Below are positions 1-64,000 of a stretch of 64,000 nt of DNA, in pieces (within the stretch, counting starts at the first letter, position 1; every line of letters begins with the position of its first letter). The stretch lies in NCBI GenBank assembly GCA_035712365.1, contig DASTAW010000050.1, forward strand, positions 1 through 64,000. Reading direction: 5' to 3'. The notes beneath the pieces were generated by a model. It had not been told where the DNA came from. It saw only the letters and a program-made list of their open reading frames with translations, and made no database searches. A program made the translations under genes and the position numbers. The DNA is from Terriglobia bacterium. GTDB lineage: Bacteria; Acidobacteriota; Terriglobia; UBA7540.

Positions 1-457
1 GATTGTGGGATTGAGGCCGGAGCCGTTCAAGCGGGTGGTGACGGGCGTGGAGATGTTCAAAAAGCTGCTGGACGAAGGGCAGGCGGGGGACAACATCGGC
101 GTTCTGCTGCGGGGGACGGAAAAGGATGACGTGGAGCGCGGCATGGTGCTGTCGAAGCCGGGATCGATCACGCCGCACACGAAGTTCAAGGCAGAGGCCT
201 ATATTCTGACCAAGGAAGAGGGAGGACGGCACACGCCGTTTTTCTCGGGATACCGGCCGCAGTTTTATTTCCGGACGACGGACGTGACGGGAGTGGCGAC
301 GCTGCCGCAGGGGACGGAAATGGTGATGCCGGGGGACAACGTAAGTATGGAGATCGAGCTGATTACGCCGATCGCCATGGAGAAGGGGCTGCGGTTCGCC
401 ATCCGCGAAGGCGGCCATACCGTCGGCGCCGGCTCCGTAACCGATGTCATTCAATAA
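1..457 (+). CDS. tuf: Elongation factor Tu, C-terminal part (5' end outside window)
   Basis: EF-Tu delivers aminoacyl-tRNA to the ribosome as a GTP complex. Only about 151 residues, covering domains 2 and 3, lie in the window. The frame is open from base 2, so the gene starts upstream. Diagnostic stretches include [52 protein letters not shown] and [15 protein letters not shown], all hallmark EF-Tu sequences. The G domain is not visible. The TAA stop precedes rpmG by 27 bases, so the two are probably co-transcribed. The order tuf-rpmG-tRNA-Trp-secE-nusG is a common bacterial arrangement. The GTG at base 5 is only an internal valine codon. Confidence 0.97.
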
Positions 458-484
458 AGATTGAACCCTCGGGTGAGTTAAGCC

Positions 485-634
485 ATGCGTGATATCATTA
501 CATTACAGTGCAGCGAGTGCAAGAACCGCAATTACTCGACAACCAAGAACAAGAAGAAGCACACGGACCGTGTGGAGATTAAGAGGTTTTGCCCGAAGTG
601 CCGCCAACACAGGGCGCATAAAGAAGTAAAATGA
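485..634 (+). CDS. rpmG: 50S ribosomal protein L33
   Basis: This 49-residue protein is a structural component of the large ribosomal subunit. It starts [12 protein letters not shown] and has the zinc-ribbon form of L33, with CSEC near residue 9 and CPKC near residue 36, ending in HRAHKEVK. The length matches the family. It sits 27 bases after the tuf stop and is followed by a long imperfect hairpin and then tRNA-Trp. Keeping all four cysteines means it is the zinc-binding (C+) version, not the zinc-independent paralogue. Confidence 0.95.
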
Positions 635-635
635 G

Positions 636-718
636 AAAGGCAGTGACAAGTGACGAGTAAGGGCGGCGGCAGGCGAAACCGGCTTATCAATTATCGCTCG
701 TCACCCGCCACTGCCTTT
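636..718 (+). terminator. Long imperfect inverted repeat, terminator-like, between rpmG and tRNA-Trp
   Basis: AAAGGCAGTG (636-645) is perfectly complementary to CACTGCCTTT (709-718), and inside it GTGACGAG (650-657) pairs with CTCGTCAC (697-704). The right arm ends in TTTT at 716-719. It could terminate tuf-rpmG transcription or act as a processing hairpin ahead of the tRNA. The nested structure also resembles a small palindromic repeat element, and the sequence alone does not decide between these. Confidence 0.5.
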
Positions 719-721
719 TGG

Positions 722-797
722 AGGGGCGTCAGATCAACGGCTAATCTGCCGGTCTCCAAAACCGGTCATGGGGGTTCGAATCCCTCCGCCCCTGCCA
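722..797 (+). tRNA. tRNA-Trp (anticodon CCA)
   Basis: The 76-base gene has a 7-bp acceptor stem (AGGGGCG at 722-728 with CGCCCCT at 787-793), discriminator G and an encoded CCA end. The anticodon arm CCGGT-CTCCAAA-ACCGG gives anticodon CCA, which reads UGG tryptophan codons. The T arm contains GGTTCGAATCC. Its place between rpmG and secE matches the tuf/secE tRNA-Trp gene of many bacteria. Confidence 0.96.
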
Positions 798-860
798 CGA
801 ACGCCAGAATGGAATCTGGCTCTGCGTCGTGGGTACGAAAGCGGGATGGGGAAAGATCAT

Positions 861-1097
861 ATGGCGATGGTAGATGAACTGTCATCTGGCAAAGAGGTTG
901 CCGGAAAGATCGGCTCGTACGTCAAGGACGTCCGCGCGGAAATGAAGCGGGTGACCTGGCCCGGCAGGCAGGAGGTCTACGGCACCACGGTTATGGTGAT
1001 CATCACCACCTTCCTGTTCGGGTTTTACTTCATGCTTTGTGACGAGGTTTTCTCCCGTTTGGTTTCTTATGTGCTGAACTGGGGAAAGTCCTTATAG
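861..1097 (+). CDS. secE: Preprotein translocase subunit SecE
   Basis: SecE is the small essential subunit of the SecYEG protein-export channel in the inner membrane. The 78-residue product has the family signature VKDVRAEMKRVTWPGRQEVYGTT followed by a single transmembrane helix (about residues 43-62). I chose ATG 861 because a GGGGAAAG stretch lies just upstream. ATG 846 and ATG 867 are in-frame alternatives. The frame stays open back into tRNA-Trp, but that part cannot be coding. NusG follows after 9 bases, as in the classical secE-nusG pair. Confidence 0.94.
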   Translation: MAMVDELSSGKEVAGKIGSYVKDVRAEMKRVTWPGRQEVYGTTVMVIITTFLFGFYFMLCDEVFSRLVSYVLNWGKSL

Positions 1098-1106
1098 GAA
1101 CCAACA

Positions 1107-1652
1107 TTGGAAGCCCTGAAAATGGAAAAAAACTGGTACATCATTCATACCTACTCGGGGTTTGAGAGGAAGGTGGCGGAGTCGCTGAAGGGCCGGATTG
1201 CCGCCGAGAACCTGGCGGAAAAATTCGGCGAGATCATGGTTCCGACCGAAGACGTGATTGAGATCAAGCAGGGGAAAAAAGTCGTAACGTCGAAGCTCTT
1301 TTATCCCGGCTACGTGCTGGTTGAGATGGAGATGAACGACGTGACATGGCACGTGGTGCGGTCAACGCCCCGGGTGACCGGTTTCGTAGGTTCGGGCCCC
1401 ACGCCCACTCCCCTGAGCGTCGAGGAGGTTGACCGCATTGTCCATAAGGTTGAGGTGGCGGCTGAGAATCCCAAGCCCAGGCTCGAGTTTGAGCGCGGCG
1501 AAAGCATCAAGATCACCGACGGGCCGTTTAAGGACTTCACGGGCGCTGTGGAAGAAATCAACGCCGACCGTTCAACGCTGCGGGTAATGGTGACCATCTT
1601 CGGGCGCGCCACGCCTGTGGAGCTGGATTTTTATCAAGTGGAGAAGGTGTAA
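1107..1652 (+). CDS. nusG: Transcription termination/antitermination factor NusG
   Basis: NusG binds RNA polymerase, reduces pausing and couples transcription to Rho or to the ribosome. The protein has the NGN domain start [21 protein letters not shown], the conserved [10 protein letters not shown] and [12 protein letters not shown] motifs, and a C-terminal KOW domain ([14 protein letters not shown]). The TTG at 1107 has AGGAA six bases upstream and gives 181 residues. ATG 1122 would give 176 and starts nearer the conserved core. It sits between secE and the ribosomal protein genes. Confidence 0.96.
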
Positions 1653-1656
1653 CAAC

Positions 1657-2088
1657 ATGGCAAAAAGAGTGGTGGCAATGGTGAAGTTGCAAATCGCCGC
1701 TGGGAAAGCGACCCCTGCCCCGCCCGTTGGTCCTGCGCTAGGGCAGCACGGCGTAAACATCATGGATTTCTGCAAGACATTTAATGCCAAGACCTCTTCC
1801 AAGGACCAGGAAGGGCTGATCATTCCCGTGGTGCTGACGGTCTATCACGACCGGACATTCAGCTTCGTCACCAAAACCCCGCCTGCATCCGTTCTGTTGA
1901 AGCGTGCGGCCGGAATCGCCAAAGGATCTGGAGAACCCAACAAGAATAAAGTAGGGTCGGTCTCGGAAAAGCAGGTTGAAGAGATCGCCAAGCAGAAGCT
2001 GCCGGACCTGAACGCGAGAGACTTGGCGGCAGCTATTGCCACCGTAAAGGGCACGGCGCGGAGCATGGGGCTGGAGATTGTCGCCTGA
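1657..2088 (+). CDS. rplK: 50S ribosomal protein L11
   Basis: L11 forms the base of the GTPase-associated centre with 23S rRNA. The 143-residue product begins [20 protein letters not shown] and contains [21 protein letters not shown], the conserved L11 N-terminal signature. The C-terminal rRNA-binding domain ends [18 protein letters not shown]. The start is four bases after the nusG stop. The rplK-rplA-rplJ-rplL order is canonical. Confidence 0.97.
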
Positions 2089-2134
2089 GTCGATGGTTCT
2101 TAGACCGACGGGAGCAACGAGGAGGACAAAAAAG

Positions 2135-2821
2135 GTGGGGAAGAAATATGAAGCCAGCAGGAAGATGGTGGACAAGCCCGCCTATGTGCTTCAGGAAGCC
2201 ATGCCGCTGGTGAAGAAGGCGGCCTTTGCCAAGTTTGATGAATCGGTTGAAGTTGCGTTGAACCTGGGCGTAGACCCAAAGCATGCCGACCAGATGGTGC
2301 GTGGGACAGTGGTCCTGCCGCACGGCCTCGGCAAGGCTACCCGTGTGATCGTGATCGCTTCAGGCGAAAAAGTCCGCGAGGCGCGCGAAGCCGGCGCCGA
2401 CGAAGTGGGCGCCGAGGACCTGGTGCAAAAGATCCAGGGCGGCTGGATGGACTTTGACGCGGTGGTGGCAACTCCCGACATGATGAAGTCTGTCGGACGG
2501 CTGGGAAAAGTGCTGGGACCCCGAGGCCTGATGCCGAACCCCAAGACAGGTACGGTGACGCTGGACGTGGCCAAGGCCGTCAGCGAACTGAAGGCCGGCA
2601 AGGTAGAGTTCCGGGTAGACAAGACCGGGATCATCCACTGTGCGGTCGGGAAGGTTTCATTTGACGCCGATAAGCTTGCGGACAATGCGAAGGCCCTGAT
2701 CACGAGCGTACTGAGGGCGAAACCGGCGACGGCAAAAGGCCGCTACGTAAAAAACATTGTGGTCTCGTCGACTATGGGGCCCGGAGTGCCGATCGATCTG
2801 GCCTCGGTAGAGGCGACATAG
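2135..2821 (+). CDS. rplA: 50S ribosomal protein L1
   Basis: L1 forms the mobile L1 stalk near the E site and in many bacteria represses its own operon. The frame is open from 2078, but GTG 2135 is preceded by an excellent GAGGAGG at 2119-2125. It also gives the typical N-terminus [13 protein letters not shown] and a family-like length of 228 residues. Conserved stretches include [20 protein letters not shown] and [16 protein letters not shown]. The gap from the rplK stop is 46 bases, room for an L1 control site, though I do not recognise one. Confidence 0.96.
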
Positions 2822-2850
2822 CGATTTTTGATGATGACAAGAGGAGTCCA

Positions 2851-3390
2851 ATGAAGCGGGAAGAAAAACATCAGCAGTCAAAAGACCTGCACGAGGAACT
2901 GAAAAAGGCGCGCACGGTCTTTCTGACAGGGTTCGAAGGCTTGACGGTGGCACAAGACACGGAACTTCGCCGCCAGATTACCAGGACCGGCGCGCGGTAC
3001 AAGGTGGTGAAGAACAGCCTGATCGAGCGGGCAGCCGCCGGGACCGACACCGCACCGACCGCGCAGGACCTGCGTGGCACCACTTCGCTCGCTTATACGG
3101 CGGCGACTGATCCCGTAGCACTTGCCAAAGTCCTGGTGGAATACGCCAAGGAAAATCCTGCCCTGGTCTTTAAAGCCGGGGTGGTGGAGGGACGAGTCGT
3201 CTCCCTGGCGGAGGTGGAGTCGCTGGCGTCGCTTCCCTCGCGCGAAGAGCTGTTCGCCAAAGCATTGTTTGTCATGAAGGCGCCGGCCCAGCAACTTGCC
3301 AGCGCGATCTCCGCTGTGGCCCGCGATCTGGCGCGAGTCATTCAACAGGCTGTGAAAGAACAAAAGTTCCAGGCATCCGGCGCTAACTAG
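2851..3390 (+). CDS. rplJ: 50S ribosomal protein L10
   Basis: L10 anchors the L7/L12 dimers on the ribosomal stalk. The 179-residue product starts [20 protein letters not shown], contains [13 protein letters not shown] and [12 protein letters not shown], and has the helical C-terminal tail that binds L12 dimers. An AAGAGGAG ribosome-binding site lies just upstream. Only 29 bases separate it from rplA, so the long L10-binding leader known in enterobacteria is not present at that junction. Confidence 0.96.
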
Positions 3391-3393
3391 ATT

Positions 3394-3423
3394 CGGCAAA
3401 GATTATAGGCTTCCATTTTGCCG
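3394..3423 (+). promoter_or_regulatory. Short hairpin in the rplJ-rplL gap
   Basis: CGGCAAA (3394-3400) is perfectly complementary to TTTGCCG (3417-3423). It lies three bases after the rplJ stop and upstream of the AGGAGG that serves rplL. A hairpin here could help set the extra synthesis of L12 over L10, or protect or process the mRNA. No U-tract follows, so it is unlikely to be a full terminator. Confidence 0.35.
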
Positions 3424-3466
3424 GATCTCAGGGAAGTCAGGATATTTCAGGAGGATAAATACAACG

Positions 3467-3853
3467 ATGTCCGAAAAAGTTGACAAAATCGTCGAAGAAG
3501 TCAAGGGGTTGACGCTGCTCGAAGCCTCAGAGCTGGTGAAAAAGCTCGAAGAAGTGCTGGGAGTGTCTGCTGCGGCGGCCGCCCCGGTGATGGTGGCTGG
3601 AGCAGCAGGGGCTGGAGCGGCAGCGGCGCCCGCGGAAGAAAAAACCGAATTTAACGTGGTCCTTACCGCCGTCGGCTCTAACAAGATCAATGTTATTAAG
3701 GCGGTCCGTGAGGTCACAAGCCTCGGCCTGAAGGAAGCCAAGGACCTGGTCGATGGGGCTCCCAAGCCGATCAAGGAGGGAGTTTCCAAGGAAGAGGCTG
3801 AAAACATTAAGAAGAAGTTTACTGAAGCGGGTGCAACCGTAGAAGTGAAATAG
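3467..3853 (+). CDS. rplL: 50S ribosomal protein L7/L12
   Basis: L7/L12 is the multi-copy stalk protein that recruits translational GTPases. The 128-residue product has the N-terminal dimerisation domain ([20 protein letters not shown]), an alanine/glycine-rich hinge (about residues 37-60) and the globular C-terminal domain with [21 protein letters not shown] strong CAGGAGG precedes the ATG. Length and layout are typical. Confidence 0.97.
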
Positions 3854-4097
3854 TTCCCTCCGGGCCAGGGGAACACGCTGCGCGGGGCCAAGTCGCTGGT
3901 GTTTTCAATTTGAAGACCCTAAAGGCCGGTGTTGGCGATTGTAGCATCTCAATTCAAAAGAACTACGGCGAGGGGTGCCGAGGTGCGTGTGAAAGGGGTT
4001 CGGCATCCTTCAGCCCCTCTCATGCATCAGAGTCAAAGAGTGCATGTGTCTCCATTGATCCATAGCCCTTTAAAATCAAAGCAAGGAGCATAACGAA
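3854..4097 (+). promoter_or_regulatory. rplL-rpoB intergenic region with hairpin
   Basis: This 244-base gap has no gene. It holds a hairpin in which GAGGGGTGCCGA (3970-3981) pairs with TCGGCA (4000-4005) and CCCCTC (4014-4019). There is no U-tract, so it is more likely an attenuator or RNA-processing site than a strong terminator. In other bacteria the same gap carries an attenuator that lowers rpoBC output relative to ribosomal proteins, so that role is plausible by analogy. Confidence 0.4.
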
Positions 4098-8759
<4,662 letters not shown>

Positions 8760-8848
8760 TTTTATCCGTCGGCGTGATTCCCAGGCGTTGGATCACGCAG
8801 GACCGCAAGAATACCAATAAACGCTTCTCGCTTGAGAAGGAGGCAACA

Positions 8849-13054
<4,206 letters not shown>

Positions 13055-13062
13055 GAACCAGG

Positions 13063-13121
13063 AGGCCGGCAACCCGGGAGTGTCGCTTGTAATGGCGGAC
13101 AGCATTCTCGGGGGCCGGCCT
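13063..13121 (+). terminator. GC-rich inverted repeat downstream of rpoC
   Basis: AGGCCGGC (13063-13070) pairs perfectly with GCCGGCCT (13114-13121) across a 43-base loop. The repeat begins nine bases after the rpoC stop. It may form part of a terminator for the rpoBC transcript, but there is no U-tract and the loop is long, so the assignment is weak. Confidence 0.3.
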
Positions 13122-13135
13122 TCGCAACTTTACTC

Positions 13136-13432
13136 ATGCGGTTCTCCTGCTTCAAGTGCGGCGAACAGATTAACGCGCCGGAACGCGTCATGGGCCGCGA
13201 AACCTGCCCCAACTGCGACGCTGACCTGCACTGCTGCCGCAACTGTCGCTTCTACGATCCCGGCAAACACAACCAGTGCGCCGAACCGCAGGTGGAATGG
13301 GTCCGGGACAAGGAAGCGTCAAATTACTGCGACTATTTCCAGCCCAACCCCGTCCTGCTGGCCAGCGGCTCCGGCCCGGGCAAACAGGAAGACGCCCGAA
13401 CAAAGTTTGGCTCCCTGTTTAACAACTCCTGA
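13136..13432 (+). CDS. Small multi-cysteine zinc-ribbon protein
   Basis: This 98-residue protein starts MRFSCFKCGEQI and has cysteine pairs CFKC (residues 5-8), CPNC (24-27) and CRNC (34-37), with further cysteines in HNQC and NYCDYF. The layout suggests two zinc-binding knuckles. The last 30 residues are low-complexity and probably disordered. It lies 81 bases downstream of rpoC in the same orientation and could be co-transcribed. I recognise it only as a conserved-looking protein of unknown role. An RNA, DNA or polymerase-binding function would be a guess from position. Confidence 0.75.
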   Translation: MRFSCFKCGEQINAPERVMGRETCPNCDADLHCCRNCRFYDPGKHNQCAEPQVEWVRDKEASNYCDYFQPNPVLLASGSGPGKQEDARTKFGSLFNNS

Positions 13433-13443
13433 CACGATTCCAT

Positions 13444-13458
13444 ATTCAAAATTCAAAG
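13444..13458 (+). repeat. Left AT-rich inverted repeat flanking the four-helix-bundle gene
   Basis: ATTCAAAATTCAAAG lies 45 bases before the four-helix-bundle start. Its near-perfect inverse CTTGAATTTTGAAT is found at 14034-14047 beyond the stop codon. Base composition here is much more AT-rich than the surroundings. Confidence 0.55.
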
Positions 13459-13502
13459 TATATTTCACGGCTTCAACATCACGCCGTTCCAGAGGACATG
13501 AA

Positions 13503-13982
13503 GTGAAATATGAGCGATTCGAGCAACTTCCCGTTTGGCAGGCAAGCATCGAACTGGCCGCAAATATTTACGCCTTCACCACGAATCCTCCTTTCCGAGG
13601 TCAGTACAGCCTCCGAGATCAACTGGAGCGGGCGACGGTATCCATCTCCAACAACATCGCAGAGGGATTTGAAAGAGGCAGCAATCAGGAACTCCTCGCC
13701 TTCCTGTATATCGCTCGAGGATCATCCGGAGAAGTGCGCTCCATGCTCTGCCTGCTGGAGAGGCTTCGTGCATTCAAAGAGCTTGGATCCGAAATTTTGA
13801 CTTTGAAATCAAAAGCGGAAACCATTTCCAAACAGTTAGGCGCATGGGTGCGCTCGGTTCAAAATTCAGGCATGAAAGACGAGCGGTGCGTTACGGACAA
13901 AATCCGCAAGGGGGATGAGGCAAACCGGCAACGAAAAGAATTCCTTGCAAGATTGGACCGAATCCGTAATCGCAGGACTTAA
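13503..13982 (+). CDS. Four-helix bundle protein (23S rRNA intervening-sequence family)
   Basis: The product (159 residues) matches the four-helix-bundle family first seen inside 23S rRNA intervening sequences. The segments YERFEQLPVWQASIELAANI, LRDQLERATVSISNNIAEGF, ERGSNQELLAFLYIARGSSG and EVRSMLCLLERL correspond to the conserved helices. GTG 13503 has AGAGGA six bases upstream. The family is usually about 115-125 residues, so the charged C-terminal tail (about residues 120-159) is an extension. Function is unknown across the family. Flanking AT-rich inverted repeats and lower GC suggest it arrived as a small cassette between the rpoC region and gatA. Confidence 0.85.
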   Translation: MKYERFEQLPVWQASIELAANIYAFTTNPPFRGQYSLRDQLERATVSISNNIAEGFERGSNQELLAFLYIARGSSGEVRSMLCLLERLRAFKELGSEILTLKSKAETISKQLGAWVRSVQNSGMKDERCVTDKIRKGDEANRQRKEFLARLDRIRNRRT

Positions 13983-14033
13983 AAGTCGCGGACGACCTCC
14001 TCATGAACGCCCACGAGATGTGGAATCTGAAAT

Positions 14034-14047
14034 CTTGAATTTTGAAT
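14034..14047 (+). repeat. Right AT-rich inverted repeat flanking the four-helix-bundle gene
   Basis: CTTGAATTTTGAAT is the inverse complement of the repeat at 13444-13458 with one base less, and it is followed by a second partial unit (CTTGAATTT). Together the two arms bracket the four-helix-bundle gene. Confidence 0.55.
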
Positions 14048-14089
14048 CTTGAATTTCTCGTTGCAGAAAATTGGGACCCCTGAGGAACT

Positions 14090-15544
14090 TCAGGAAAGCT
14101 CGAACCCGCCCGCCTTCTCAAAAGCGTCGGCCACCTGCAAGAGCCGCGCTTCGTCGAAGTGTTTGGCGAAGATCTGCATGCCCACCGGCATCGGAGGCTC
14201 TCCAGCTAACCGACCGCAGGGCACGGAAATCCCGGGAATGCCCGCCAGGCTGGCGGTAACGGTGTAAATATCGGCAAGGTACATCTGCAGCGGATCATCC
14301 ATTTTCTCGCCCAGTTTGAAGGGAGGGAGGGGCGAAGTGGGGGCGACAATTACATCGACTTCATCAAAGGCTTCAACAAAATCCCGCGTAATCAGCGTCC
14401 GCACCTTTTGCGCTTTCAGGTAGTAAGCGTCGTAATAGCCGGAACTCAGCACGTAGGTCCCCAGCATGATACGGCGCTTCACTTCCGGACCAAACCCCTG
14501 GTCGCGCGTCTTGCGATACATGTCGCGCAGGCCCGAATATTCCTTCGCCCGGTAACCGTAACGCACGCCGTCATAGCGAGCCAGGTTCGAACTTGCCTCG
14601 GCCGTGCAGATAATGTAGTAGCAGGCGATGGCGTACTCGGTGTGCGGCAAGCGGATGCGCACAATCTCGCACCCCAGTTTTTCGAGCACTCCGATTCCCT
14701 TCTCGATGTTGGCGCGGATTTCGGGGTTCAGACTTTCAAAGTACTCACTGGGCACTCCCACTTTCAAACCGCGCACGTTGCCGTCGAGAGACTTTTCGTA
14801 GTCCTCAACCGCCACGCCCGCCGAAGTGGAATCCATCGGGTCGCGACCGGCAATCACCTTCAGCGTCCGGGCCACATCGCGCACAGAGCGTCCAAAGGGT
14901 CCGACGTGGTCGAGCGAGGAGGCAAAGGCCACCAGGCCGTAGCGGGAAACCCGCCCGTAGGTCCCCATCATGCCTACGACGCCGCAGAAGGCCGCTGGCT
15001 GCCGGATGGATCCTCCTGTATCCGATCCCAGCGCAACCGTCGCCAGGTTGGCCGCCACGGCTGCCGCAGAGCCGCCGCTCGAGCCGCCCGGCACGCGCGT
15101 CAGGTCGTGTGGGTTATGGGTGGGATAGAAGCCGGAGTTTTCCGTCGAGGAGCCCATGGCAAACTCATCGCAGTTGGTCTTGCCCAGGATAACGGCCCCT
15201 GCCGACTCCAGCCTCTCGACTGCCGTTGCATCATAGGGCGCGACGAAGTTTTCCAGCATCTTTGAAGCGCAGGTTGTTTTGAGCCCGCGCGTCAGCAGAA
15301 CATCCTTTACCGCCACCGGCACGCCTGACAGCGGCAGCAGGGGTTCGCCGGCCGCAATTTGGCGGTCAACCGCTCGCGCCTGCTCAAGTGCTTTCTCCTC
15401 GCAGGTGGAAAGGTAAGAGCGGATGCTCGCGTCGTCCTTCTTGATGCGCTCGAGGTGCGACCGGGCAATCTCCTCGGCAGAGGCTTCCCGCCTCGCCAGC
15501 AGGCCGTGAATTTCTTCAATGGTCAGATGGGTCAGGTTGTTCAT
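14090..15544 (-). CDS. gatA: Aspartyl/glutamyl-tRNA amidotransferase subunit A
   Basis: GatA is the amidase of the GatCAB complex, which converts Glu-tRNA(Gln) and sometimes Asp-tRNA(Asn) to the amide form. The 484-residue product has the amidase-signature triad at Lys80 ([10 protein letters not shown]), Ser155 ([12 protein letters not shown]) and Ser179 ([12 protein letters not shown]). These positions match the known K79/S154/S178 layout with a one-residue shift. The C-terminus ends with [10 protein letters not shown] and [11 protein letters not shown] motifs. gatC is upstream on the same strand but separated by 227 bases containing a repeat element. gatB is not in the window. Confidence 0.97.
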
Positions 15545-15581
15545 GAACGGTGCAAGGTGCCGAAAAAGTCCGCCTGGAATT

Positions 15582-15690
15582 TCATCCTGAGCGAGGCGAA
15601 GGATCTGCTTCGCTCATTTCCACGAAACCACAGCGGTTGCTTCGCGGAGTTTGCCCCCGAGCCCCTTCTCCCGCCATGCAGGATCAGGAG
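15582..15690 (+). repeat. Dispersed palindromic repeat, copy between gatC and gatA (degenerate)
   Basis: The segment opens TTCATCCTGAGCG, continues GCGAAGGATCTGCTT and closes near GCAGGATCAGGA. This is the same order of blocks as the copy at 32799-32886. It separates two genes that are usually adjacent, so it was probably inserted into the operon. The ends are less well matched than in the other copies. Confidence 0.6.
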
Positions 15691-15771
15691 CGTTGGCAAA
15701 CGGCGAGCGAACGGACTCAGCATGCGGTTCTTTCAACAACCTGTCTTGCCGTGGCCACAGCCAATGCCCAG

Positions 15772-16074
15772 CTACTCTTTCTCAATCACCTGCGGCACTT
15801 TGAAACAGCCGCCGCCCGCCTCCGGAGCATTTTGGAGCGCTTCCACCTGCGTGAAGCAGGGCTGCGCCAGGTCATCGCGCAGGGCCGGATTCTCGGTCGC
15901 GGGATAGGTCACCTGGGCCATCGGCTCCACTCCCGCTGTGTCCAGTTCATTAAGCTTCTGGACGTACTCGAGCACCGCGTCGAGTTGGGGGCCGAATTTT
16001 TTCACCTCTTCGTCCGTCAGCTCAAGATGGGCGAGATCGGCCACGTAGAGAACGTCTTTTTCGCTTAAAGCCAT
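15772..16074 (-). CDS. gatC: Aspartyl/glutamyl-tRNA amidotransferase subunit C
   Basis: GatC is the small belt-like subunit that stabilises GatA and GatB. The 100-residue product starts MALSEKDVLYVADLAHLELT, followed by EEVKKFGPQLDAVLEYVQKL and LRDDLAQPC, all family features. The open frame runs further upstream to 16185, but ATG 16074 gives the expected start and length. It is transcribed toward gatA, with the repeat element in between. Confidence 0.94.
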   Translation of the reverse strand: MALSEKDVLYVADLAHLELTDEEVKKFGPQLDAVLEYVQKLNELDTAGVEPMAQVTYPATENPALRDDLAQPCFTQVEALQNAPEAGGGCFKVPQVIEKE

Positions 16075-16283
16075 TGCTTTCCGCCGACTGGAAGGGTTGA
16101 TCAGCCCGCAAGCGCACACCCTCTGGTTTATTAAAAGGACGCCGTCCGCCGTGCTAAACCCGTTCGCGTCATTCCGGCCCCGCACGAGGGTGAGGAATTT
16201 GCCGTTAGTCTAAACGTGCTCTCCCTAAAGCATCCACTTAGCCTAAGGGATGGAGTTACCCGCGAGGCGCATTAAACATGATA

Positions 16284-16616
16284 TCAGTTGACTTGTGATT
16301 TGTCTGGTAGCGGCGCGGCCATTACCGGTCCCGGCACATAGGCGACCTTCAACTTCCGGACCGCCGGTACACCCAGGTAACGATTGACCTGCGTCAGGAT
16401 GTCGTCTGACATTCGGCGCATTTCGGCAGACCAGGCCGTGCAGTCGCATTCCAACGTCAGCGTGCCTTCTTCAAAGAACGTCGGGCGCGAGTGGCGCGCC
16501 ATTGGCTTGCCGGCTACCAGCGGCCACAATGGCGCGAGCACGTCCAGCACATGAGAGTTTGTCCGGCGAGCCTGCCCCTTGAATATGAGAGGGAGAATCT
16601 TGCTGATTTCTTCCAT
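16284..16616 (-). CDS. DUF721 / DciA-like protein
   Basis: The 110-residue product has the DUF721 pattern: an N-terminal helix (EEISKILPLIFKGQ), a KH-like core with LDVLAPLWPLVAGKPMARHS and TLTLECDCTAWSAEMRRM, and LTQVNRYLGVPAVRKLKV. Members of this family include DciA, the helicase-loading protein of bacteria lacking DnaC/DnaI, so a role in replicative-helicase loading is plausible. AGGGAAG lies upstream of the ATG. It is divergent from maf, with a 114-base shared intergenic region. Confidence 0.75.
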   Translation of the reverse strand: MEEISKILPLIFKGQARRTNSHVLDVLAPLWPLVAGKPMARHSRPTFFEEGTLTLECDCTAWSAEMRRMSDDILTQVNRYLGVPAVRKLKVAYVPGPVMAAPLPDKSQVN

Positions 16617-16691
16617 CGACTTCCCTGGTCCGGTTCCGTCTGTATCGAGAGGTCAACGAGTCTACCACAATCGTCCTCAAGGTCAAACATT

Positions 16692-16721
16692 TTGTTGAGT
16701 CCTTTCTGGGGACCTTATAAT
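16692..16721 (+). promoter_or_regulatory. Sigma70-like promoter for maf
   Basis: TTGTTG (16692-16697) and a perfect TATAAT (16716-16721) are separated by 18 bases. The expected transcription start (about 16728) is at or within three bases of the maf start codon, so the transcript would be leaderless. No Shine-Dalgarno sequence is visible before ATG 16731. Confidence 0.55.
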
Positions 16722-16730
16722 AGTCCCGTG

Positions 16731-17300
16731 ATGCGCTTGATTCTGGCTTCAAATTCTCCCCGCCGCCGCGAGCTGCTGCAAAATGCGGGCTTCGATTTTG
16801 AAGTTCGGCCCAGCGGGATTGAAGAAATCCGGCTGCCGGATGAGTCTCCGGAAGATTTTGCGCGCAGGCTGGCTCGTGACAAAGCGCTGGAGGTTGCGCG
16901 GCAGTCGGAAGCGGGAAGCCTGGTGCTGGGCGCTGACACCGTGGTGACCGTCAACGCTGAAATCATGGAGAAGCCTGTTGACGCAGCCGATGCCGCGCGA
17001 ATGCTGCGCACGCTCTCCGGCCGCGCCCATCGCGTGATCACAGCGGTGTGCCTCGTCCGCGCGCCGGAAAGTATTCTGGCATGGAAGCATGAGACGACTT
17101 CCGTCACATTCGGAAATCTGACTTGTGAGGAAATCGAAACTTACGTCGCGAGCGGCGAGCCTTTTGACAAGGCCGGAGGCTATGCCATCCAGGGGCTTGC
17201 CTCGCGCTTCGTTCCCCGCATCGACGGCTGCTACTTCAACGTCGTCGGCCTGCCGGTCCCACTGCTGCATGAGATTATGAAGTCGGTCACGGCAGAATAG
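16731..17300 (+). CDS. maf: Maf-family nucleotide pyrophosphatase
   Basis: Maf proteins hydrolyse non-canonical or pyrimidine nucleoside triphosphates and act as house-cleaning enzymes. The 189-residue product begins MRLILASNSPRRRELL, the family signature. It contains LGADTVVTVN, the EKPVDAADAARML segment and FDKAGGYAIQGLAS near the C-terminus. GTG 16728 is an alternative start. The gene stands alone between the divergent DUF721 gene and the convergent selB. No ribosome-binding site is visible, in line with the leaderless promoter call. Confidence 0.94.
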   Translation: MRLILASNSPRRRELLQNAGFDFEVRPSGIEEIRLPDESPEDFARRLARDKALEVARQSEAGSLVLGADTVVTVNAEIMEKPVDAADAARMLRTLSGRAHRVITAVCLVRAPESILAWKHETTSVTFGNLTCEEIETYVASGEPFDKAGGYAIQGLASRFVPRIDGCYFNVVGLPVPLLHEIMKSVTAE

Positions 17301-17398
17301 AGCCCGCGGCTTCAGGGACCGAAGGTCCTTTCGTCGTGACGCCCACGGGCGGCGGAGCTGGAGCTCTGCCCTCCCATGGCATCACCTTCATTACGATA

Positions 17399-19306
17399 TC
17401 AAAGAATAATCCGCTCATCGCCCTGGCGGCGGGTGACGCGCTCGCGGTCAAGGTATTCGAGCAGCGGGATGGCGTACTTGCGGCTGAGCCCGGTCAGTTC
17501 CTTGAACACGCCCACGTTGATGCGATCGCTCTTGGTTTTCTGGCGCGCCAGCAGTTGTTTGAGGTTGCCCAGGGCGCCGGAGTGAAAAATCAGGTCATCC
17601 GCCACCTTCGCCAGCACTTTCTCTTTCAGCAGCATTTGCAGGATCTTCGCGGCTCTAATACGATCGATCTTCAGTCCGGCCAGCACGTCACTTGCCGCCG
17701 GCACGGCGAGCCCCGCCGTAGCGAACGCGTGGACAATCTGGTCGCGCGCCGCCGCTTCCTGGGAGTCCAGTTCGATCACGCGCCCCGCTAGCCTGACGGT
17801 CTCCCCGCTGGCCTCAATCTTTTCCGCCTTCTCGAGCTGCCGCAGTACAGCGTTGAAGACCGCCGCCGATGGCTCCCGCTTCTGCCGGTCGCGGACCCGG
17901 CCCCGCAAGTCCTCTTTGGCAATGCCGCTCATCAGGGGATTGCTGCCGTGAAAGCTTGCGAGCTGCCTCGCGACTTCGCCCGCCAGATGTATGAAGTGTT
18001 CAGCGTGGACGAATATGCCAGCCGGCTGGCCCAGAACCACGAGGCGTTTTTTCGCCTGGAGCGCCCGGCCCAGTTGTTCCAGCGCGGCCTCCGATCTTCC
18101 CATGCGCGCCGTCAGCATGGACATGGCGGCCTCTCCGGACTCACGCACCAGCAGTTCCAGCCTCTCTTCCTCGCTTCCCTTCTCCATGGCCGAAAGCCAC
18201 TTCGCTACGGCAGGATCCAGCAACCGGTGCCGTCCGGGGAAATTGTCGATTACCACGCCGCCTCCGATGGTGACCACCGGAGAAAACTGCCGCACGATGA
18301 AACGATCTCCCGGCAGGAACAGTCCCGGATGCGCCAGCCGGAGTTGCACGCAACCCTGCATGCCGGGCGCAAGTTCTCTGGAACCCAGCAGGACAACCTC
18401 CGCTACCGTCTCCGCCGTTCCGGAATGGAAATGCACCCGCGCGCGGTTCTTCAGCGGCCGCGCGGAGCGCAACAAAGTCAGCGAGCAATCGAGGCGCGAA
18501 GTCGCCTGAAACAGCCCCGCGGCAGCCAGCACCATGCCCCGCTCGATTTCGCTGCTTTCAATCCCGGCAAGATTCAAGGCGGTGCGCTGGCCGGCCTCGG
18601 CGCTTTCCGCGGGCGCGTTGTGCACCTGGATTCCGCGAATGCGCGCCCGGCGGCCTTCCGGAAAAATTTCCGCCTCGTCGTCTTTGTGGATGCTCCCGGC
18701 GATCAGCGTCCCCGTCACTACGGTCCCAAAGCCCTTCATCACAAACGCGCGGTCGATGGGCAGGCGAAACGGCAGCGCGAGCGGCCTGGCCAGAATTCCC
18801 TCGCCAAGGCGCCGCAACGCATTCCGAATATCGTCCAGCCCCGCGCCCGTTTTTGAGCTGGCGGCAACCATCGGCGCGTTTTCAAGAAAGGAACCTTTCA
18901 CCATCTCGTGGACTTCCAGCCTCACCAGGTCCAGCACGTCGCTATCGACGAGGTCAGATTTTGTTATCACCACCAGCCCGTTGCGGATATTCAGCAGCCG
19001 GCAGATATCAAAATGCTCGCGGGTCTGCGGCTTGATGGATTCGTCCGCCGCCACCACCAGCAGCACCAGGTCGATGCCGCCCACGCCGGCCAGCATGTTT
19101 TTCACGAAACGCTCGTGGCCGGGCACATCCACGAATCCCACGCGAATATCGCCTCCGATGTCCAGGTGGGCAAATCCCAGGTCGATGGTAATGCCGCGTC
19201 TTTTCTCTTCCTCCAGACGGTCGGGATCTGTGCCCGTCAATGCCTGCACCAGCGCGGATTTCCCGTGGTCAATGTGACCCGCGGTTCCTACAATCAGATG
19301 TGTCAT
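17399..19306 (-). CDS. selB: Selenocysteine-specific elongation factor SelB
   Basis: SelB is the EF-Tu-like GTPase that carries Sec-tRNA to UGA codons marked by a SECIS hairpin. The 635-residue product has [11 protein letters not shown] (P-loop, residues 7-17), [13 protein letters not shown] and TKSDL, then two beta-barrel domains. A C-terminal region of about 250 residues fits the winged helices that read SECIS RNA. ATG 19306 is the natural start; the frame extends 13 codons upstream. No selA, selD or tRNA-Sec lies in the window and none of the other proteins is an obvious selenoprotein. It stands next to unrelated genes. Confidence 0.93.
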
Positions 19307-19514
19307 TGCACAAGAATTATCAGGGATGGCAGGAGATTCTGGCAACTGGGCGATGGCACGGCCTTTTGCGAGGTAGTGGCGAGTTTACCTCGCCACCAGG
19401 CGAGCCGGCATCTGCTGAACAGCAGACCTGCAACCAACCGCACTCTCCGTGCCCTCTGTGGTTCAATAGTTTTCACACCGAGAACACAGCGTGCCGGAGC
19501 GGCAACTAATGTGG

Positions 19515-19554
19515 CACGGCCGTCTCAGCCGTGTTCATGGGCGAGACGCCCATG
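19515..19554 (+). repeat. Two adjacent perfect hairpins downstream of the HEAT gene
   Basis: CACGGC (19515-19520) pairs with GCCGTG (19528-19533), and CATGGGCG (19536-19543) pairs with CGCCCATG (19547-19554). They lie 13 bases beyond the stop of the minus-strand HEAT-repeat gene, and 209 bases upstream of selB. They could be a terminator for the HEAT gene, but the paired layout with related stems looks more like a REP-type dispersed element. The rest of 19307-19567 holds no gene I can support. Confidence 0.45.
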
Positions 19555-19567
19555 CCAAGCGGTCAGA

Positions 19568-20530
19568 TCATTTCTGCGACGCCGGCGGCTGCGGCTTTTC
19601 GCGTTCCTCGCCCAGCCACACGCTCGCAACTTTCCATCCCGCCCGGTTTCTCTGCAGAACGATATGGTAGGATGCGACGGCTTCGGGGTTTTCAAAATCG
19701 ACCGCGGCCAGCGCGCGTGACTTATCCGGCGAATATGTCAGATCTTTGACGTGGACCTCCACGCCGGCATTCTGTTGCCCTGCTTCTCCCGCGGCCGATG
19801 GCAGCTCGAGCGCGGGCATGAAGTAGCTGCGAATTGTTTGCTCCACGGAACGTCCCACCGACTTCCCAGCCGGGGACGCCATGAAACTGGCCCGCAGCTC
19901 AACGACCATGGCGGCCGTCTCGATATCGTCCTGGATGACGGGATCAGTGATCTGCATTTGCGCCTGGCGAAGTCTGGGCACAAGCGCCGCGTCAGAGCTG
20001 ATGGAGAGCGCGAGAATGGCGTTCTGGGTTACGTCGCGGTCGGGCTCGTGGTCTGAAGCGAGCACCTTGTTCAGAAGAATTTCAGTGTCCTGCGGATTGC
20101 CGGACCCGCCCAGCGCGCCATAATAAAAGCGCCTCAGGTCCAGGTCGCGTGGGTCCTTCAAAAGCCTCTCCAGGATTGCAAGCGACTGCTCGTCGCCCAA
20201 ATAAGCCAGGGTCTGCGCGGCAAATTCAGCGGTGCGGTCGTCTTTGAGCGCATGCTCAAGCTTTGGAATAATGGCCGGCCCCGCCGCGAACGCCGCGCGA
20301 TAAAGGTCCTCACCCGCGGCGGGGTCCTGTGCCGTCAAGACGTCGTAGAGCTTTGCCGGGTCCCATGGGTTGTTCAACAGCTCGCGGCGTTCCTGCTCGA
20401 TGGGCGCCGGCAGCGACGCGGCAGCCATCTGTAAGGCCAGCTGGAAAGCAAGCGCCGCCAGCGTCAGTAACGCCAGGCGCCTTCGTTTGCGGCCCGGCCG
20501 TTCGATTCCTGCCTTGCTAAGATTTTCCAT
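19568..20530 (-). CDS. Exported HEAT-repeat protein of unknown function
   Basis: The 320-residue product starts with a basic region (RPGRKRRR) and a hydrophobic signal or anchor segment (about residues 18-38). It continues with helical repeats typical of HEAT/PBS-lyase-like proteins, such as AAQTLAYLGDEQSLAILERL and RDVTQNAILALSISSDAALVPRL. The last 80 residues are beta-like (AGVEVHVKDLTY, WKVASVWLG). It overlaps the phosphatase gene by 14 bases, so both belong to the galT-gph-HEAT transcript. I do not recognise a specific function. Protein-protein interaction in the periplasm is inferred from the repeats and signal. Confidence 0.75.
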   Translation of the reverse strand: MENLSKAGIERPGRKRRRLALLTLAALAFQLALQMAAASLPAPIEQERRELLNNPWDPAKLYDVLTAQDPAAGEDLYRAAFAAGPAIIPKLEHALKDDRTAEFAAQTLAYLGDEQSLAILERLLKDPRDLDLRRFYYGALGGSGNPQDTEILLNKVLASDHEPDRDVTQNAILALSISSDAALVPRLRQAQMQITDPVIQDDIETAAMVVELRASFMASPAGKSVGRSVEQTIRSYFMPALELPSAAGEAGQQNAGVEVHVKDLTYSPDKSRALAAVDFENPEAVASYHIVLQRNRAGWKVASVWLGEEREKPQPPASQK

Positions 20531-21191
20531 TCAGCAGCTTCGGCAATTCGCGCAAATCGTCAATCCGGATGTCGGGCGGCGCTTCATCCAGCGTGGGAGC
20601 GCCAAACCCGTAATTCACTCCGCAGGTCCAGGCGCCCGCGTTACGGCCCGCGAGAACGTCGGAGACGGAGTCGCCGATCATCATGGTTTTCGAGGCCGGC
20701 GCTTCGGTTTCCTCCATCAGCCGCTGGAGGCCGACCGGGTCCGGCTTTTTGCTTGCAAAGCTGTCGCCGCCGTAAATCTGCAGGAACCGGTCCGCGAGGC
20801 CAAGGCCCTTCAGCATGTCGCGGCTGAACTTCACAGGCTTATTGGTCAGCACCGCCATCTTGCGCCCGTCGAGCTCCGCCAGCGCTTCCCGGACTCCGGG
20901 ATAGGCGGCGGTATGATCCAGCATGTGCTCGCGATAATGGTTCAGAAAAATCCTTTGTGCCTGTTCCAACAGTTCCTCGTTGACGCCCGCGCCAAGCGCC
21001 CGGCTCACCAGGACCTTCACACCCTGCCCTACATACGACGCGATCCGTTCCATGCTGAGTGGCTCGCGGTCGATTTTTTCCAGCGTGGCGTTGACGCTGT
21101 TCGCCAGGTCGAGCTCGCTGTCCACCAGCGTGCCGTCCAGGTCAAAGACCAGAAGCTCGATCTGGCCAAGCGCGATTTTGGGAATGGCCAT
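20517..21191 (-). CDS. gph: HAD-superfamily phosphatase, phosphoglycolate phosphatase-like
   Basis: The 224-residue product has the HAD motif VFDLDGTLVDSE with catalytic Asp17 and Asp19. Motif II follows in AVLTNKPVKF, then Lys/Asp in SKKPDPVGLQ and the metal-binding MIGDSVSDVLAGRNAG. The cap domain lies between motifs I and II. This fits Gph-type enzymes, which remove phosphate from 2-phosphoglycolate, but closely related HAD enzymes use other sugar phosphates. The start codon overlaps the galT stop by one base (TAATG), showing tight coupling. Confidence 0.85.
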   Translation of the reverse strand: MAIPKIALGQIELLVFDLDGTLVDSELDLANSVNATLEKIDREPLSMERIASYVGQGVKVLVSRALGAGVNEELLEQAQRIFLNHYREHMLDHTAAYPGVREALAELDGRKMAVLTNKPVKFSRDMLKGLGLADRFLQIYGGDSFASKKPDPVGLQRLMEETEAPASKTMMIGDSVSDVLAGRNAGAWTCGVNYGFGAPTLDEAPPDIRIDDLRELPKLLNGKS

Positions 21192-22222
21192 TAGTCACTC
21201 ACCTTCGCCTGGGGCCGATTTTGATCTGCTACAGGCCCAATCGCGCGCAGGGCGATCGCGGCCTCCTCCGCCGGGACGGGATTGTAGTAGAAGGTTTCCG
21301 CGTCAAAGTGGTCCGATTCACCGTCAAGCTCAGGATAGATTTCAAAGTGCCAATGGAAATCGTCCTTCACGGTCTTCCAGCGGGTCGTTTCCGTGCCATA
21401 GGCGGCAAGGTTGGGCTCCGTGTGCAGCACCAGTCGCAGCTTGTCGGAAATATTCTGGACCCGCAGCAGCTCCATCTTCAGGAATGCTGCCAGCGAAATC
21501 AGCCGCGGCCACGGCGCCACGTCCCGCTCAAAGGAGGAATGGTGCTGCGCCGGCAATATCCAAACCTCATACGGAAAGCGCGAGGCATACGGGCAGAGGC
21601 AGACAAAATCTGAGTTCTGGTCAACGACCCGCGTGCCCTGGCGGCCCTCCTGGTATAGGATGTCGCAGTAGATACACCGCTCCTTGCGTTGGTAATGGAA
21701 CAGGCTCCAGCGGAGCTCCCGTTCAACCAGGGTGGGGATCACAGGGACAGCAAGAATCTGCGAGTGTGCGTGTTCCTCGGCGGCTCGCCGCGCGCGGCCC
21801 TGGTCCTTAAACATCGAGACGTAGCGGAACCGCGGGTCCTGCTTGAGGTCAAAAATCCGGTCACGGCAGATTTCCAGCACACGGGCGATGTGCTCAGGAG
21901 CAAGCTCTGCCAGCGTCTTCCCATGCAGGCTGGTCTCCACCACGATTTCGTGCGCACCCAGGGCGTTCATGCGGTCATACATCCCTTCGCCCTGGCGATT
22001 GAGGCCGCCCTCCACGCGGAACAGAGGAGCGCGATCGTGGAACACACGCACGTCCCAGCGGCCTTCAGCATCCAGATTCTGGCGGATCGGCGCCGGAGTA
22101 TACCCTTCGTTTCCGGGGCAGAATGGACACAATTCACCCGAATCCAGCGCGTCCGGCATGGCAGGCCGCTGGCCAGTGATCACCCACCTTCGCCGAACAG
22201 GATCCAGTCGCAGTACAGGCAT
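21191..22222 (-). CDS. galT: Galactose-1-phosphate uridylyltransferase-like protein
   Basis: The product (343 residues) belongs to the GalT branch of the HIT superfamily. It has a CPFC zinc motif at residues 32-35, the active-site HAHSQ (residues 151-155, nucleophile His153) and a second CxxC pair at 183-186. The C-terminal half has WILPAQHHSSFE and HWHFEIYPEL. GalT transfers UMP between glucose-1-P and galactose-1-P. The usual proline of HPHxQ is Ala here, and related uridylyl- or adenylyltransferases share the fold, so the exact substrate is uncertain. AGGGAAG precedes the ATG. It is the first gene of a three-gene minus-strand operon. Confidence 0.8.
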   Translation of the reverse strand: MPVLRLDPVRRRWVITGQRPAMPDALDSGELCPFCPGNEGYTPAPIRQNLDAEGRWDVRVFHDRAPLFRVEGGLNRQGEGMYDRMNALGAHEIVVETSLHGKTLAELAPEHIARVLEICRDRIFDLKQDPRFRYVSMFKDQGRARRAAEEHAHSQILAVPVIPTLVERELRWSLFHYQRKERCIYCDILYQEGRQGTRVVDQNSDFVCLCPYASRFPYEVWILPAQHHSSFERDVAPWPRLISLAAFLKMELLRVQNISDKLRLVLHTEPNLAAYGTETTRWKTVKDDFHWHFEIYPELDGESDHFDAETFYYNPVPAEEAAIALRAIGPVADQNRPQAKVSD

Positions 22223-22491
22223 GGCTTCCCTGGCGGAAAATTCAGATCTTTCAGCCCGAATTCAATTGCGCACCCGGCCGCGGCCCGGCCTACAGCGCGA
22301 ATGCCATTGTCTATTCTAGCCCGAACGGGTAGCAAGCGGCGCAATCCCTGATCTCGAATGCCGGTCTGCGAACGGGCGGGAGTGGGATTAGAATAGTTGT
22401 CGGCTAGTGGGCCTCTGCGCGCCGGCCGATGGAGCCAATCGTTTTTCTGTTTGATCACTCTGATGTGATTTTAGGGCAGGAGGATTCCAGG

Positions 22492-23166
22492 ATGATTCCT
22501 CTTTCGGAGATTGCAGTACGCCTTGTGGTAGCGGCATTGCTGAGCGCGCTCGTGGGAGTCGAGCGCGAGCGCCTCGAACGCGCCGCCGGAATGCGAACGC
22601 ACGCCATGGTCGGGCTGGGCGCGGCGCTCTTCATGGTGCTTTCGAGCTTCGGCTTCCACGACATTCTTGGAGCACCAAACGTTGTGCTGGACCCTTCGCG
22701 CATCGCGGCGCAGATTGTGAGCGGTATAGGGTTCCTGGGCGCAGGGCTGATCATTTTCCAGCGTGAAACGGTGCGGGGGCTGACGACCGCAGCGAGCATT
22801 TGGGTGGTGGCGGCGATTGGAGCGGCAGTCGGCGGCGGGCTTTATCTGGTCGCCGTAGCCACGGCGGTGCTGGCGCTGCTGATTCTGGCGGGCCTGCGGC
22901 CGGTTGAGAACCGCTTATTCCACCACCGCCATTCACATGAGCTGAGCCTGCTGCTCGAGCATGGCGTAGGATCGTTGGCGGCAATCGAGTCAGCAGTGGA
23001 ATCGGCAGGGCAGCAGCTCGATCGCATGGTCGTGCTGCCAGGCGACGCGGGCGCCGCTGACCGAGTTGACATCGTCCTGACCCCGGTGTCCGCGCGAGAC
23101 CTCAGCTCGTTGATGGACCGCCTGGGCAGGCTCCAGGGCGTGCGGCAAATCACATCGGAAAGATAG
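22492..23166 (+). CDS. MgtC/SapB-family membrane protein
   Basis: The 224-residue product has the MgtC N-terminal membrane domain: LLSALVGVERERLERAAGMRTH, GLGAALFMVLSSFGF and the hallmark QIVSGIGFLGAGLIIF, with about five membrane helices. A soluble C-terminal domain of about 80 residues resembles an ACT-like regulatory fold. ATG 22492 has CAGGAGGA upstream at good distance and is preferred over 22429. MgtC proteins are linked to magnesium homeostasis and F-ATPase regulation, but the function of non-pathogen homologues is unclear. It is divergent from galT across about 270 bases. Confidence 0.85.
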   Translation: MIPLSEIAVRLVVAALLSALVGVERERLERAAGMRTHAMVGLGAALFMVLSSFGFHDILGAPNVVLDPSRIAAQIVSGIGFLGAGLIIFQRETVRGLTTAASIWVVAAIGAAVGGGLYLVAVATAVLALLILAGLRPVENRLFHHRHSHELSLLLEHGVGSLAAIESAVESAGQQLDRMVVLPGDAGAADRVDIVLTPVSARDLSSLMDRLGRLQGVRQITSER

Positions 23167-23237
23167 GCAGCGTTTGTCCCGAGCCACGGGCGCCGAGGGC
23201 GACGGATTTTCGGTATGAAGGTACTTGAAGGAGGCGC

Positions 23238-23843
23238 ATGGGCAATCGTCTGGTTTCCAAACGGTCATTCTGCATCCTGAGCGGACTGAGCGGCATCATT
23301 GGTGTCGTTTTGATCCTGGTGTCATTCAATATCAATCCCGGTCCGCCCCCAGGCGCGACCAGCGCCGAATTGATGGAGTTCGGCCGGCAGCATTACGGTT
23401 CCGTGCTCTGGGGAGGCTGGTTGCAAGTGGTTGGTCCGGTCCTCATAATCCTTTTCGCTTTCTCCCTTGTTCACTTAGCCGGGGCCGCGCAGAGCCTTTC
23501 CGGCTGGATGACCTTTTTCGGGGCCACAATCCTCATGACTGTCAGTCTCATCGAGGTCACCTTTTACATCAGCGCCTTTCATGCAGATCCGCCGACGATG
23601 CCTTTCATCAGTCTGAGTGTCATTTCTGCTGTTCAACACCTCTACTTCATTGTGGCCGCGCCAACTCTGTTCTTGCCTCTCGGGATCATCCTGATCGGCG
23701 CTCCCATCATCCCGCGATGGTTCGGTTATCTTGCCGTTCTCCTGGGAGTCGCATTTGGAGCGCTGGGAGTCATCTATCTGCTCACCTTGACGCTGTCGGC
23801 TGGAGTCACGGCCTTTGCGGGTATTCAGGCGCTCTGGGGTTAG
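23238..23843 (+). CDS. Integral membrane protein of unknown function
   Basis: This 201-residue protein has about six predicted membrane helices, including ILSGLSGIIGVVLILVSF, VVGPVLIILFAFSLVHLAG, FFGATILMTVSLIEVTFYI, HLYFIVAAPTLFLPLGIILI and a C-terminal pair. GAAGGAGG lies directly before the ATG, so the start is secure. The layout resembles small DUF4386-like membrane proteins, but I cannot place it firmly. It follows mgtC by 71 bases on the same strand and could share its transcript. Confidence 0.75.
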   Translation: MGNRLVSKRSFCILSGLSGIIGVVLILVSFNINPGPPPGATSAELMEFGRQHYGSVLWGGWLQVVGPVLIILFAFSLVHLAGAAQSLSGWMTFFGATILMTVSLIEVTFYISAFHADPPTMPFISLSVISAVQHLYFIVAAPTLFLPLGIILIGAPIIPRWFGYLAVLLGVAFGALGVIYLLTLTLSAGVTAFAGIQALWG

Positions 23844-23977
23844 CCGCCGCGATCGCGCTCATGGTCCGCAGCAGACGAATTGCGGCCAGTCCATAGCCCG
23901 GCTGCGGCGCGCGACGCCGCCTTATTGTCTGCTTTATTTCCTAAAGGGTAAATGGCCGGCAGCGCTGAACAACTCTG

Positions 23978-24364
23978 CTAATTTTGAGAATCAGCCAACC
24001 ATAGGCTGCAAAACACAGTGCGGCCAAACGCGAGCAGGCCGGAGGTCACCCATCTGAGGGAAAACTGCGGATGGCGAAGCGCGTCGATTTCGTCGAGTAT
24101 TTCCGGCGCTGTCGCTTCGCCCGTCACCACCAGGACCCGTCCAAAATGGCTGGTCCGGAGGTTTTTCACCTGGGGAGCGGCGCCGGCTGCGGGTTCCTTG
24201 GGCCTTCGAAGCTCGAGGATCATCTTGTCCCAACGGTCCTTGGCAACCGCTTCAGGGGCCAGGGCGCCTTCTGACTTGTCTCGCGCCGAGACGAGGGACA
24301 ACACGTTCTGCATGACGGAAGCATCGCCAGTGGTGAGAAAGTATCTGTCAGGGTCCTGCAACAT
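23978..24364 (-). CDS. Hypothetical protein, 128 residues
   Basis: I do not recognise this protein. ATG 24364 is preceded by GGTGGAGGACCT, a good ribosome site, and gives MLQDPDRYFLTTGDASVMQN. The middle is charged and the C-terminal third (GRVLVVTGEATAPEILDEID, then FSLRWVTSGLLAFGRTVFCSLWLA) could contain one membrane helix. The frame extends upstream to 24490 with less convincing sequence. It is convergent with the membrane protein gene. The ribosome site and composition favour a real gene, but it may be a remnant. Confidence 0.5.
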   Translation of the reverse strand: MLQDPDRYFLTTGDASVMQNVLSLVSARDKSEGALAPEAVAKDRWDKMILELRRPKEPAAGAAPQVKNLRTSHFGRVLVVTGEATAPEILDEIDALRHPQFSLRWVTSGLLAFGRTVFCSLWLADSQN

Positions 24365-24808
24365 AGGTCCTCCACCGTCCCCGCCCAACATTACCATTCC
24401 GAATAGTAACTTCTGCGATACTAGGAGGCAATGGTACGGAAGTACCACGCACCTTTGGCCCATGCCCTCTGGGGGCCGCCGACGGCTCATCCATTTGCTT
24501 CAATTCGCACTCCCGGATTACAGGTCGGGACACGCATACGTTCTCAGCTTGATGGAGACCGTGTATAGGTATCGGCGCCCGGAGCGCCTGTGGGCCGCTA
24601 AATGCCTTACTTTCAGCAGGCTTTATGGCCACACCGGTCTGCTGCCATTCCCGGGCTGCCCATGAAGGGATTATGGTTGACTGGCGGAAACTCGCAATAT
24701 ACGATTGCGCAGCATTCATTCGTGGACGTGCGGCGTCGATCTTTTAAATCAAACGTGTGTGCCTGCGGGCCTGTATCAGGTCCCCGCGAGCGCGGATAGG
24801 AGTCCGCT
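24365..24808 (+). other. Intergenic region without supported gene
   Basis: This 444-base stretch separates a minus-strand hypothetical gene from the plus-strand M48 protease. Short open frames are present on both strands, but none has a ribosome site or recognisable sequence. It must hold the promoters of the two diverging genes. I could not assign convincing boxes apart from a TAGGAG ribosome site directly before 24809. Confidence 0.5.
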
Positions 24809-26281
24809 ATGTCGGGCCGGTTTCGCAAAGGGATGGTGCTCGTGTTGTGTGAGGCGCTGGTCTTGATGCCGCTGATGACCGCTAGAGCAGGCCAGGCCGG
24901 GGCCGAAACCTCATCTTCCGCCGCGGAGGCCGCTTCCCTTCGCGACTATTTGCAGAAACCTTACGTGGAACTCTTTGAGGTCGCGCCGAAGCTCGCCTTC
25001 ACAACAGCGGAGATTGAACAGCAGCGCAAGGGCCTGCAAAAAGGCGAGGACTTTTGCGTTAATCAGTTCAAAACCCATGCGAAGAATTACAACAAACAGA
25101 TAGCGGCGGCACAAAAAGAGCTGAAACAAAACACGCAGAAGATTACCGACGCCGAGCGGAAGGATTTGCACTGCCAGATCCAAAATCTCGAATTGCTGAG
25201 GAGCGAAGCTGAGGTCCTGTCGCGAAATGCCATCCCAACTGCGTACGACAACCTCACCGCCAAACTGGACCTGATCCAGAAATGGCCGGCGACACACAAG
25301 GAGATTGAACAGCAGATTGCGAACGGTTCCTACAACCAGCGCCGCTGGGGCGATGTAAAGGACATCGGCTTCCGGGAAATCGCGGCGGGCCAGGAGGACG
25401 ATATTCGAAGAGGGCAGGAGGCGATTCAACAGATGAAACAGGCTGGGATCATGCCCAAGGACCTGCCGGACAAGGGTATTCAGGAGTATGTCAACTCAGT
25501 GGCGCAACGCATCGCCACGCACTCGGACCTGAAAATTCCTCTCCACTGCACGGTGCTGCAGTCGAGGGAGGCCAATGCATTTGCCCTGCCGGGCGGGTAC
25601 ATTTTCGTGCAAAGGGGATTGCTCGAAGAAGCAGATGATGAGTCAGAGCTCGCAGGCGTCCTTGCGCATGAAATTTCTCACGATGTCGCCCGGCACAGCA
25701 GCAAGCTGATGAAGCGCGCGACCATCGCGAGCATTTTCTACCAGGCGGCCCAGGTTGCCGCCGTGGTCCTCACGGGAGGGATCGCCGGCATTGGGATGTA
25801 CTACGCCTTGCAGTACGGTTTCTATGGACTGGGTCTGGTGTTGAGCCTCCAACTGCTGGGCGTAAGCCGCGACTATGAACTCGAAGCCGATCAGCTTGGC
25901 GTCCAGTACGCGTGGAATGCCGGGTATGATCCATCGGGATTCACGCGCTTTTTCGACAAGATGGCCACGCGCGCCGGTTACGTCAACAGCGTAAGCTGGT
26001 TCCGGACGCATCCACCCTTCTATCAGCGAATGGTGGACACCCAACGCGAGATAGCATTCCTCCCGAAGAAAGAAAGTTTGATACTGCAAACCACGGCCTT
26101 TGAAAATATGAAAAAAGCTCTCAAGCCTGTCGCGGCCGAAGCAGAAAAAGAAGAGGTGGGAAAGCCGAGCCTTCGAATCACGCGTGAGCAAGGCTGCGCG
26201 CCGCCCCAAAAACTTGAATACAAGCCGAATCAGCCGATTGAGGACCTGTGCGCTGCCGCTTCGCAAAATAATCAGAAATAG
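24809..26281 (+). CDS. Exported M48-family metalloprotease (BepA/YfgC-like)
   Basis: The product (490 residues) has a signal peptide (residues 1-27), then a helical region with coiled-coil character (about 65-215). A zinc protease domain follows with HEISH at residues 287-291 and the downstream ExxxD (ELEAD, 357-361) supplying the third ligand. Two hydrophobic stretches (about 305-350) separate these motifs. ATG 24809 has TAGGAG upstream. M48 proteases of this type degrade misassembled outer-membrane proteins in the periplasm. The domain order and signal fit, but the usual C-terminal TPR part of BepA is absent or short here. It stands alone. Confidence 0.88.
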   Translation: MSGRFRKGMVLVLCEALVLMPLMTARAGQAGAETSSSAAEAASLRDYLQKPYVELFEVAPKLAFTTAEIEQQRKGLQKGEDFCVNQFKTHAKNYNKQIAAAQKELKQNTQKITDAERKDLHCQIQNLELLRSEAEVLSRNAIPTAYDNLTAKLDLIQKWPATHKEIEQQIANGSYNQRRWGDVKDIGFREIAAGQEDDIRRGQEAIQQMKQAGIMPKDLPDKGIQEYVNSVAQRIATHSDLKIPLHCTVLQSREANAFALPGGYIFVQRGLLEEADDESELAGVLAHEISHDVARHSSKLMKRATIASIFYQAAQVAAVVLTGGIAGIGMYYALQYGFYGLGLVLSLQLLGVSRDYELEADQLGVQYAWNAGYDPSGFTRFFDKMATRAGYVNSVSWFRTHPPFYQRMVDTQREIAFLPKKESLILQTTAFENMKKALKPVAAEAEKEEVGKPSLRITREQGCAPPQKLEYKPNQPIEDLCAAASQNNQK

Positions 26282-26649
26282 CTGGCGCCATTCCGGTCCG
26301 TTCGTTTGCGCTTTTGGCAAACGCTTGCGGCCTCCCGCGCCGCTCTGAAGGGAACCGGCCAGAAACGATCAAAATCTGCTCCAAAAACCTGGTTTCCCAG
26401 CCGGCGGGCACCGACCAGGAGTGCTCGCACGGTTTGGACGCAAGGTAAGTCATTTATAATATGTCACATCAGTAAACGAACTGCATAGCCTCCACGTTCC
26501 AGGAAAGACCGAACGCGGAAGGCCCAGGCAGGGACCTCACGAAACAGGCGCAGTTCCGGGCCGGGGGGAAAACCAGAGCACAAATAAAACCTATTGACGA
26601 ATGGACGAGTCACAGGCATGCTTACATTCTGCCTCGGGGGAGGAGAATA
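26282..26649 (+). promoter_or_regulatory. Intergenic region with candidate promoter ahead of the deacetylase
   Basis: No gene is supported here. A TATAAT box at 26455-26460 has TTTGGA (26433-26438) 16 bases upstream, a moderate sigma70-type match. A strong GGGGGAGGAG lies at 26636-26645, but it leads into a short frame at 26650 and not directly into the deacetylase frame. Confidence 0.35.
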
Positions 26650-26811
26650 ATGGGGCCCTTTGTCACTCGGAATGAAAAACGGCACTTACCGCAGGTTTTT
26701 ACGGGTCGCGACGGCATGCCTGGTCGCCGGCTTCGTATCGTCAACTCCACTGAGCGGGGCCGTCAAGGCCTCTGGCCACGAAGTTCTCATCTTCGACTAC
26801 CACAGGTTTAA
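26650..26811 (+). CDS. Possible 53-codon upstream ORF overlapping the deacetylase start
   Basis: ATG 26650 sits four bases after GGGGGAGGAG, the best ribosome site in this area, and reads MGPFVTRNEKRHLPQV before ending at TAA 26809-26811. It overlaps the first 140 bases of the deacetylase in another frame. It may be a leader peptide coupling translation, or it may mark a frameshift near the true deacetylase start. The sequence itself is not recognisable. Confidence 0.3.
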   Translation: MGPFVTRNEKRHLPQVFTGRDGMPGRRLRIVNSTERGRQGLWPRSSHLRLPQV

Positions 26812-27478
26812 CACCTTTCGCTCCGACAGCATGACGGTCAGGCTTTCCGTCTTCAAGTTCCAGCTTCAATACATGGCGGAGCACGGCTATCATTTCATTC
26901 CTCTAGCCCGTTATGTAGCGTACAAGGAGGGCAAGGCCCCTCCACCGCCTCCGCATTCCGTGGTGATTACCATGGACGACGGCCACGAATCCGTGTACAC
27001 CGAGGCCCTTCCTCTGGTGGAAAAGTACCGCATTCCTGTGACCCTGTTCATCTATCCGTCCGCGATTTCAAACGCGTCATACGCCATGACCTGGCAGCAA
27101 TTGCGCGCGCTCAAGGCTACCGGACTCTTTGATATTCAATCCCACACCTACTGGCATCCCAACTTCAAGATCGAAAAGAGGCGAATGACGCCAGCCCAGT
27201 ACAACAAATTTGTGGACCTTCAGCTTCGCCGCTCCAGGGACGTTCTTGACCGGAAGCTGGGAATCCACGTTTCCATGCTGGCATGGCCGTTTGGAATCTA
27301 TGATCAAACACTCACACACGACGCATCTCAAGCCGGATATACCGCAGCATTTGCGCTCGACGGAAGGCACGCCGGCGATTCCGACAACATCATGGGAATC
27401 TCGCGCTACCTGGTTACCGACCGGGACAGCGGACGCTTCTTCGAGGATATTCTCGACGGCACACCGGCGCGGCGCTAA
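26672..27478 (+). CDS. Exported polysaccharide deacetylase (NodB/CE4 type)
   Basis: The 268-residue product has a signal peptide (about residues 1-33). The CE4 motifs follow: Asp-Asp at 102-103 (VVITMDDGHES), the metal-binding His158 and His162 (QSHTYWHPN), and the AWPFGIYD motif. Such enzymes remove acetyl groups from N-acetylglucosamine polymers, as in peptidoglycan, chitin or poly-GlcNAc, outside the cytoplasm. The start is uncertain because the best Shine-Dalgarno serves another frame. A TTG at 26660 is also in frame. The next gene, a putative glycosidase, begins eight bases after the stop. Confidence 0.85.
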   Translation: MKNGTYRRFLRVATACLVAGFVSSTPLSGAVKASGHEVLIFDYHRFNTFRSDSMTVRLSVFKFQLQYMAEHGYHFIPLARYVAYKEGKAPPPPPHSVVITMDDGHESVYTEALPLVEKYRIPVTLFIYPSAISNASYAMTWQQLRALKATGLFDIQSHTYWHPNFKIEKRRMTPAQYNKFVDLQLRRSRDVLDRKLGIHVSMLAWPFGIYDQTLTHDASQAGYTAAFALDGRHAGDSDNIMGISRYLVTDRDSGRFFEDILDGTPARR

Positions 27479-27485
27479 GCGCGGC

Positions 27486-28838
27486 GTGGCGCTTGCGTCG
27501 CTGTTCCTGGCGTTCGCGCTGGCGCCGGGGACCAGCTTTGCGGGCGCGTGCCGCGGGCGGGTCCTGGACGCAAAATCCGGCCTCCCCATCGCGGGCGCTT
27601 TGGCCACCATGGGAAACTCCGTTGTTAAAACCGATAGCGACGGGGTCTTTCAAGTCACAGGCACGGGCGACGCGGCGGGCGTCAGGGCAGCCGGCTACCT
27701 GCGGACGGACCTTCCTGCAGGTTCCTGCGCCGGCGATCAAACATTGGTCAGGTTGACTCCGTTCCGCCCGAAGGCCCTCTACCTTTCGTTTTACGCGATT
27801 GGTAATTCTTCAATTCGTGGCGGCGCAGTCCATCTGATCGAGAAAACGGAGCTAAACGCACTGGTTATTGACGTCAAAGGCGACCGGGGCATGCTTTCGT
27901 ATCCCAGCGCGATTCCTCTGGCCAAAGAGGACGGAGCGCAAAGCATTATTACCGTACGCAACCTGAAAGCCCGGCTCGACGAACTGCACCAGCAACACCT
28001 CTACCTGATCGCTCGAATCGTCATCTTCAAAGATGACATGCTGGCTTCCGCCAAACCCGACCTGGCGGTGAAGACCGGGGACGGCAGGGTTTGGCGCGAC
28101 AACGAAAACATGGCGTGGACCGATCCCTTCAAAAAGGAAGTCCGCGACTACAACATCGCGATTGCCGTGGAAGCCGCCCAGTCGGGTTTTGACGAGGTCC
28201 AATTCGACTACGTGCGTTTTCCGGACAAGAAGGGCGTGGTTTTTTCGCAGCACAACAACGAGGATGCGCGAGTCGCCACCATCACCGCGTTCCTTGCCGA
28301 AGCCAGGAAAAAGCTCACTCCGTACAATGTTTTCCTCTCCGCGGACATCTTTGGTTACACGTGCTGGAACCGGAATGACACGGGCATCGGCCAGAAGATC
28401 GAGCGCATCGGGCAAATCGTCGATTACATCTCGCCCATGCTCTACCCTTCCACTTTCCAGTTCGGCATCCCGGGCGACAGGAATCCCGTCAAAGATCCTT
28501 TGGATATTATCCGGCTGACCCTTGCCCGCGCCCAGCAGCGGACGGGGCTCGACCCCACTCACTTCAGGCCCTGGCTGCAAGCCTTTCGAGACTATGCCTT
28601 TGATCGCAGAAAATTTGGCGCGGACCAGATCAGAGACCAGATTCAGGCCGCCGAAAGCTTCGGTAGCGACGGTTGGATGTTGTGGAACCCCCGCAACGTC
28701 TATACCACCGCTGGTTTGACGCTGCGCCAGCCGCCGGGCAACACAACCACGCCCCGGAATGAGCTGCTAAGTAACGGCGCACTCACTGGCGGGCGGCAGG
28801 AAATTCCACCTTCGGCGGCTGCTGCGCCGCCGGAGTAG
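27486..28838 (+). CDS. Exported DUF4015-type putative glycoside hydrolase with N-terminal carboxypeptidase-regulatory-like domain
   Basis: GTG 27486 begins a signal peptide (VALASLFLAFALAPGTSFAGA), giving 450 residues. Residues about 22-85 look like a carboxypeptidase-regulatory beta-sandwich (GRVLDAKSGLPIAGALATM). The rest is the DUF4015 TIM-barrel type, with ELNALVIDVKGDRGMLSY, GFDEVQFDYVRFPDKKG, ADIFGYTCWN and VDYISPMLYPS. The family is predicted to cleave glycans, but its substrate is not established. The frame is open far upstream, overlapping the deacetylase, so the start rests on the signal peptide. The 3' end overlaps lemA on the other strand by 56 bases. Confidence 0.8.
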   Translation: MALASLFLAFALAPGTSFAGACRGRVLDAKSGLPIAGALATMGNSVVKTDSDGVFQVTGTGDAAGVRAAGYLRTDLPAGSCAGDQTLVRLTPFRPKALYLSFYAIGNSSIRGGAVHLIEKTELNALVIDVKGDRGMLSYPSAIPLAKEDGAQSIITVRNLKARLDELHQQHLYLIARIVIFKDDMLASAKPDLAVKTGDGRVWRDNENMAWTDPFKKEVRDYNIAIAVEAAQSGFDEVQFDYVRFPDKKGVVFSQHNNEDARVATITAFLAEARKKLTPYNVFLSADIFGYTCWNRNDTGIGQKIERIGQIVDYISPMLYPSTFQFGIPGDRNPVKDPLDIIRLTLARAQQRTGLDPTHFRPWLQAFRDYAFDRRKFGADQIRDQIQAAESFGSDGWMLWNPRNVYTTAGLTLRQPPGNTTTPRNELLSNGALTGGRQEIPPSAAAAPPE

Positions 28839-29367
28839 CGGCGAAATAGGCATCGTTTCTCTGGAAGCCCGCCCAGCCCGCGAAAACGTTGTTCGGAAAT
28901 TGCCCGATATAGGCGTTGTAGTCCTGGAGAGCATTGTTGTAGCGGCGGCGCTCTACGGCGATCCGGTTTTCCGTGCCTGCCAGCTCATCCTGCAACCGCA
29001 GGAAGCTTTCATTTGACCGCAGTTGAGGATAATTCTCCGTTAGAGCCAGCACTTTCACCAGAGCGCCGTCCAGTTGCTGGTTGGCTGTGATTTTGTCCCT
29101 GGGATTCTGGGCGTTCATCAAATTCGCCCGGGCGTTGGCCACAGCGGTAAAGACGGTGACTTCCTGCGCCGCAACGCCCTTCACCGTTTGCACCAGATTG
29201 GGAATCAGATCGGCGCGACGCTCGAGCACCACCGACACCTGCGCCCAGTCGGATTTGATCTCCTCGTTCTTCCGCACCATGGTGTTTCGCGCGCTGACAT
29301 ACATGCCGCCAAAGATCAGGACAGTCAGCACTATTACGATCAGCACCAGCCAGCCTTTTTTCATCAT
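28783..29367 (-). CDS. lemA: LemA-family membrane protein
   Basis: The product (194 residues) has one N-terminal membrane helix (about 5-25). The LemA signature follows: RNTMVRKNEEIKSDWAQVSV, LERRADLIPNLVQTVKG, and the helical repeat region ENYPQLRSNESFLRLQDELA then ENRIAVERRRYNNALQDYN. LemA proteins have a four-helix bundle facing the outside or periplasm. Their function is poorly known, but they often occur with TPM-domain proteins, as here. It is the last gene of the TPM-nucleotidyltransferase-lemA group, 32 bases after the nucleotidyltransferase stop. Confidence 0.92.
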   Translation of the reverse strand: MMKKGWLVLIVIVLTVLIFGGMYVSARNTMVRKNEEIKSDWAQVSVVLERRADLIPNLVQTVKGVAAQEVTVFTAVANARANLMNAQNPRDKITANQQLDGALVKVLALTENYPQLRSNESFLRLQDELAGTENRIAVERRRYNNALQDYNAYIGQFPNNVFAGWAGFQRNDAYFAATPAAQQPPKVEFPAARQ

Positions 29368-29399
29368 TTTTCTCCCAGTGCCATTCCCACCTGGCTTGC

Positions 29400-30119
29400 C
29401 TATTCCCCGTCCGCCAGCCTGCGGTCTACTTCATCCGTCACCCGCTCGACCAGGTCCAGATATTCCCGCAAGGTTTCACGGGCCTTCACATCGCGGGCCT
29501 GGCGCTTTCCTTCGCGTACGTCGAGCACGGCCAGGAACGCGTCGGGGCGTCCCCCGCTCAGGCGCGCTATTTCAGCGACAACGTCGCGCCTTCCTACCGG
29601 CGGGTCCACGCCCAGCGCAATCAGCGCGTGACGAAACAGTGTTACGAACGTGGATACGGACGCATCCATCAGCGCCATCAACACGTGCTCCTTCTGCGGC
29701 GCCAGCAGAATGCCCTGCCGCAGTTTCACCCAGTTGGTCCGCAGTTCCCGCTCGACCTGCAGCCTGTGCAAATGCATAGGCACGGCCAGTTCGTCGAAAA
29801 AATCCTCGCCATAAATCATCTTGTGGTGCGTCTTCATGTCAAGCAACTCGATCGCAAAAATATCCGCTGAGGCACGCAGTTCGTCTAGAGTGAATATCTG
29901 AGGCGCGGGGAGTTTCTTTTGTTCCCACCAGACTGCCGCGTCGTGCAACGCTTCAATGTCTTCGGCCCTGGCCCGCTTGAGCACGCACAGGACGTTCAGG
30001 TCGGAATGGCGCTCGTGATACTCCCCACGCGCGGCCGAACCAAAAAGCACGATGGCCCTCAGATTGGGGCCCGCTGCGGCCTGCAATTTGTCATTCAACT
30101 GCCCGAGCAGCTTCTCCAC
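29400..30119 (-). CDS. Nucleotidyltransferase-domain protein with degenerate catalytic motif
   Basis: The 239-residue product starts with a minimal nucleotidyltransferase core, GSAARGEYHERHSDLNVL (residues 27-44). Family members need an Asp-x-Asp/Glu pair; here it is Asp40-Leu-Asn42, so the second acidic residue is lost. The C-terminal part is helical (HVLMALMDASVSTFVTLFRHAL) and HEPN-like in layout. Related two-domain proteins include MNT/HEPN toxin-antitoxin partners and kanamycin-type enzymes. It lies between a TPM gene (15 bases upstream) and lemA (32 bases downstream), an odd position. Activity as a transferase is doubtful and a regulatory role is possible. Confidence 0.75.
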   Translation of the reverse strand: MEKLLGQLNDKLQAAAGPNLRAIVLFGSAARGEYHERHSDLNVLCVLKRARAEDIEALHDAAVWWEQKKLPAPQIFTLDELRASADIFAIELLDMKTHHKMIYGEDFFDELAVPMHLHRLQVERELRTNWVKLRQGILLAPQKEHVLMALMDASVSTFVTLFRHALIALGVDPPVGRRDVVAEIARLSGGRPDAFLAVLDVREGKRQARDVKARETLREYLDLVERVTDEVDRRLADGE

Positions 30120-30134
30120 GAACCTTCCTCCGGC

Positions 30135-30974
30135 TTACCAGCTTCCACTTGCCCCGCCACCGCCAAATGACCCGCCGCCGAATCCGCCAAATCCTCCGCC
30201 GCCGCCAAAACCTCCTCCGCCCCAAGAACCGCCTCTCCAACCGCCGCCCGCACCGCCCATAAACCACGGCCCGCCCCACCACCATGCGCTATGTCTGCGG
30301 CCGTAGCGGCGGCGTCCACCAAAAAGCCGGGCCAGCAGCCCGAACAGCGGAAAGAACAGTATGAACAGGAAAATCAACAGGGGAAAGAGATTAGGGCCGC
30401 CTTGCGGTGACGCTCTGCTTTCCGGTTCCGAAGCGATTGGTTTTCCGGCGAGGGCTTCGAGCGATATGCCGCGGTCTTTCGCGATGACGGCGGCAACGCG
30501 CTGGGTCATCAGCAACAGCGCCGCGCTGTAGTTGCCTTGGCGAAGCAGCGGCCTCGCCTGACGGCCGAAATCTCCCACGAGACCGTCGGGCAGGATCGGT
30601 TCCAGCCCGTACCCCACCTCAAATCGATATTGGTGGTCGTTGGGCGCAAGAAGGACCATCACGCCGCGGTCTTTCTGCCTGGGCCCAATGCCCCAGCGTG
30701 TTGCCAGATTAATCGAGAAATTCTCGATCGGCTCGCCCTCAAGCGATTTCACGGTCACGACGGCAATCTGGGCCTGCGCTCTGTGGTCAACCTCGGCACA
30801 CAGGGTATTCAGCTCTTGCGCCGTTTCCGGGTTGATGACTCCAGCAAAGTCGTTAACGTATCCCTGAGGCTTCAAGTCCTGGGGCTTCTGCGCGTGAATA
30901 CTCGCGGCAGGAAAAATCGCCAGGCAAAGTGCGCCGAGCGCCGCTCGTAGCCGCTTGCTCCAGTCGGTAGCCAG
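30135..30974 (-). CDS. TPM-domain (YgcG-like) membrane protein
   Basis: The product has a signal peptide (KRLRAALGALCLAIFPAASIHAQ) and a TPM domain (VNDFAGVINPETAQELNTLC, AQIAVVTVKSLEGEPIENFS, GVMVLLAPNDHQYRFEVGYG). One membrane helix (NLFPLLIFLFILFFPLFGLL) follows, then a glycine-rich tail ending in SW. This is the standard layout of TPM proteins that accompany LemA. No ATG, GTG or TTG exists in frame between the tRNA-Gln gene and the signal peptide. I used CTG 30974 as the nearest possible start (279 residues). A frameshift or error near the 5' end is the alternative. Confidence 0.75.
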   Translation of the reverse strand: MATDWSKRLRAALGALCLAIFPAASIHAQKPQDLKPQGYVNDFAGVINPETAQELNTLCAEVDHRAQAQIAVVTVKSLEGEPIENFSINLATRWGIGPRQKDRGVMVLLAPNDHQYRFEVGYGLEPILPDGLVGDFGRQARPLLRQGNYSAALLLMTQRVAAVIAKDRGISLEALAGKPIASEPESRASPQGGPNLFPLLIFLFILFFPLFGLLARLFGGRRRYGRRHSAWWWGGPWFMGGAGGGWRGGSWGGGGFGGGGGFGGFGGGSFGGGGASGSW

Positions 30975-31111
30975 GCAATGCGTACGTCTCGGGCCGGATT
31001 GCGATGTTCCTGGAAGGATTGGAGTTCTCCAGCGGAAAGGCGTTCTTCTGCGTTGCTTTAACCATCCCTGCCGGTCATGGTCCGCCCGAAGGAATCCTTG
31101 TGTCAGAAGAA

Positions 31112-31185
31112 TGGCTGGGAGGCAGGGATTCGAACCCCGATACGCAGATCCAGAGTCTGCAGTCCTACCGTTAGACGACCTCCCA
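31112..31185 (-). tRNA. tRNA-Gln (anticodon CTG)
   Basis: Read on the minus strand, the 74-base gene begins TGGGAGG and ends CCTCCCA plus G and an encoded CCA. The anticodon arm GCAGA-CTCTGGA-TCTGC gives anticodon CTG, which reads CAG glutamine codons. The T arm has GGTTCGAATCC. With GatCAB in the same window this tRNA may be charged through the amidotransferase route, though no glutaminyl-tRNA synthetase information is available here. Confidence 0.95.
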
Positions 31186-31278
31186 CTGCATCTATCTTTT
31201 CTACCAGTTCCAGCGGGCTTCTGGCAACTCAAATTGCCGCAGACTCAGCTTGCATGTTGCTGAAAAACCTCCTCGCAC

Positions 31279-31352
31279 CTCATTCCGAGGGCCGATGTTC
31301 TTAATCGGCCCGAGAAATCGGCTTCTGAGCAAGCGCAAAAGCAGGTAATGAC
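31279..31352 (+). repeat. Dispersed palindromic repeat, degenerate copy near tRNA-Gln
   Basis: TCATTCCGAGGG, ATCGGCCCGAG and the following ATCGGCTTCTGAGC match the first half of the copy at 34397-34501 block by block, with a few substitutions. The right end GTAATGAC resembles the terminal AAATGAC. The region 30975-31378 otherwise contains only the tRNA-Gln gene. Confidence 0.55.
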
Positions 31353-31378
31353 AAGCTGCAAACGTCTTTCAGCAACGG

Positions 31379-32683
31379 CTACGATGCGACCTCGCACCAC
31401 TGACATACAAACTGCAACTGGGCCTTGGCGGCTGCAACCACCGAGTCAATCTCCACGTATTCATCCGCCGCATGAGTGTTGCCGCCGCGCGGCCCCCACA
31501 GCACTGCCGGCGTATTGAAAGCCTGGTGGAACACGTACATATCACACGGGGCCTCGATGCCCTGAATCAGCGGCTCCTGGCCCATCACATTTGTGGCGCA
31601 TTCCGCAAGCTCGCTGATCAGCGGCTCGTTCCTCGCGATGGCAGATCCCGGTAGCCAGCGAATGGGGAATTCGATTTTCGGCTTTGCCGGGAAAAGCTTC
31701 GGAGCAGTTTGCACAATTCCCTCGAACCAGTTGTGGAACTCCCGTTCGATTTCCTCCTGCTTCTCGCCGGGCATCATTTGCCAGTACATTTCAATCTGGC
31801 AGGTCTCGGGAATGGTGATGGGTTCCCCTGTGCCCCAGGGTCCAGTGGTCAGTTTGGTAATCGACACCGGCACAGGGTCCTGCGAATCGGCATAAAATTC
31901 ATGAACCGGAGCTTTCTTTTTGCGCTGCTCTGCAAAGTCCTGCATCTTCAACAGGAAATATCGGATGGGATCGATCACTCCCGTCGGGAACTTTCCCTCC
32001 GGCAGCACGCCTCCAGTGGAACTCAGCGTGATGTGGACCGTTCGGCCGCCGCGCTGGGCAGGACAGATTCGTAGAAATGAAGGCTCCGTGATGATGGCGG
32101 CGTCACCGTTGTAACCCTTCAACCGGCCGGCAATTGTTCCGTTGACGCCTCCAAATTCTTCGTCCGAGACCGTCTCAATGATCAGGTCGCCCTTTAATTC
32201 AATGCCCAGCTCACCCAGGGCTTCCGCCATAAACAGGTTGGTCCCCACTCCTCCCTTCATGTCATTCGAGCCGCGGCCATAAAGCAGATTGCCTTCCACT
32301 TGCCCGCCAAACGGATCTCGCGTCCACGGCTGCGTCCCTTTAGGCACGGTGTCAACATGGCCCGATAGAACCAGTGACCGGCCGCCGCCCCGGCCTTTAC
32401 GCCGCGCCCCAACATTCGGGCGATTGCCGTACTGCCGTTCTTTGTAATAGAAGAGCGGATGTTCCTTCAATCCTTTGACATCGCGGAAATAATATAATTC
32501 CGTTTCCAGCCCCTGCCCTTTCAGATAGTCCGCGACATGTTGCTGGCAGGCCTCTTCGTTTCCCACCGGCGGCGTGTTTTCCGACGGGATCCGGACCAGG
32601 CCGCGAATAATCTCAACCAGCCTGTCGCGACGATTATCAACGAATGAAGACAGCCTGCTTCTGAGGGCAACATCAAGGGACAT
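31379..32683 (-). CDS. M20-family metallopeptidase (ArgE/DapE/CPG2-like)
   Basis: The product (434 residues) is a two-domain zinc hydrolase. Metal and catalytic residues are visible at His109 and Asp111 (SGHVDTVPKG), Asp141 (YGRGSNDMKGG), Glu175-Glu176 (VSDEEFGG) and a C-terminal His (GGNTHAADEYV). A lid/dimerisation domain lies between. Family members cleave acyl groups or C-terminal amino acids from small substrates such as N-acetylornithine, succinyl-diaminopimelate or dipeptides; the substrate cannot be read from the sequence. An amino-acid permease gene lies upstream on the same strand, separated by a repeat, suggesting peptide or amino-acid uptake and use. Confidence 0.88.
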   Translation of the reverse strand: MSLDVALRSRLSSFVDNRRDRLVEIIRGLVRIPSENTPPVGNEEACQQHVADYLKGQGLETELYYFRDVKGLKEHPLFYYKERQYGNRPNVGARRKGRGGGRSLVLSGHVDTVPKGTQPWTRDPFGGQVEGNLLYGRGSNDMKGGVGTNLFMAEALGELGIELKGDLIIETVSDEEFGGVNGTIAGRLKGYNGDAAIITEPSFLRICPAQRGGRTVHITLSSTGGVLPEGKFPTGVIDPIRYFLLKMQDFAEQRKKKAPVHEFYADSQDPVPVSITKLTTGPWGTGEPITIPETCQIEMYWQMMPGEKQEEIEREFHNWFEGIVQTAPKLFPAKPKIEFPIRWLPGSAIARNEPLISELAECATNVMGQEPLIQGIEAPCDMYVFHQAFNTPAVLWGPRGGNTHAADEYVEIDSVVAAAKAQLQFVCQWCEVAS

Positions 32684-32798
32684 TAGGAGGTTCCTTTCTA
32701 TAAATGGGTTACTGCGGGACTCGCGCGACGTCGGACCTCGGCGAATAAGGCGCTCACCCGCAGTTTCTTATCAGGCTGATGAAAAACCGCTCAACCAT

Positions 32799-32886
32799 GT
32801 CATCCTGAGCGCAGCGAAGGATCTGCTTTGGCCATTTTCGACAAGATACAGCAGATGCTTCTCCCGCTTCGCAGGATCAGCATGAC
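32799..32886 (+). repeat. Dispersed palindromic repeat, copy between permease and M20 genes
   Basis: The 88-base element starts GTCATCCTGA and ends TCAGCATGAC, an inverted pair with one mismatch. Inside, AAGGATCTGCT and AGCAGATGCTT form a second inverted pair. It has the same block order as the copies at 15582 and 34397. Confidence 0.7.
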
Positions 32887-32942
32887 GGGCAACGTTCTTC
32901 CACAACTTGTTAGAATGCCACACTGGTCGATTTTTTCATACC

Positions 32943-34316
32943 TCACGAGATTTCAAGTTTGACTGGACTTCGACTGAAGCCTTTCGTCAGATACCCCAGA
33001 TAGATGACTCCCAGCCCCAGCCAGATAAAACCCACAATCTTGGCCGGAGTCGAGAGGCTCATCCAGACGTAGCTGCAGACCAGCGCGCCAAGCGCGGGGA
33101 AGATCAGGTTGGTCAGGAAGGCCATGCCGCTCCGTTCTCTCCCGCGCAGGTAGTAATGACGAATTACGCTGAGGTTCACCAGAATGAAGCCGACAAACGC
33201 GCCGAAGTTCAGGAGTTCCACGGCAAGCTGGAAGCGGATCAGCACAGCGCCGAGCAGCGTAATCCCGCCCATCACGTAAATGCTGCGCGTCGGCGTCGAA
33301 TATTTCTCATCGACATAAGCAAAAATCTTCCGCGAAATCACCCCGTCACGCCCCATTCCAAACAGCAGCCGCGAGGCGCCCGCCTGCCCTGTCAAGGCGC
33401 TGGCCAATCCGGCAACCAGCAACACGAAAGTGATCCAGCCCATCATCACCGGTCCGCCCAGGACCCGCCCAATATCCAGGATCGCCGTATCGATCTTGGG
33501 AAAGGTGTGATAATTCGGCCAGACAATCTCCGCCAGATAGACCTGCACCACGCAGAACAGCGCCTGAATGATGCAGACCGAGACCGTTGCAATCGCTACG
33601 TTCTTCTCCGGGTTTTCCACATCTTCGGCGAGCGTGGAGACGGCGTCGAAACCGATATACGAAAGTGTTGCGATGCCGGCCCCCAGCATCATCGGCCGCA
33701 GCTCAAAGGTCGCAGGGTTGTAAATTGCGTGCGGCACGACCAGACCGCTCCAGCCGTGGGCGCCCACAACCACGTGTACCGCAAGCACCACGAACAGAAT
33801 CGCGGAAAAACTCAGAATCACCATCATCACTTTGCTGGCCCGCGCCGTCATGCTGATTCCCCGAATGTTGATCAGCGTAATTGCCACCGTGAAAAAGAGC
33901 GCCCAGGCCAGATACGGGACCTGCGGAACGTACCGTGCGGCGATCAGCGCCGAGTAGATGACGCTGAGCAGCGGAATTAAAAAATAGTCCAGCATCATCG
34001 ACCATCCGGCCAAAAAACCGATGTGCTCGTTCAGGGCGCGCTGGGCGTAGGTGTAGGTTGAGCCGGCTACGGGATAAGCGCCGGACATCTTTCCATAACT
34101 TGCCGCGGTGAAAAGCATGGCCACCATCGCCACCAGGTAGGCCAGCGCGGCGTGTCCCAGCGAAACATCCTGAATGATTCCGTAGACCGGATACGGCGCG
34201 GTGGGAGTCAGAATCACCAGGCCATAGATGACAAGGTCGCGGAGCTTCAGCACCCGCCTGAATTGAGGCTTATAACCGAGAGTTTCCAGCGAAGATGAGG
34301 CAGTCTGTTCCGCCAC
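32943..34316 (-). CDS. APC-family amino acid/polyamine permease
   Basis: The product (457 residues) has about twelve hydrophobic helices and the APC start ETLGYKPQFRRVLKLRDLVI, GLVILTPTAPYPVYGIIQ. The conserved YGKMSGAYPVAGSTYTYAQR and GIATLSYIGFDAVSTLAEDV segments follow. This layout resembles putrescine/amino-acid importers of the PuuP type, which work by cation symport in the inner membrane. The exact substrate is unknown. The M20 peptidase follows after 259 bases containing a repeat element. Confidence 0.88.
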   Translation of the reverse strand: MAEQTASSSLETLGYKPQFRRVLKLRDLVIYGLVILTPTAPYPVYGIIQDVSLGHAALAYLVAMVAMLFTAASYGKMSGAYPVAGSTYTYAQRALNEHIGFLAGWSMMLDYFLIPLLSVIYSALIAARYVPQVPYLAWALFFTVAITLINIRGISMTARASKVMMVILSFSAILFVVLAVHVVVGAHGWSGLVVPHAIYNPATFELRPMMLGAGIATLSYIGFDAVSTLAEDVENPEKNVAIATVSVCIIQALFCVVQVYLAEIVWPNYHTFPKIDTAILDIGRVLGGPVMMGWITFVLLVAGLASALTGQAGASRLLFGMGRDGVISRKIFAYVDEKYSTPTRSIYVMGGITLLGAVLIRFQLAVELLNFGAFVGFILVNLSVIRHYYLRGRERSGMAFLTNLIFPALGALVCSYVWMSLSTPAKIVGFIWLGLGVIYLGYLTKGFSRSPVKLEIS

Positions 34317-34396
34317 CTAGCAAGACCTCACTACAACCATTTCAAATATATGACCAGCGCGCTGAATCAAAAGCTCTATAAGACCCGCTCCATGCT

Positions 34397-34501
34397 GTCA
34401 TTCCGAGGGTCGATCTTCTTGATCGGCCCGAGGAATCTGCTTGAGCTTCATGCCGTCGGCCAACAGCAGATTCCTCTCCCGCTCTGCGGGATCGAAATGA
34501 C
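34397..34501 (+). repeat. Dispersed palindromic repeat, best-preserved copy
   Basis: The element begins GTCATTCCGA and ends TCGAAATGAC, so its ends are inverted repeats with one mismatch. AGGAATCTGCT (34431-34441) pairs perfectly with AGCAGATTCCT (34465-34475). It is about 105 bases long and non-coding, and lies between the GH20 gene and the permease gene. Size and terminal inverted repeats fit a MITE or REP-like element. Confidence 0.72.
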
Positions 34502-34550
34502 GTTCGGAATTACATCTTTTGCATGTCGCCGATTGGGGCGTCCTGCGCCC

Positions 34551-36869
34551 TCACCGTGCCCGCGTCTCGTAGTTTTTCCAGTCGAGTTTAGTGTCCCTCA
34601 GCGGCAGGCCGTGCGCTTTCGCATACTGGTTTCGGACGCTCTCCACGTCGTCGTACCACTTGTCCAGCGGCAACAGAATTTCGCGGTAGATCAGGTAACT
34701 CATATCCACCGTGCGCACCGGCAGGTGGTCCTTTACATCATCCACTTCATCCAGATATTTCCGCCCGTTCGCTTCCGCCACTCGCGGCAGCCAGCTCTGG
34801 TACCACGTCTCCACCGCCTGGTGGTACGCCTCGTTCCGCTGGCCTCGAATCTCTTCCGCCGTGTCCAGCGCCCGGTCCAGCGCCGCCACCGCCCGCTCGA
34901 ACTGAACACTTGCAGCCGCTGTCTCGGCCTGCCGCAGCGCCCCGTCTACCTGGTTCATCTCCCCGATCATTTCCAGGTTCTGCCGGTACAGCCCCGCAAT
35001 CGAGAGGTAAACCTGAAGGTTATATTTCTGGAACTCCACCGACCTCCGATTCCTGTTCAGCAGGTCGAGCAGTTCGTCGTTCGCGGGCATCGACTCCTGC
35101 GCCATCTGCACCCGCCGGGCATTGGCCTTGCCCCAGTCGTAGCCCAATCGCAGATATTCGCCCTGCGGCACCGGGGGCAGCGGCAGGGTCTGGTCGCGCT
35201 CTGGCCGTCTGGGTTTGAAGATCTGATTTGAGTTTCCGAAAAGGGGCTTGCGGGCGGAAGAAGGTTCAGTGTCCCAACTGCTTTCCCAGAACTCCGCCTG
35301 CGTGCTCATCAGTTGGTAAAGCCGTCCGATATTCTGGCCGCCCTGGCCGTAGAACAGGCGGTAAAAGCTGTCTCGCGCTTCGGCAGGCGTGGGCGAGCCC
35401 GGATGCCATGCCCAGGCCGGAGCGGTTGCATATCCCAGCCAGAACGTCTCCGGATGCAGCCCTTCATCGCCCCATCCTGCGATAAACACGCCGATGAGAT
35501 CGGCATTCTGCCGCGATGAGTCGAAGGAGATGTGCCGGTACATTTCCTCGAGCCGATCACCGATTCGGACGTGGTTGAAAAGCTGTGAGGGAGGCAGCCC
35601 GTAGTAGTTGGGGAACAACGGCTCCACGCCTTCCGTCGAAGTGTAAATCATCTGCTGGATGCCATGCTCCTTGAAAGCACGGTCGAATTCCGGCCCATAG
35701 ACCTCGCCATTCACCAGATAGGATGGCAATGAGGGAATGTCATCCACCACCAGGGGATATTCTCCCCAGAAGATTACCTTTCGGCCGCGCTCGTGAAGAT
35801 AGCCCGCCGCCTGGTCGAGAAATTGCGCTTCCACCTTGCCGACGCTCCCCAGCTTCTTCGCCAGTTGCCCCTCGTTGCACTGCTCGTTGTCGGCCATCCC
35901 CACGTAGTAAGGTTCGTCGGTCGAGAGTGCAAAATAGTTCACGCCCTTGGTCGCATCCAGCAGGTCCTGGTACATTCCCTCCAGCAGCTTGTACGAGTCC
36001 GGGTTCGTGGTGCAGAGCTCATAATTGCTGTCCGGAAATTCCCGCAGCTTCGCGTATTCCGGATGCTTCAGAATGAACGCAACGTGCGCCGGGCCGTCCA
36101 GAAATGGGACCAACTGCACGTGGTACTTCAGCCCATAGTCCGTCAACTCCTGCAATTGCGCCGGCGACAGCGCATAGGGGTCCACCACGGCGGGCGCGCT
36201 CTTGAACTCAAAATGTCCATTGAGTTTGATGGAAAATCCGTTGATTTTATAGAACGCCGCCTGCTTCAGCGCCTGCTTCAGCACTTCCATGTGTTCCAGA
36301 TGATGGTTATCGTCCCAATAGATAATGCGCCGCTCGAGGTCCGGCCAGTCGGTGATGCTGGCCTCCGGCAGCCACAGCTTTCCCTGGGCATGCTTCACCA
36401 GTTGCACCAGCGTCTCAACCCCGTAGAACAATCCTGTCGGCGCGTTGGCCGTGATCTTGATTCCCCCGCCCGCCAACTCCAGCCTGTAAGCCTGTTCTTC
36501 CAGCGCCTGCTTGTTCTTGTCCGTTGCCTGCCCAATCTCGACTGACCCTGGCTGAATCACCAGCTCAATTGCGCTGCCTCGACCGCGTGTTTCAAGGCTA
36601 AGACCGTGGCGCGTCGCGAGACCGTCCTTCAGGCTTTCTACGGCTACGTCGTCGGGCTTCACGCCCTGGCCCAATAGCAGACGCCAGCCGCTGCCGATTT
36701 CAAAATCTCCGCCCTTCGGTTCCACTTTCTGCGGGGCAGGAATCACGTTGTAACCGCGTTCCAGCAGCGTCCCTGGGGCTGCTGCACGGGCCACTGGCAT
36801 CCCACCAATAACCACAAACGCAAAGACCACGAAAATCAGCACGCTACTCAAACGAAAACTCGCTCTCAT
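34551..36869 (-). CDS. Exported GH20 beta-N-acetylhexosaminidase, copy 1 (intact)
   Basis: GH20 enzymes remove terminal N-acetylhexosamine from glycans. The 772-residue product has a signal peptide (residues 1-29), the N-terminal GH20 accessory domain (YNVIPAPQKVEPKGGDFEIG) and a TIM barrel with GLFYGVETLVQLV and DWPDLERRIIYWDD. The predicted catalytic Asp318-Glu319 pair is in ALSTDEPYYVG. A long helical C-terminal region (about 560-770) is less typical. ATG 36869 follows CGGAGGACCAG. Copy 2 lies 88 bases upstream on the same strand, and similarity extends into the leader, so they arose by tandem duplication. Confidence 0.88.
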   Translation of the reverse strand: MRASFRLSSVLIFVVFAFVVIGGMPVARAAAPGTLLERGYNVIPAPQKVEPKGGDFEIGSGWRLLLGQGVKPDDVAVESLKDGLATRHGLSLETRGRGSAIELVIQPGSVEIGQATDKNKQALEEQAYRLELAGGGIKITANAPTGLFYGVETLVQLVKHAQGKLWLPEASITDWPDLERRIIYWDDNHHLEHMEVLKQALKQAAFYKINGFSIKLNGHFEFKSAPAVVDPYALSPAQLQELTDYGLKYHVQLVPFLDGPAHVAFILKHPEYAKLREFPDSNYELCTTNPDSYKLLEGMYQDLLDATKGVNYFALSTDEPYYVGMADNEQCNEGQLAKKLGSVGKVEAQFLDQAAGYLHERGRKVIFWGEYPLVVDDIPSLPSYLVNGEVYGPEFDRAFKEHGIQQMIYTSTEGVEPLFPNYYGLPPSQLFNHVRIGDRLEEMYRHISFDSSRQNADLIGVFIAGWGDEGLHPETFWLGYATAPAWAWHPGSPTPAEARDSFYRLFYGQGGQNIGRLYQLMSTQAEFWESSWDTEPSSARKPLFGNSNQIFKPRRPERDQTLPLPPVPQGEYLRLGYDWGKANARRVQMAQESMPANDELLDLLNRNRRSVEFQKYNLQVYLSIAGLYRQNLEMIGEMNQVDGALRQAETAAASVQFERAVAALDRALDTAEEIRGQRNEAYHQAVETWYQSWLPRVAEANGRKYLDEVDDVKDHLPVRTVDMSYLIYREILLPLDKWYDDVESVRNQYAKAHGLPLRDTKLDWKNYETRAR

Positions 36870-36957
36870 CTGGTCCTCCGGTCGTTCTTCAGGATCACAA
36901 CAGGCAAGGGAGTCCGCCGCAACATCAACGTCCGATGCAGTCGCACTTCCCTCGCCT

Positions 36958-39354
36958 TCAATAGTGGTATCTCTGCCGCAGCATGGATGGTCCCCAATTC
37001 CAGATGGGGTCACCCTTAATCACAGTATTCGTGTCGTTCCAGTCAAATGTTTTCGTTCGGGCCGGCAGGCCGTGCGCCTTCGCATACTGGTTTCGGGCGC
37101 TCTCCACGTCGTTATACCATTTGCCCAGCGGCAGCAGCAATTCCCGGTAGATCAGGTAACTCATGTCTACGGTCCGCATCGGCAGGTGGTCCTTTACATC
37201 ATCCACTTCATCCAGATATTTCCGCCCGTTTGCCTCCGCCACTCGCGGCAGCCAGCTTTCATACCACGTCTCCACTGCCCGGTGATAGGCCTCGTTCCGC
37301 TGGTCTCGAATCTCTTCCACCGTGTCCAACGCCCGATCCAGCGCCGCCACCGCGCGCTCGAACTGCACATTCGCCGCCGCTGCCTGCGCCTGTTTCATCG
37401 CTCCATCAATCTCGTTCATCTCCTCGATCATTTCCAGATTCTGCCTGTACAGCCCCGCAATCGACAGGTAGACCTGAAGATTATATTTCTGAAACTCGAC
37501 TGACCTCAGATTATCGTGCAACAGATCCAGCAGTTCGTCGTTGGCAGGCATCGACTCCTGCGCCATCTGCACCCGCCGGGCATTGGCTTTGCCCCAGTCA
37601 TATCCCAATCGCAGATACTCGCCCTGCGGCGCCGGCGGCAGCGGCAGCGTTTGATCGTGGGCTGGCCGCCGGACTTTATATACTTCACGAGAGTTGCCGA
37701 AAATCGGCTTGCGAGCGGACGATGGCCCCTCATCCCAGCTATGGTCCCAGGTCTCCGCCTGCGTGCTCATCAATTGGTAAAGCCGTCCGATATCCCTGCC
37801 GCCCTGGCCCTAAAAAAGGTGATAAAAACTCTCGCTTGCTTCAGCCGATCCCGGCGAATCCGGATGCCAGGCCCAACCGCCTGCGGTCACATATCCCAGC
37901 CAGAAAGTCTCCGGGTGCAGCCCTTCATCACCCCAGGCCATTATGAGAACACCGATTAAGTCAGTCTCCTTTCGGGCCCAGGTGAATGACACCTCCTGAT
38001 ATGTCTTGTTCAACTCCGAGACCGGGGCCTGGCCTCCGCCGCGTGAAGAATTGAACTGGGCAGAAGCCGGCAGAAGATAATAACTGGGAAACAGAGGTTC
38101 CGTACCTTCGGGAGCAGTCCGAATCATTCCCCGTATCCCGTGCGCCTTGAGGGCCCGCGCAAACTCCGGCGTCCCATTATAATTCGCGCCCCGGGTTACC
38201 AGGTACGTCGGCAGCGAAGAGATATCACCGGCCACCATCGGATATCCCGCCCAGAAGATTACTGTCCGCCCACGATCATGCACGTAGTTCCCTGTCGTTG
38301 TTAAGTATTTTGCCAGGAGCTTGCCTGTGCTGCCGAGCTGCTTCGCCGTTTGCGCTTCGCTGCATTGGGCGTTGTCGGCCAAGCCCACGTAATAGGGTTC
38401 GTCGGTCGAGAGCACAAAATAGTTAACGCCCTTCGTGGCATCCAGCAATTCCTGGTACATGCCTTCCATCAGCTTGTAGGAGTCCGGGTTCGTGGTGCAC
38501 AGCTCGTAGTTGCTGTCGGGAAACTCCCGCAACTTCGCGTATTCCGGATGCTTCAGAATAAATGCAATGTGACCCGGCCCATCGATATAGGGGATGAGCT
38601 GGATATGATCTCGCAACCCAAAATCGGTCAGGTCCTGAAGTTGTTGAGGCGAGAGAGCGTAGGGGTCCACTACGGCCGGTGCGGTCTTGTATTCAAAATG
38701 CCCGTCCAGTTTGAGGGCGAATCCGTTGATCTTGTAAAACGCCGCCTGCTTCAATGCCTGCTTCAAGACCTCGGTCCGCTCCAAATGGTGGGCATCGTCC
38801 CAGTAGATGCTGCGCAACTCGAGGTCCGGCCAGTCGGTGATGGTTGCCACCGGCAGCCACAGCTTTCCTTGGGCATGCTTCACCAGTTGCACCAGGGTTT
38901 CAACCCCATAGAACAATCCCGTCGGCGCGTTGGCCGTGATCTTGATTCCGCCGCCCGCCAGCTCCAGCCTGTAGGCCTGTTCTTCCAGCGCCTGTTTGTT
39001 TTTGTCCGTTGCCTCGCCGATAGCCACCGATCCTGGCTGTACAACCAAATTAATTGCAGGGCCTCGTCCCTGTGTTTCAAGCGTAATTCCGTGGCGCGTC
39101 GCCAAGCCCTCTTTCAGGCTTTCCACCGCCACATCGTCAGCCTTCACCCTCTGGCCCAATTGCAGCCGCCACCCGCTGCCGATTTCAAAATCCCCGCCCT
39201 TCGATTCCACCTTCTGCGGCGCGGGAACCACGGTGTAACCGCGTTCAAGCAGCGTGCCTGGGGCTGCCGCGCTGGCCAACGGCATCCCAACCATAAGCGC
39301 CAGGGCCAAGGCCACCAAAAGCAATCCACCACTCAAACGAAAAACTGCCCGCAT
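36958..39354 (-). pseudogene. GH20 beta-N-acetylhexosaminidase, copy 2, interrupted by in-frame amber codon
   Basis: This paralogue begins MRAVFRLSGGLLLVALALAL and matches copy 1 over its whole length. After 514 codons it meets a TAG (37810-37812) where copy 1 has tyrosine: FYHLF-stop-GQGG against FYRLF-Tyr-GQGG. The frame then continues intact, in the same phase, for about 283 codons to the TAA-class stop at 36958. The stop therefore arises from one base change, not a frameshift. The truncated product would keep the signal and barrel, with Asp-Glu at 318-319, but lose the helical C-terminal part. A recent mutation, a sequencing error or readthrough are all possible. Confidence 0.8.
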
Positions 39355-39688
39355 CTATTCCTCCAGGTCCTTCTTCGGGATTACAACAGGCCAGCAAGTC
39401 CGCCGCAACCTGAACGGTCGATGCAGACGCACGGTCGATCTCTTTCCTCCGCAGCAGAGCTTTTGCAACTTTTTCCACAGTGTCATTGTTGAACACAGGG
39501 GCCCCAAATTTATTAATGTAACACTTCGCTTCCCAACTTTAACCCATTGATGTTATTACTTAAAAAATTTATCGTCCCATTCGTCCCACGCGTCCCAAAC
39601 GTCTCATCCCGTCCTGCTATGCTTCAAGGGCAAGAATTTCTGCGACCTAGCTTTGCGGCGCCCGAAGGCCGCGAAAATGGAGGAGACT
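39355..39688 (+). repeat. Intergenic region with four tandem 9-base units
   Basis: This 334-base gap between divergent genes has no gene. At 39572-39607 it carries TCGTCCCAT, TCGTCCCAC, GCGTCCCAA and ACGTCTCAT in direct succession, a short tandem repeat of the core CGTCCCA. The leader of GH20 copy 2 (about 39355-39440) is related to the leader of copy 1. An AT-rich stretch around 39510-39570 probably holds promoters, but no box pair is convincing. Confidence 0.55.
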
Positions 39689-40648
39689 ATGGAAAACGTA
39701 AACGATCATCTCACACCCAGGCAACTGGAATCGAGGCGCGAAAACGCCCGGAAGTCCACCGGGCCGCGGAGCAAGGCCGGCAAGCGCCGCGTGTCGCTGA
39801 ACGCGCTCAAGTACGGGCACTACTCCGGCCCGCACACGATGGAACAGAGCATGCTGCTGCTGGGCGAAGACCCGCGGGAGTTCCACGTCTTCCGCCTGGG
39901 CCTCGTCGCCAGCCGCCGGCCCGCCGACGCCGTCGAGCTGATGCTGGTGGAAGACATTGCCATGCTCGAGTGGAAGAAGCGGCGGCTCAACCGCGCCCAG
40001 CAGGGGATACAGTTGCGCAATCTGGAAATGCTGGAACTCGCCCGCCATCGCCAGGTGCAGGAAGTCGGGCGGGAGAGCGCCGACATTTCGCAGGACGAGG
40101 TACTGAAGTCCGGCCTGCGCCGCGTGTCGAGATCGCCGGCCCGGTTCGGCGAAATTCTCTCGCACCTTGAGACGCTGAAGGCGCTGGTGGCAAGGCAGGA
40201 TTTTTCGCAGGACATCAGCGGCCTCATCACCCTGCTCTACGGCGAAACTCCCACGCTGCGCGGCGCGCAGATCGCCCACACCTACAGCCAGCTCGCCGAG
40301 CAGGGCGTCGAAACGGAAGAGCAGCGTGCGTTCGCAGCCAGCCTCAAAATCGCGATTGAAGAAGAGATCCGCGACGTGATCGAAGAATACACCCTCTTCC
40401 TTCAGGAACACGTCCATATCTCTCCCGCCCTGCGCGACTCCGCGTTGGCGCCCATGCATCCGCAGTGGATGGCCATCGTTCGCCACGAGTCCACGCTCGA
40501 CCGGATGATCGAGCGCAAAATTAAACTCCTGGATCAGATCCAAAGCGCCCGCAAGCTTGAAGCCCTGGCAGCCGCCGATAGCATCGAAAACAGACGAAAT
40601 GGGACAAAAAAACACGTTTTTTCAAAAACAAAGCGGAGAAGTCGCTGA
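39689..40648 (+). CDS. ENARKSTGP-motif conserved hypothetical protein
   Basis: The product (319 residues) begins MENVNDHLTPRQLESRRENA, followed by RKSTGPRSKAGKRRVSLNAL and KYGHYSG. I recognise this N-terminal motif from a repetitive family seen in Acidobacteriota and some other soil bacteria, with no known function. The rest is mostly helical and charged (VELMLVEDIAMLEWKKRRLN, EEEIRDVIEEYTLFLQEHV). ATG 39689 has GGAGG five bases upstream; ATG 39677 is in frame but lacks a comparable site. Short tandem repeats lie both upstream and downstream of the gene, which may point to a mobile or repeat-prone locus. Confidence 0.8.
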   Translation: MENVNDHLTPRQLESRRENARKSTGPRSKAGKRRVSLNALKYGHYSGPHTMEQSMLLLGEDPREFHVFRLGLVASRRPADAVELMLVEDIAMLEWKKRRLNRAQQGIQLRNLEMLELARHRQVQEVGRESADISQDEVLKSGLRRVSRSPARFGEILSHLETLKALVARQDFSQDISGLITLLYGETPTLRGAQIAHTYSQLAEQGVETEEQRAFAASLKIAIEEEIRDVIEEYTLFLQEHVHISPALRDSALAPMHPQWMAIVRHESTLDRMIERKIKLLDQIQSARKLEALAAADSIENRRNGTKKHVFSKTKRRSR

Positions 40649-40784
40649 AAACAAAGGGAGAGACTACATGGATAGCCAAAAACAAACCGGAAAACAAAGC
40701 GGAGAAGTTGTTGAAAACACGTTCATGTGGAAAAAACAAACCGGAACAAAGCTAAAACAAAGCGGGCCATGTTGTTGAAAACAC
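40625..40784 (+). repeat. Three imperfect ~30-base direct repeats, period 63-66
   Basis: Units at 40625-40653 and 40691-40719 differ at two positions. A third, diverged unit lies at 40754-40784. Each starts AAAACAAAGCGG and ends TTGAAAACA or CTGAAAACA. Spacings of 66 and 63 are multiples of three, and an open frame (40557-40778) reads KQSGEVAEN, KQSGEVVEN and KQSG from them. The first unit overlaps the end of the preceding gene. Either a tandem array next to that gene or a small repetitive peptide could explain this. Confidence 0.6.
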
Positions 40785-40950
40785 TGGAAGGCTACAAATC
40801 AGCCTGCGACTCATGTATGATCGGGGATTAACGAAAAAACCCTAGAGCTTCGAATAGCGGAAACTCACGGCTACGTTTCTTATTGTGATATCCAGGAGAG
40901 CGGTCCTTACTGCGGGCCTTGGCGCCATCCTGCGGACCCGGAGACCTGCC

Positions 40951-41730
40951 ATGTTCGCTGATGCTCGCGCATACGAGCGGTTCATGGGACGTTGGAGCGA
41001 ACTGGCCGCGACCCCGTTCGCAGAATTCGCTCGCCTTCCGGACCGTGGGGAGGTGCTCGACATCGGCTCCGGCACAGGCTCGCTTGCGCTGGTGATCGCG
41101 CGTCTCCGCCCGCATTGCAGGGTCGAGGGTATTGATATTTCACGCGGGTACGTCGAGTTCGCGCGCGGCCGCACGCGAAACCCGCGAGTGCGGTTCGAAA
41201 CGGGCGATGCGCAAAATCTGCCCTTCGCGGCCGGGACTTTCGATGCGGCCGCATCTCTGCTGGTCTTCAACTTCATTCCCCATCCGGCAAAAGCGCTCTC
41301 GGAGGCGCGGCGCGTGACGCGGGCGGGCGGTTCCATTTCGGCGGCCGTCTGGGACTACGGGGACCGAATGCGCATGTTGCGCGTCTTCTGGGACGCCGCA
41401 GTTGCGCTGGATTCCTCAGCCGAACAGCTCGACGAAAAGCATATGCCGCTGTGCCGCAAGGGCGAACTTTCAGAACTCTGGGCGCGCGGAGGACTCCAGA
41501 AGGTTGAAGAGTCGCCGCTCGAAATCACGATGCATTTTGCAGACTTCGATGACTTCTGGAATCCATTCCTGCTCGGCCAGGGGCCGGCTGGGGCTTACGT
41601 GGGCCGCCTGCCGAAAAACAGGGCCTCAGCCCTTGGCGAAGAATTGCGACGCCGGCTTGGACGTCCGCACGGCCCTTTCACTCTGCCAGCTCGCCTATGG
41701 GCTGTCCGAGGAGAAGTTACTGGAGGCTAA
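40951..41730 (+). CDS. Class I SAM-dependent methyltransferase
   Basis: The 259-residue product has motif I VLDIGSGTGSLALVIA, the acidic motif II VEGIDIS and motif III-type ARRVTRAGGSISAAVWDYG, typical of UbiE/Methyltransf_11-like enzymes. FAAGTFDAAASLLVFNFIPH lies between. The substrate is unknown. ATG 40951 starts FADARAYERFMGRWSE, the usual start in this subfamily, with CGGAG upstream. A GTG at 40885 is in frame and would add 22 residues. A perfect hairpin follows eight bases after the stop. Confidence 0.85.
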   Translation: MFADARAYERFMGRWSELAATPFAEFARLPDRGEVLDIGSGTGSLALVIARLRPHCRVEGIDISRGYVEFARGRTRNPRVRFETGDAQNLPFAAGTFDAAASLLVFNFIPHPAKALSEARRVTRAGGSISAAVWDYGDRMRMLRVFWDAAVALDSSAEQLDEKHMPLCRKGELSELWARGGLQKVEESPLEITMHFADFDDFWNPFLLGQGPAGAYVGRLPKNRASALGEELRRRLGRPHGPFTLPARLWAVRGEVTGG

Positions 41731-41737
41731 TTGCGGA

Positions 41738-41759
41738 CGCCTGTCCTGGCAGACAGGCG
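41738..41759 (+). terminator. Perfect 8-bp hairpin after the methyltransferase gene
   Basis: CGCCTGTC (41738-41745) pairs with GACAGGCG (41752-41759) around a six-base loop, starting eight bases after the methyltransferase stop. No U-tract follows; instead a TATAAT (41765-41770) lies immediately downstream and could be the -10 box of the next gene, although no good -35 box is spaced from it. Confidence 0.45.
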
Positions 41760-41812
41760 CGTTATATAATCACTCCCTTGCGGGTCAATTGACATCCGTG
41801 ATTGGGAGTAAG

Positions 41813-44800
41813 ATGAATCAGTCTTGGAAAAAAGTCGTCCTCATTTCGGGCGCGATTGTTGCCGCTGCGCTCGTTCCCTTCCTCGCCATCCAGCGAGAGT
41901 CCGATGCCCATCCGGGAAACGGCACCGCTGCCGCGCAGCCACCTACCGCATGGTCCATGGCGCAAGCCAAGGCGCCGGATGCCGCAACCCTTCAGACCTG
42001 GCGCAACGTGGGCAAGGCGTACTACGAGCAGGGCAAATATCCGCAGGCGGCGGACGAATTTCAGAAGGTGGTCAAGTCGGGCCATGCTGTCGCCACGGAC
42101 TATCTTGACCTGGGCCTCGCCTACACGCAGGCGAACGACCTCAACCCGGCGCTTTCGGCGCTCACCACTGCCAAGCAGATGGCGCCCACGCTGGTTGCCG
42201 TTGACTACAACCTGGGGATTCTGGACAAGCGCGAGCTGCATTACGGGCCGGCCGAAGAAGCTTTCAGGAAAGTCCTTGCCGCTGATCCTGACGATCCGGC
42301 CACACTGTTCAACCTGGGCACCGTCTATTTTGCCGAACGCAAGCTCGGGCCTGCGCTCGACGTCCACGAGCGGCTGAATAAGATAGGCTTTGAGCGCGGC
42401 CAGAATTTTTATGTCGCTTCCCTGTTCCGCACTTTCACCATCCTGGTCCGGATGGGCCGCCGGGATGAAGCGCAGAAGGTGCTCAAGCTTCACCAGGAAT
42501 ACAGCGATAAGGTGCCCGGCATTTCTCTCCAGAGTCCGGCCCTCGAAAAAGGCAAGTACGGAGCTGTGCTGGTTCCGGCTGCGCCGCCGGTGCAGGTGGC
42601 GGGCGGGGCTGCCGCGCGTCCTGTCGATTTCCGCGAGATCACTTCGCAACTGGATATCTCTACGCGCGGCGGAGGGGAGGCCGAAAGCGGAGATTCAGCC
42701 GAAATCAAGGCGGCGGATTACTCGCCGGACTTTGCTCAATCGAAGCTCCTGCCGCTGCTCGGCGCCTCGATTGCCGTCGGGGACTATGACGGCGACTCGC
42801 ATCCCGATCTTTACCTCGTGAATCCCGCTGGCCGCAACCAGCTATTCCACAACAGCGGCACAGGAACCTTCACTGACGTTACGGCGAAGGCCGGAGTGGA
42901 AGGGCCGGGGCATTCCGTTTCCGCCACTTTTGCCGATTATGACAACAGCGGCAACCTCAGCCTGTTTGTGGCCGGCCTGGGCGGCGTCCACCTCTACAAG
43001 AACGACGGAAAAGGGACGTTTACGGATGTTACGGAGAAGGCGGGATTGAAGCCCCAGCCGGGCGAGGTGGATACGCGCGCGCTGCTGTTTGATGCCGACA
43101 ATGACGGCCTGCTCGACCTTGTCGTCACATCCTACACCAACCTGAACGACCCGCCTCATGAGGCGAGCTTCCGCTTTCCTGACAACTTCCCACCCGCAGC
43201 CATCCACTTTTACCGCAACAACGGCAATGGGACCTTCACCGACATCACCGAGGCGACGGGCCTCGGAGACGTCCGGGGCCGTTTTCGCAGCGCGTTGTTT
43301 GCCGACTTCGACGGCAACACTTATCCCGACCTCGTTTTTTTCCGCGATGACGGTCCGCCGGTGCTCTTTGAAAACCTCGGGGGCGACAAATTTCAGGACC
43401 GGTCTCGCGAGGCGGGCGCGGCCTTCAGCAGGCTCACCGCCATTGGCGGCGCTGTCGCCGATTTCGACCACGACGGCAGGTTCGATCTTGCACTCTGGAC
43501 CACGGACGGCTGCGAAGTTCTCAGGAACAATGGCAACGCCAGATTCACGCCCTTTCCGGACCTCCCGGCCATCAAGCCGCCTGCTCCTTTGCTGGCTTTC
43601 CGGGGACTCGCCGCCGACATCGACGGCAACAGCTATGTAGATCTGCTGGTGGCCGACTCTGCTGGAAAACTGCACCTGCTGGCCAACCGCCTGGGGCGCT
43701 TCCACGAGGAAGCCACCCACCTGCCGATCAGCAACTCCGCCAAGCTCGCCTCGCTGGGCGCTACCTGGATTGGCAAACCCGGCGTGCTCGATCTGGTCGG
43801 CACTACCCGCAGCGGAACGCTGGCCGCGTGGGCCAAGGCGGGACTTCCCGAACACTGGCTGGAAATCAGCATGGAGGGTTCAAAGAGCAACAAGCAGGGC
43901 GTGGGATCGGAAATCGAGCTGAAGCAGGGAAACTTTTATGACAAGGTGCTGATCAGCAGCGGCCCGGCGTATGTCTACACCGGAAACCTCGCAAAGCTGG
44001 ATGTGGTGCGGGCAACCTGGCCGACCCAGATTGTCCAAAATAATCTTGCCGTCGCCACCGATTCACCCATTCGCTTCCGCGAGTCGGAGCGCCTGGCGAG
44101 TTCCTGCCCCATGCTCTACGCATGGAACGGCAGGCAGTTCGTTTTTGTGACGGACATCCTCGGCGTGGGTCCGCTGGGCGAGCTGGCGCCCGACGGCACG
44201 CGGACCAAGCCCTATTCGCGCGAGTTCATTCGGCTGCCGGACACTTTCGAACCGCGCGATGGAAGCTACGAATTCCAGATGACGGATGAGCTGCGGGAGG
44301 TTGATTATTTTGACCGGCTGCACCTCGTGGCCGTGGACCATCCTGCCGGCGAAAAGATTTATGCCAATGAAATCTACGCTTCCACGCCATCGGAGCCCCG
44401 GCTTTATGCCGTTCGCGGCGAGCAGTTGCCGGTGTCGGCTGTGGATGACCACGGCAACAATGTTTTGCCGCTCCTCACCAAAGCCGACCATCGCTACCCT
44501 CACGGCTTTGAGCGCCTGCGCATTCCGGGCATGGCCAAACTGCACTCCTTGACGCTCGACCTCGGCCATCTTCCCCAAGCCGGGCGCGTCTCGCTGTGGC
44601 TGACAGGATGGGTTTTCTGGACCGACTCGAACGGATCGAGAGCGCTGATGCACGACCCCTCGACGCCCATGGTCTCGCCGTACGTGCAGGTGCGCGACAG
44701 GCAGGGGAAGTGGGTCACCGTCATTCCCGATATGGGCCTGCCCAGCGGAACCAACCGCACCATGCGCGTTGACCTGACGGGTAAATTTCTCTCAGCCGAC

Positions 44801-45379
44801 CATCACCTGCGCATCGTCACCAACCTCTGCGTTTACTGGGACCGCATCTTCTTCACCCGCAACGACCGCGTCGTACAGCCGGACCGCGCGATCGGACCCC
44901 AATATGCCGATCTCCATTATCGCGGCTTTTCTACGCCTGTCACCGATCCGAGGCACGTTCGCCCGGACCATTACGAATACGCTTCGCTGATGGACCGCGC
45001 GCCGTGGAACCCCATGCGCGGCTTTTATACGCGTTACGGCAGTGTCGAGAAGCTGGTGGGCCAGGCGGACAATCAACTGGTGGTGATGTCCACTGGAGAT
45101 GAGATGACGGTGCGCTTCAGCGCGGGAGGATTTCCTCCGCTGCGGCAGGGATGGGCGCGGTCACTGTTCCTCGATGCCACCGGCTACGCGAAGGACGGCG
45201 AACCCAACACGGCTTATGCGGCCACGGTCGCCCCGCTTCCCTTCCATGCCATGACGAATTATCCGCCCGGCGCTCGGGACCGCGCTCCGGATGATGCGGG
45301 CTATCGCGACTATCTGAGGAACTACCAGACACGGCCGTCGTACCAGTTGATTCCGTCGCTGGCGCCGCCGGTGAATTGA
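41813..45379 (+). CDS. Very large exported TPR / FG-GAP (VCBS) repeat protein
   Basis: The product (1188 residues) begins with a membrane or signal segment (KKVVLISGAIVAAALVPFLA). TPR repeats follow (about residues 55-195; KAYYEQGKYPQAADEFQKVV, DYNLGILDKRELHYGPAEEA). From about 310 to 720 there are at least six FG-GAP/VCBS blades with calcium-type loops: DYDGDSHPDL, DADNDGLLDL, DFDGNTYPDL, DFDHDGRFDL, DIDGNSYVDL and a weaker DYDNSGNLSL. The rest has an ASPIC/UnbV-like part and a C-terminal domain of about 400 residues that I do not recognise. ATG 41813 has GGGAG upstream. A periplasmic or surface assembly role is inferred from the domains. Confidence 0.85.
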   Translation: MNQSWKKVVLISGAIVAAALVPFLAIQRESDAHPGNGTAAAQPPTAWSMAQAKAPDAATLQTWRNVGKAYYEQGKYPQAADEFQKVVKSGHAVATDYLDLGLAYTQANDLNPALSALTTAKQMAPTLVAVDYNLGILDKRELHYGPAEEAFRKVLAADPDDPATLFNLGTVYFAERKLGPALDVHERLNKIGFERGQNFYVASLFRTFTILVRMGRRDEAQKVLKLHQEYSDKVPGISLQSPALEKGKYGAVLVPAAPPVQVAGGAAARPVDFREITSQLDISTRGGGEAESGDSAEIKAADYSPDFAQSKLLPLLGASIAVGDYDGDSHPDLYLVNPAGRNQLFHNSGTGTFTDVTAKAGVEGPGHSVSATFADYDNSGNLSLFVAGLGGVHLYKNDGKGTFTDVTEKAGLKPQPGEVDTRALLFDADNDGLLDLVVTSYTNLNDPPHEASFRFPDNFPPAAIHFYRNNGNGTFTDITEATGLGDVRGRFRSALFADFDGNTYPDLVFFRDDGPPVLFENLGGDKFQDRSREAGAAFSRLTAIGGAVADFDHDGRFDLALWTTDGCEVLRNNGNARFTPFPDLPAIKPPAPLLAFRGLAADIDGNSYVDLLVADSAGKLHLLANRLGRFHEEATHLPISNSAKLASLGATWIGKPGVLDLVGTTRSGTLAAWAKAGLPEHWLEISMEGSKSNKQGVGSEIELKQGNFYDKVLISSGPAYVYTGNLAKLDVVRATWPTQIVQNNLAVATDSPIRFRESERLASSCPMLYAWNGRQFVFVTDILGVGPLGELAPDGTRTKPYSREFIRLPDTFEPRDGSYEFQMTDELREVDYFDRLHLVAVDHPAGEKIYANEIYASTPSEPRLYAVRGEQLPVSAVDDHGNNVLPLLTKADHRYPHGFERLRIPGMAKLHSLTLDLGHLPQAGRVSLWLTGWVFWTDSNGSRALMHDPSTPMVSPYVQVRDRQGKWVTVIPDMGLPSGTNRTMRVDLTGKFLSADHHLRIVTNLCVYWDRIFFTRNDRVVQPDRAIGPQYADLHYRGFSTPVTDPRHVRPDHYEYASLMDRAPWNPMRGFYTRYGSVEKLVGQADNQLVVMSTGDEMTVRFSAGGFPPLRQGWARSLFLDATGYAKDGEPNTAYAATVAPLPFHAMTNYPPGARDRAPDDAGYRDYLRNYQTRPSYQLIPSLAPPVN

Positions 45380-45380
45380 C

Positions 45381-45477
45381 GCAAGGCAGAAGGAGAGCCA
45401 GCCAGGTTTGCTGTGTGAGAAGAACCGCGGGCCTCGAAACCGAAGCTCCGCGCTACCCCGGCTCCCTTCTCTCTTGC
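45381..45477 (+). terminator. Long imperfect hairpin after the TPR/FG-GAP gene
   Basis: GCAAG and AGAAGGAGAGCC (45381-45399) pair with GGCTCCCTTCT and CTTGC (45460-45477). The structure lies between two convergent genes, ending 15 bases from the stop of the small minus-strand gene, so it could act as a bidirectional terminator. The loop is about 60 bases and the U-run is weak. Confidence 0.35.
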
Positions 45478-45492
45478 AGCAAAGCCTGCCGC

Positions 45493-45750
45493 TTACTGGA
45501 CGCGACTCGGGGACTCCGCAGCCGTAAGAGCCGCAGCGGGCGCTAACAGGCCCAGGCCCTGCAGAAGGAAGATGGTCCGCTGGGCGGCGTCACGCCAGAC
45601 CAACTGGCAGCTTTCTCCCTGGCAGTTCTGGACGTATACGTCGCCTCCCGAATACTCCAGGCTGCAATTCTTGAATATGCAATTGACAAACACGCCATCA
45701 TCGAGGATGACGTGCTGATTCTCAAATGTTCTATCTTCGTATCGAGTCAT
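45493..45750 (-). CDS. Small pentapeptide-like hypothetical protein
   Basis: The 85-residue product starts MTRYEDRTFENQHVILDDGV and continues with FVNCIFKNCSLEYSGG and VYVQNCQGESCQLVW. The spaced Cys/Asn/Leu pattern suggests a short beta-helix of the pentapeptide-repeat type. The C-terminal part is hydrophobic (IFLLQGLGLLAPAAALTA). The function is unknown. I chose ATG 45750; the frame runs only four codons further. It lies downstream of the sigma-factor gene on the same strand, about 230 bases away. Confidence 0.6.
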   Translation of the reverse strand: MTRYEDRTFENQHVILDDGVFVNCIFKNCSLEYSGGDVYVQNCQGESCQLVWRDAAQRTIFLLQGLGLLAPAAALTAAESPSRVQ

Positions 45751-45983
45751 ACTCGCGCACAAGGTCCTTTATCGGAGCATTTGGGAATTTCAGGTCTTGC
45801 CGCCGCCCCCCTTTGCGGCCTCAAGAAAGCATCTGTAGTGGTTCTGATGGGAGCCTACCATTTGCTGATGCCCGACGCAATCGTTCAGAGATGTACATCG
45901 ACTCGCCGATGACGTTTCCCTCAAGTACCATTCAGCTTGGCGGGGCGCGGCCCCATCTCAGAAACAGATCGGCAGGAAACGCT

Positions 45984-46925
45984 TCAGACGCCAGGTCCTG
46001 CGGCATCGGTGGAAGGCGCAGGCCAAGGCCCCGGCGCGGGCCGGCGGGATCCCCGGCCATCCGGCCGCAGGCATGCCCGATCAGCCACCCTGCTGCGGAG
46101 TCTCGATATGGCGCCCGAGTGCAGTTGCGAAACCCGCGATTCGTCGATGCCAAGCCGGCAGCCAATCTGCTTCATGGTCAGCGCCTTTTTGTAGTAGAGC
46201 GCGATAATGGAGCGCTCGCGTTCGCTCAGGCAGCGGAGCGCGCGGGAAAGCAAATCTCTCTGTTCGCGGCGGTAACACAGCTCGAAGGGGCTGGCATCCT
46301 GCGAGGCTGGCAGGTCCTCTTCGTTCACACGCCTGCTGCTGTCCGGCAGAAAGCGGGCGTTGGTACCTTCAAAACCAAGCCGCTGCAACTCCGCCGCCCG
46401 TTCATGCCAGCGCTCGAGGCCCATACCCATCGCGCTGGCCATCTCTGCCGCTTCCGGCGCGCGCCCCAGACTGCGTTCAAGGGTCTGGCAGGTGGATTCG
46501 ACTTTCTTGACCCTGCGCCGCATGTCACGCGAGGCGTAATCCTGGTCTCGCAGCGAATCGAGCATGGCCCCACGGATGCGATAGCGCGCGTAACTTTCGA
46601 TCGATGGTCCCCTGGCAGGATCAAATTTGCGCACAGCGTCGATCAATCCCACCGTCCCGTCGCTGACAAGGTCGTCAAGCTCGACGTGCGCCGGCAGACG
46701 GCCGCGCAACTGAAAGGCAATCCGCTTGACCAGCGGCGCCAGCTTCACCACGAGGTCGTTGGCGCTACTCCCATCGTGGGCCGGCCCGCGTTTCTGTTCC
46801 GGGCGCGGATTGCCGGTGGAACACATCCTGCCGCCGCCAGGGTTGCCAGCGGAACGCCGGCGGCGCTCGCGCCCATCGTAGTGATGTTCATCAGGGTTTC
46901 GAGATATGCCAGGTTGGATTGCCAC
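45984..46925 (-). CDS. FliA/WhiG-type RNA polymerase sigma factor
   Basis: The 313-residue product has region 2 (HVELDDLVSDGTVGLIDAVR, KFDPARGPSIESYARYRIRG, AMLDSLRDQD), region 3, and region 4 (LSERERSIIALYYKKALTMK, QIGCRLGIDESRVSQLHSGA). These are the hallmarks of sigma28-type factors. GTG 46925 has AAGGAGG seven bases upstream, so the first 50 residues, which are basic and low-complexity, are likely translated. An internal ATG at 46826 is the alternative. The C-terminal 35 residues are a Pro/Arg-rich tail not usual for FliA. No flagellar genes are near, so its regulon is unknown. Confidence 0.85.
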   Translation of the reverse strand: MAIQPGISRNPDEHHYDGRERRRRSAGNPGGGRMCSTGNPRPEQKRGPAHDGSSANDLVVKLAPLVKRIAFQLRGRLPAHVELDDLVSDGTVGLIDAVRKFDPARGPSIESYARYRIRGAMLDSLRDQDYASRDMRRRVKKVESTCQTLERSLGRAPEAAEMASAMGMGLERWHERAAELQRLGFEGTNARFLPDSSRRVNEEDLPASQDASPFELCYRREQRDLLSRALRCLSERERSIIALYYKKALTMKQIGCRLGIDESRVSQLHSGAISRLRSRVADRACLRPDGRGSRRPAPGPWPAPSTDAAGPGV

Positions 46926-47809
46926 TTCAACACCTCCTTAAAATTCGTCTCCGTCGCAGATGGAGCAAGGCTGTCAGCAGGGCTGGAAGCCGTTTCAAGC
47001 CTCCGGCAGCCTGGCACCGCCGCGCACGTCAAGCCGTTAATGCACGGAGCGGGCCAACTCGGCTTCGAGGCTGGAAAAATGTGCCGCCCAACCCTTGTGC
47101 CAAGTGCGATCACGCGGACAGGTCCGCGACCATGCGAGCAGCAAACTGGCCGGCGCTTTTCAGAATGCCGGAAACAAGATACTCGTGTTTGTCCCGCTTT
47201 TTCAGACGCTTAGGGAATCTATAGCCTGGCCTTTCGCCTGCGATAACAGCGTCGCGTCAGTTGAGGCCATGGCAGCATCAAGAGGCGCTCGAAAAAATTA
47301 CGCCCGGGCAGTGCGAGGCCCGATTGGGAGCAGCGGTCAACACGATCAAAGGGCTGATTCTTCTCAATTCGGGAAGGCTCGAGGCCCGTGATGAACGATG
47401 GTTCGAAGGCGGTGCTTAAGAGAAGTTTCATGAGAACATCCTAGGGAATCGCAGCCGGGATGAAGGGCGGCGAAGTTGGCGCGGATTGGCGGCCGGGCTG
47501 AATTCCAAATCAGAACAGTTTCCCGATTTGGGAATCGGCCGATAAAACTTCTTGCCGCATTGCGAGGATCGTCACCGATACCCACACGGGAAGCTGGCGG
47601 GCGCGGACACCCCTTCACGAGGTGGTGAGGCAACAAAGGGTCTCAGGTGATTTGCAACCGGGAAGGAGCTCGGGTCGCAAAGTCGACGCCGGACAAATTT
47701 AATTTCCATGAATCAGCGCCAGCGCGCCTGATGATACGGCATCATGAAGATTTGACGGACCGATCGAGGAGGTCCGGCGGGAATTTTTCGCGAGTCTTAA
47801 AAAACCCTT
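46926..47809 (+). other. Long intergenic region without supported gene
   Basis: About 0.9 kb separates the divergent sigma-factor gene from the ACIII operon promoter. Several open frames exist, but none has a ribosome site or recognisable sequence. Some small inverted repeats are visible, such as ATCAG-CTGAT near 47715-47740. The segment is large for this gene-dense window, so an undetected small RNA or a decayed gene is possible. Confidence 0.45.
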
Positions 47810-47838
47810 TTGCAAAATTTTTACACATCGTGTATATT
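47810..47838 (+). promoter_or_regulatory. Sigma70-like promoter of the ACIII-oxidase operon
   Basis: TTGCAA (47810-47815) and TATATT (47833-47838) are separated by exactly 17 bases in an AT-rich stretch. The predicted start near 47845 leaves an untranslated leader of about 137 bases before actA. No other equally good pair lies upstream of the operon. Confidence 0.6.
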
Positions 47839-47981
47839 TTCAGGTTTCATTGTGCTGTCAGGCGGATAGTAAACGCCACTGGGGCGCGGTCAAACCCATT
47901 AATGTGCAGAAGATTTAGAGGATGCTGACGCCTCGATAACCGCAGATTCGTACTCTGCAGGATGCATGTAAGGCTCTCAAA

Positions 47982-48632
47982 ATGTCCCAAATCTTTCATC
48001 GCAGCATGAACGCCATTGCCAAAGCGTCGCTCTATGGCATCGTCATTCTTATTTGTGCGCTCGGCTACGGCATCTGGCAGGTCAACCAGTCGTCTTACTT
48101 CACGTACATCCAGCGTCCTATTCCGCAGCCGGTGCCTTTCAGCCACGAGCACCACACAGCGCAGCTTGGCATTGACTGCCGATACTGCCACACGTCGGTT
48201 GAAAATTCGTTCTATGCGGGTATTCCTCCCACGCACATCTGCATGTCCTGCCACTCGCAGCTTTGGACGAACGCCGACATGCTGGAGCCAGTGCGGGCGA
48301 GCTACCGCACCAATGATTCGATCCTGTGGAACAAGGTCAACGCCCTGCCGGACTTTGTCTTCTTCAACCACAGTATTCACATCAGCAAAGGAATTGGCTG
48401 CACGACGTGTCACGGGCAGCTTGGCAAGATGCCGATCACCTGGCGGGAAAATACCCTCTACATGAGGTGGTGCATCAACTGCCACAAGCATCCGGAGCGT
48501 TACGTCAGACCGAAGAAGGACGTATTCGATCCGATTTACACTCCGCCTGCCAACCAGATCGCCATGGGCAGGAAATTGGTGAAGCAGTATGAGATAAGGA
48601 GTCTGACAAGTTGCGAGACGTGTCACCGATAA
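47982..48632 (+). CDS. actA: Alternative complex III pentahaem cytochrome c subunit ActA
   Basis: ActA is the membrane-anchored multihaem cytochrome of alternative complex III, a quinol-oxidising complex that replaces cytochrome bc1. The 216-residue product has one N-terminal membrane helix (about 16-33) and five CxxCH sites: residues 66-70, 87-91, 140-144, 164-168 and 211-215. Five haems match the known ActA type. The last CxxCH is at the very C-terminus. It is the first gene of the operon, 22 bases before actB. Confidence 0.94.
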   Translation: MSQIFHRSMNAIAKASLYGIVILICALGYGIWQVNQSSYFTYIQRPIPQPVPFSHEHHTAQLGIDCRYCHTSVENSFYAGIPPTHICMSCHSQLWTNADMLEPVRASYRTNDSILWNKVNALPDFVFFNHSIHISKGIGCTTCHGQLGKMPITWRENTLYMRWCINCHKHPERYVRPKKDVFDPIYTPPANQIAMGRKLVKQYEIRSLTSCETCHR

Positions 48633-48654
48633 ACAGCGCACACAGGAACAACCA

Positions 48655-51600
48655 ATGAAGGACAAGAACTTCATCGACCTCGCCTCAGTCCGGGCGGGTC
48701 TGGAAAATGGGGGCAGGAAACGCTTCTGGCGAAGCCTGGATCAATTGGCTGACACCGAAGAGTATCAGGAACTTGCGCGGCGCGAGTTCCCAACAAATCC
48801 TGTCAAACCTGCCGAATCCGGAGTCAGCCGGCGAAACATGCTGAAGCTGATGGCTGCTTCCGCCGGCCTCGCGGGATTGACGGCCTGCACAAAGCTTCCG
48901 ATCGAACACATTGCGCCCTACGTTAGACCTTCCGAAGAGTTTGTTCCTGGCCACCCCTTGTTCTACGCCACCTCAATGCCTCGCCCCGAAGGAGGCGCTC
49001 TGGGCCTGTTGGTGAAGAGCGATATGGGCCGCCCCACCAAGGCGGAAGGTAATCCCGACCACCCGGCCAGCCTTGGCAGCACGGACGTTTTTGGCCAGGC
49101 ATCGGTGCTCGACCTGTGGGACCCCGACCGTGCTCAGACGGTGTTGCACGAAGGCGCCATCACCAACTACAGCGAGTTTCTGGAATTACTGGGCCAGTTG
49201 CGAAGTATGTACCTGACCCGGAAGGGCGCAGGATTTCGAATCTTGACTGAGACGATTACGTCGCCAACGCTGGGCAGCCAACTGGCGTCGCTGACGGCGC
49301 AGTTCCCGGAAGCGAAGTGGCATCAGTACACGCCTGTGAACCGCCACGCGGAGCGGGAGGCCCTTCGGGCGGTGTATGGCGAACAGCTAAGCGCATACTA
49401 CCGGTTTGACCAGGCTGATGTGGTGCTTGCGCTGGATTCCGATTTCCTGTGTTCGGGGCGGGCCGGCGTACGCTACACTCGCGACTTCGCTGACAAGCGC
49501 CGGGTCCGGGACACGCACAGTTCCATGAACCGTCTGTACGTGGTTGAATCGATGGCCACGATCACAGGCGCTGCGGCCGATCACCGGCTTCCGCTAAGGT
49601 CCAGCCAGGTTGAGGCTTTTGCCACGGCGTTGGCTGCGGCGGTGGGGGTGAAAGGAATAGATGCCGGCGCACAGGCCCCGGCCGGAGCTTCGGCGGGGTG
49701 GCTTGCCGGCGTGGCGCGCGATCTCCAGCGGCACGGCGGAGCCAGCATCGTTCTGGCCGGTGAGCATCAGCCGCCCATTGTCCATGCCCTGGCGCACGCC
49801 ATCAACGCGGCGCTCGGCAACAACGGCAAAACGGTCATCCACACGGCCCCGATTGAAGCGCGGCCGGTCAACGAGATGGAATCCATCCGGGAACTCGCGG
49901 GCGACATGAATTCCGGTAAGGTCGAAACCCTGTTGATCATCGGCGGCAATCCGGTCTACAACGCTCCCGCCGATCTGGACTTTGAAAAGGCGCTCGATCG
50001 CGTCAGCCTCCGCCTGCGGCTGGGAATTTATAATGATGAAACGTCTTACCGCTGCCACTGGCTGGTTCCTCAGACCCATTTCCTGGAATCGTGGAGCGAC
50101 GAACGCGCTTACGACGGTACGGCGTGCATCGTTCAGCCGCTGATTGCGCCGCTCTATGGCAACCATTCCCCGCATGAAATCCTGGGAGCGCTTCTCGGAG
50201 ACCCTGGCCGCACTCCGCACGACTGGGTCCGCGGCTACTGGTCTGACCAGAAACTCACAACCTCCGTTGAGTACGAAACTTTCTGGGAGACCGCCCTCGA
50301 AAAAGGCGTGATCGCAGGGACCGCCTTCCCGGCCAGGACCGTGACCGCCAAGCCCGGCTTCGCCGCTGCCCTGGGCGGGCGCGCAAACGGCGGGAGCGCG
50401 GGCGCCGGTCCAATGGAGATTAGCTTCCGCCCCGACCCGACCGTCTGGGACGGCAGCTTCACCAATAATTCCTGGCTCCAGGAACTGCCCAAGCCGCTGA
50501 CCACCATGACCTGGGACAACGCAGCCTTTATCAGCCTTGCCGCCGCCGAGCAACTGGGCGTCACGAATGGCGATGTGGTGGAGATCGCTTACGAGGGGCG
50601 CAAGCTTCGTCTCCCCGTCTGGATCCTTCCCGGCCACGCGGACGGCTGTGTGACGGTCAGCTTCGGCTACGGCCGCTCCCGCGCGGGCCACGTGGGCAAT
50701 GGAACAGGATTCAACGCCTATTCCATCTGGACCTCCGATAAGCCCGGCTTCGGGCCGATTTCGCAGCCGCGGAAAACCGGCGAGCGTTACCATCTTGTGA
50801 CCATGCAGCGCCACAACATTATCAACGCGGGCGGCCGCAAGCAGGAGGAGGAGAGCAAGAGCGCCTTCGAGCGTGAGCTGGTGCGGGTTGCAAGTCTCGA
50901 CGAGTTTCGTTCAGACCCCGATTTTGCGGCGGACCCGGCCGAAGAAACGGTCCAGGCCCCCAACCTCTATCCCCAGTATGACTACAGCACGGGATATCAG
51001 TGGGCCATGGCGATTGATCTGAATAGCTGCGTGGGCTGCAATTCCTGCGTGATCGCCTGCTATGCCGAGAACAACATCGCGGTGGTTGGCAAAGACCAGG
51101 TGGACAAAGGGCGCATCATGCAGTGGATCCGGGTGGACACGTACTGGCGCGGCGGCCTCGAGAACCCGGAAACCTATCGTGTGGTGATGCCCTGTATGCA
51201 CTGTGAAAATGCGCCTTGCGAATATGTGTGCCCGGTGGGGGCCACCGTGCACAGTCCCGAAGGGCTCAACCTGATGGTTTACAACCGCTGTGTCGGTACG
51301 CGCTACTGCTCGAACAACTGCCCCTACAAGGTGAGAAGGTTTAATTTTTATCTCTTTTCCGACTGGCAGACGCCCAGCCTTTACGGCGTGCGGAACCCGG
51401 ACGTTTCGGTCCGCAGCCGCGGGGTGATGGAGAAATGCACTTACTGCGTGCAGCGCATCAAGGAAGCCGAAATCAGGACGCAGGAAGAAAATCGCACCAT
51501 TCAGGACGGCGAAGTGGTTACCGCCTGTCAGCAGGCTTGCCCCACCCAGGCGATTATTTTCGGAAATAAGAACGATCCCAAGAGCAAAGTTGCAGCCCAG

Positions 51601-51720
51601 AAGGCGCAATCGAGGAACTACGTTTTGTTAGCCGATTTGAACATACGTCCACGGACCTCGTATCTGGCAACGCTGCGAAATCCGAATCCGGAGATCAAGG
51701 AGCAAGGGGATGTCCGTTAG
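48655..51720 (+). CDS. actB: Alternative complex III iron-sulfur/molybdopterin-like subunit ActB
   Basis: The product (1021 residues) fuses a molybdopterin-oxidoreductase-like domain with a ferredoxin-like domain, the usual form of ActB. A twin-arginine motif (Arg59-Arg60, [14 protein letters not shown]) lies internally, as in other ActB proteins. The C-terminal part binds Fe-S clusters through [35 protein letters not shown] and CTYC...CQQACPTQ. Known ActB proteins lack the Mo cofactor, and the first domain here may also be structural. The stop overlaps actC by 11 bases. Confidence 0.94.
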
Positions 51721-53098
51721 AGAACCCGAAGACGTGGGTACCCTGGTCGTCCCGGGAAGCGACGTCCTTGCCCCCGGCCACACGTACGGGTCCGTCACCG
51801 ACAAAATCAGCGCCATTGTCTTAACGCGGGGCACCGGCAACAAATATAAGGTGGGATTCGCGACCGCCGTGGCGCTCTTCATTGGGCTCAACATCGGCAT
51901 CACGGTCCTGATGGCCTATGGCGTGGGCGTATGGGGCATCAACATTCCGGTGGGCTGGGGCTACGCCATCACGAATTTCGTCTGGTGGATCGGAATCGGC
52001 CACGCCGGCACGCTGATTTCAGCCTTTCTGTTGCTGATGCGCCAAAGATGGCGCACCTCCATCAACCGGTTTGCCGAGGCCATGACTCTGTTTGCCGTGG
52101 CCTGCGCGGGCATGTTTCCTCTGCTGCACATGGGCCGGCCGTGGCTTTTCTACTGGCTGCTTCCCTACCCGGACACGATGGGTGTCTGGCCGCAGTTCCG
52201 CAGTCCGCTGGTCTGGGACGTTTTTGCAGTTTCCACGTACGCGACCGTTTCCCTGCTGTTCTGGTATGTCGGGTTGATCCCCGATCTTGCGACGGTTCGG
52301 GACCGCGCCACCAAGCGGTTCAAGCAGATCATCTACGGAATTTTTGCCTTGGGCTGGAGAGGTTCGGCGCGCCACTGGGAGCGGTATGAAATGGCGGGCC
52401 TGCTGCTCGCGGGGATCGCAACGCCGCTGGTTGTTTCTGTCCACACTGTGGTGAGCTTCGACTTCACCATTGCCATCCTTCCAGGCTGGCACAGCACGAT
52501 CTTCCCTCCCTATTTCGTTGCGGGCGCCATCTATTCCGGCTTCGCCATGGTGATTGCGCTGGCCGTGCCCTTGCGGAAATACTATGGCCTCGAAGACTTC
52601 CTCACCATCCGCCACCTGGACAACATGGGCAAGATCATGCTGGCCACGGGGCTGATTGTCGCCTACAGCTACGTTATGGAAACCTTCATGGCGTTTTACG
52701 GCGGCAACAAGTTTGACGTTTACATGATCATGAACAGGATGACCGGGCCTTACGCGACTGTTTACTGGGTGCTGATCGCCGTGAACCTCGTCATCCCGCA
52801 GTTGCTGTGGTCATCGCGCATCCGGCGCAACCCGCTCTACCTTTTCCTGCTGTCCTTCTCCGTGCAGACCGGCATGTGGATGGAACGCTACATGATTATC
52901 GTCACCGCCCTGCATCGCGATTTTGTCCCCTCGTCCTGGGGAATGTTCGTCCCGACGCGCTGGGATTGGATCGTCTTTGTCGGCACCATCGGCTTCTTCT
53001 TTACGCTCTTCTACCTTTTTATCCGCTTCCTTCCCATGATCTCGATCTTCGAAATGCGGGATCTGGTCCACAAGACCACAGAGGAGGCCACACCTTAA
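51710..53098 (+). CDS. actC: Alternative complex III NrfD-like membrane subunit ActC
   Basis: This 462-residue protein has about ten membrane helices and belongs to the NrfD/PsrC family, which binds quinol. Typical segments are NFVWWIGIGHAGTLISAFLL, LFAVACAGMFPLLHMGRPWL and VSVHTVVSFDFTIAILPGWH. ActC provides the quinol-oxidation site of alternative complex III. The start overlaps the actB end by 11 bases, and actD begins directly after the stop. Confidence 0.94.
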   Translation: MSVREPEDVGTLVVPGSDVLAPGHTYGSVTDKISAIVLTRGTGNKYKVGFATAVALFIGLNIGITVLMAYGVGVWGINIPVGWGYAITNFVWWIGIGHAGTLISAFLLLMRQRWRTSINRFAEAMTLFAVACAGMFPLLHMGRPWLFYWLLPYPDTMGVWPQFRSPLVWDVFAVSTYATVSLLFWYVGLIPDLATVRDRATKRFKQIIYGIFALGWRGSARHWERYEMAGLLLAGIATPLVVSVHTVVSFDFTIAILPGWHSTIFPPYFVAGAIYSGFAMVIALAVPLRKYYGLEDFLTIRHLDNMGKIMLATGLIVAYSYVMETFMAFYGGNKFDVYMIMNRMTGPYATVYWVLIAVNLVIPQLLWSSRIRRNPLYLFLLSFSVQTGMWMERYMIIVTALHRDFVPSSWGMFVPTRWDWIVFVGTIGFFFTLFYLFIRFLPMISIFEMRDLVHKTTEEATP

Positions 53099-53638
53099 AT
53101 GATCAGGATGAATTCCCTTTACGGACTGATGGCCGAGTTCATTTCGGCGGAGGAACTTCTGGAAGCGAGCAAGCTCGCCACCGAAGCCGGTTACAAGCGC
53201 CTGGATGCGTACTCGCCTTTCCCCATCGAAGGACTTGCTGAAGCCATCGGGGTCGAGAAGACCAGGCTGCCGATCATCGTTTTCTGTGGAGGCTTGTTCG
53301 GGTGCTGCGGGGGCTTCTTTCTGCAGTGGTGGCCCAACGTCATCGGATATCCGCTGAACATCGGCGGCAAGCCCTGGGACAGTTGGCCGGCCTTCATACC
53401 TATCACGTTCGAACTGACGATTCTGTGCGCTGCGTTGGCGACCACCTTCGGCATGATCGCGCTCAACGGTCTGCCCTCTCCTTATCATCCTGCGTTCAAC
53501 GTCGAGCGATTTGCGCTGGCCAGCAAAGACCGGTTTTTCCTGCTGATCGAAGCGGAGGACCCCCATTTTGAACTGGAGCGGACACGGCAGTTTCTGAACG
53601 AACTCAATCCTCGCGAGGTATCGGAAGTTGAAAGCTAA
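53099..53638 (+). CDS. actD: Alternative complex III subunit ActD (DUF3341)
   Basis: The product (179 residues) has the DUF3341 pattern: a soluble N-terminal part (GLMAEFISAEELLEASKLAT, YKRLDAYSPFPIEG) and two membrane helices (LPIIVFCGGLFGCCGGFFLQ; AFIPITFELTILCAALATTF) with GYPLNIGGKPWDSWPAF between. The C-terminal tail is acidic. It follows actC without a gap; ATG 53108 is an in-frame alternative. ActE starts inside its last codons (11-base overlap). Confidence 0.92.
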   Translation: MIRMNSLYGLMAEFISAEELLEASKLATEAGYKRLDAYSPFPIEGLAEAIGVEKTRLPIIVFCGGLFGCCGGFFLQWWPNVIGYPLNIGGKPWDSWPAFIPITFELTILCAALATTFGMIALNGLPSPYHPAFNVERFALASKDRFFLLIEAEDPHFELERTRQFLNELNPREVSEVES

Positions 53639-54293
53639 CAGGGGCCAGGCACAACACGTCATCAGGGCAGCCTCTTCTGCGTCCGTTCCGGGGGCCTTCC
53701 CCATCGACAGCCGCGCCCGAACGGCCCTGCAATGGACCGCTGTGGCGCTGCTCGCCGTTTTGATGACCGGATGCCGTCTGGATATGCACATTCAGCCGAA
53801 GTACAAAGGACTCGAGCCCAGCAGCTTCTTCAATGACGGGCGCTCAGAGCGGCCCGTGGTTCCTGGAACCGTGGCGAGAGGACAGTTAAGGACCGATGAG
53901 TTGTATTACACCGGCAAAATCAACGGCCAGGTGGCTGACGTCTTTCCATTTCCGATTACCCAGAAGGAACTCGAGCGCGGCCATGAGCGATTCAACGTCT
54001 ACTGCGCCCCCTGCCACGATTACACGGGGTCCGGCAATGGGATGATCGTGCAAAGGGGCTTTCCACCGCCGCCTTCCTATCACATTGACCGCCTGATGAA
54101 GGCGCCGGTAGGCCATTTCTTTGATGTCATGACCAACGGTTACGGGACCATGTACAGCTATGCAGGGCGCGTTTCTCCCAGGGACCGCTGGTGCATCGCG
54201 GCCTATATTCGCGCCCTGCAACTGAGCCAGAACGCTCGCGTAAGCGATGTTCCGCCGCAAGAACTCACGAAACTTCAAGGATCGGCACAATGA
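53628..54293 (+). CDS. actE: Alternative complex III monohaem cytochrome c subunit ActE
   Basis: The 221-residue product has a hydrophobic segment ending in a lipobox-like LMTGC (Cys49), so it is probably a membrane-anchored lipoprotein. Residues 126-130 (CAPCH) bind one haem c. Typical ActE features follow: DYTGSGNGMIVQRGFPPPPS, the Met-ligand region DVMTNGYGTMYSYA and RVSPRDRWCIAAYIRALQ. The start is TTG 53628, inside actD. The stop overlaps the actF ATG (ATGA). Confidence 0.92.
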   Translation: MKANRGQAQHVIRAASSASVPGAFPIDSRARTALQWTAVALLAVLMTGCRLDMHIQPKYKGLEPSSFFNDGRSERPVVPGTVARGQLRTDELYYTGKINGQVADVFPFPITQKELERGHERFNVYCAPCHDYTGSGNGMIVQRGFPPPPSYHIDRLMKAPVGHFFDVMTNGYGTMYSYAGRVSPRDRWCIAAYIRALQLSQNARVSDVPPQELTKLQGSAQ

Positions 54294-55462
54294 ACGGAGA
54301 CACCCTCAAGCCCGGACTCGATCGCGCCCAGCGCTGGTCTCTCGCGGTCGGCGTGGTCGCTTCGGCGGCGTGCATATTCGCAGCCTTTTCCAACTGGACG
54401 GGGTTTCTTCGGGCCTATCTCGTCGGATATCTTCTCTGGTTGTTGGTGGCCGTAGGGTGCTTTGCAATCCTGATGCTCCACCATCTGGTGGGAGGCAAAT
54501 GGGGATTTGTCATCCGGCGCACCCTCGAAGCCGCCACCCGGACCATTCCTTTGCTGGCCTTGCTGTTTATTCCCCTGCTGATCGGCCACCGGGATCCTCA
54601 GGTCTATCCGGCTGTCGCCGCAGGCTCCTTCAAGGCATTTTATCTCAGCACGCCATTTTATTACGGCCGGGCGATCCTTTACTTCGCCTGCTGGATCGGC
54701 TTTGCATACTTCCTGAACAAGTTCTCCAGGCGGCAGGACCTGGAGCCGGAGAGAACTTTTCTGCGGCAATTCAACAACCTCAGCGCTCCGGGACTGCTGA
54801 TCTATTGCGCCACGATCAGTTGGGCGTCTTTCGATTGGGTGATGTCCCTCGAGCCCAAGTTTTTCTCGACGATCTTTGGCATGATTTTTATCATCATGCC
54901 GGTGCTGGCGGCGCTGTCGTTTACGATTATTGTCTCCATGGTTCTGGCGAAGCACAAGCCGCACGAAGGGGTCATTGATCCAAAGAATTTCAGAGATTTG
55001 GGTAATATCCTGCTGACCTTCGTGATGCTCTGGGCATACCTGTCTTTCTCTCAGTTTCTGATCATCTGGGCAGGCAACCTGCAGGACGAGAACTTCTGGT
55101 ATACCGTTCGAGGCACCGGGGGATGGGCGTCGGTGGCGCTGTTCATCATCCTCTTCCACTTTGCGGTGCCTTTTGTCCTGCTCCTGAATCGGCCCGTCAA
55201 GCAGCACATGAGGGCCCTGGCTGCGGTGGGTAGCGGTCTGGTGGTGATGACCTGGATTGACCTCTACTGGTTCATCATGCCTGCCTTCTATCCGCTGGGG
55301 CCGCACATCCACTGGATTGATATTGTTGCGCCTTTCGGGGTGGGTGGATTGTGGCTGGCGTTCTTCATTCGCCAGCTTAAGGCCATGCCGCGTCTCCCCT
55401 TGAATGATCCTCGAATAACATCGCGCAGGGGCACAGTCAGCATGGCCCAACCGACGGTTTAA
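54290..55462 (+). CDS. actF: Alternative complex III membrane subunit ActF
   Basis: ActF is a second NrfD-type membrane subunit. The 390-residue product begins MNGDTLKPGLDRAQRWSLAV and has about ten membrane helices, with VGCFAILMLHHLVGGKWGFV, TISWASFDWVMSLEPKFFST and LTFVMLWAYLSFSQFLIIWA as recognisable stretches. ATG 54290 overlaps the actE stop by four bases, with AAGGA upstream. The open frame extends further upstream inside actE, but that part is not coding. The next gene follows after 14 bases. Confidence 0.93.
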   Translation: MNGDTLKPGLDRAQRWSLAVGVVASAACIFAAFSNWTGFLRAYLVGYLLWLLVAVGCFAILMLHHLVGGKWGFVIRRTLEAATRTIPLLALLFIPLLIGHRDPQVYPAVAAGSFKAFYLSTPFYYGRAILYFACWIGFAYFLNKFSRRQDLEPERTFLRQFNNLSAPGLLIYCATISWASFDWVMSLEPKFFSTIFGMIFIIMPVLAALSFTIIVSMVLAKHKPHEGVIDPKNFRDLGNILLTFVMLWAYLSFSQFLIIWAGNLQDENFWYTVRGTGGWASVALFIILFHFAVPFVLLLNRPVKQHMRALAAVGSGLVVMTWIDLYWFIMPAFYPLGPHIHWIDIVAPFGVGGLWLAFFIRQLKAMPRLPLNDPRITSRRGTVSMAQPTV

Positions 55463-55476
55463 GGGAGTGGTTCAGC

Positions 55477-55944
55477 ATGGATGAGAACACGACCCATTCT
55501 GAAAATCCGAAGCACCGGCACGAAACCCGCGAGGCTGTGCCGCGGTATATTCTGATTTTTGCGGCGGGCCTCGCCATAGCCGTCGTGGCTGGATTCCTGG
55601 TAAGCTGGGGGACCCTCGTCTACTTTAAGAATCACGAGAACTATGCTCCCCCGCAATCGTCGATATCACGTGGCCGCGTTCTGCCGCCTCCGGGCATGCC
55701 GCAACTTCAAACGCATCCCGTTGAGGACCTGGCCGGCTATCTGAAAGATCAACGCGGGGTTCTCGACTCCTATGGGTGGGTCGACCGGAAGGACGGCGTG
55801 GTTCGAATTCCAATACAACGTGCTATGACCATCCTGCTCCAGCGCGGCCTTCCGGTACGCAACAGCAAAACACCGAAGGGTGCGGTGCAGCCTGGGGAAG
55901 TGCAGCAGTACGAGGTCCCGCAGGGCTACATGCCGCAAAATTAG
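55477..55944 (+). CDS. Small membrane protein of unknown function between ACIII and oxidase genes
   Basis: The 155-residue product has a polar N-terminus, one membrane helix (about residues 24-48) and a soluble domain containing LPPPGMPQLQTHPVEDLAGY and WVDRKDGVVRIPIQRAMTIL, then LLQRGLPVRN. It has no CxxCH haem site, no CuA ligands and no SCO motif. Proteins with a similar IPI-AM-RGLPV stretch occur near SCO and oxidase genes in other bacteria as far as I recall, without a known function. The ATG is 14 bases after actF, and the SCO gene starts 52 bases after the stop. Assembly or supercomplex contact is a guess. Confidence 0.75.
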   Translation: MDENTTHSENPKHRHETREAVPRYILIFAAGLAIAVVAGFLVSWGTLVYFKNHENYAPPQSSISRGRVLPPPGMPQLQTHPVEDLAGYLKDQRGVLDSYGWVDRKDGVVRIPIQRAMTILLQRGLPVRNSKTPKGAVQPGEVQQYEVPQGYMPQN

Positions 55945-55996
55945 GGCAAACGCCGAAGCCGGTGGTCAGCAGGCTGCCAGAAAGTCAGGGTTTATT

Positions 55997-56974
55997 ATGG
56001 CTGTAGAGTTTATTCAGGACAGGTCCGACGCCGCACGGCCTGGTCTGCGCGGCTGCCGGCCGGTAAAACTGGGCGTCATTTTCGCGCTGTGCCTGCTCAT
56101 CGGCGCTGTGTACCCGTCCGTTGCAAGCGGACAAGTTTCTAAAATTCTTCAAGCCCGCGGATTTCAGGGTCCTCCGGAGGGAGGAGCTACTGCCCAGAAT
56201 TCAAAGGTGGTGCCTCCCGAACTGAAAAACGTCGGCATTGACCAGCGCTTGAACAACCAGGTTCCCCTGGACCTCGTCTTCCGCGACGAGACCGGGAAGA
56301 CGGTTCGCCTGGGCGACTATTTCGGCCAGAAACCCGTCATCGTCTCCCTGATTTATTTTAACTGCCCGCAGCTCTGCCCCATGGTGGAAAACGGACTTCT
56401 GGAGAGTCTCAGGGAGGTCCGGTTCAACATCGGCGATGAGTATAATGTGCTGACGGTCAGCTTTGATCCAAGGGACTCATCCAATCAGGCCTATGCGAAG
56501 AGGGCCACGTACCTTTCCATGTACAACCGCAAAGGCGCGGCCGCTGGATGGCACTTCCTGACTGGAGACGAAGGCTCGATCTCCGCGCTGACCAAAGCGC
56601 TGGGGTTTCGATATAATTACGATCCCAAAACCGAACAGTTCTCCCATGCCACGGCCATCGTCGTCTTAACGCCTCAGGGCAAGGTTTCGCAGTATCTTTA
56701 CGGCATTCGATATCCGGCCGGCGCAGTCCGCCTGGCCCTGGTGGAAGCGTCACACGGAAAGATTGGAAATCCCGTCGATGCCATCCTGCTTTATTGCAGC
56801 CATTACGATGTGGCCCAGGGGAGATACAGCCTGATCATCTCCCGCGTCCTCTTTATTGGCGGTCTGGCAACCATAATTATTCTGGGCGTGTTGTTACTGG
56901 TCCTGTTTCGAAGCAAGCCCTCCAATCAGCGCGGGCAGCTCGCCGCACAGGAGTCTGTACGGGTCGGGAGGTAG
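55997..56974 (+). CDS. SCO1/SenC-type copper chaperone
   Basis: SCO proteins deliver copper to the CuA site of oxidase subunit II. The product (325 residues) has a signal or anchor helix (about 24-45) and a thioredoxin-like domain. The copper motif is Cys123-Pro-Gln-Leu-Cys127 (YFNCPQLCPMV), with a distal His in EQFSHATAIVVL. A C-terminal membrane helix (RVLFIGGLATIIILGVLLLV) makes it longer than most SCO proteins. ATG 55997 is the best start; the frame extends back into the previous gene. It lies directly before coxB, its likely client. Confidence 0.92.
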   Translation: MAVEFIQDRSDAARPGLRGCRPVKLGVIFALCLLIGAVYPSVASGQVSKILQARGFQGPPEGGATAQNSKVVPPELKNVGIDQRLNNQVPLDLVFRDETGKTVRLGDYFGQKPVIVSLIYFNCPQLCPMVENGLLESLREVRFNIGDEYNVLTVSFDPRDSSNQAYAKRATYLSMYNRKGAAAGWHFLTGDEGSISALTKALGFRYNYDPKTEQFSHATAIVVLTPQGKVSQYLYGIRYPAGAVRLALVEASHGKIGNPVDAILLYCSHYDVAQGRYSLIISRVLFIGGLATIIILGVLLLVLFRSKPSNQRGQLAAQESVRVGR

Positions 56975-57026
56975 AACAATATGTTTCGCGTGAGTGGGCC
57001 TGAACTGGAGAGGGTGAAAGAATAAA

Positions 57027-57977
57027 ATGCCACAAGCTTTCCCGTTATTTCCGCAGCAGGCTTCGACCATTGCTCCAGCGGTTGACCACCTTTTTTATTT
57101 TCTGACGGCGGTGTCAGTTTTCTTCGGCACGCTCATCTTCCTGCTGATTTTCTATTTCGCTGTCAAATACCGCCGGCGCGCGAATGACGAGGCGCCGCCG
57201 AAAAATCAGGTCACTAACAATATTCCGCTTGAGGTCACCTGGACGGTCATTCCCATGATACTGGTCGCCATCATGTATTTCTGGGGCGCCAAAATTTTTG
57301 TCAGCAACGCAACACCGCCCAAGGATGCCACGGAAGTGTTCGTCATCGGAAAACAATGGATGTGGCATGTCGAACACACGAATGGGAAGCGCGAAATCAA
57401 TGCCCTGCACATGCCGGTCGGAGTTCCGGTCAAGCTCACCATGACGTCCCAGGATGTCATCCATGACTTTTCCGTTCCCGCCTTCCGGATGAAGATGGAC
57501 GTGGTGCCGGGCCGCTACACCACCGAATGGTTCGAAGCGACCAAACCGGGCAAATACCACCTGTTTTGCGATCAATATTGCGGGATGGGGCATTCTTTGA
57601 TGGCGGGGTGGGTGTACGTCATGACCCAGGAAGATTACCAGAGGTGGCTCAACAGCGGGGTGACAGGCACTACCATGGTCGAAAAGGGCGAAACTCTCTA
57701 TCATCAGTATGGGTGCATCACCTGCCATGGCACGGGAAAAGGTCCTGCGTTCGTAGGACTCTATGGCAAGCAGGTCAAGCTGTCGGACGGCCAGACGGTG
57801 TTGGCTGACGATGCCTATATTCGCCAGTCGATCCTGGACCCGAGCTCCCAGATTGTCAACGGATATCCAGCGATTATGCCCACGTTTAAAGGCCAGGTGA
57901 CCGAAGAGCAGATCCTGCAGATCACGGCCTACATCAAATCGCTGGCATCAAAAGAAAGGAATTTGGGGACACCATGA
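57027..57977 (+). CDS. coxB: Cytochrome c oxidase subunit II fused to cytochrome c (caa3 type)
   Basis: CoxB accepts electrons at CuA and passes them to CoxA. The product (316 residues) has two N-terminal membrane helices and a cupredoxin domain with CuA ligands His146, Cys181, Cys185, His189 and Met192. A C-terminal cytochrome c domain has Cys230-Ile-Thr-Cys233-His234 and a likely Met ligand in [10 protein letters not shown]. The fusion defines a caa3-type enzyme that can receive electrons directly from ACIII. The stop overlaps the coxA ATG by four bases. Confidence 0.95.
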
Positions 57978-59602
57978 GTAGCGCAGAAGTCGCGATTGAG
58001 CCGCGCATTCATTACCTGAATGTGGACTACGGCATTAAATCGTGGTTGCTAACCACAGACCACAAGCGGATTGCCTGGCTTTACCTGATGGCAATTACGT
58101 TCTTCTTTACCATCGGTGGTGTGGCGGCCACTCTGATGCGGCTGAATTTGCTTGAGCCGCAGGGCCTGCTGCTCGAGCCGGAAACCTACAACAAGCTGTT
58201 CAGCATCCACGGGATCATCATGGTCTTTTTCTTCCTGGTGCCCTCGATCCCTGCCGTGCTGGGCAACTTCCTGCTTCCCATGATGCTCGGCGCCCGCGAC
58301 GTCGCTTTCCCCCGGTTGAACCTGTTGAGCTGGTACATCTTTATGACCGGCGGATCACTGATGGTGTACGCAGTGGTTGCCGGCGGCGTTGATACCGGCT
58401 GGACCTTTTATACGCCTTTGAGCAGCCTGTACCTCAACACCCATGTGATGGCCGCCGCTGGCGGCGTGTTTATTGCGGGCTTTTCGTCAATACTTACCGG
58501 CCTGAATTTTGTCGTAACCATTCACAAGATGCGCGCCCCCGGCCTGACCTGGTTCCGCCTGCCGCTCTTTGTCTGGTCCATGTATGCGGCCAGCATCATC
58601 TTTATCATCGGAACGCCGGTGGTCGCTATTTCCCTCGCCCTGATGGGTATCGAGCGGTTTTTCCATGTCGGTATCTTTGATCCCGCCCTTGGCGGAGATC
58701 CCGTCCTCTTCCAGCACCTTTTCTGGTTCTACTCCCATCCCGCCGTGTATGTCATGATTCTGCCGTCAATGGGAGTCATCAGTGAGCTGATCCCCACCTT
58801 TTCGAAGAAGAAGATCTTCGGCTACCATTTCGTTGCCTTTTCGAGCATCGCAATCGCCGCGATCGGTTTCCTGGTGTGGGGACACCACATGTTCGTCAGC
58901 GGCCAGTCCGTCTATGCCGGCCTGGTGTTCTCTGCCCTCAGCATGGCCGTGGCCATCCCATCCGCAATCAAGGTCTTCAACTGGACAGCGACCCTCTATA
59001 AAGGGTCCATTTCCTATGAAGCTCCAATGCTCTATGCGCTTGGTTTCATCGGGCTCTTTACCATCGGCGGGTTGACCGGCCTGTATCTGGCCAGCATGGG
59101 ACTGGACCAGCACGTTCATGACACTTACTTCGTCATCGCGCATTTCCATTACATCATGGTCGGCGGCGCCGTCATGGGCTACCTGGGAGGGATCCACTAC
59201 TGGTGGCCCAAAATGACCGGACGCCTGTACCCGGACGGGTGGGCAAGAGTTGCAGCCATCATCATCTTTGTTGGATTCAACCTCACCTTCTTCCCGCAAT
59301 TCATCCTGGGCTACCTGGGCATGCCCCGCCGGTATGCAGTCTACCCGGCCGAGTTCCACACGCTGAACGTCGTCTCGACTGCCGGAGCTTCAATCCTTGG
59401 GCTTGGGTACATCATTCCCCTGATCTATCTGGCATGGTCCGCGCGCTACGGACCCATTGCAGGCCCCAACCCCTGGAAATCGACCGGCCTGGAGTGGACC
59501 ACCTCCTCTCCACCCATCACGCATAATTTCGAGGAAACGCCGGTCGTCACCGAAGAGCCGTATGGGTATGATCGCCTCGCGGAGGGAATACCAGTTGCAT
59601 AA
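57974..59602 (+). CDS. coxA: Cytochrome c oxidase subunit I, A2-type (YSHP motif)
   Basis: CoxA contains haem a, haem a3 and CuB and reduces oxygen to water while pumping protons. The 542-residue product has about twelve helices, haem-a ligand His79 ([11 protein letters not shown]), the CuB His255 in FYSHPAVYV, the His-His pair in [10 protein letters not shown] and the haem ligands in [11 protein letters not shown]. The usual A1 glutamate after HP is replaced by Ala, while Tyr253-Ser254 precede His255. This is the signature of A2-type oxidases. The start overlaps coxB (ATGA), and coxC overlaps its end by eight bases. Confidence 0.97.
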
Positions 59603-60245
59603 CACCCAAACCGCCGTTTACGAACAGTTTGATGACCGGACGCAACAACATGAGGCGTCAAGCCTCGGAATGTGGATATTCCTGGCCACGGAAATCATGT
59701 TCTTTGGGGCCGTCTTCACATCCTATACGGTCTATCGGAACCTATATACGACGGCTTTTGAGATTGGAAGCCATCACCTGAATACTCCCATCGGGGCCAT
59801 CAACACGGCTGTTCTTATTTGCAGCAGCTTAACCATGGCCCTGGCGGTCCACGCAGCGCAGACCGGCAAACGCAAGCAACTCATGGCCTACCTTGTGTCA
59901 ACCATGCTCCTGGGGTGCGTCTTCCTGTTTATAAAGTTCGTGCTGGAGTGGATCCACGATTACAAGGAAGGTTTCGCCCCCGGGCTGCATTGGACATATG
60001 CCGGCCCTCACACCAACCAGGTGGCCATGTTCTTTTGCTTTTACTTTATCCTCACCGGTATTCACGCAACCCACATGATTGTAGGCGAAGGAATCATGGT
60101 GGTCCTTCTCTATATGGCGTGGAAAGGAAGGTTTTCTGCCGAGCGGTACAACCCCATTGAGATGTTCGGACTTTATTGGCATTTCGTCGATATTATCTGG
60201 ATATTTCTGTTCCCATTACTGTATTTACTTGGAGCACATTTCTAA
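59595..60245 (+). CDS. coxC: Cytochrome c oxidase subunit III
   Basis: The 216-residue product has seven hydrophobic segments and the subunit III features [40 protein letters not shown] and [15 protein letters not shown], and ends in [21 protein letters not shown] 59595 is supported by GGAGGGA eight bases upstream and by the normal subunit start. The frame is open further back inside coxA. The stop shares one base with the coxD ATG (TAATG). Confidence 0.94.
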
Positions 60246-60586
60246 TGTCAGAACACATCGCGCCGCTGAAACTTTATGCCTTTGTCTTTATCACCCTCCT
60301 GATCCTCACCGTGGTGACATGGCAGATTGCGTACATCGATCTTGGCCGCTGGAATACCGTTGTCGCGCTGGTGATCGCCATCGGCAAAGCATCTTTGGTG
60401 GCTGCCTTCTTCATGCATCTCCGCTGGAGCGCCTCAATGGTCCGTCTGGTTTTGTTTGCAGCCCTCTTCTGGCTGGCTATTATGATCACGCTGACCGCCG
60501 GCGACTTCTTTTCGCGCGGCCATGTGCAGCCATGGCAGGCTTCGACCCAAATTTCGCAGCCCATGCGCTCTGCCACACTGCGCTAG
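60245..60586 (+). CDS. coxD: Cytochrome c oxidase subunit IV (CoxD/CtaF-like)
   Basis: The 113-residue product has three membrane helices (LKLYAFVFITLLILTVVTW; VVALVIAIGKASLVAAFFMH; LVLFAALFWLAIMITLTAG), and AFFMHLRWS is typical of subunit IV proteins. ATG 60245 overlaps the coxC stop by one base. It is the last gene of the respiratory operon. treY approaches on the other strand, with 58 bases between the two stop codons and no clear terminator. Confidence 0.9.
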   Translation: MSEHIAPLKLYAFVFITLLILTVVTWQIAYIDLGRWNTVVALVIAIGKASLVAAFFMHLRWSASMVRLVLFAALFWLAIMITLTAGDFFSRGHVQPWQASTQISQPMRSATLR

Positions 60587-60644
60587 AGCAGCAGGCATAT
60601 AAGCTTTCACCTGAAAACAGGTCCGCACGGGCAGGCTATTGTCC

Positions 60645-63551
60645 TTATCGCGCCGGACTTTTCTCCGGTTCAGGTTCCAGCATGACGGACGGGAACCTGT
60701 CGAGCATTCCACTGAGCGGCAGCTCGATTTGGCCGTCGCGGCCGCGCCTGGCACACACGCTGCTGCGCGTAAAGATGTTTCTCCACCGGAGTGGGCATTC
60801 ACTCGGCAGGATAATCCTCAGCGCCGGCCAGTTTGCCCTCGGCAACAAGGACTTTCGTCTGCGGAGCGCGCCCGCAACAAGGCGGGGCACGGCAACCATC
60901 ACCCAATCCTTCCGGCGGCGGCGCCCGAACGCCACCACCGAATCCCGCCTCTGCCCAACACCTTCCAGCGGGATGTATTCACCGGCCGCGAAGAGTTCTT
61001 TGTGGGCAAGCCGGAAATTCAAAGCTTTGCGAATCAGATAAAGCTTGATCCTCCCATCCTGCCAATTCGTGACCAGGTCCTTCAACAGCTCATCCGGAGC
61101 ATTCGCCTCTCGAGATCTGATCTCGTCCATCATCCTGACCCTCTTCTCAAAGTCGACCGGCCGCCGATTGTCGGGATCGGCCAGACTGAACTCCCACAAC
61201 TCAGTTCCCTGGTAAAAATCCGGAACGCCTGGCGACGTGATCTTCAGGAGGGTCTGCGAAAGAGCATTCAGACAACCGTAGAACGCGATGGCATTGCGTA
61301 ATTCATGGAAGTCCTCCATGAACCTGCTGCGGCTGCCGGGAACCACGGAGCTCCGTATGAATTGTTCGACAGCTTTTTCGTATTCCACATCAGGATTAAT
61401 CCAACTGGTGTGGGTCTTGGCTTCGCGCAGGGCCTTCTCCATGAAGGAGACCACTCGATCCAGGAACGCCGGTTCCTCTGCGCGGTCAAGCGGCCACGCG
61501 CCCAGCAGGGTCTGGTACAACAGGGACTCTTCGTTATTGTCCGGAACGCGCTTGCCATCGTATTCCGGCTTGTGCGGCTGATTCCATTTGCTCCATCGGT
61601 GCAAGCGAGGCAGCCACACCCGGTCAATTTCAGAAAGCACGTTGATGCGCGCCCGCACATCTTCGTTTCGCTTTGTGTCATGCGTCGAGGTTGAATTCAT
61701 CGTGTGCGGCCAACGGGCAAGCCGGGCCTGGTTAAAGCCGTGAAAAGCCGGAACATCATCAGGCAGCTTTTCGCGCAACGAGTCTCCGCCCACTTCGTTC
61801 AGGGAAATCAGAGAGCTGTAAACATACGACGCGGTATCTTCCAATCCTTTTGCCATCACGGGGCTGGTGAACTGCTGCCATCGCATGACAAACTGAAGCC
61901 ACGGCTTTCGCTGGTCCCGGGCGTAAGACTGTGGGTCAAGAAACAGAATCCGGCGCAAGAAATCCCAGGCGGCGCCGCTGACCTCCTCGGGGGAAGTCCG
62001 GCGCCGGGCCGTCTCCAGGGTCCATTCAAGGTAGGAGCGATCGTGATCGCTGATGAAGAAACTCCTGATATACGTCCTGTACACGGGAAGGCACGCAGTA
62101 ACCTCCACAAACGCCCGGACGAGTTCAGGGAGCGGGACATCTCTGGCATGGCGGTCCTGCGACGCCAGCCTTGCCAGTGAATGGGCAAAGGATGCCAGTT
62201 CGCCGGCAAAAAGCTGGAAAATCACCTGCTTGTTTCGCGTATAACAGACATCGGCATAGCTGAGATGGAATCCCGTAAAGCGGTGGAAGTCCTTCTCGAT
62301 GCGGCTGAGTCCGGTCGGGTCCACGAACAAACCGTTCACGGCGTTCAGAAAGTCGTAGCCGGTTGACCCTGCCACGGGCCAATCCTCTGGCAGCGGTTCA
62401 TCCCGCCCGAGGATTTTCTCAACAATCAGGTAGCGGTGCACCGGGTTGCGGCTCTCCTCTCTCGCTGCGGTTGCGTCTCGCAAGCGTTCCAGATAACGGG
62501 TCGGATCGAGAAGACCGTCCACGTGGTCTACGCGGAGACCGATCCCTTCCTCCTTCCTGGCAAGTTCAACGATCAGGCGGTGCCGGTCATCAAACACTCG
62601 GTGGTCCTCCACCCTCAATCCCACCAGCTCATTGATGTCAAAAAAACGCCGGTAATTGATTTCTTCCGCGGCCATCTTCCAGTCGGCCAACCGATAGGCT
62701 TGCATAGACAGAAGTCGGTCCAGCGGCTCGAAGCTGCTTGCCTCGCCGGAAGTACCATTAAAAAATCGGAGGGTCTCGTCCAGGCAGCGCTTCACGCCCG
62801 GTGAATGGCGGTAGAGGTCCCACAAGCGGTCCTTGATCCATTTGTGGGTCTCGCGGCGGTACTTGATCCGCTCCTGAGCCGAGCCTTTCGACTCCGGCAG
62901 CCCCTCGACCGCATCCAGCACGCGGGAGACCTCATCCGCCAGAGAAGAATCGAACTCTTTCGCCGTGCGGATGTCGTCCAGGCAGCGTTCCAGAATCACG
63001 CGGTAAGTGCTGGGATTCAGTGGAAAGCGGCGCTCGTAATAGCGGACATAAAATCCATTTTCGTCCAGCTTCAGGGTCAGTTCCTGGTTTTCGAGCACCT
63101 TCCCGTACAGGTGGCCAAGAACCGGAATCAAGACTTTATTGTCTTGTAGAAACAGACCCTTACCCGTTGCCGGATGCCAGTCAATATCAAAGTACCGGGC
63201 AAATTCGGATGTCGCGCCGTTCTCAAGCACGTCCCGCCACCACGGATTCTCCGAGCTCGCCACCATGTGATTGGGAACGATATCCAGGAGCAGCCCCATC
63301 CCGTAATTCTTCAGCTTGAGGATCAGGTCATAAAGTTCCTCTTCGGTCCCGAGTTCAGAATTGATGCGGTGAGGATCAGCCACGTCATATCCATGCGAGC
63401 TCCCCTTCCCCGCCTTGAAACGCGGCGAAGCATACAGGTGGGTGATGCCCAGATCGTGCAGGTAGGGAACCAGGTCCTTTGCGTCGCTGAACCTGAAATT
63501 CAGGTTGAACTGAATCCGATAGGTCGCTGCTGGAACGGCCAGCAATCGCAT
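60645..63551 (-). CDS. treY: Maltooligosyltrehalose synthase (TreY)
   Basis: TreY converts the reducing end of maltooligosaccharides to a trehalose unit, which TreZ then releases. The 968-residue product has a GH13 barrel with the TreY-typical start VPAATYRIQFNLNFRFSDAK, DLGITHLYASPRFKAGKGSS and GYDVADPHRINSELG. The active-site Asp is in GLRVDHVDGLLDP and the Glu in YLIVEKILGRDE; STSTHDTKRNEDVRARINVL supplies the third acid. The C-terminus includes TSPGVPDFYQGTELWEFSL. The start is five bases after the upstream gene stop, so they are co-transcribed. Confidence 0.94.
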   Translation of the reverse strand: MRLLAVPAATYRIQFNLNFRFSDAKDLVPYLHDLGITHLYASPRFKAGKGSSHGYDVADPHRINSELGTEEELYDLILKLKNYGMGLLLDIVPNHMVASSENPWWRDVLENGATSEFARYFDIDWHPATGKGLFLQDNKVLIPVLGHLYGKVLENQELTLKLDENGFYVRYYERRFPLNPSTYRVILERCLDDIRTAKEFDSSLADEVSRVLDAVEGLPESKGSAQERIKYRRETHKWIKDRLWDLYRHSPGVKRCLDETLRFFNGTSGEASSFEPLDRLLSMQAYRLADWKMAAEEINYRRFFDINELVGLRVEDHRVFDDRHRLIVELARKEEGIGLRVDHVDGLLDPTRYLERLRDATAAREESRNPVHRYLIVEKILGRDEPLPEDWPVAGSTGYDFLNAVNGLFVDPTGLSRIEKDFHRFTGFHLSYADVCYTRNKQVIFQLFAGELASFAHSLARLASQDRHARDVPLPELVRAFVEVTACLPVYRTYIRSFFISDHDRSYLEWTLETARRRTSPEEVSGAAWDFLRRILFLDPQSYARDQRKPWLQFVMRWQQFTSPVMAKGLEDTASYVYSSLISLNEVGGDSLREKLPDDVPAFHGFNQARLARWPHTMNSTSTHDTKRNEDVRARINVLSEIDRVWLPRLHRWSKWNQPHKPEYDGKRVPDNNEESLLYQTLLGAWPLDRAEEPAFLDRVVSFMEKALREAKTHTSWINPDVEYEKAVEQFIRSSVVPGSRSRFMEDFHELRNAIAFYGCLNALSQTLLKITSPGVPDFYQGTELWEFSLADPDNRRPVDFEKRVRMMDEIRSREANAPDELLKDLVTNWQDGRIKLYLIRKALNFRLAHKELFAAGEYIPLEGVGQRRDSVVAFGRRRRKDWVMVAVPRLVAGALRRRKSLLPRANWPALRIILPSECPLRWRNIFTRSSVCARRGRDGQIELPLSGMLDRFPSVMLEPEPEKSPAR

Positions 63552-63556
63552 TATGT

Positions 63557-64000
63557 CTAACCCACGTAAACACTCAGTTTTGTACCCAGAGCAAGAAAAG
63601 ACTCAAGCCACTCCTGGGCCGCCCTATCACCCGCGGCAGCCTGCGTCCTGGCTTCCTCATATCGCCGCTGCAGAATTTCGTAGAAAACATTTTGCGGCTG
63701 CCAAAGCACCACTTTGAACGGCAACATCCCGGCAATCTCGACCGCCGATCGAAAGGCCTGAAGCCGCTGGATATCATCCGGAGCGTCAAAAGACGCTGCT
63801 GCGAGTCGTTCCAGGTTCCGCCGTATGGCGATTTCCAGCGGCGCCTCGTCCCATGGGACGCCGGCCCGCCGCATCTCATCGAGCAGCGCGCGGACCTGAT
63901 CCGCGTCCAGATTCTCAGACTCGAGAAGCCGCCTCAACTCGGAGTTAAGAGTAAACTCTGCGGCAATTCGAAAATGGCTTGGCTGGGCCATTCCGAGCGA
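63557..64000 (-). CDS. C-terminal part of probable GH57/DUF3536 protein (5' end outside window)
   Basis: About 148 residues are visible and the frame stays open to the window edge, so the gene probably starts outside; ATG 63991 would otherwise give 144 residues. The sequence AEFTLNSELRRLLESENLDA, LEIAIRRNLERLAAASF, LPFKVVLWQPQNVFYEILQR and SFLALGTKLSVYVG resembles the helical DUF3536 C-terminal region found in GH57 alpha-amylase-like proteins. Its position just upstream of treY fits glycan or glycogen metabolism. The catalytic part is not in the window, so this call rests on the C-terminal region and context. Confidence 0.55.
   Translation of the reverse strand, partial: SLGMAQPSHFRIAAEFTLNSELRRLLESENLDADQVRALLDEMRRAGVPWDEAPLEIAIRRNLERLAAASFDAPDDIQRLQAFRSAVEIAGMLPFKVVLWQPQNVFYEILQRRYEEARTQAAAGDRAAQEWLESFLALGTKLSVYVG

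Follow-up and report, generated by a model that had tools for sequence, protein, structure and literature searches.

A TPR and FG-GAP propeller protein of an acidobacterial genome carries a widespread C-terminal domain whose genes recur beside UnbV propeller, cytochrome and RnfD-like genes

The gene and its upstream region

The window analysed here, a stretch of 64,000 nucleotides from contig DASTAW010000050.1 of a Terriglobia bacterium, contains on its forward strand a gene at 41813..45379 (stop codon included). It is a single open frame of 1188 codons with an ATG start, as the initial annotation had it, and encodes a protein composed of TPRs, an FG-GAP propeller, an UnbV module and a long C-terminal domain (CTD). 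A GGGAG lies immediately 5' of the ATG, as judged by eye. The hairpin and the TATAAT that had been reported just upstream are both present in the sequence: an 8-bp perfect inverted repeat with a 6-nt loop (41738..41759, +; arms CGCCTGTC and GACAGGCG) is followed by the hexamer at 41765..41770 (+). The promoter scanner returned no sigma-70-like pair around these elements upstream of 41813, and the terminator scanner returned no forward terminator there, the hairpin not being scored as one.

Several other genes of the window were recognised by eye. GH20-like genes occupy 34551-39354, where an intact gene (34551-37013) adjoins a second copy on the reverse strand (36958-39354) with an in-frame stop near 37810. 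A sigma-factor-like frame is found at 45984-46925 (-), and frames resembling the cytochrome, MoCo/FeS and NrfD-like genes of alternative complex III at 47982-53098 (+).

Domain architecture of the N-terminal two thirds

The protein begins with a hydrophobic segment (residues 8-28; 41834..41896, +), a putative signal or anchor that was found by eye, in which no lipobox was seen by eye and which appears as a helix at 9-28, with low confidence, in the AlphaFold2 model. TPRs follow at residues 57-231 (41981..42505, +), where they are assigned by Pfam TPR families (TPR_2) and seen as helical pairs in the model. The third element is a beta-propeller of the integrin/CRTAC1 type at residues about 268-678 (42614..43846, +), matched by Pfam FG-GAP_3 (1.1e-36) in six stretches and containing six calcium-type loops of the pattern Dx[DN]x[DNS] (residues 324, 375, 427, 498, 550 and 602), two of which are strict DxDxDG. 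The membrane segment, the TPR repeats and the at least six calcium-loop blades that had been read from the letters are thus all recovered. The product is probably a large secreted protein of a soil bacterium, its N-terminal helix suggesting a place in the envelope or the periplasm, and the large extracytoplasmic scaffold envisaged in the initial annotation is plausible and would fit the anchor, the TPRs and the propeller.

The whole protein was modelled from a 70-sequence alignment with good confidence (mean pLDDT 88.6, pTM 0.87). Among PDB structures this model best matches murine CRTAC1 (9etn), with Z 34.6 across 444 residues; Foldseek ranks 2-8 are the fungal, GlcNAc-binding propeller lectins PVL, AAL2 and PAL. 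These lectins share a propeller of the calcium-blade type with the window protein (E 4e-9 to 6e-8, 18-20% identity, a likeness of fold only), whereas the TPRs, the UnbV module and the CTD lie outside the matched part.

Between the propeller and the CTD we found an UnbV/ASPIC-like, that is transthyretin-like, module (residues about 681-760; 43853..44092, +), which had been overlooked before. A 20-sequence profile of this region matches 13 UnbV_ASPIC-type domains of relatives (hhalign 99.6%, E 3.9e-24), and Pfam assigns PF07593 in 4 of the 4 scanned among those 13; in the window protein Pfam does not report PF07593 up to E 1. CRTAC1 is a propeller-TTR protein, and the module at 681-760 therefore identifies the core as a propeller-TTR unit of the CRTAC1 type. 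The order of an FG-GAP calcium-blade propeller and then an UnbV/TTR module is common to cartilage acidic protein 1 (CRTAC1/ASPIC) and the bacterial UnbV_ASPIC family. Unlike these, the window protein adds TPRs at its N-terminus and has an UnbV module below Pfam detection; it is not a plain member of the family, because a CTD of 425 residues follows the module.

The C-terminal domain

The CTD makes up the last third of the protein (residues 764-1188; 44102..45376, +) and starts with SCPxLY. According to the initial annotation the C-terminal residues matched nothing, and this holds in family, profile and fold searches. The window CTD has no Pfam and no NCBIfam family up to E 0.1, and a scan of 35 CTD members against both databases gave only three stray families (E 0.02-0.08, one member each). 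A search with a 35-sequence profile found no match among PDB sequences. Folded alone, the CTD gives a confident prediction (pLDDT 90.6, pTM 0.89), for which Foldseek returned nothing from the PDB at E<=0.001. The structure prediction and the profile searches with this part alone, both proposed earlier as checks, yielded a confident fold and no known domain of clear function.

One part of this fold looks familiar. Within the whole-CTD model, VIA-align suggests a galactose-binding-like jelly roll at residues about 863-1019 (44399..44869, +), with Z 7-9.5 to chains of the discoidin, F5-8C, CBM32-35 and APC10 type; the matches embrace many unrelated members of the fold, at 7-18% identity in the rows shown. 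The likeness to the galactose-binding-like superfamily would be that of the jelly roll, which in the window protein interrupts a larger all-beta domain. The parts outside it (764-862 and 1020-1188) have no clear PDB match as judged within the whole-CTD model, and a fold missing from the VIA-align lists does not count as evidence against that fold.

Residues D781, E804, E829, D834, R1000, K1127 and C765 are invariant across 70 homologues, and 19 of the 20 invariant columns in the alignment of these homologues fall in the CTD, a figure to be taken as a lead and not as a test because the CTD served to collect the homologues and the N-terminal part is missing from some of them. We identified no cofactor motif in the CTD.

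Some other relationships were considered and rejected. An origin of the CTD in plasmids, viruses or phage structures was one of them: no plasmid match and no relative on a viral contig was found, the five BFVD matches are weak (E 3.8e-4 to 7.1e-4, TM-score <= 0.30), and the hits in the PDB to toxin complexes and to chains of phage tails reflect common folds or long alignments of poor quality. The alignment with aldos-2-ulose dehydratase covers only the N-terminal part of that enzyme.

Distribution of the domain

The CTD is encoded in 144 of the 396 genomes from the phylum of the window (Acidobacteriota), about a third, and the genome of the window itself has one copy. It is also matched in 41 of 296 genomes of a Bacteroidetes sample, 28 of which have a near-full profile match; these near-full matches (30 places, E 1e-100 or better) lie in frames of 925 to 1229 codons. 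Divergent CTDs in the same sample are found in proteins of 548-644 residues (L115 and L155-L158), where UnbV and propeller queries found nothing. In two other Bacteroidetes loci (L159 and L160) the match covers the two ends of the CTD profile and skips the stretch of the jelly roll. Given the proteins that have it without a propeller and the gap in these two loci, the CTD is a domain in its own right that carries a jelly-roll-like insert. It is a widespread and undescribed domain, and would give the family databases an unlisted domain of 400 residues.

Genes accompanying the CTD genes

To describe the neighbours we use two labels. MHC stands for a membrane protein made up of a pentaheme cytochrome and TPRs; the protein of locus L044, for instance, has a Cytochrome_C554 match, five CXXCH and TPRs, the latter forming the C-terminal end of the MHC protein. 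UnbU denotes an RnfD-like membrane partner. The names UnbV and UnbU originate from enediyne clusters, and we use the second as a label for the membrane partner, not on the basis of a sequence comparison with an enediyne UnbU. The likeness to the enediyne clusters lies in an UnbV propeller with a membrane protein; the membrane partner here matches NQR2_RnfD_RnfE, in its C-terminal half only, at 35.2 bits over a cut-off of 27.7. The S[GA]AT-type flavinylation motif of RnfD/NqrB-like proteins is not conserved among 15 UnbU sequences. A redox role of UnbU is therefore only putative, and a covalent flavin on it was dropped.

Gene context was counted on the same strand within three genes for 67 CTD genes, namely that of the window and those at relatives' loci in its phylum (a 2-kb stub, L064, and nine later-fetched UnbU loci left out; 7 of the first twenty loci picked for holding two CTD genes). 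An UnbV propeller gene accompanies 30 of these 67 and is absent for 37; MHC is a neighbour of 13, UnbU of 8 and a nitrilase of 8. At least one of the four adjoins 34 CTD genes and none adjoins 33, including the window gene. The earlier statement that the gene stands alone is thus correct for the window, where no same-strand UnbV, UnbU, MHC or nitrilase gene lies within three genes, and does not hold for the family, whose members occur in conserved operons. The gene order is repeatedly either MHC-UnbV-CTD(-nitrilase) or CTD-UnbV-UnbU, the latter followed by a second UnbV gene in eight loci of the phylum; in the Bacteroidetes sample, 7 of 20 CTD genes have both UnbV and UnbU neighbours. The nitrilase gene, of the carbon-nitrogen hydrolase type, lies 3' of the CTD gene, for instance at L073:9749-10747 and L038:15965-16972.

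Co-occurrence across genomes

UnbU orthologues are present in 19 of the 396 genomes, all 19 CTD-positive, under a cut of E<=1e-97 that kept 19 of 46 genomes and was set after a gap had been seen. In 17 of the 19, UnbU and CTD share a contig at a distance of 2.6-3.2 kb; in the other two they are on different contigs. MHC orthologues, defined by E<=1e-120 (43 of 121 genomes kept, the cut likewise set after the gap to 1e-98 was seen), are present in 43 genomes, 41 of them CTD-positive (Fisher 7e-18); by genus the count is 33/35 (7e-12), the sole correction for kinship between genomes, which the Fisher tests ignore. The genomes dropped by the cut-offs are CTD-positive in 58 of 78 cases for MHC and 19 of 27 for UnbU. 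If every match is taken, 99 of 121 genomes are CTD-positive for MHC (E<=1e-20; 4e-36) and 38 of 46 for UnbU (E<=1e-5; 1e-11). GH20, present in 134 of the 396 genomes, served as control and showed no association, the CTD being found in 49 of these 134 (expected 48.7).

For MHC, a distance to the CTD of no more than 10 kb is seen in only 17 of the 39 genomes where its place is known. Among the 144 CTD-positive genomes, 85 have no orthologue of either membrane partner and 30 have no match to MHC or UnbU at all.

Candidate partners in the genome of the window

The genome of the window has 11 UnbV_ASPIC places and, on contig C62, a single full-length MHC orthologue (50% identity) with an UnbV gene on each side; one of these UnbV proteins has a twin-arginine-like start, MMNPSSRRDFLK, as seen by eye. 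Likely partners are therefore present in the genome, unlinked to the window gene. UnbU has no match there at E<=1e-5.

A quick maximum-likelihood tree was computed for 88 CTDs (midpoint-rooted for drawing only, some forks weak). In it the window protein groups with L031, on a long stem, within the large clade to which all 13 MHC-linked members belong; all 15 UnbU-linked members fall in a separate clade. L031, an acidobacterial record, is the nearest relative of the window protein (63%); the neighbourhood of the window gene is not conserved in it, because the downstream gene differs.

Ten UnbV propeller frames of 561-768 aa were also noted in the loci L116-L124 of this genome. By eye, several have twin-arginine-like N-termini, and they often adjoin TPR genes and large frames resembling TonB/Cna-type receptors.

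Proposed role and alternatives

The domain order, the conservation, and the association with UnbV propellers and with pentaheme cytochromes or RnfD-like membrane proteins, in operons and across genomes, are computed results. The relatives' neighbours include cytochromes and membrane electron carriers and so point to an electron-transfer system, as yet uncharacterised, that would lie outside the cell membrane. We suggest, with a probability of about 0.45, that the window protein is the docking or ligand-binding (scaffold) subunit of an electron-transfer assembly, extracytoplasmic and linked to the membrane, that has not been described before and contains propellers of the UnbV/CRTAC1 type; the associations are computed, and the activity we infer. 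The N-terminal helix would place the protein in the periplasm or on the envelope, and the TPRs may dock partner proteins, the pentaheme protein too ending in TPRs. The propeller-TTR core could pack against the separate UnbV propellers, and the CTD, home of nearly all invariant residues, would bear the ligand or catalytic function. Electrons would then move between the membrane cytochrome, or the UnbU/RnfD-like protein, and the assembly, the unlinked window gene presumably working in trans with the cytochrome and UnbV genes of contig C62.

The protein may instead be a surface glycan-binding protein or adhesin, with a propeller like that of the fungal GlcNAc lectins, the jelly roll as carbohydrate-binding module and the TPRs for display. 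The lectins at Foldseek ranks 2-8, the resemblance of the jelly roll to CBM32, CBM35 and discoidin, the GH20-like genes at 34551-39354 and the several UnbV genes of the same genome that adjoin, by eye, TPR genes and large receptor-like frames are all consistent with this. We nevertheless regard it as doubtful, as GH20 is unrelated to the CTD in the 396 genomes (49/134 against 48.7 expected), so that the control rules out a conserved GH20/GlcNAc link drawn from the neighbours in the window, and the genes that recur next to CTD genes encode redox or UnbV proteins. Somewhat less probable still is that the CTD is itself an enzyme, for instance an oxidoreductase or a hydrolase, delivered by the remainder of the protein: the seven residues named above as invariant in 70 homologues, its occurrence without a propeller and the resemblance of the propeller part to that of an enzyme, aldos-2-ulose dehydratase (Z 22.9), agree with such a role, but the search of the PDB gave no structure resembling the CTD at E<=0.001.

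The operon association could also reflect no more than how widely UnbV genes have spread among large environmental genomes, leaving the CTD protein with no steady partner. The 11 UnbV_ASPIC places of this genome and the many CTD genes that stand alone would fit this explanation, which we consider improbable in view of the constant spacing of 2.6-3.2 kb in 17 of the 19 UnbU genomes, the recurrence of CTD-UnbV-UnbU in the Bacteroidetes sample and the flat GH20 control.

The electron-transfer reading can be extended to a bolder form, which we offer only tentatively and think unlikely to hold in every part. Acidobacteriota and Bacteroidetes would possess an extracytoplasmic redox system, so far undescribed, in which either of two exchangeable electron carriers, a pentaheme cytochrome or the RnfD-like UnbU, connects UnbV/CRTAC1 propellers and the TPR-propeller-CTD protein to the inner membrane. 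The CTD would be a new catalytic or substrate-binding domain, and the window copy would serve the cytochrome version from an unlinked locus.

Relation to described systems

UnbV/CRTAC1 proteins span bacteria to humans, and our literature searches found no settled function for the bacterial ones; a conserved CTD with fixed partners provides named genes and operons open to genetic tests. CRTAC1-family genes adjoin hydrazine-synthase-like genes in one described case, where an FG-GAP/CRTAC1 gene accompanies multiheme cytochrome genes, as in the CTD relatives (PMC12758564); the cytochromes of that system differ, and the accessible text of the paper mentions neither the CTD nor an acidobacterial case. 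An ASPIC/UnbV paralogue is noted in Solibacter (PMC3174227) and 'calcium blades' are treated in PMC3123361. A description of the CTD or of MHC/UnbU-UnbV-CTD operons was found neither in the accessible parts of these three papers and PMC3192720 nor elsewhere in the literature covered, which excludes most subscription journals, so that absence is not proven.

At L035:10857-14994, and in the same place in L034, L036 and L037, two CTD genes are separated by three conserved genes. These code for a Trp_halogenase/FAD-type enzyme, a radical SAM enzyme and an Asn_synthase-type protein, which suggests a small biosynthetic cluster adjoining the UnbV-UnbU operon.
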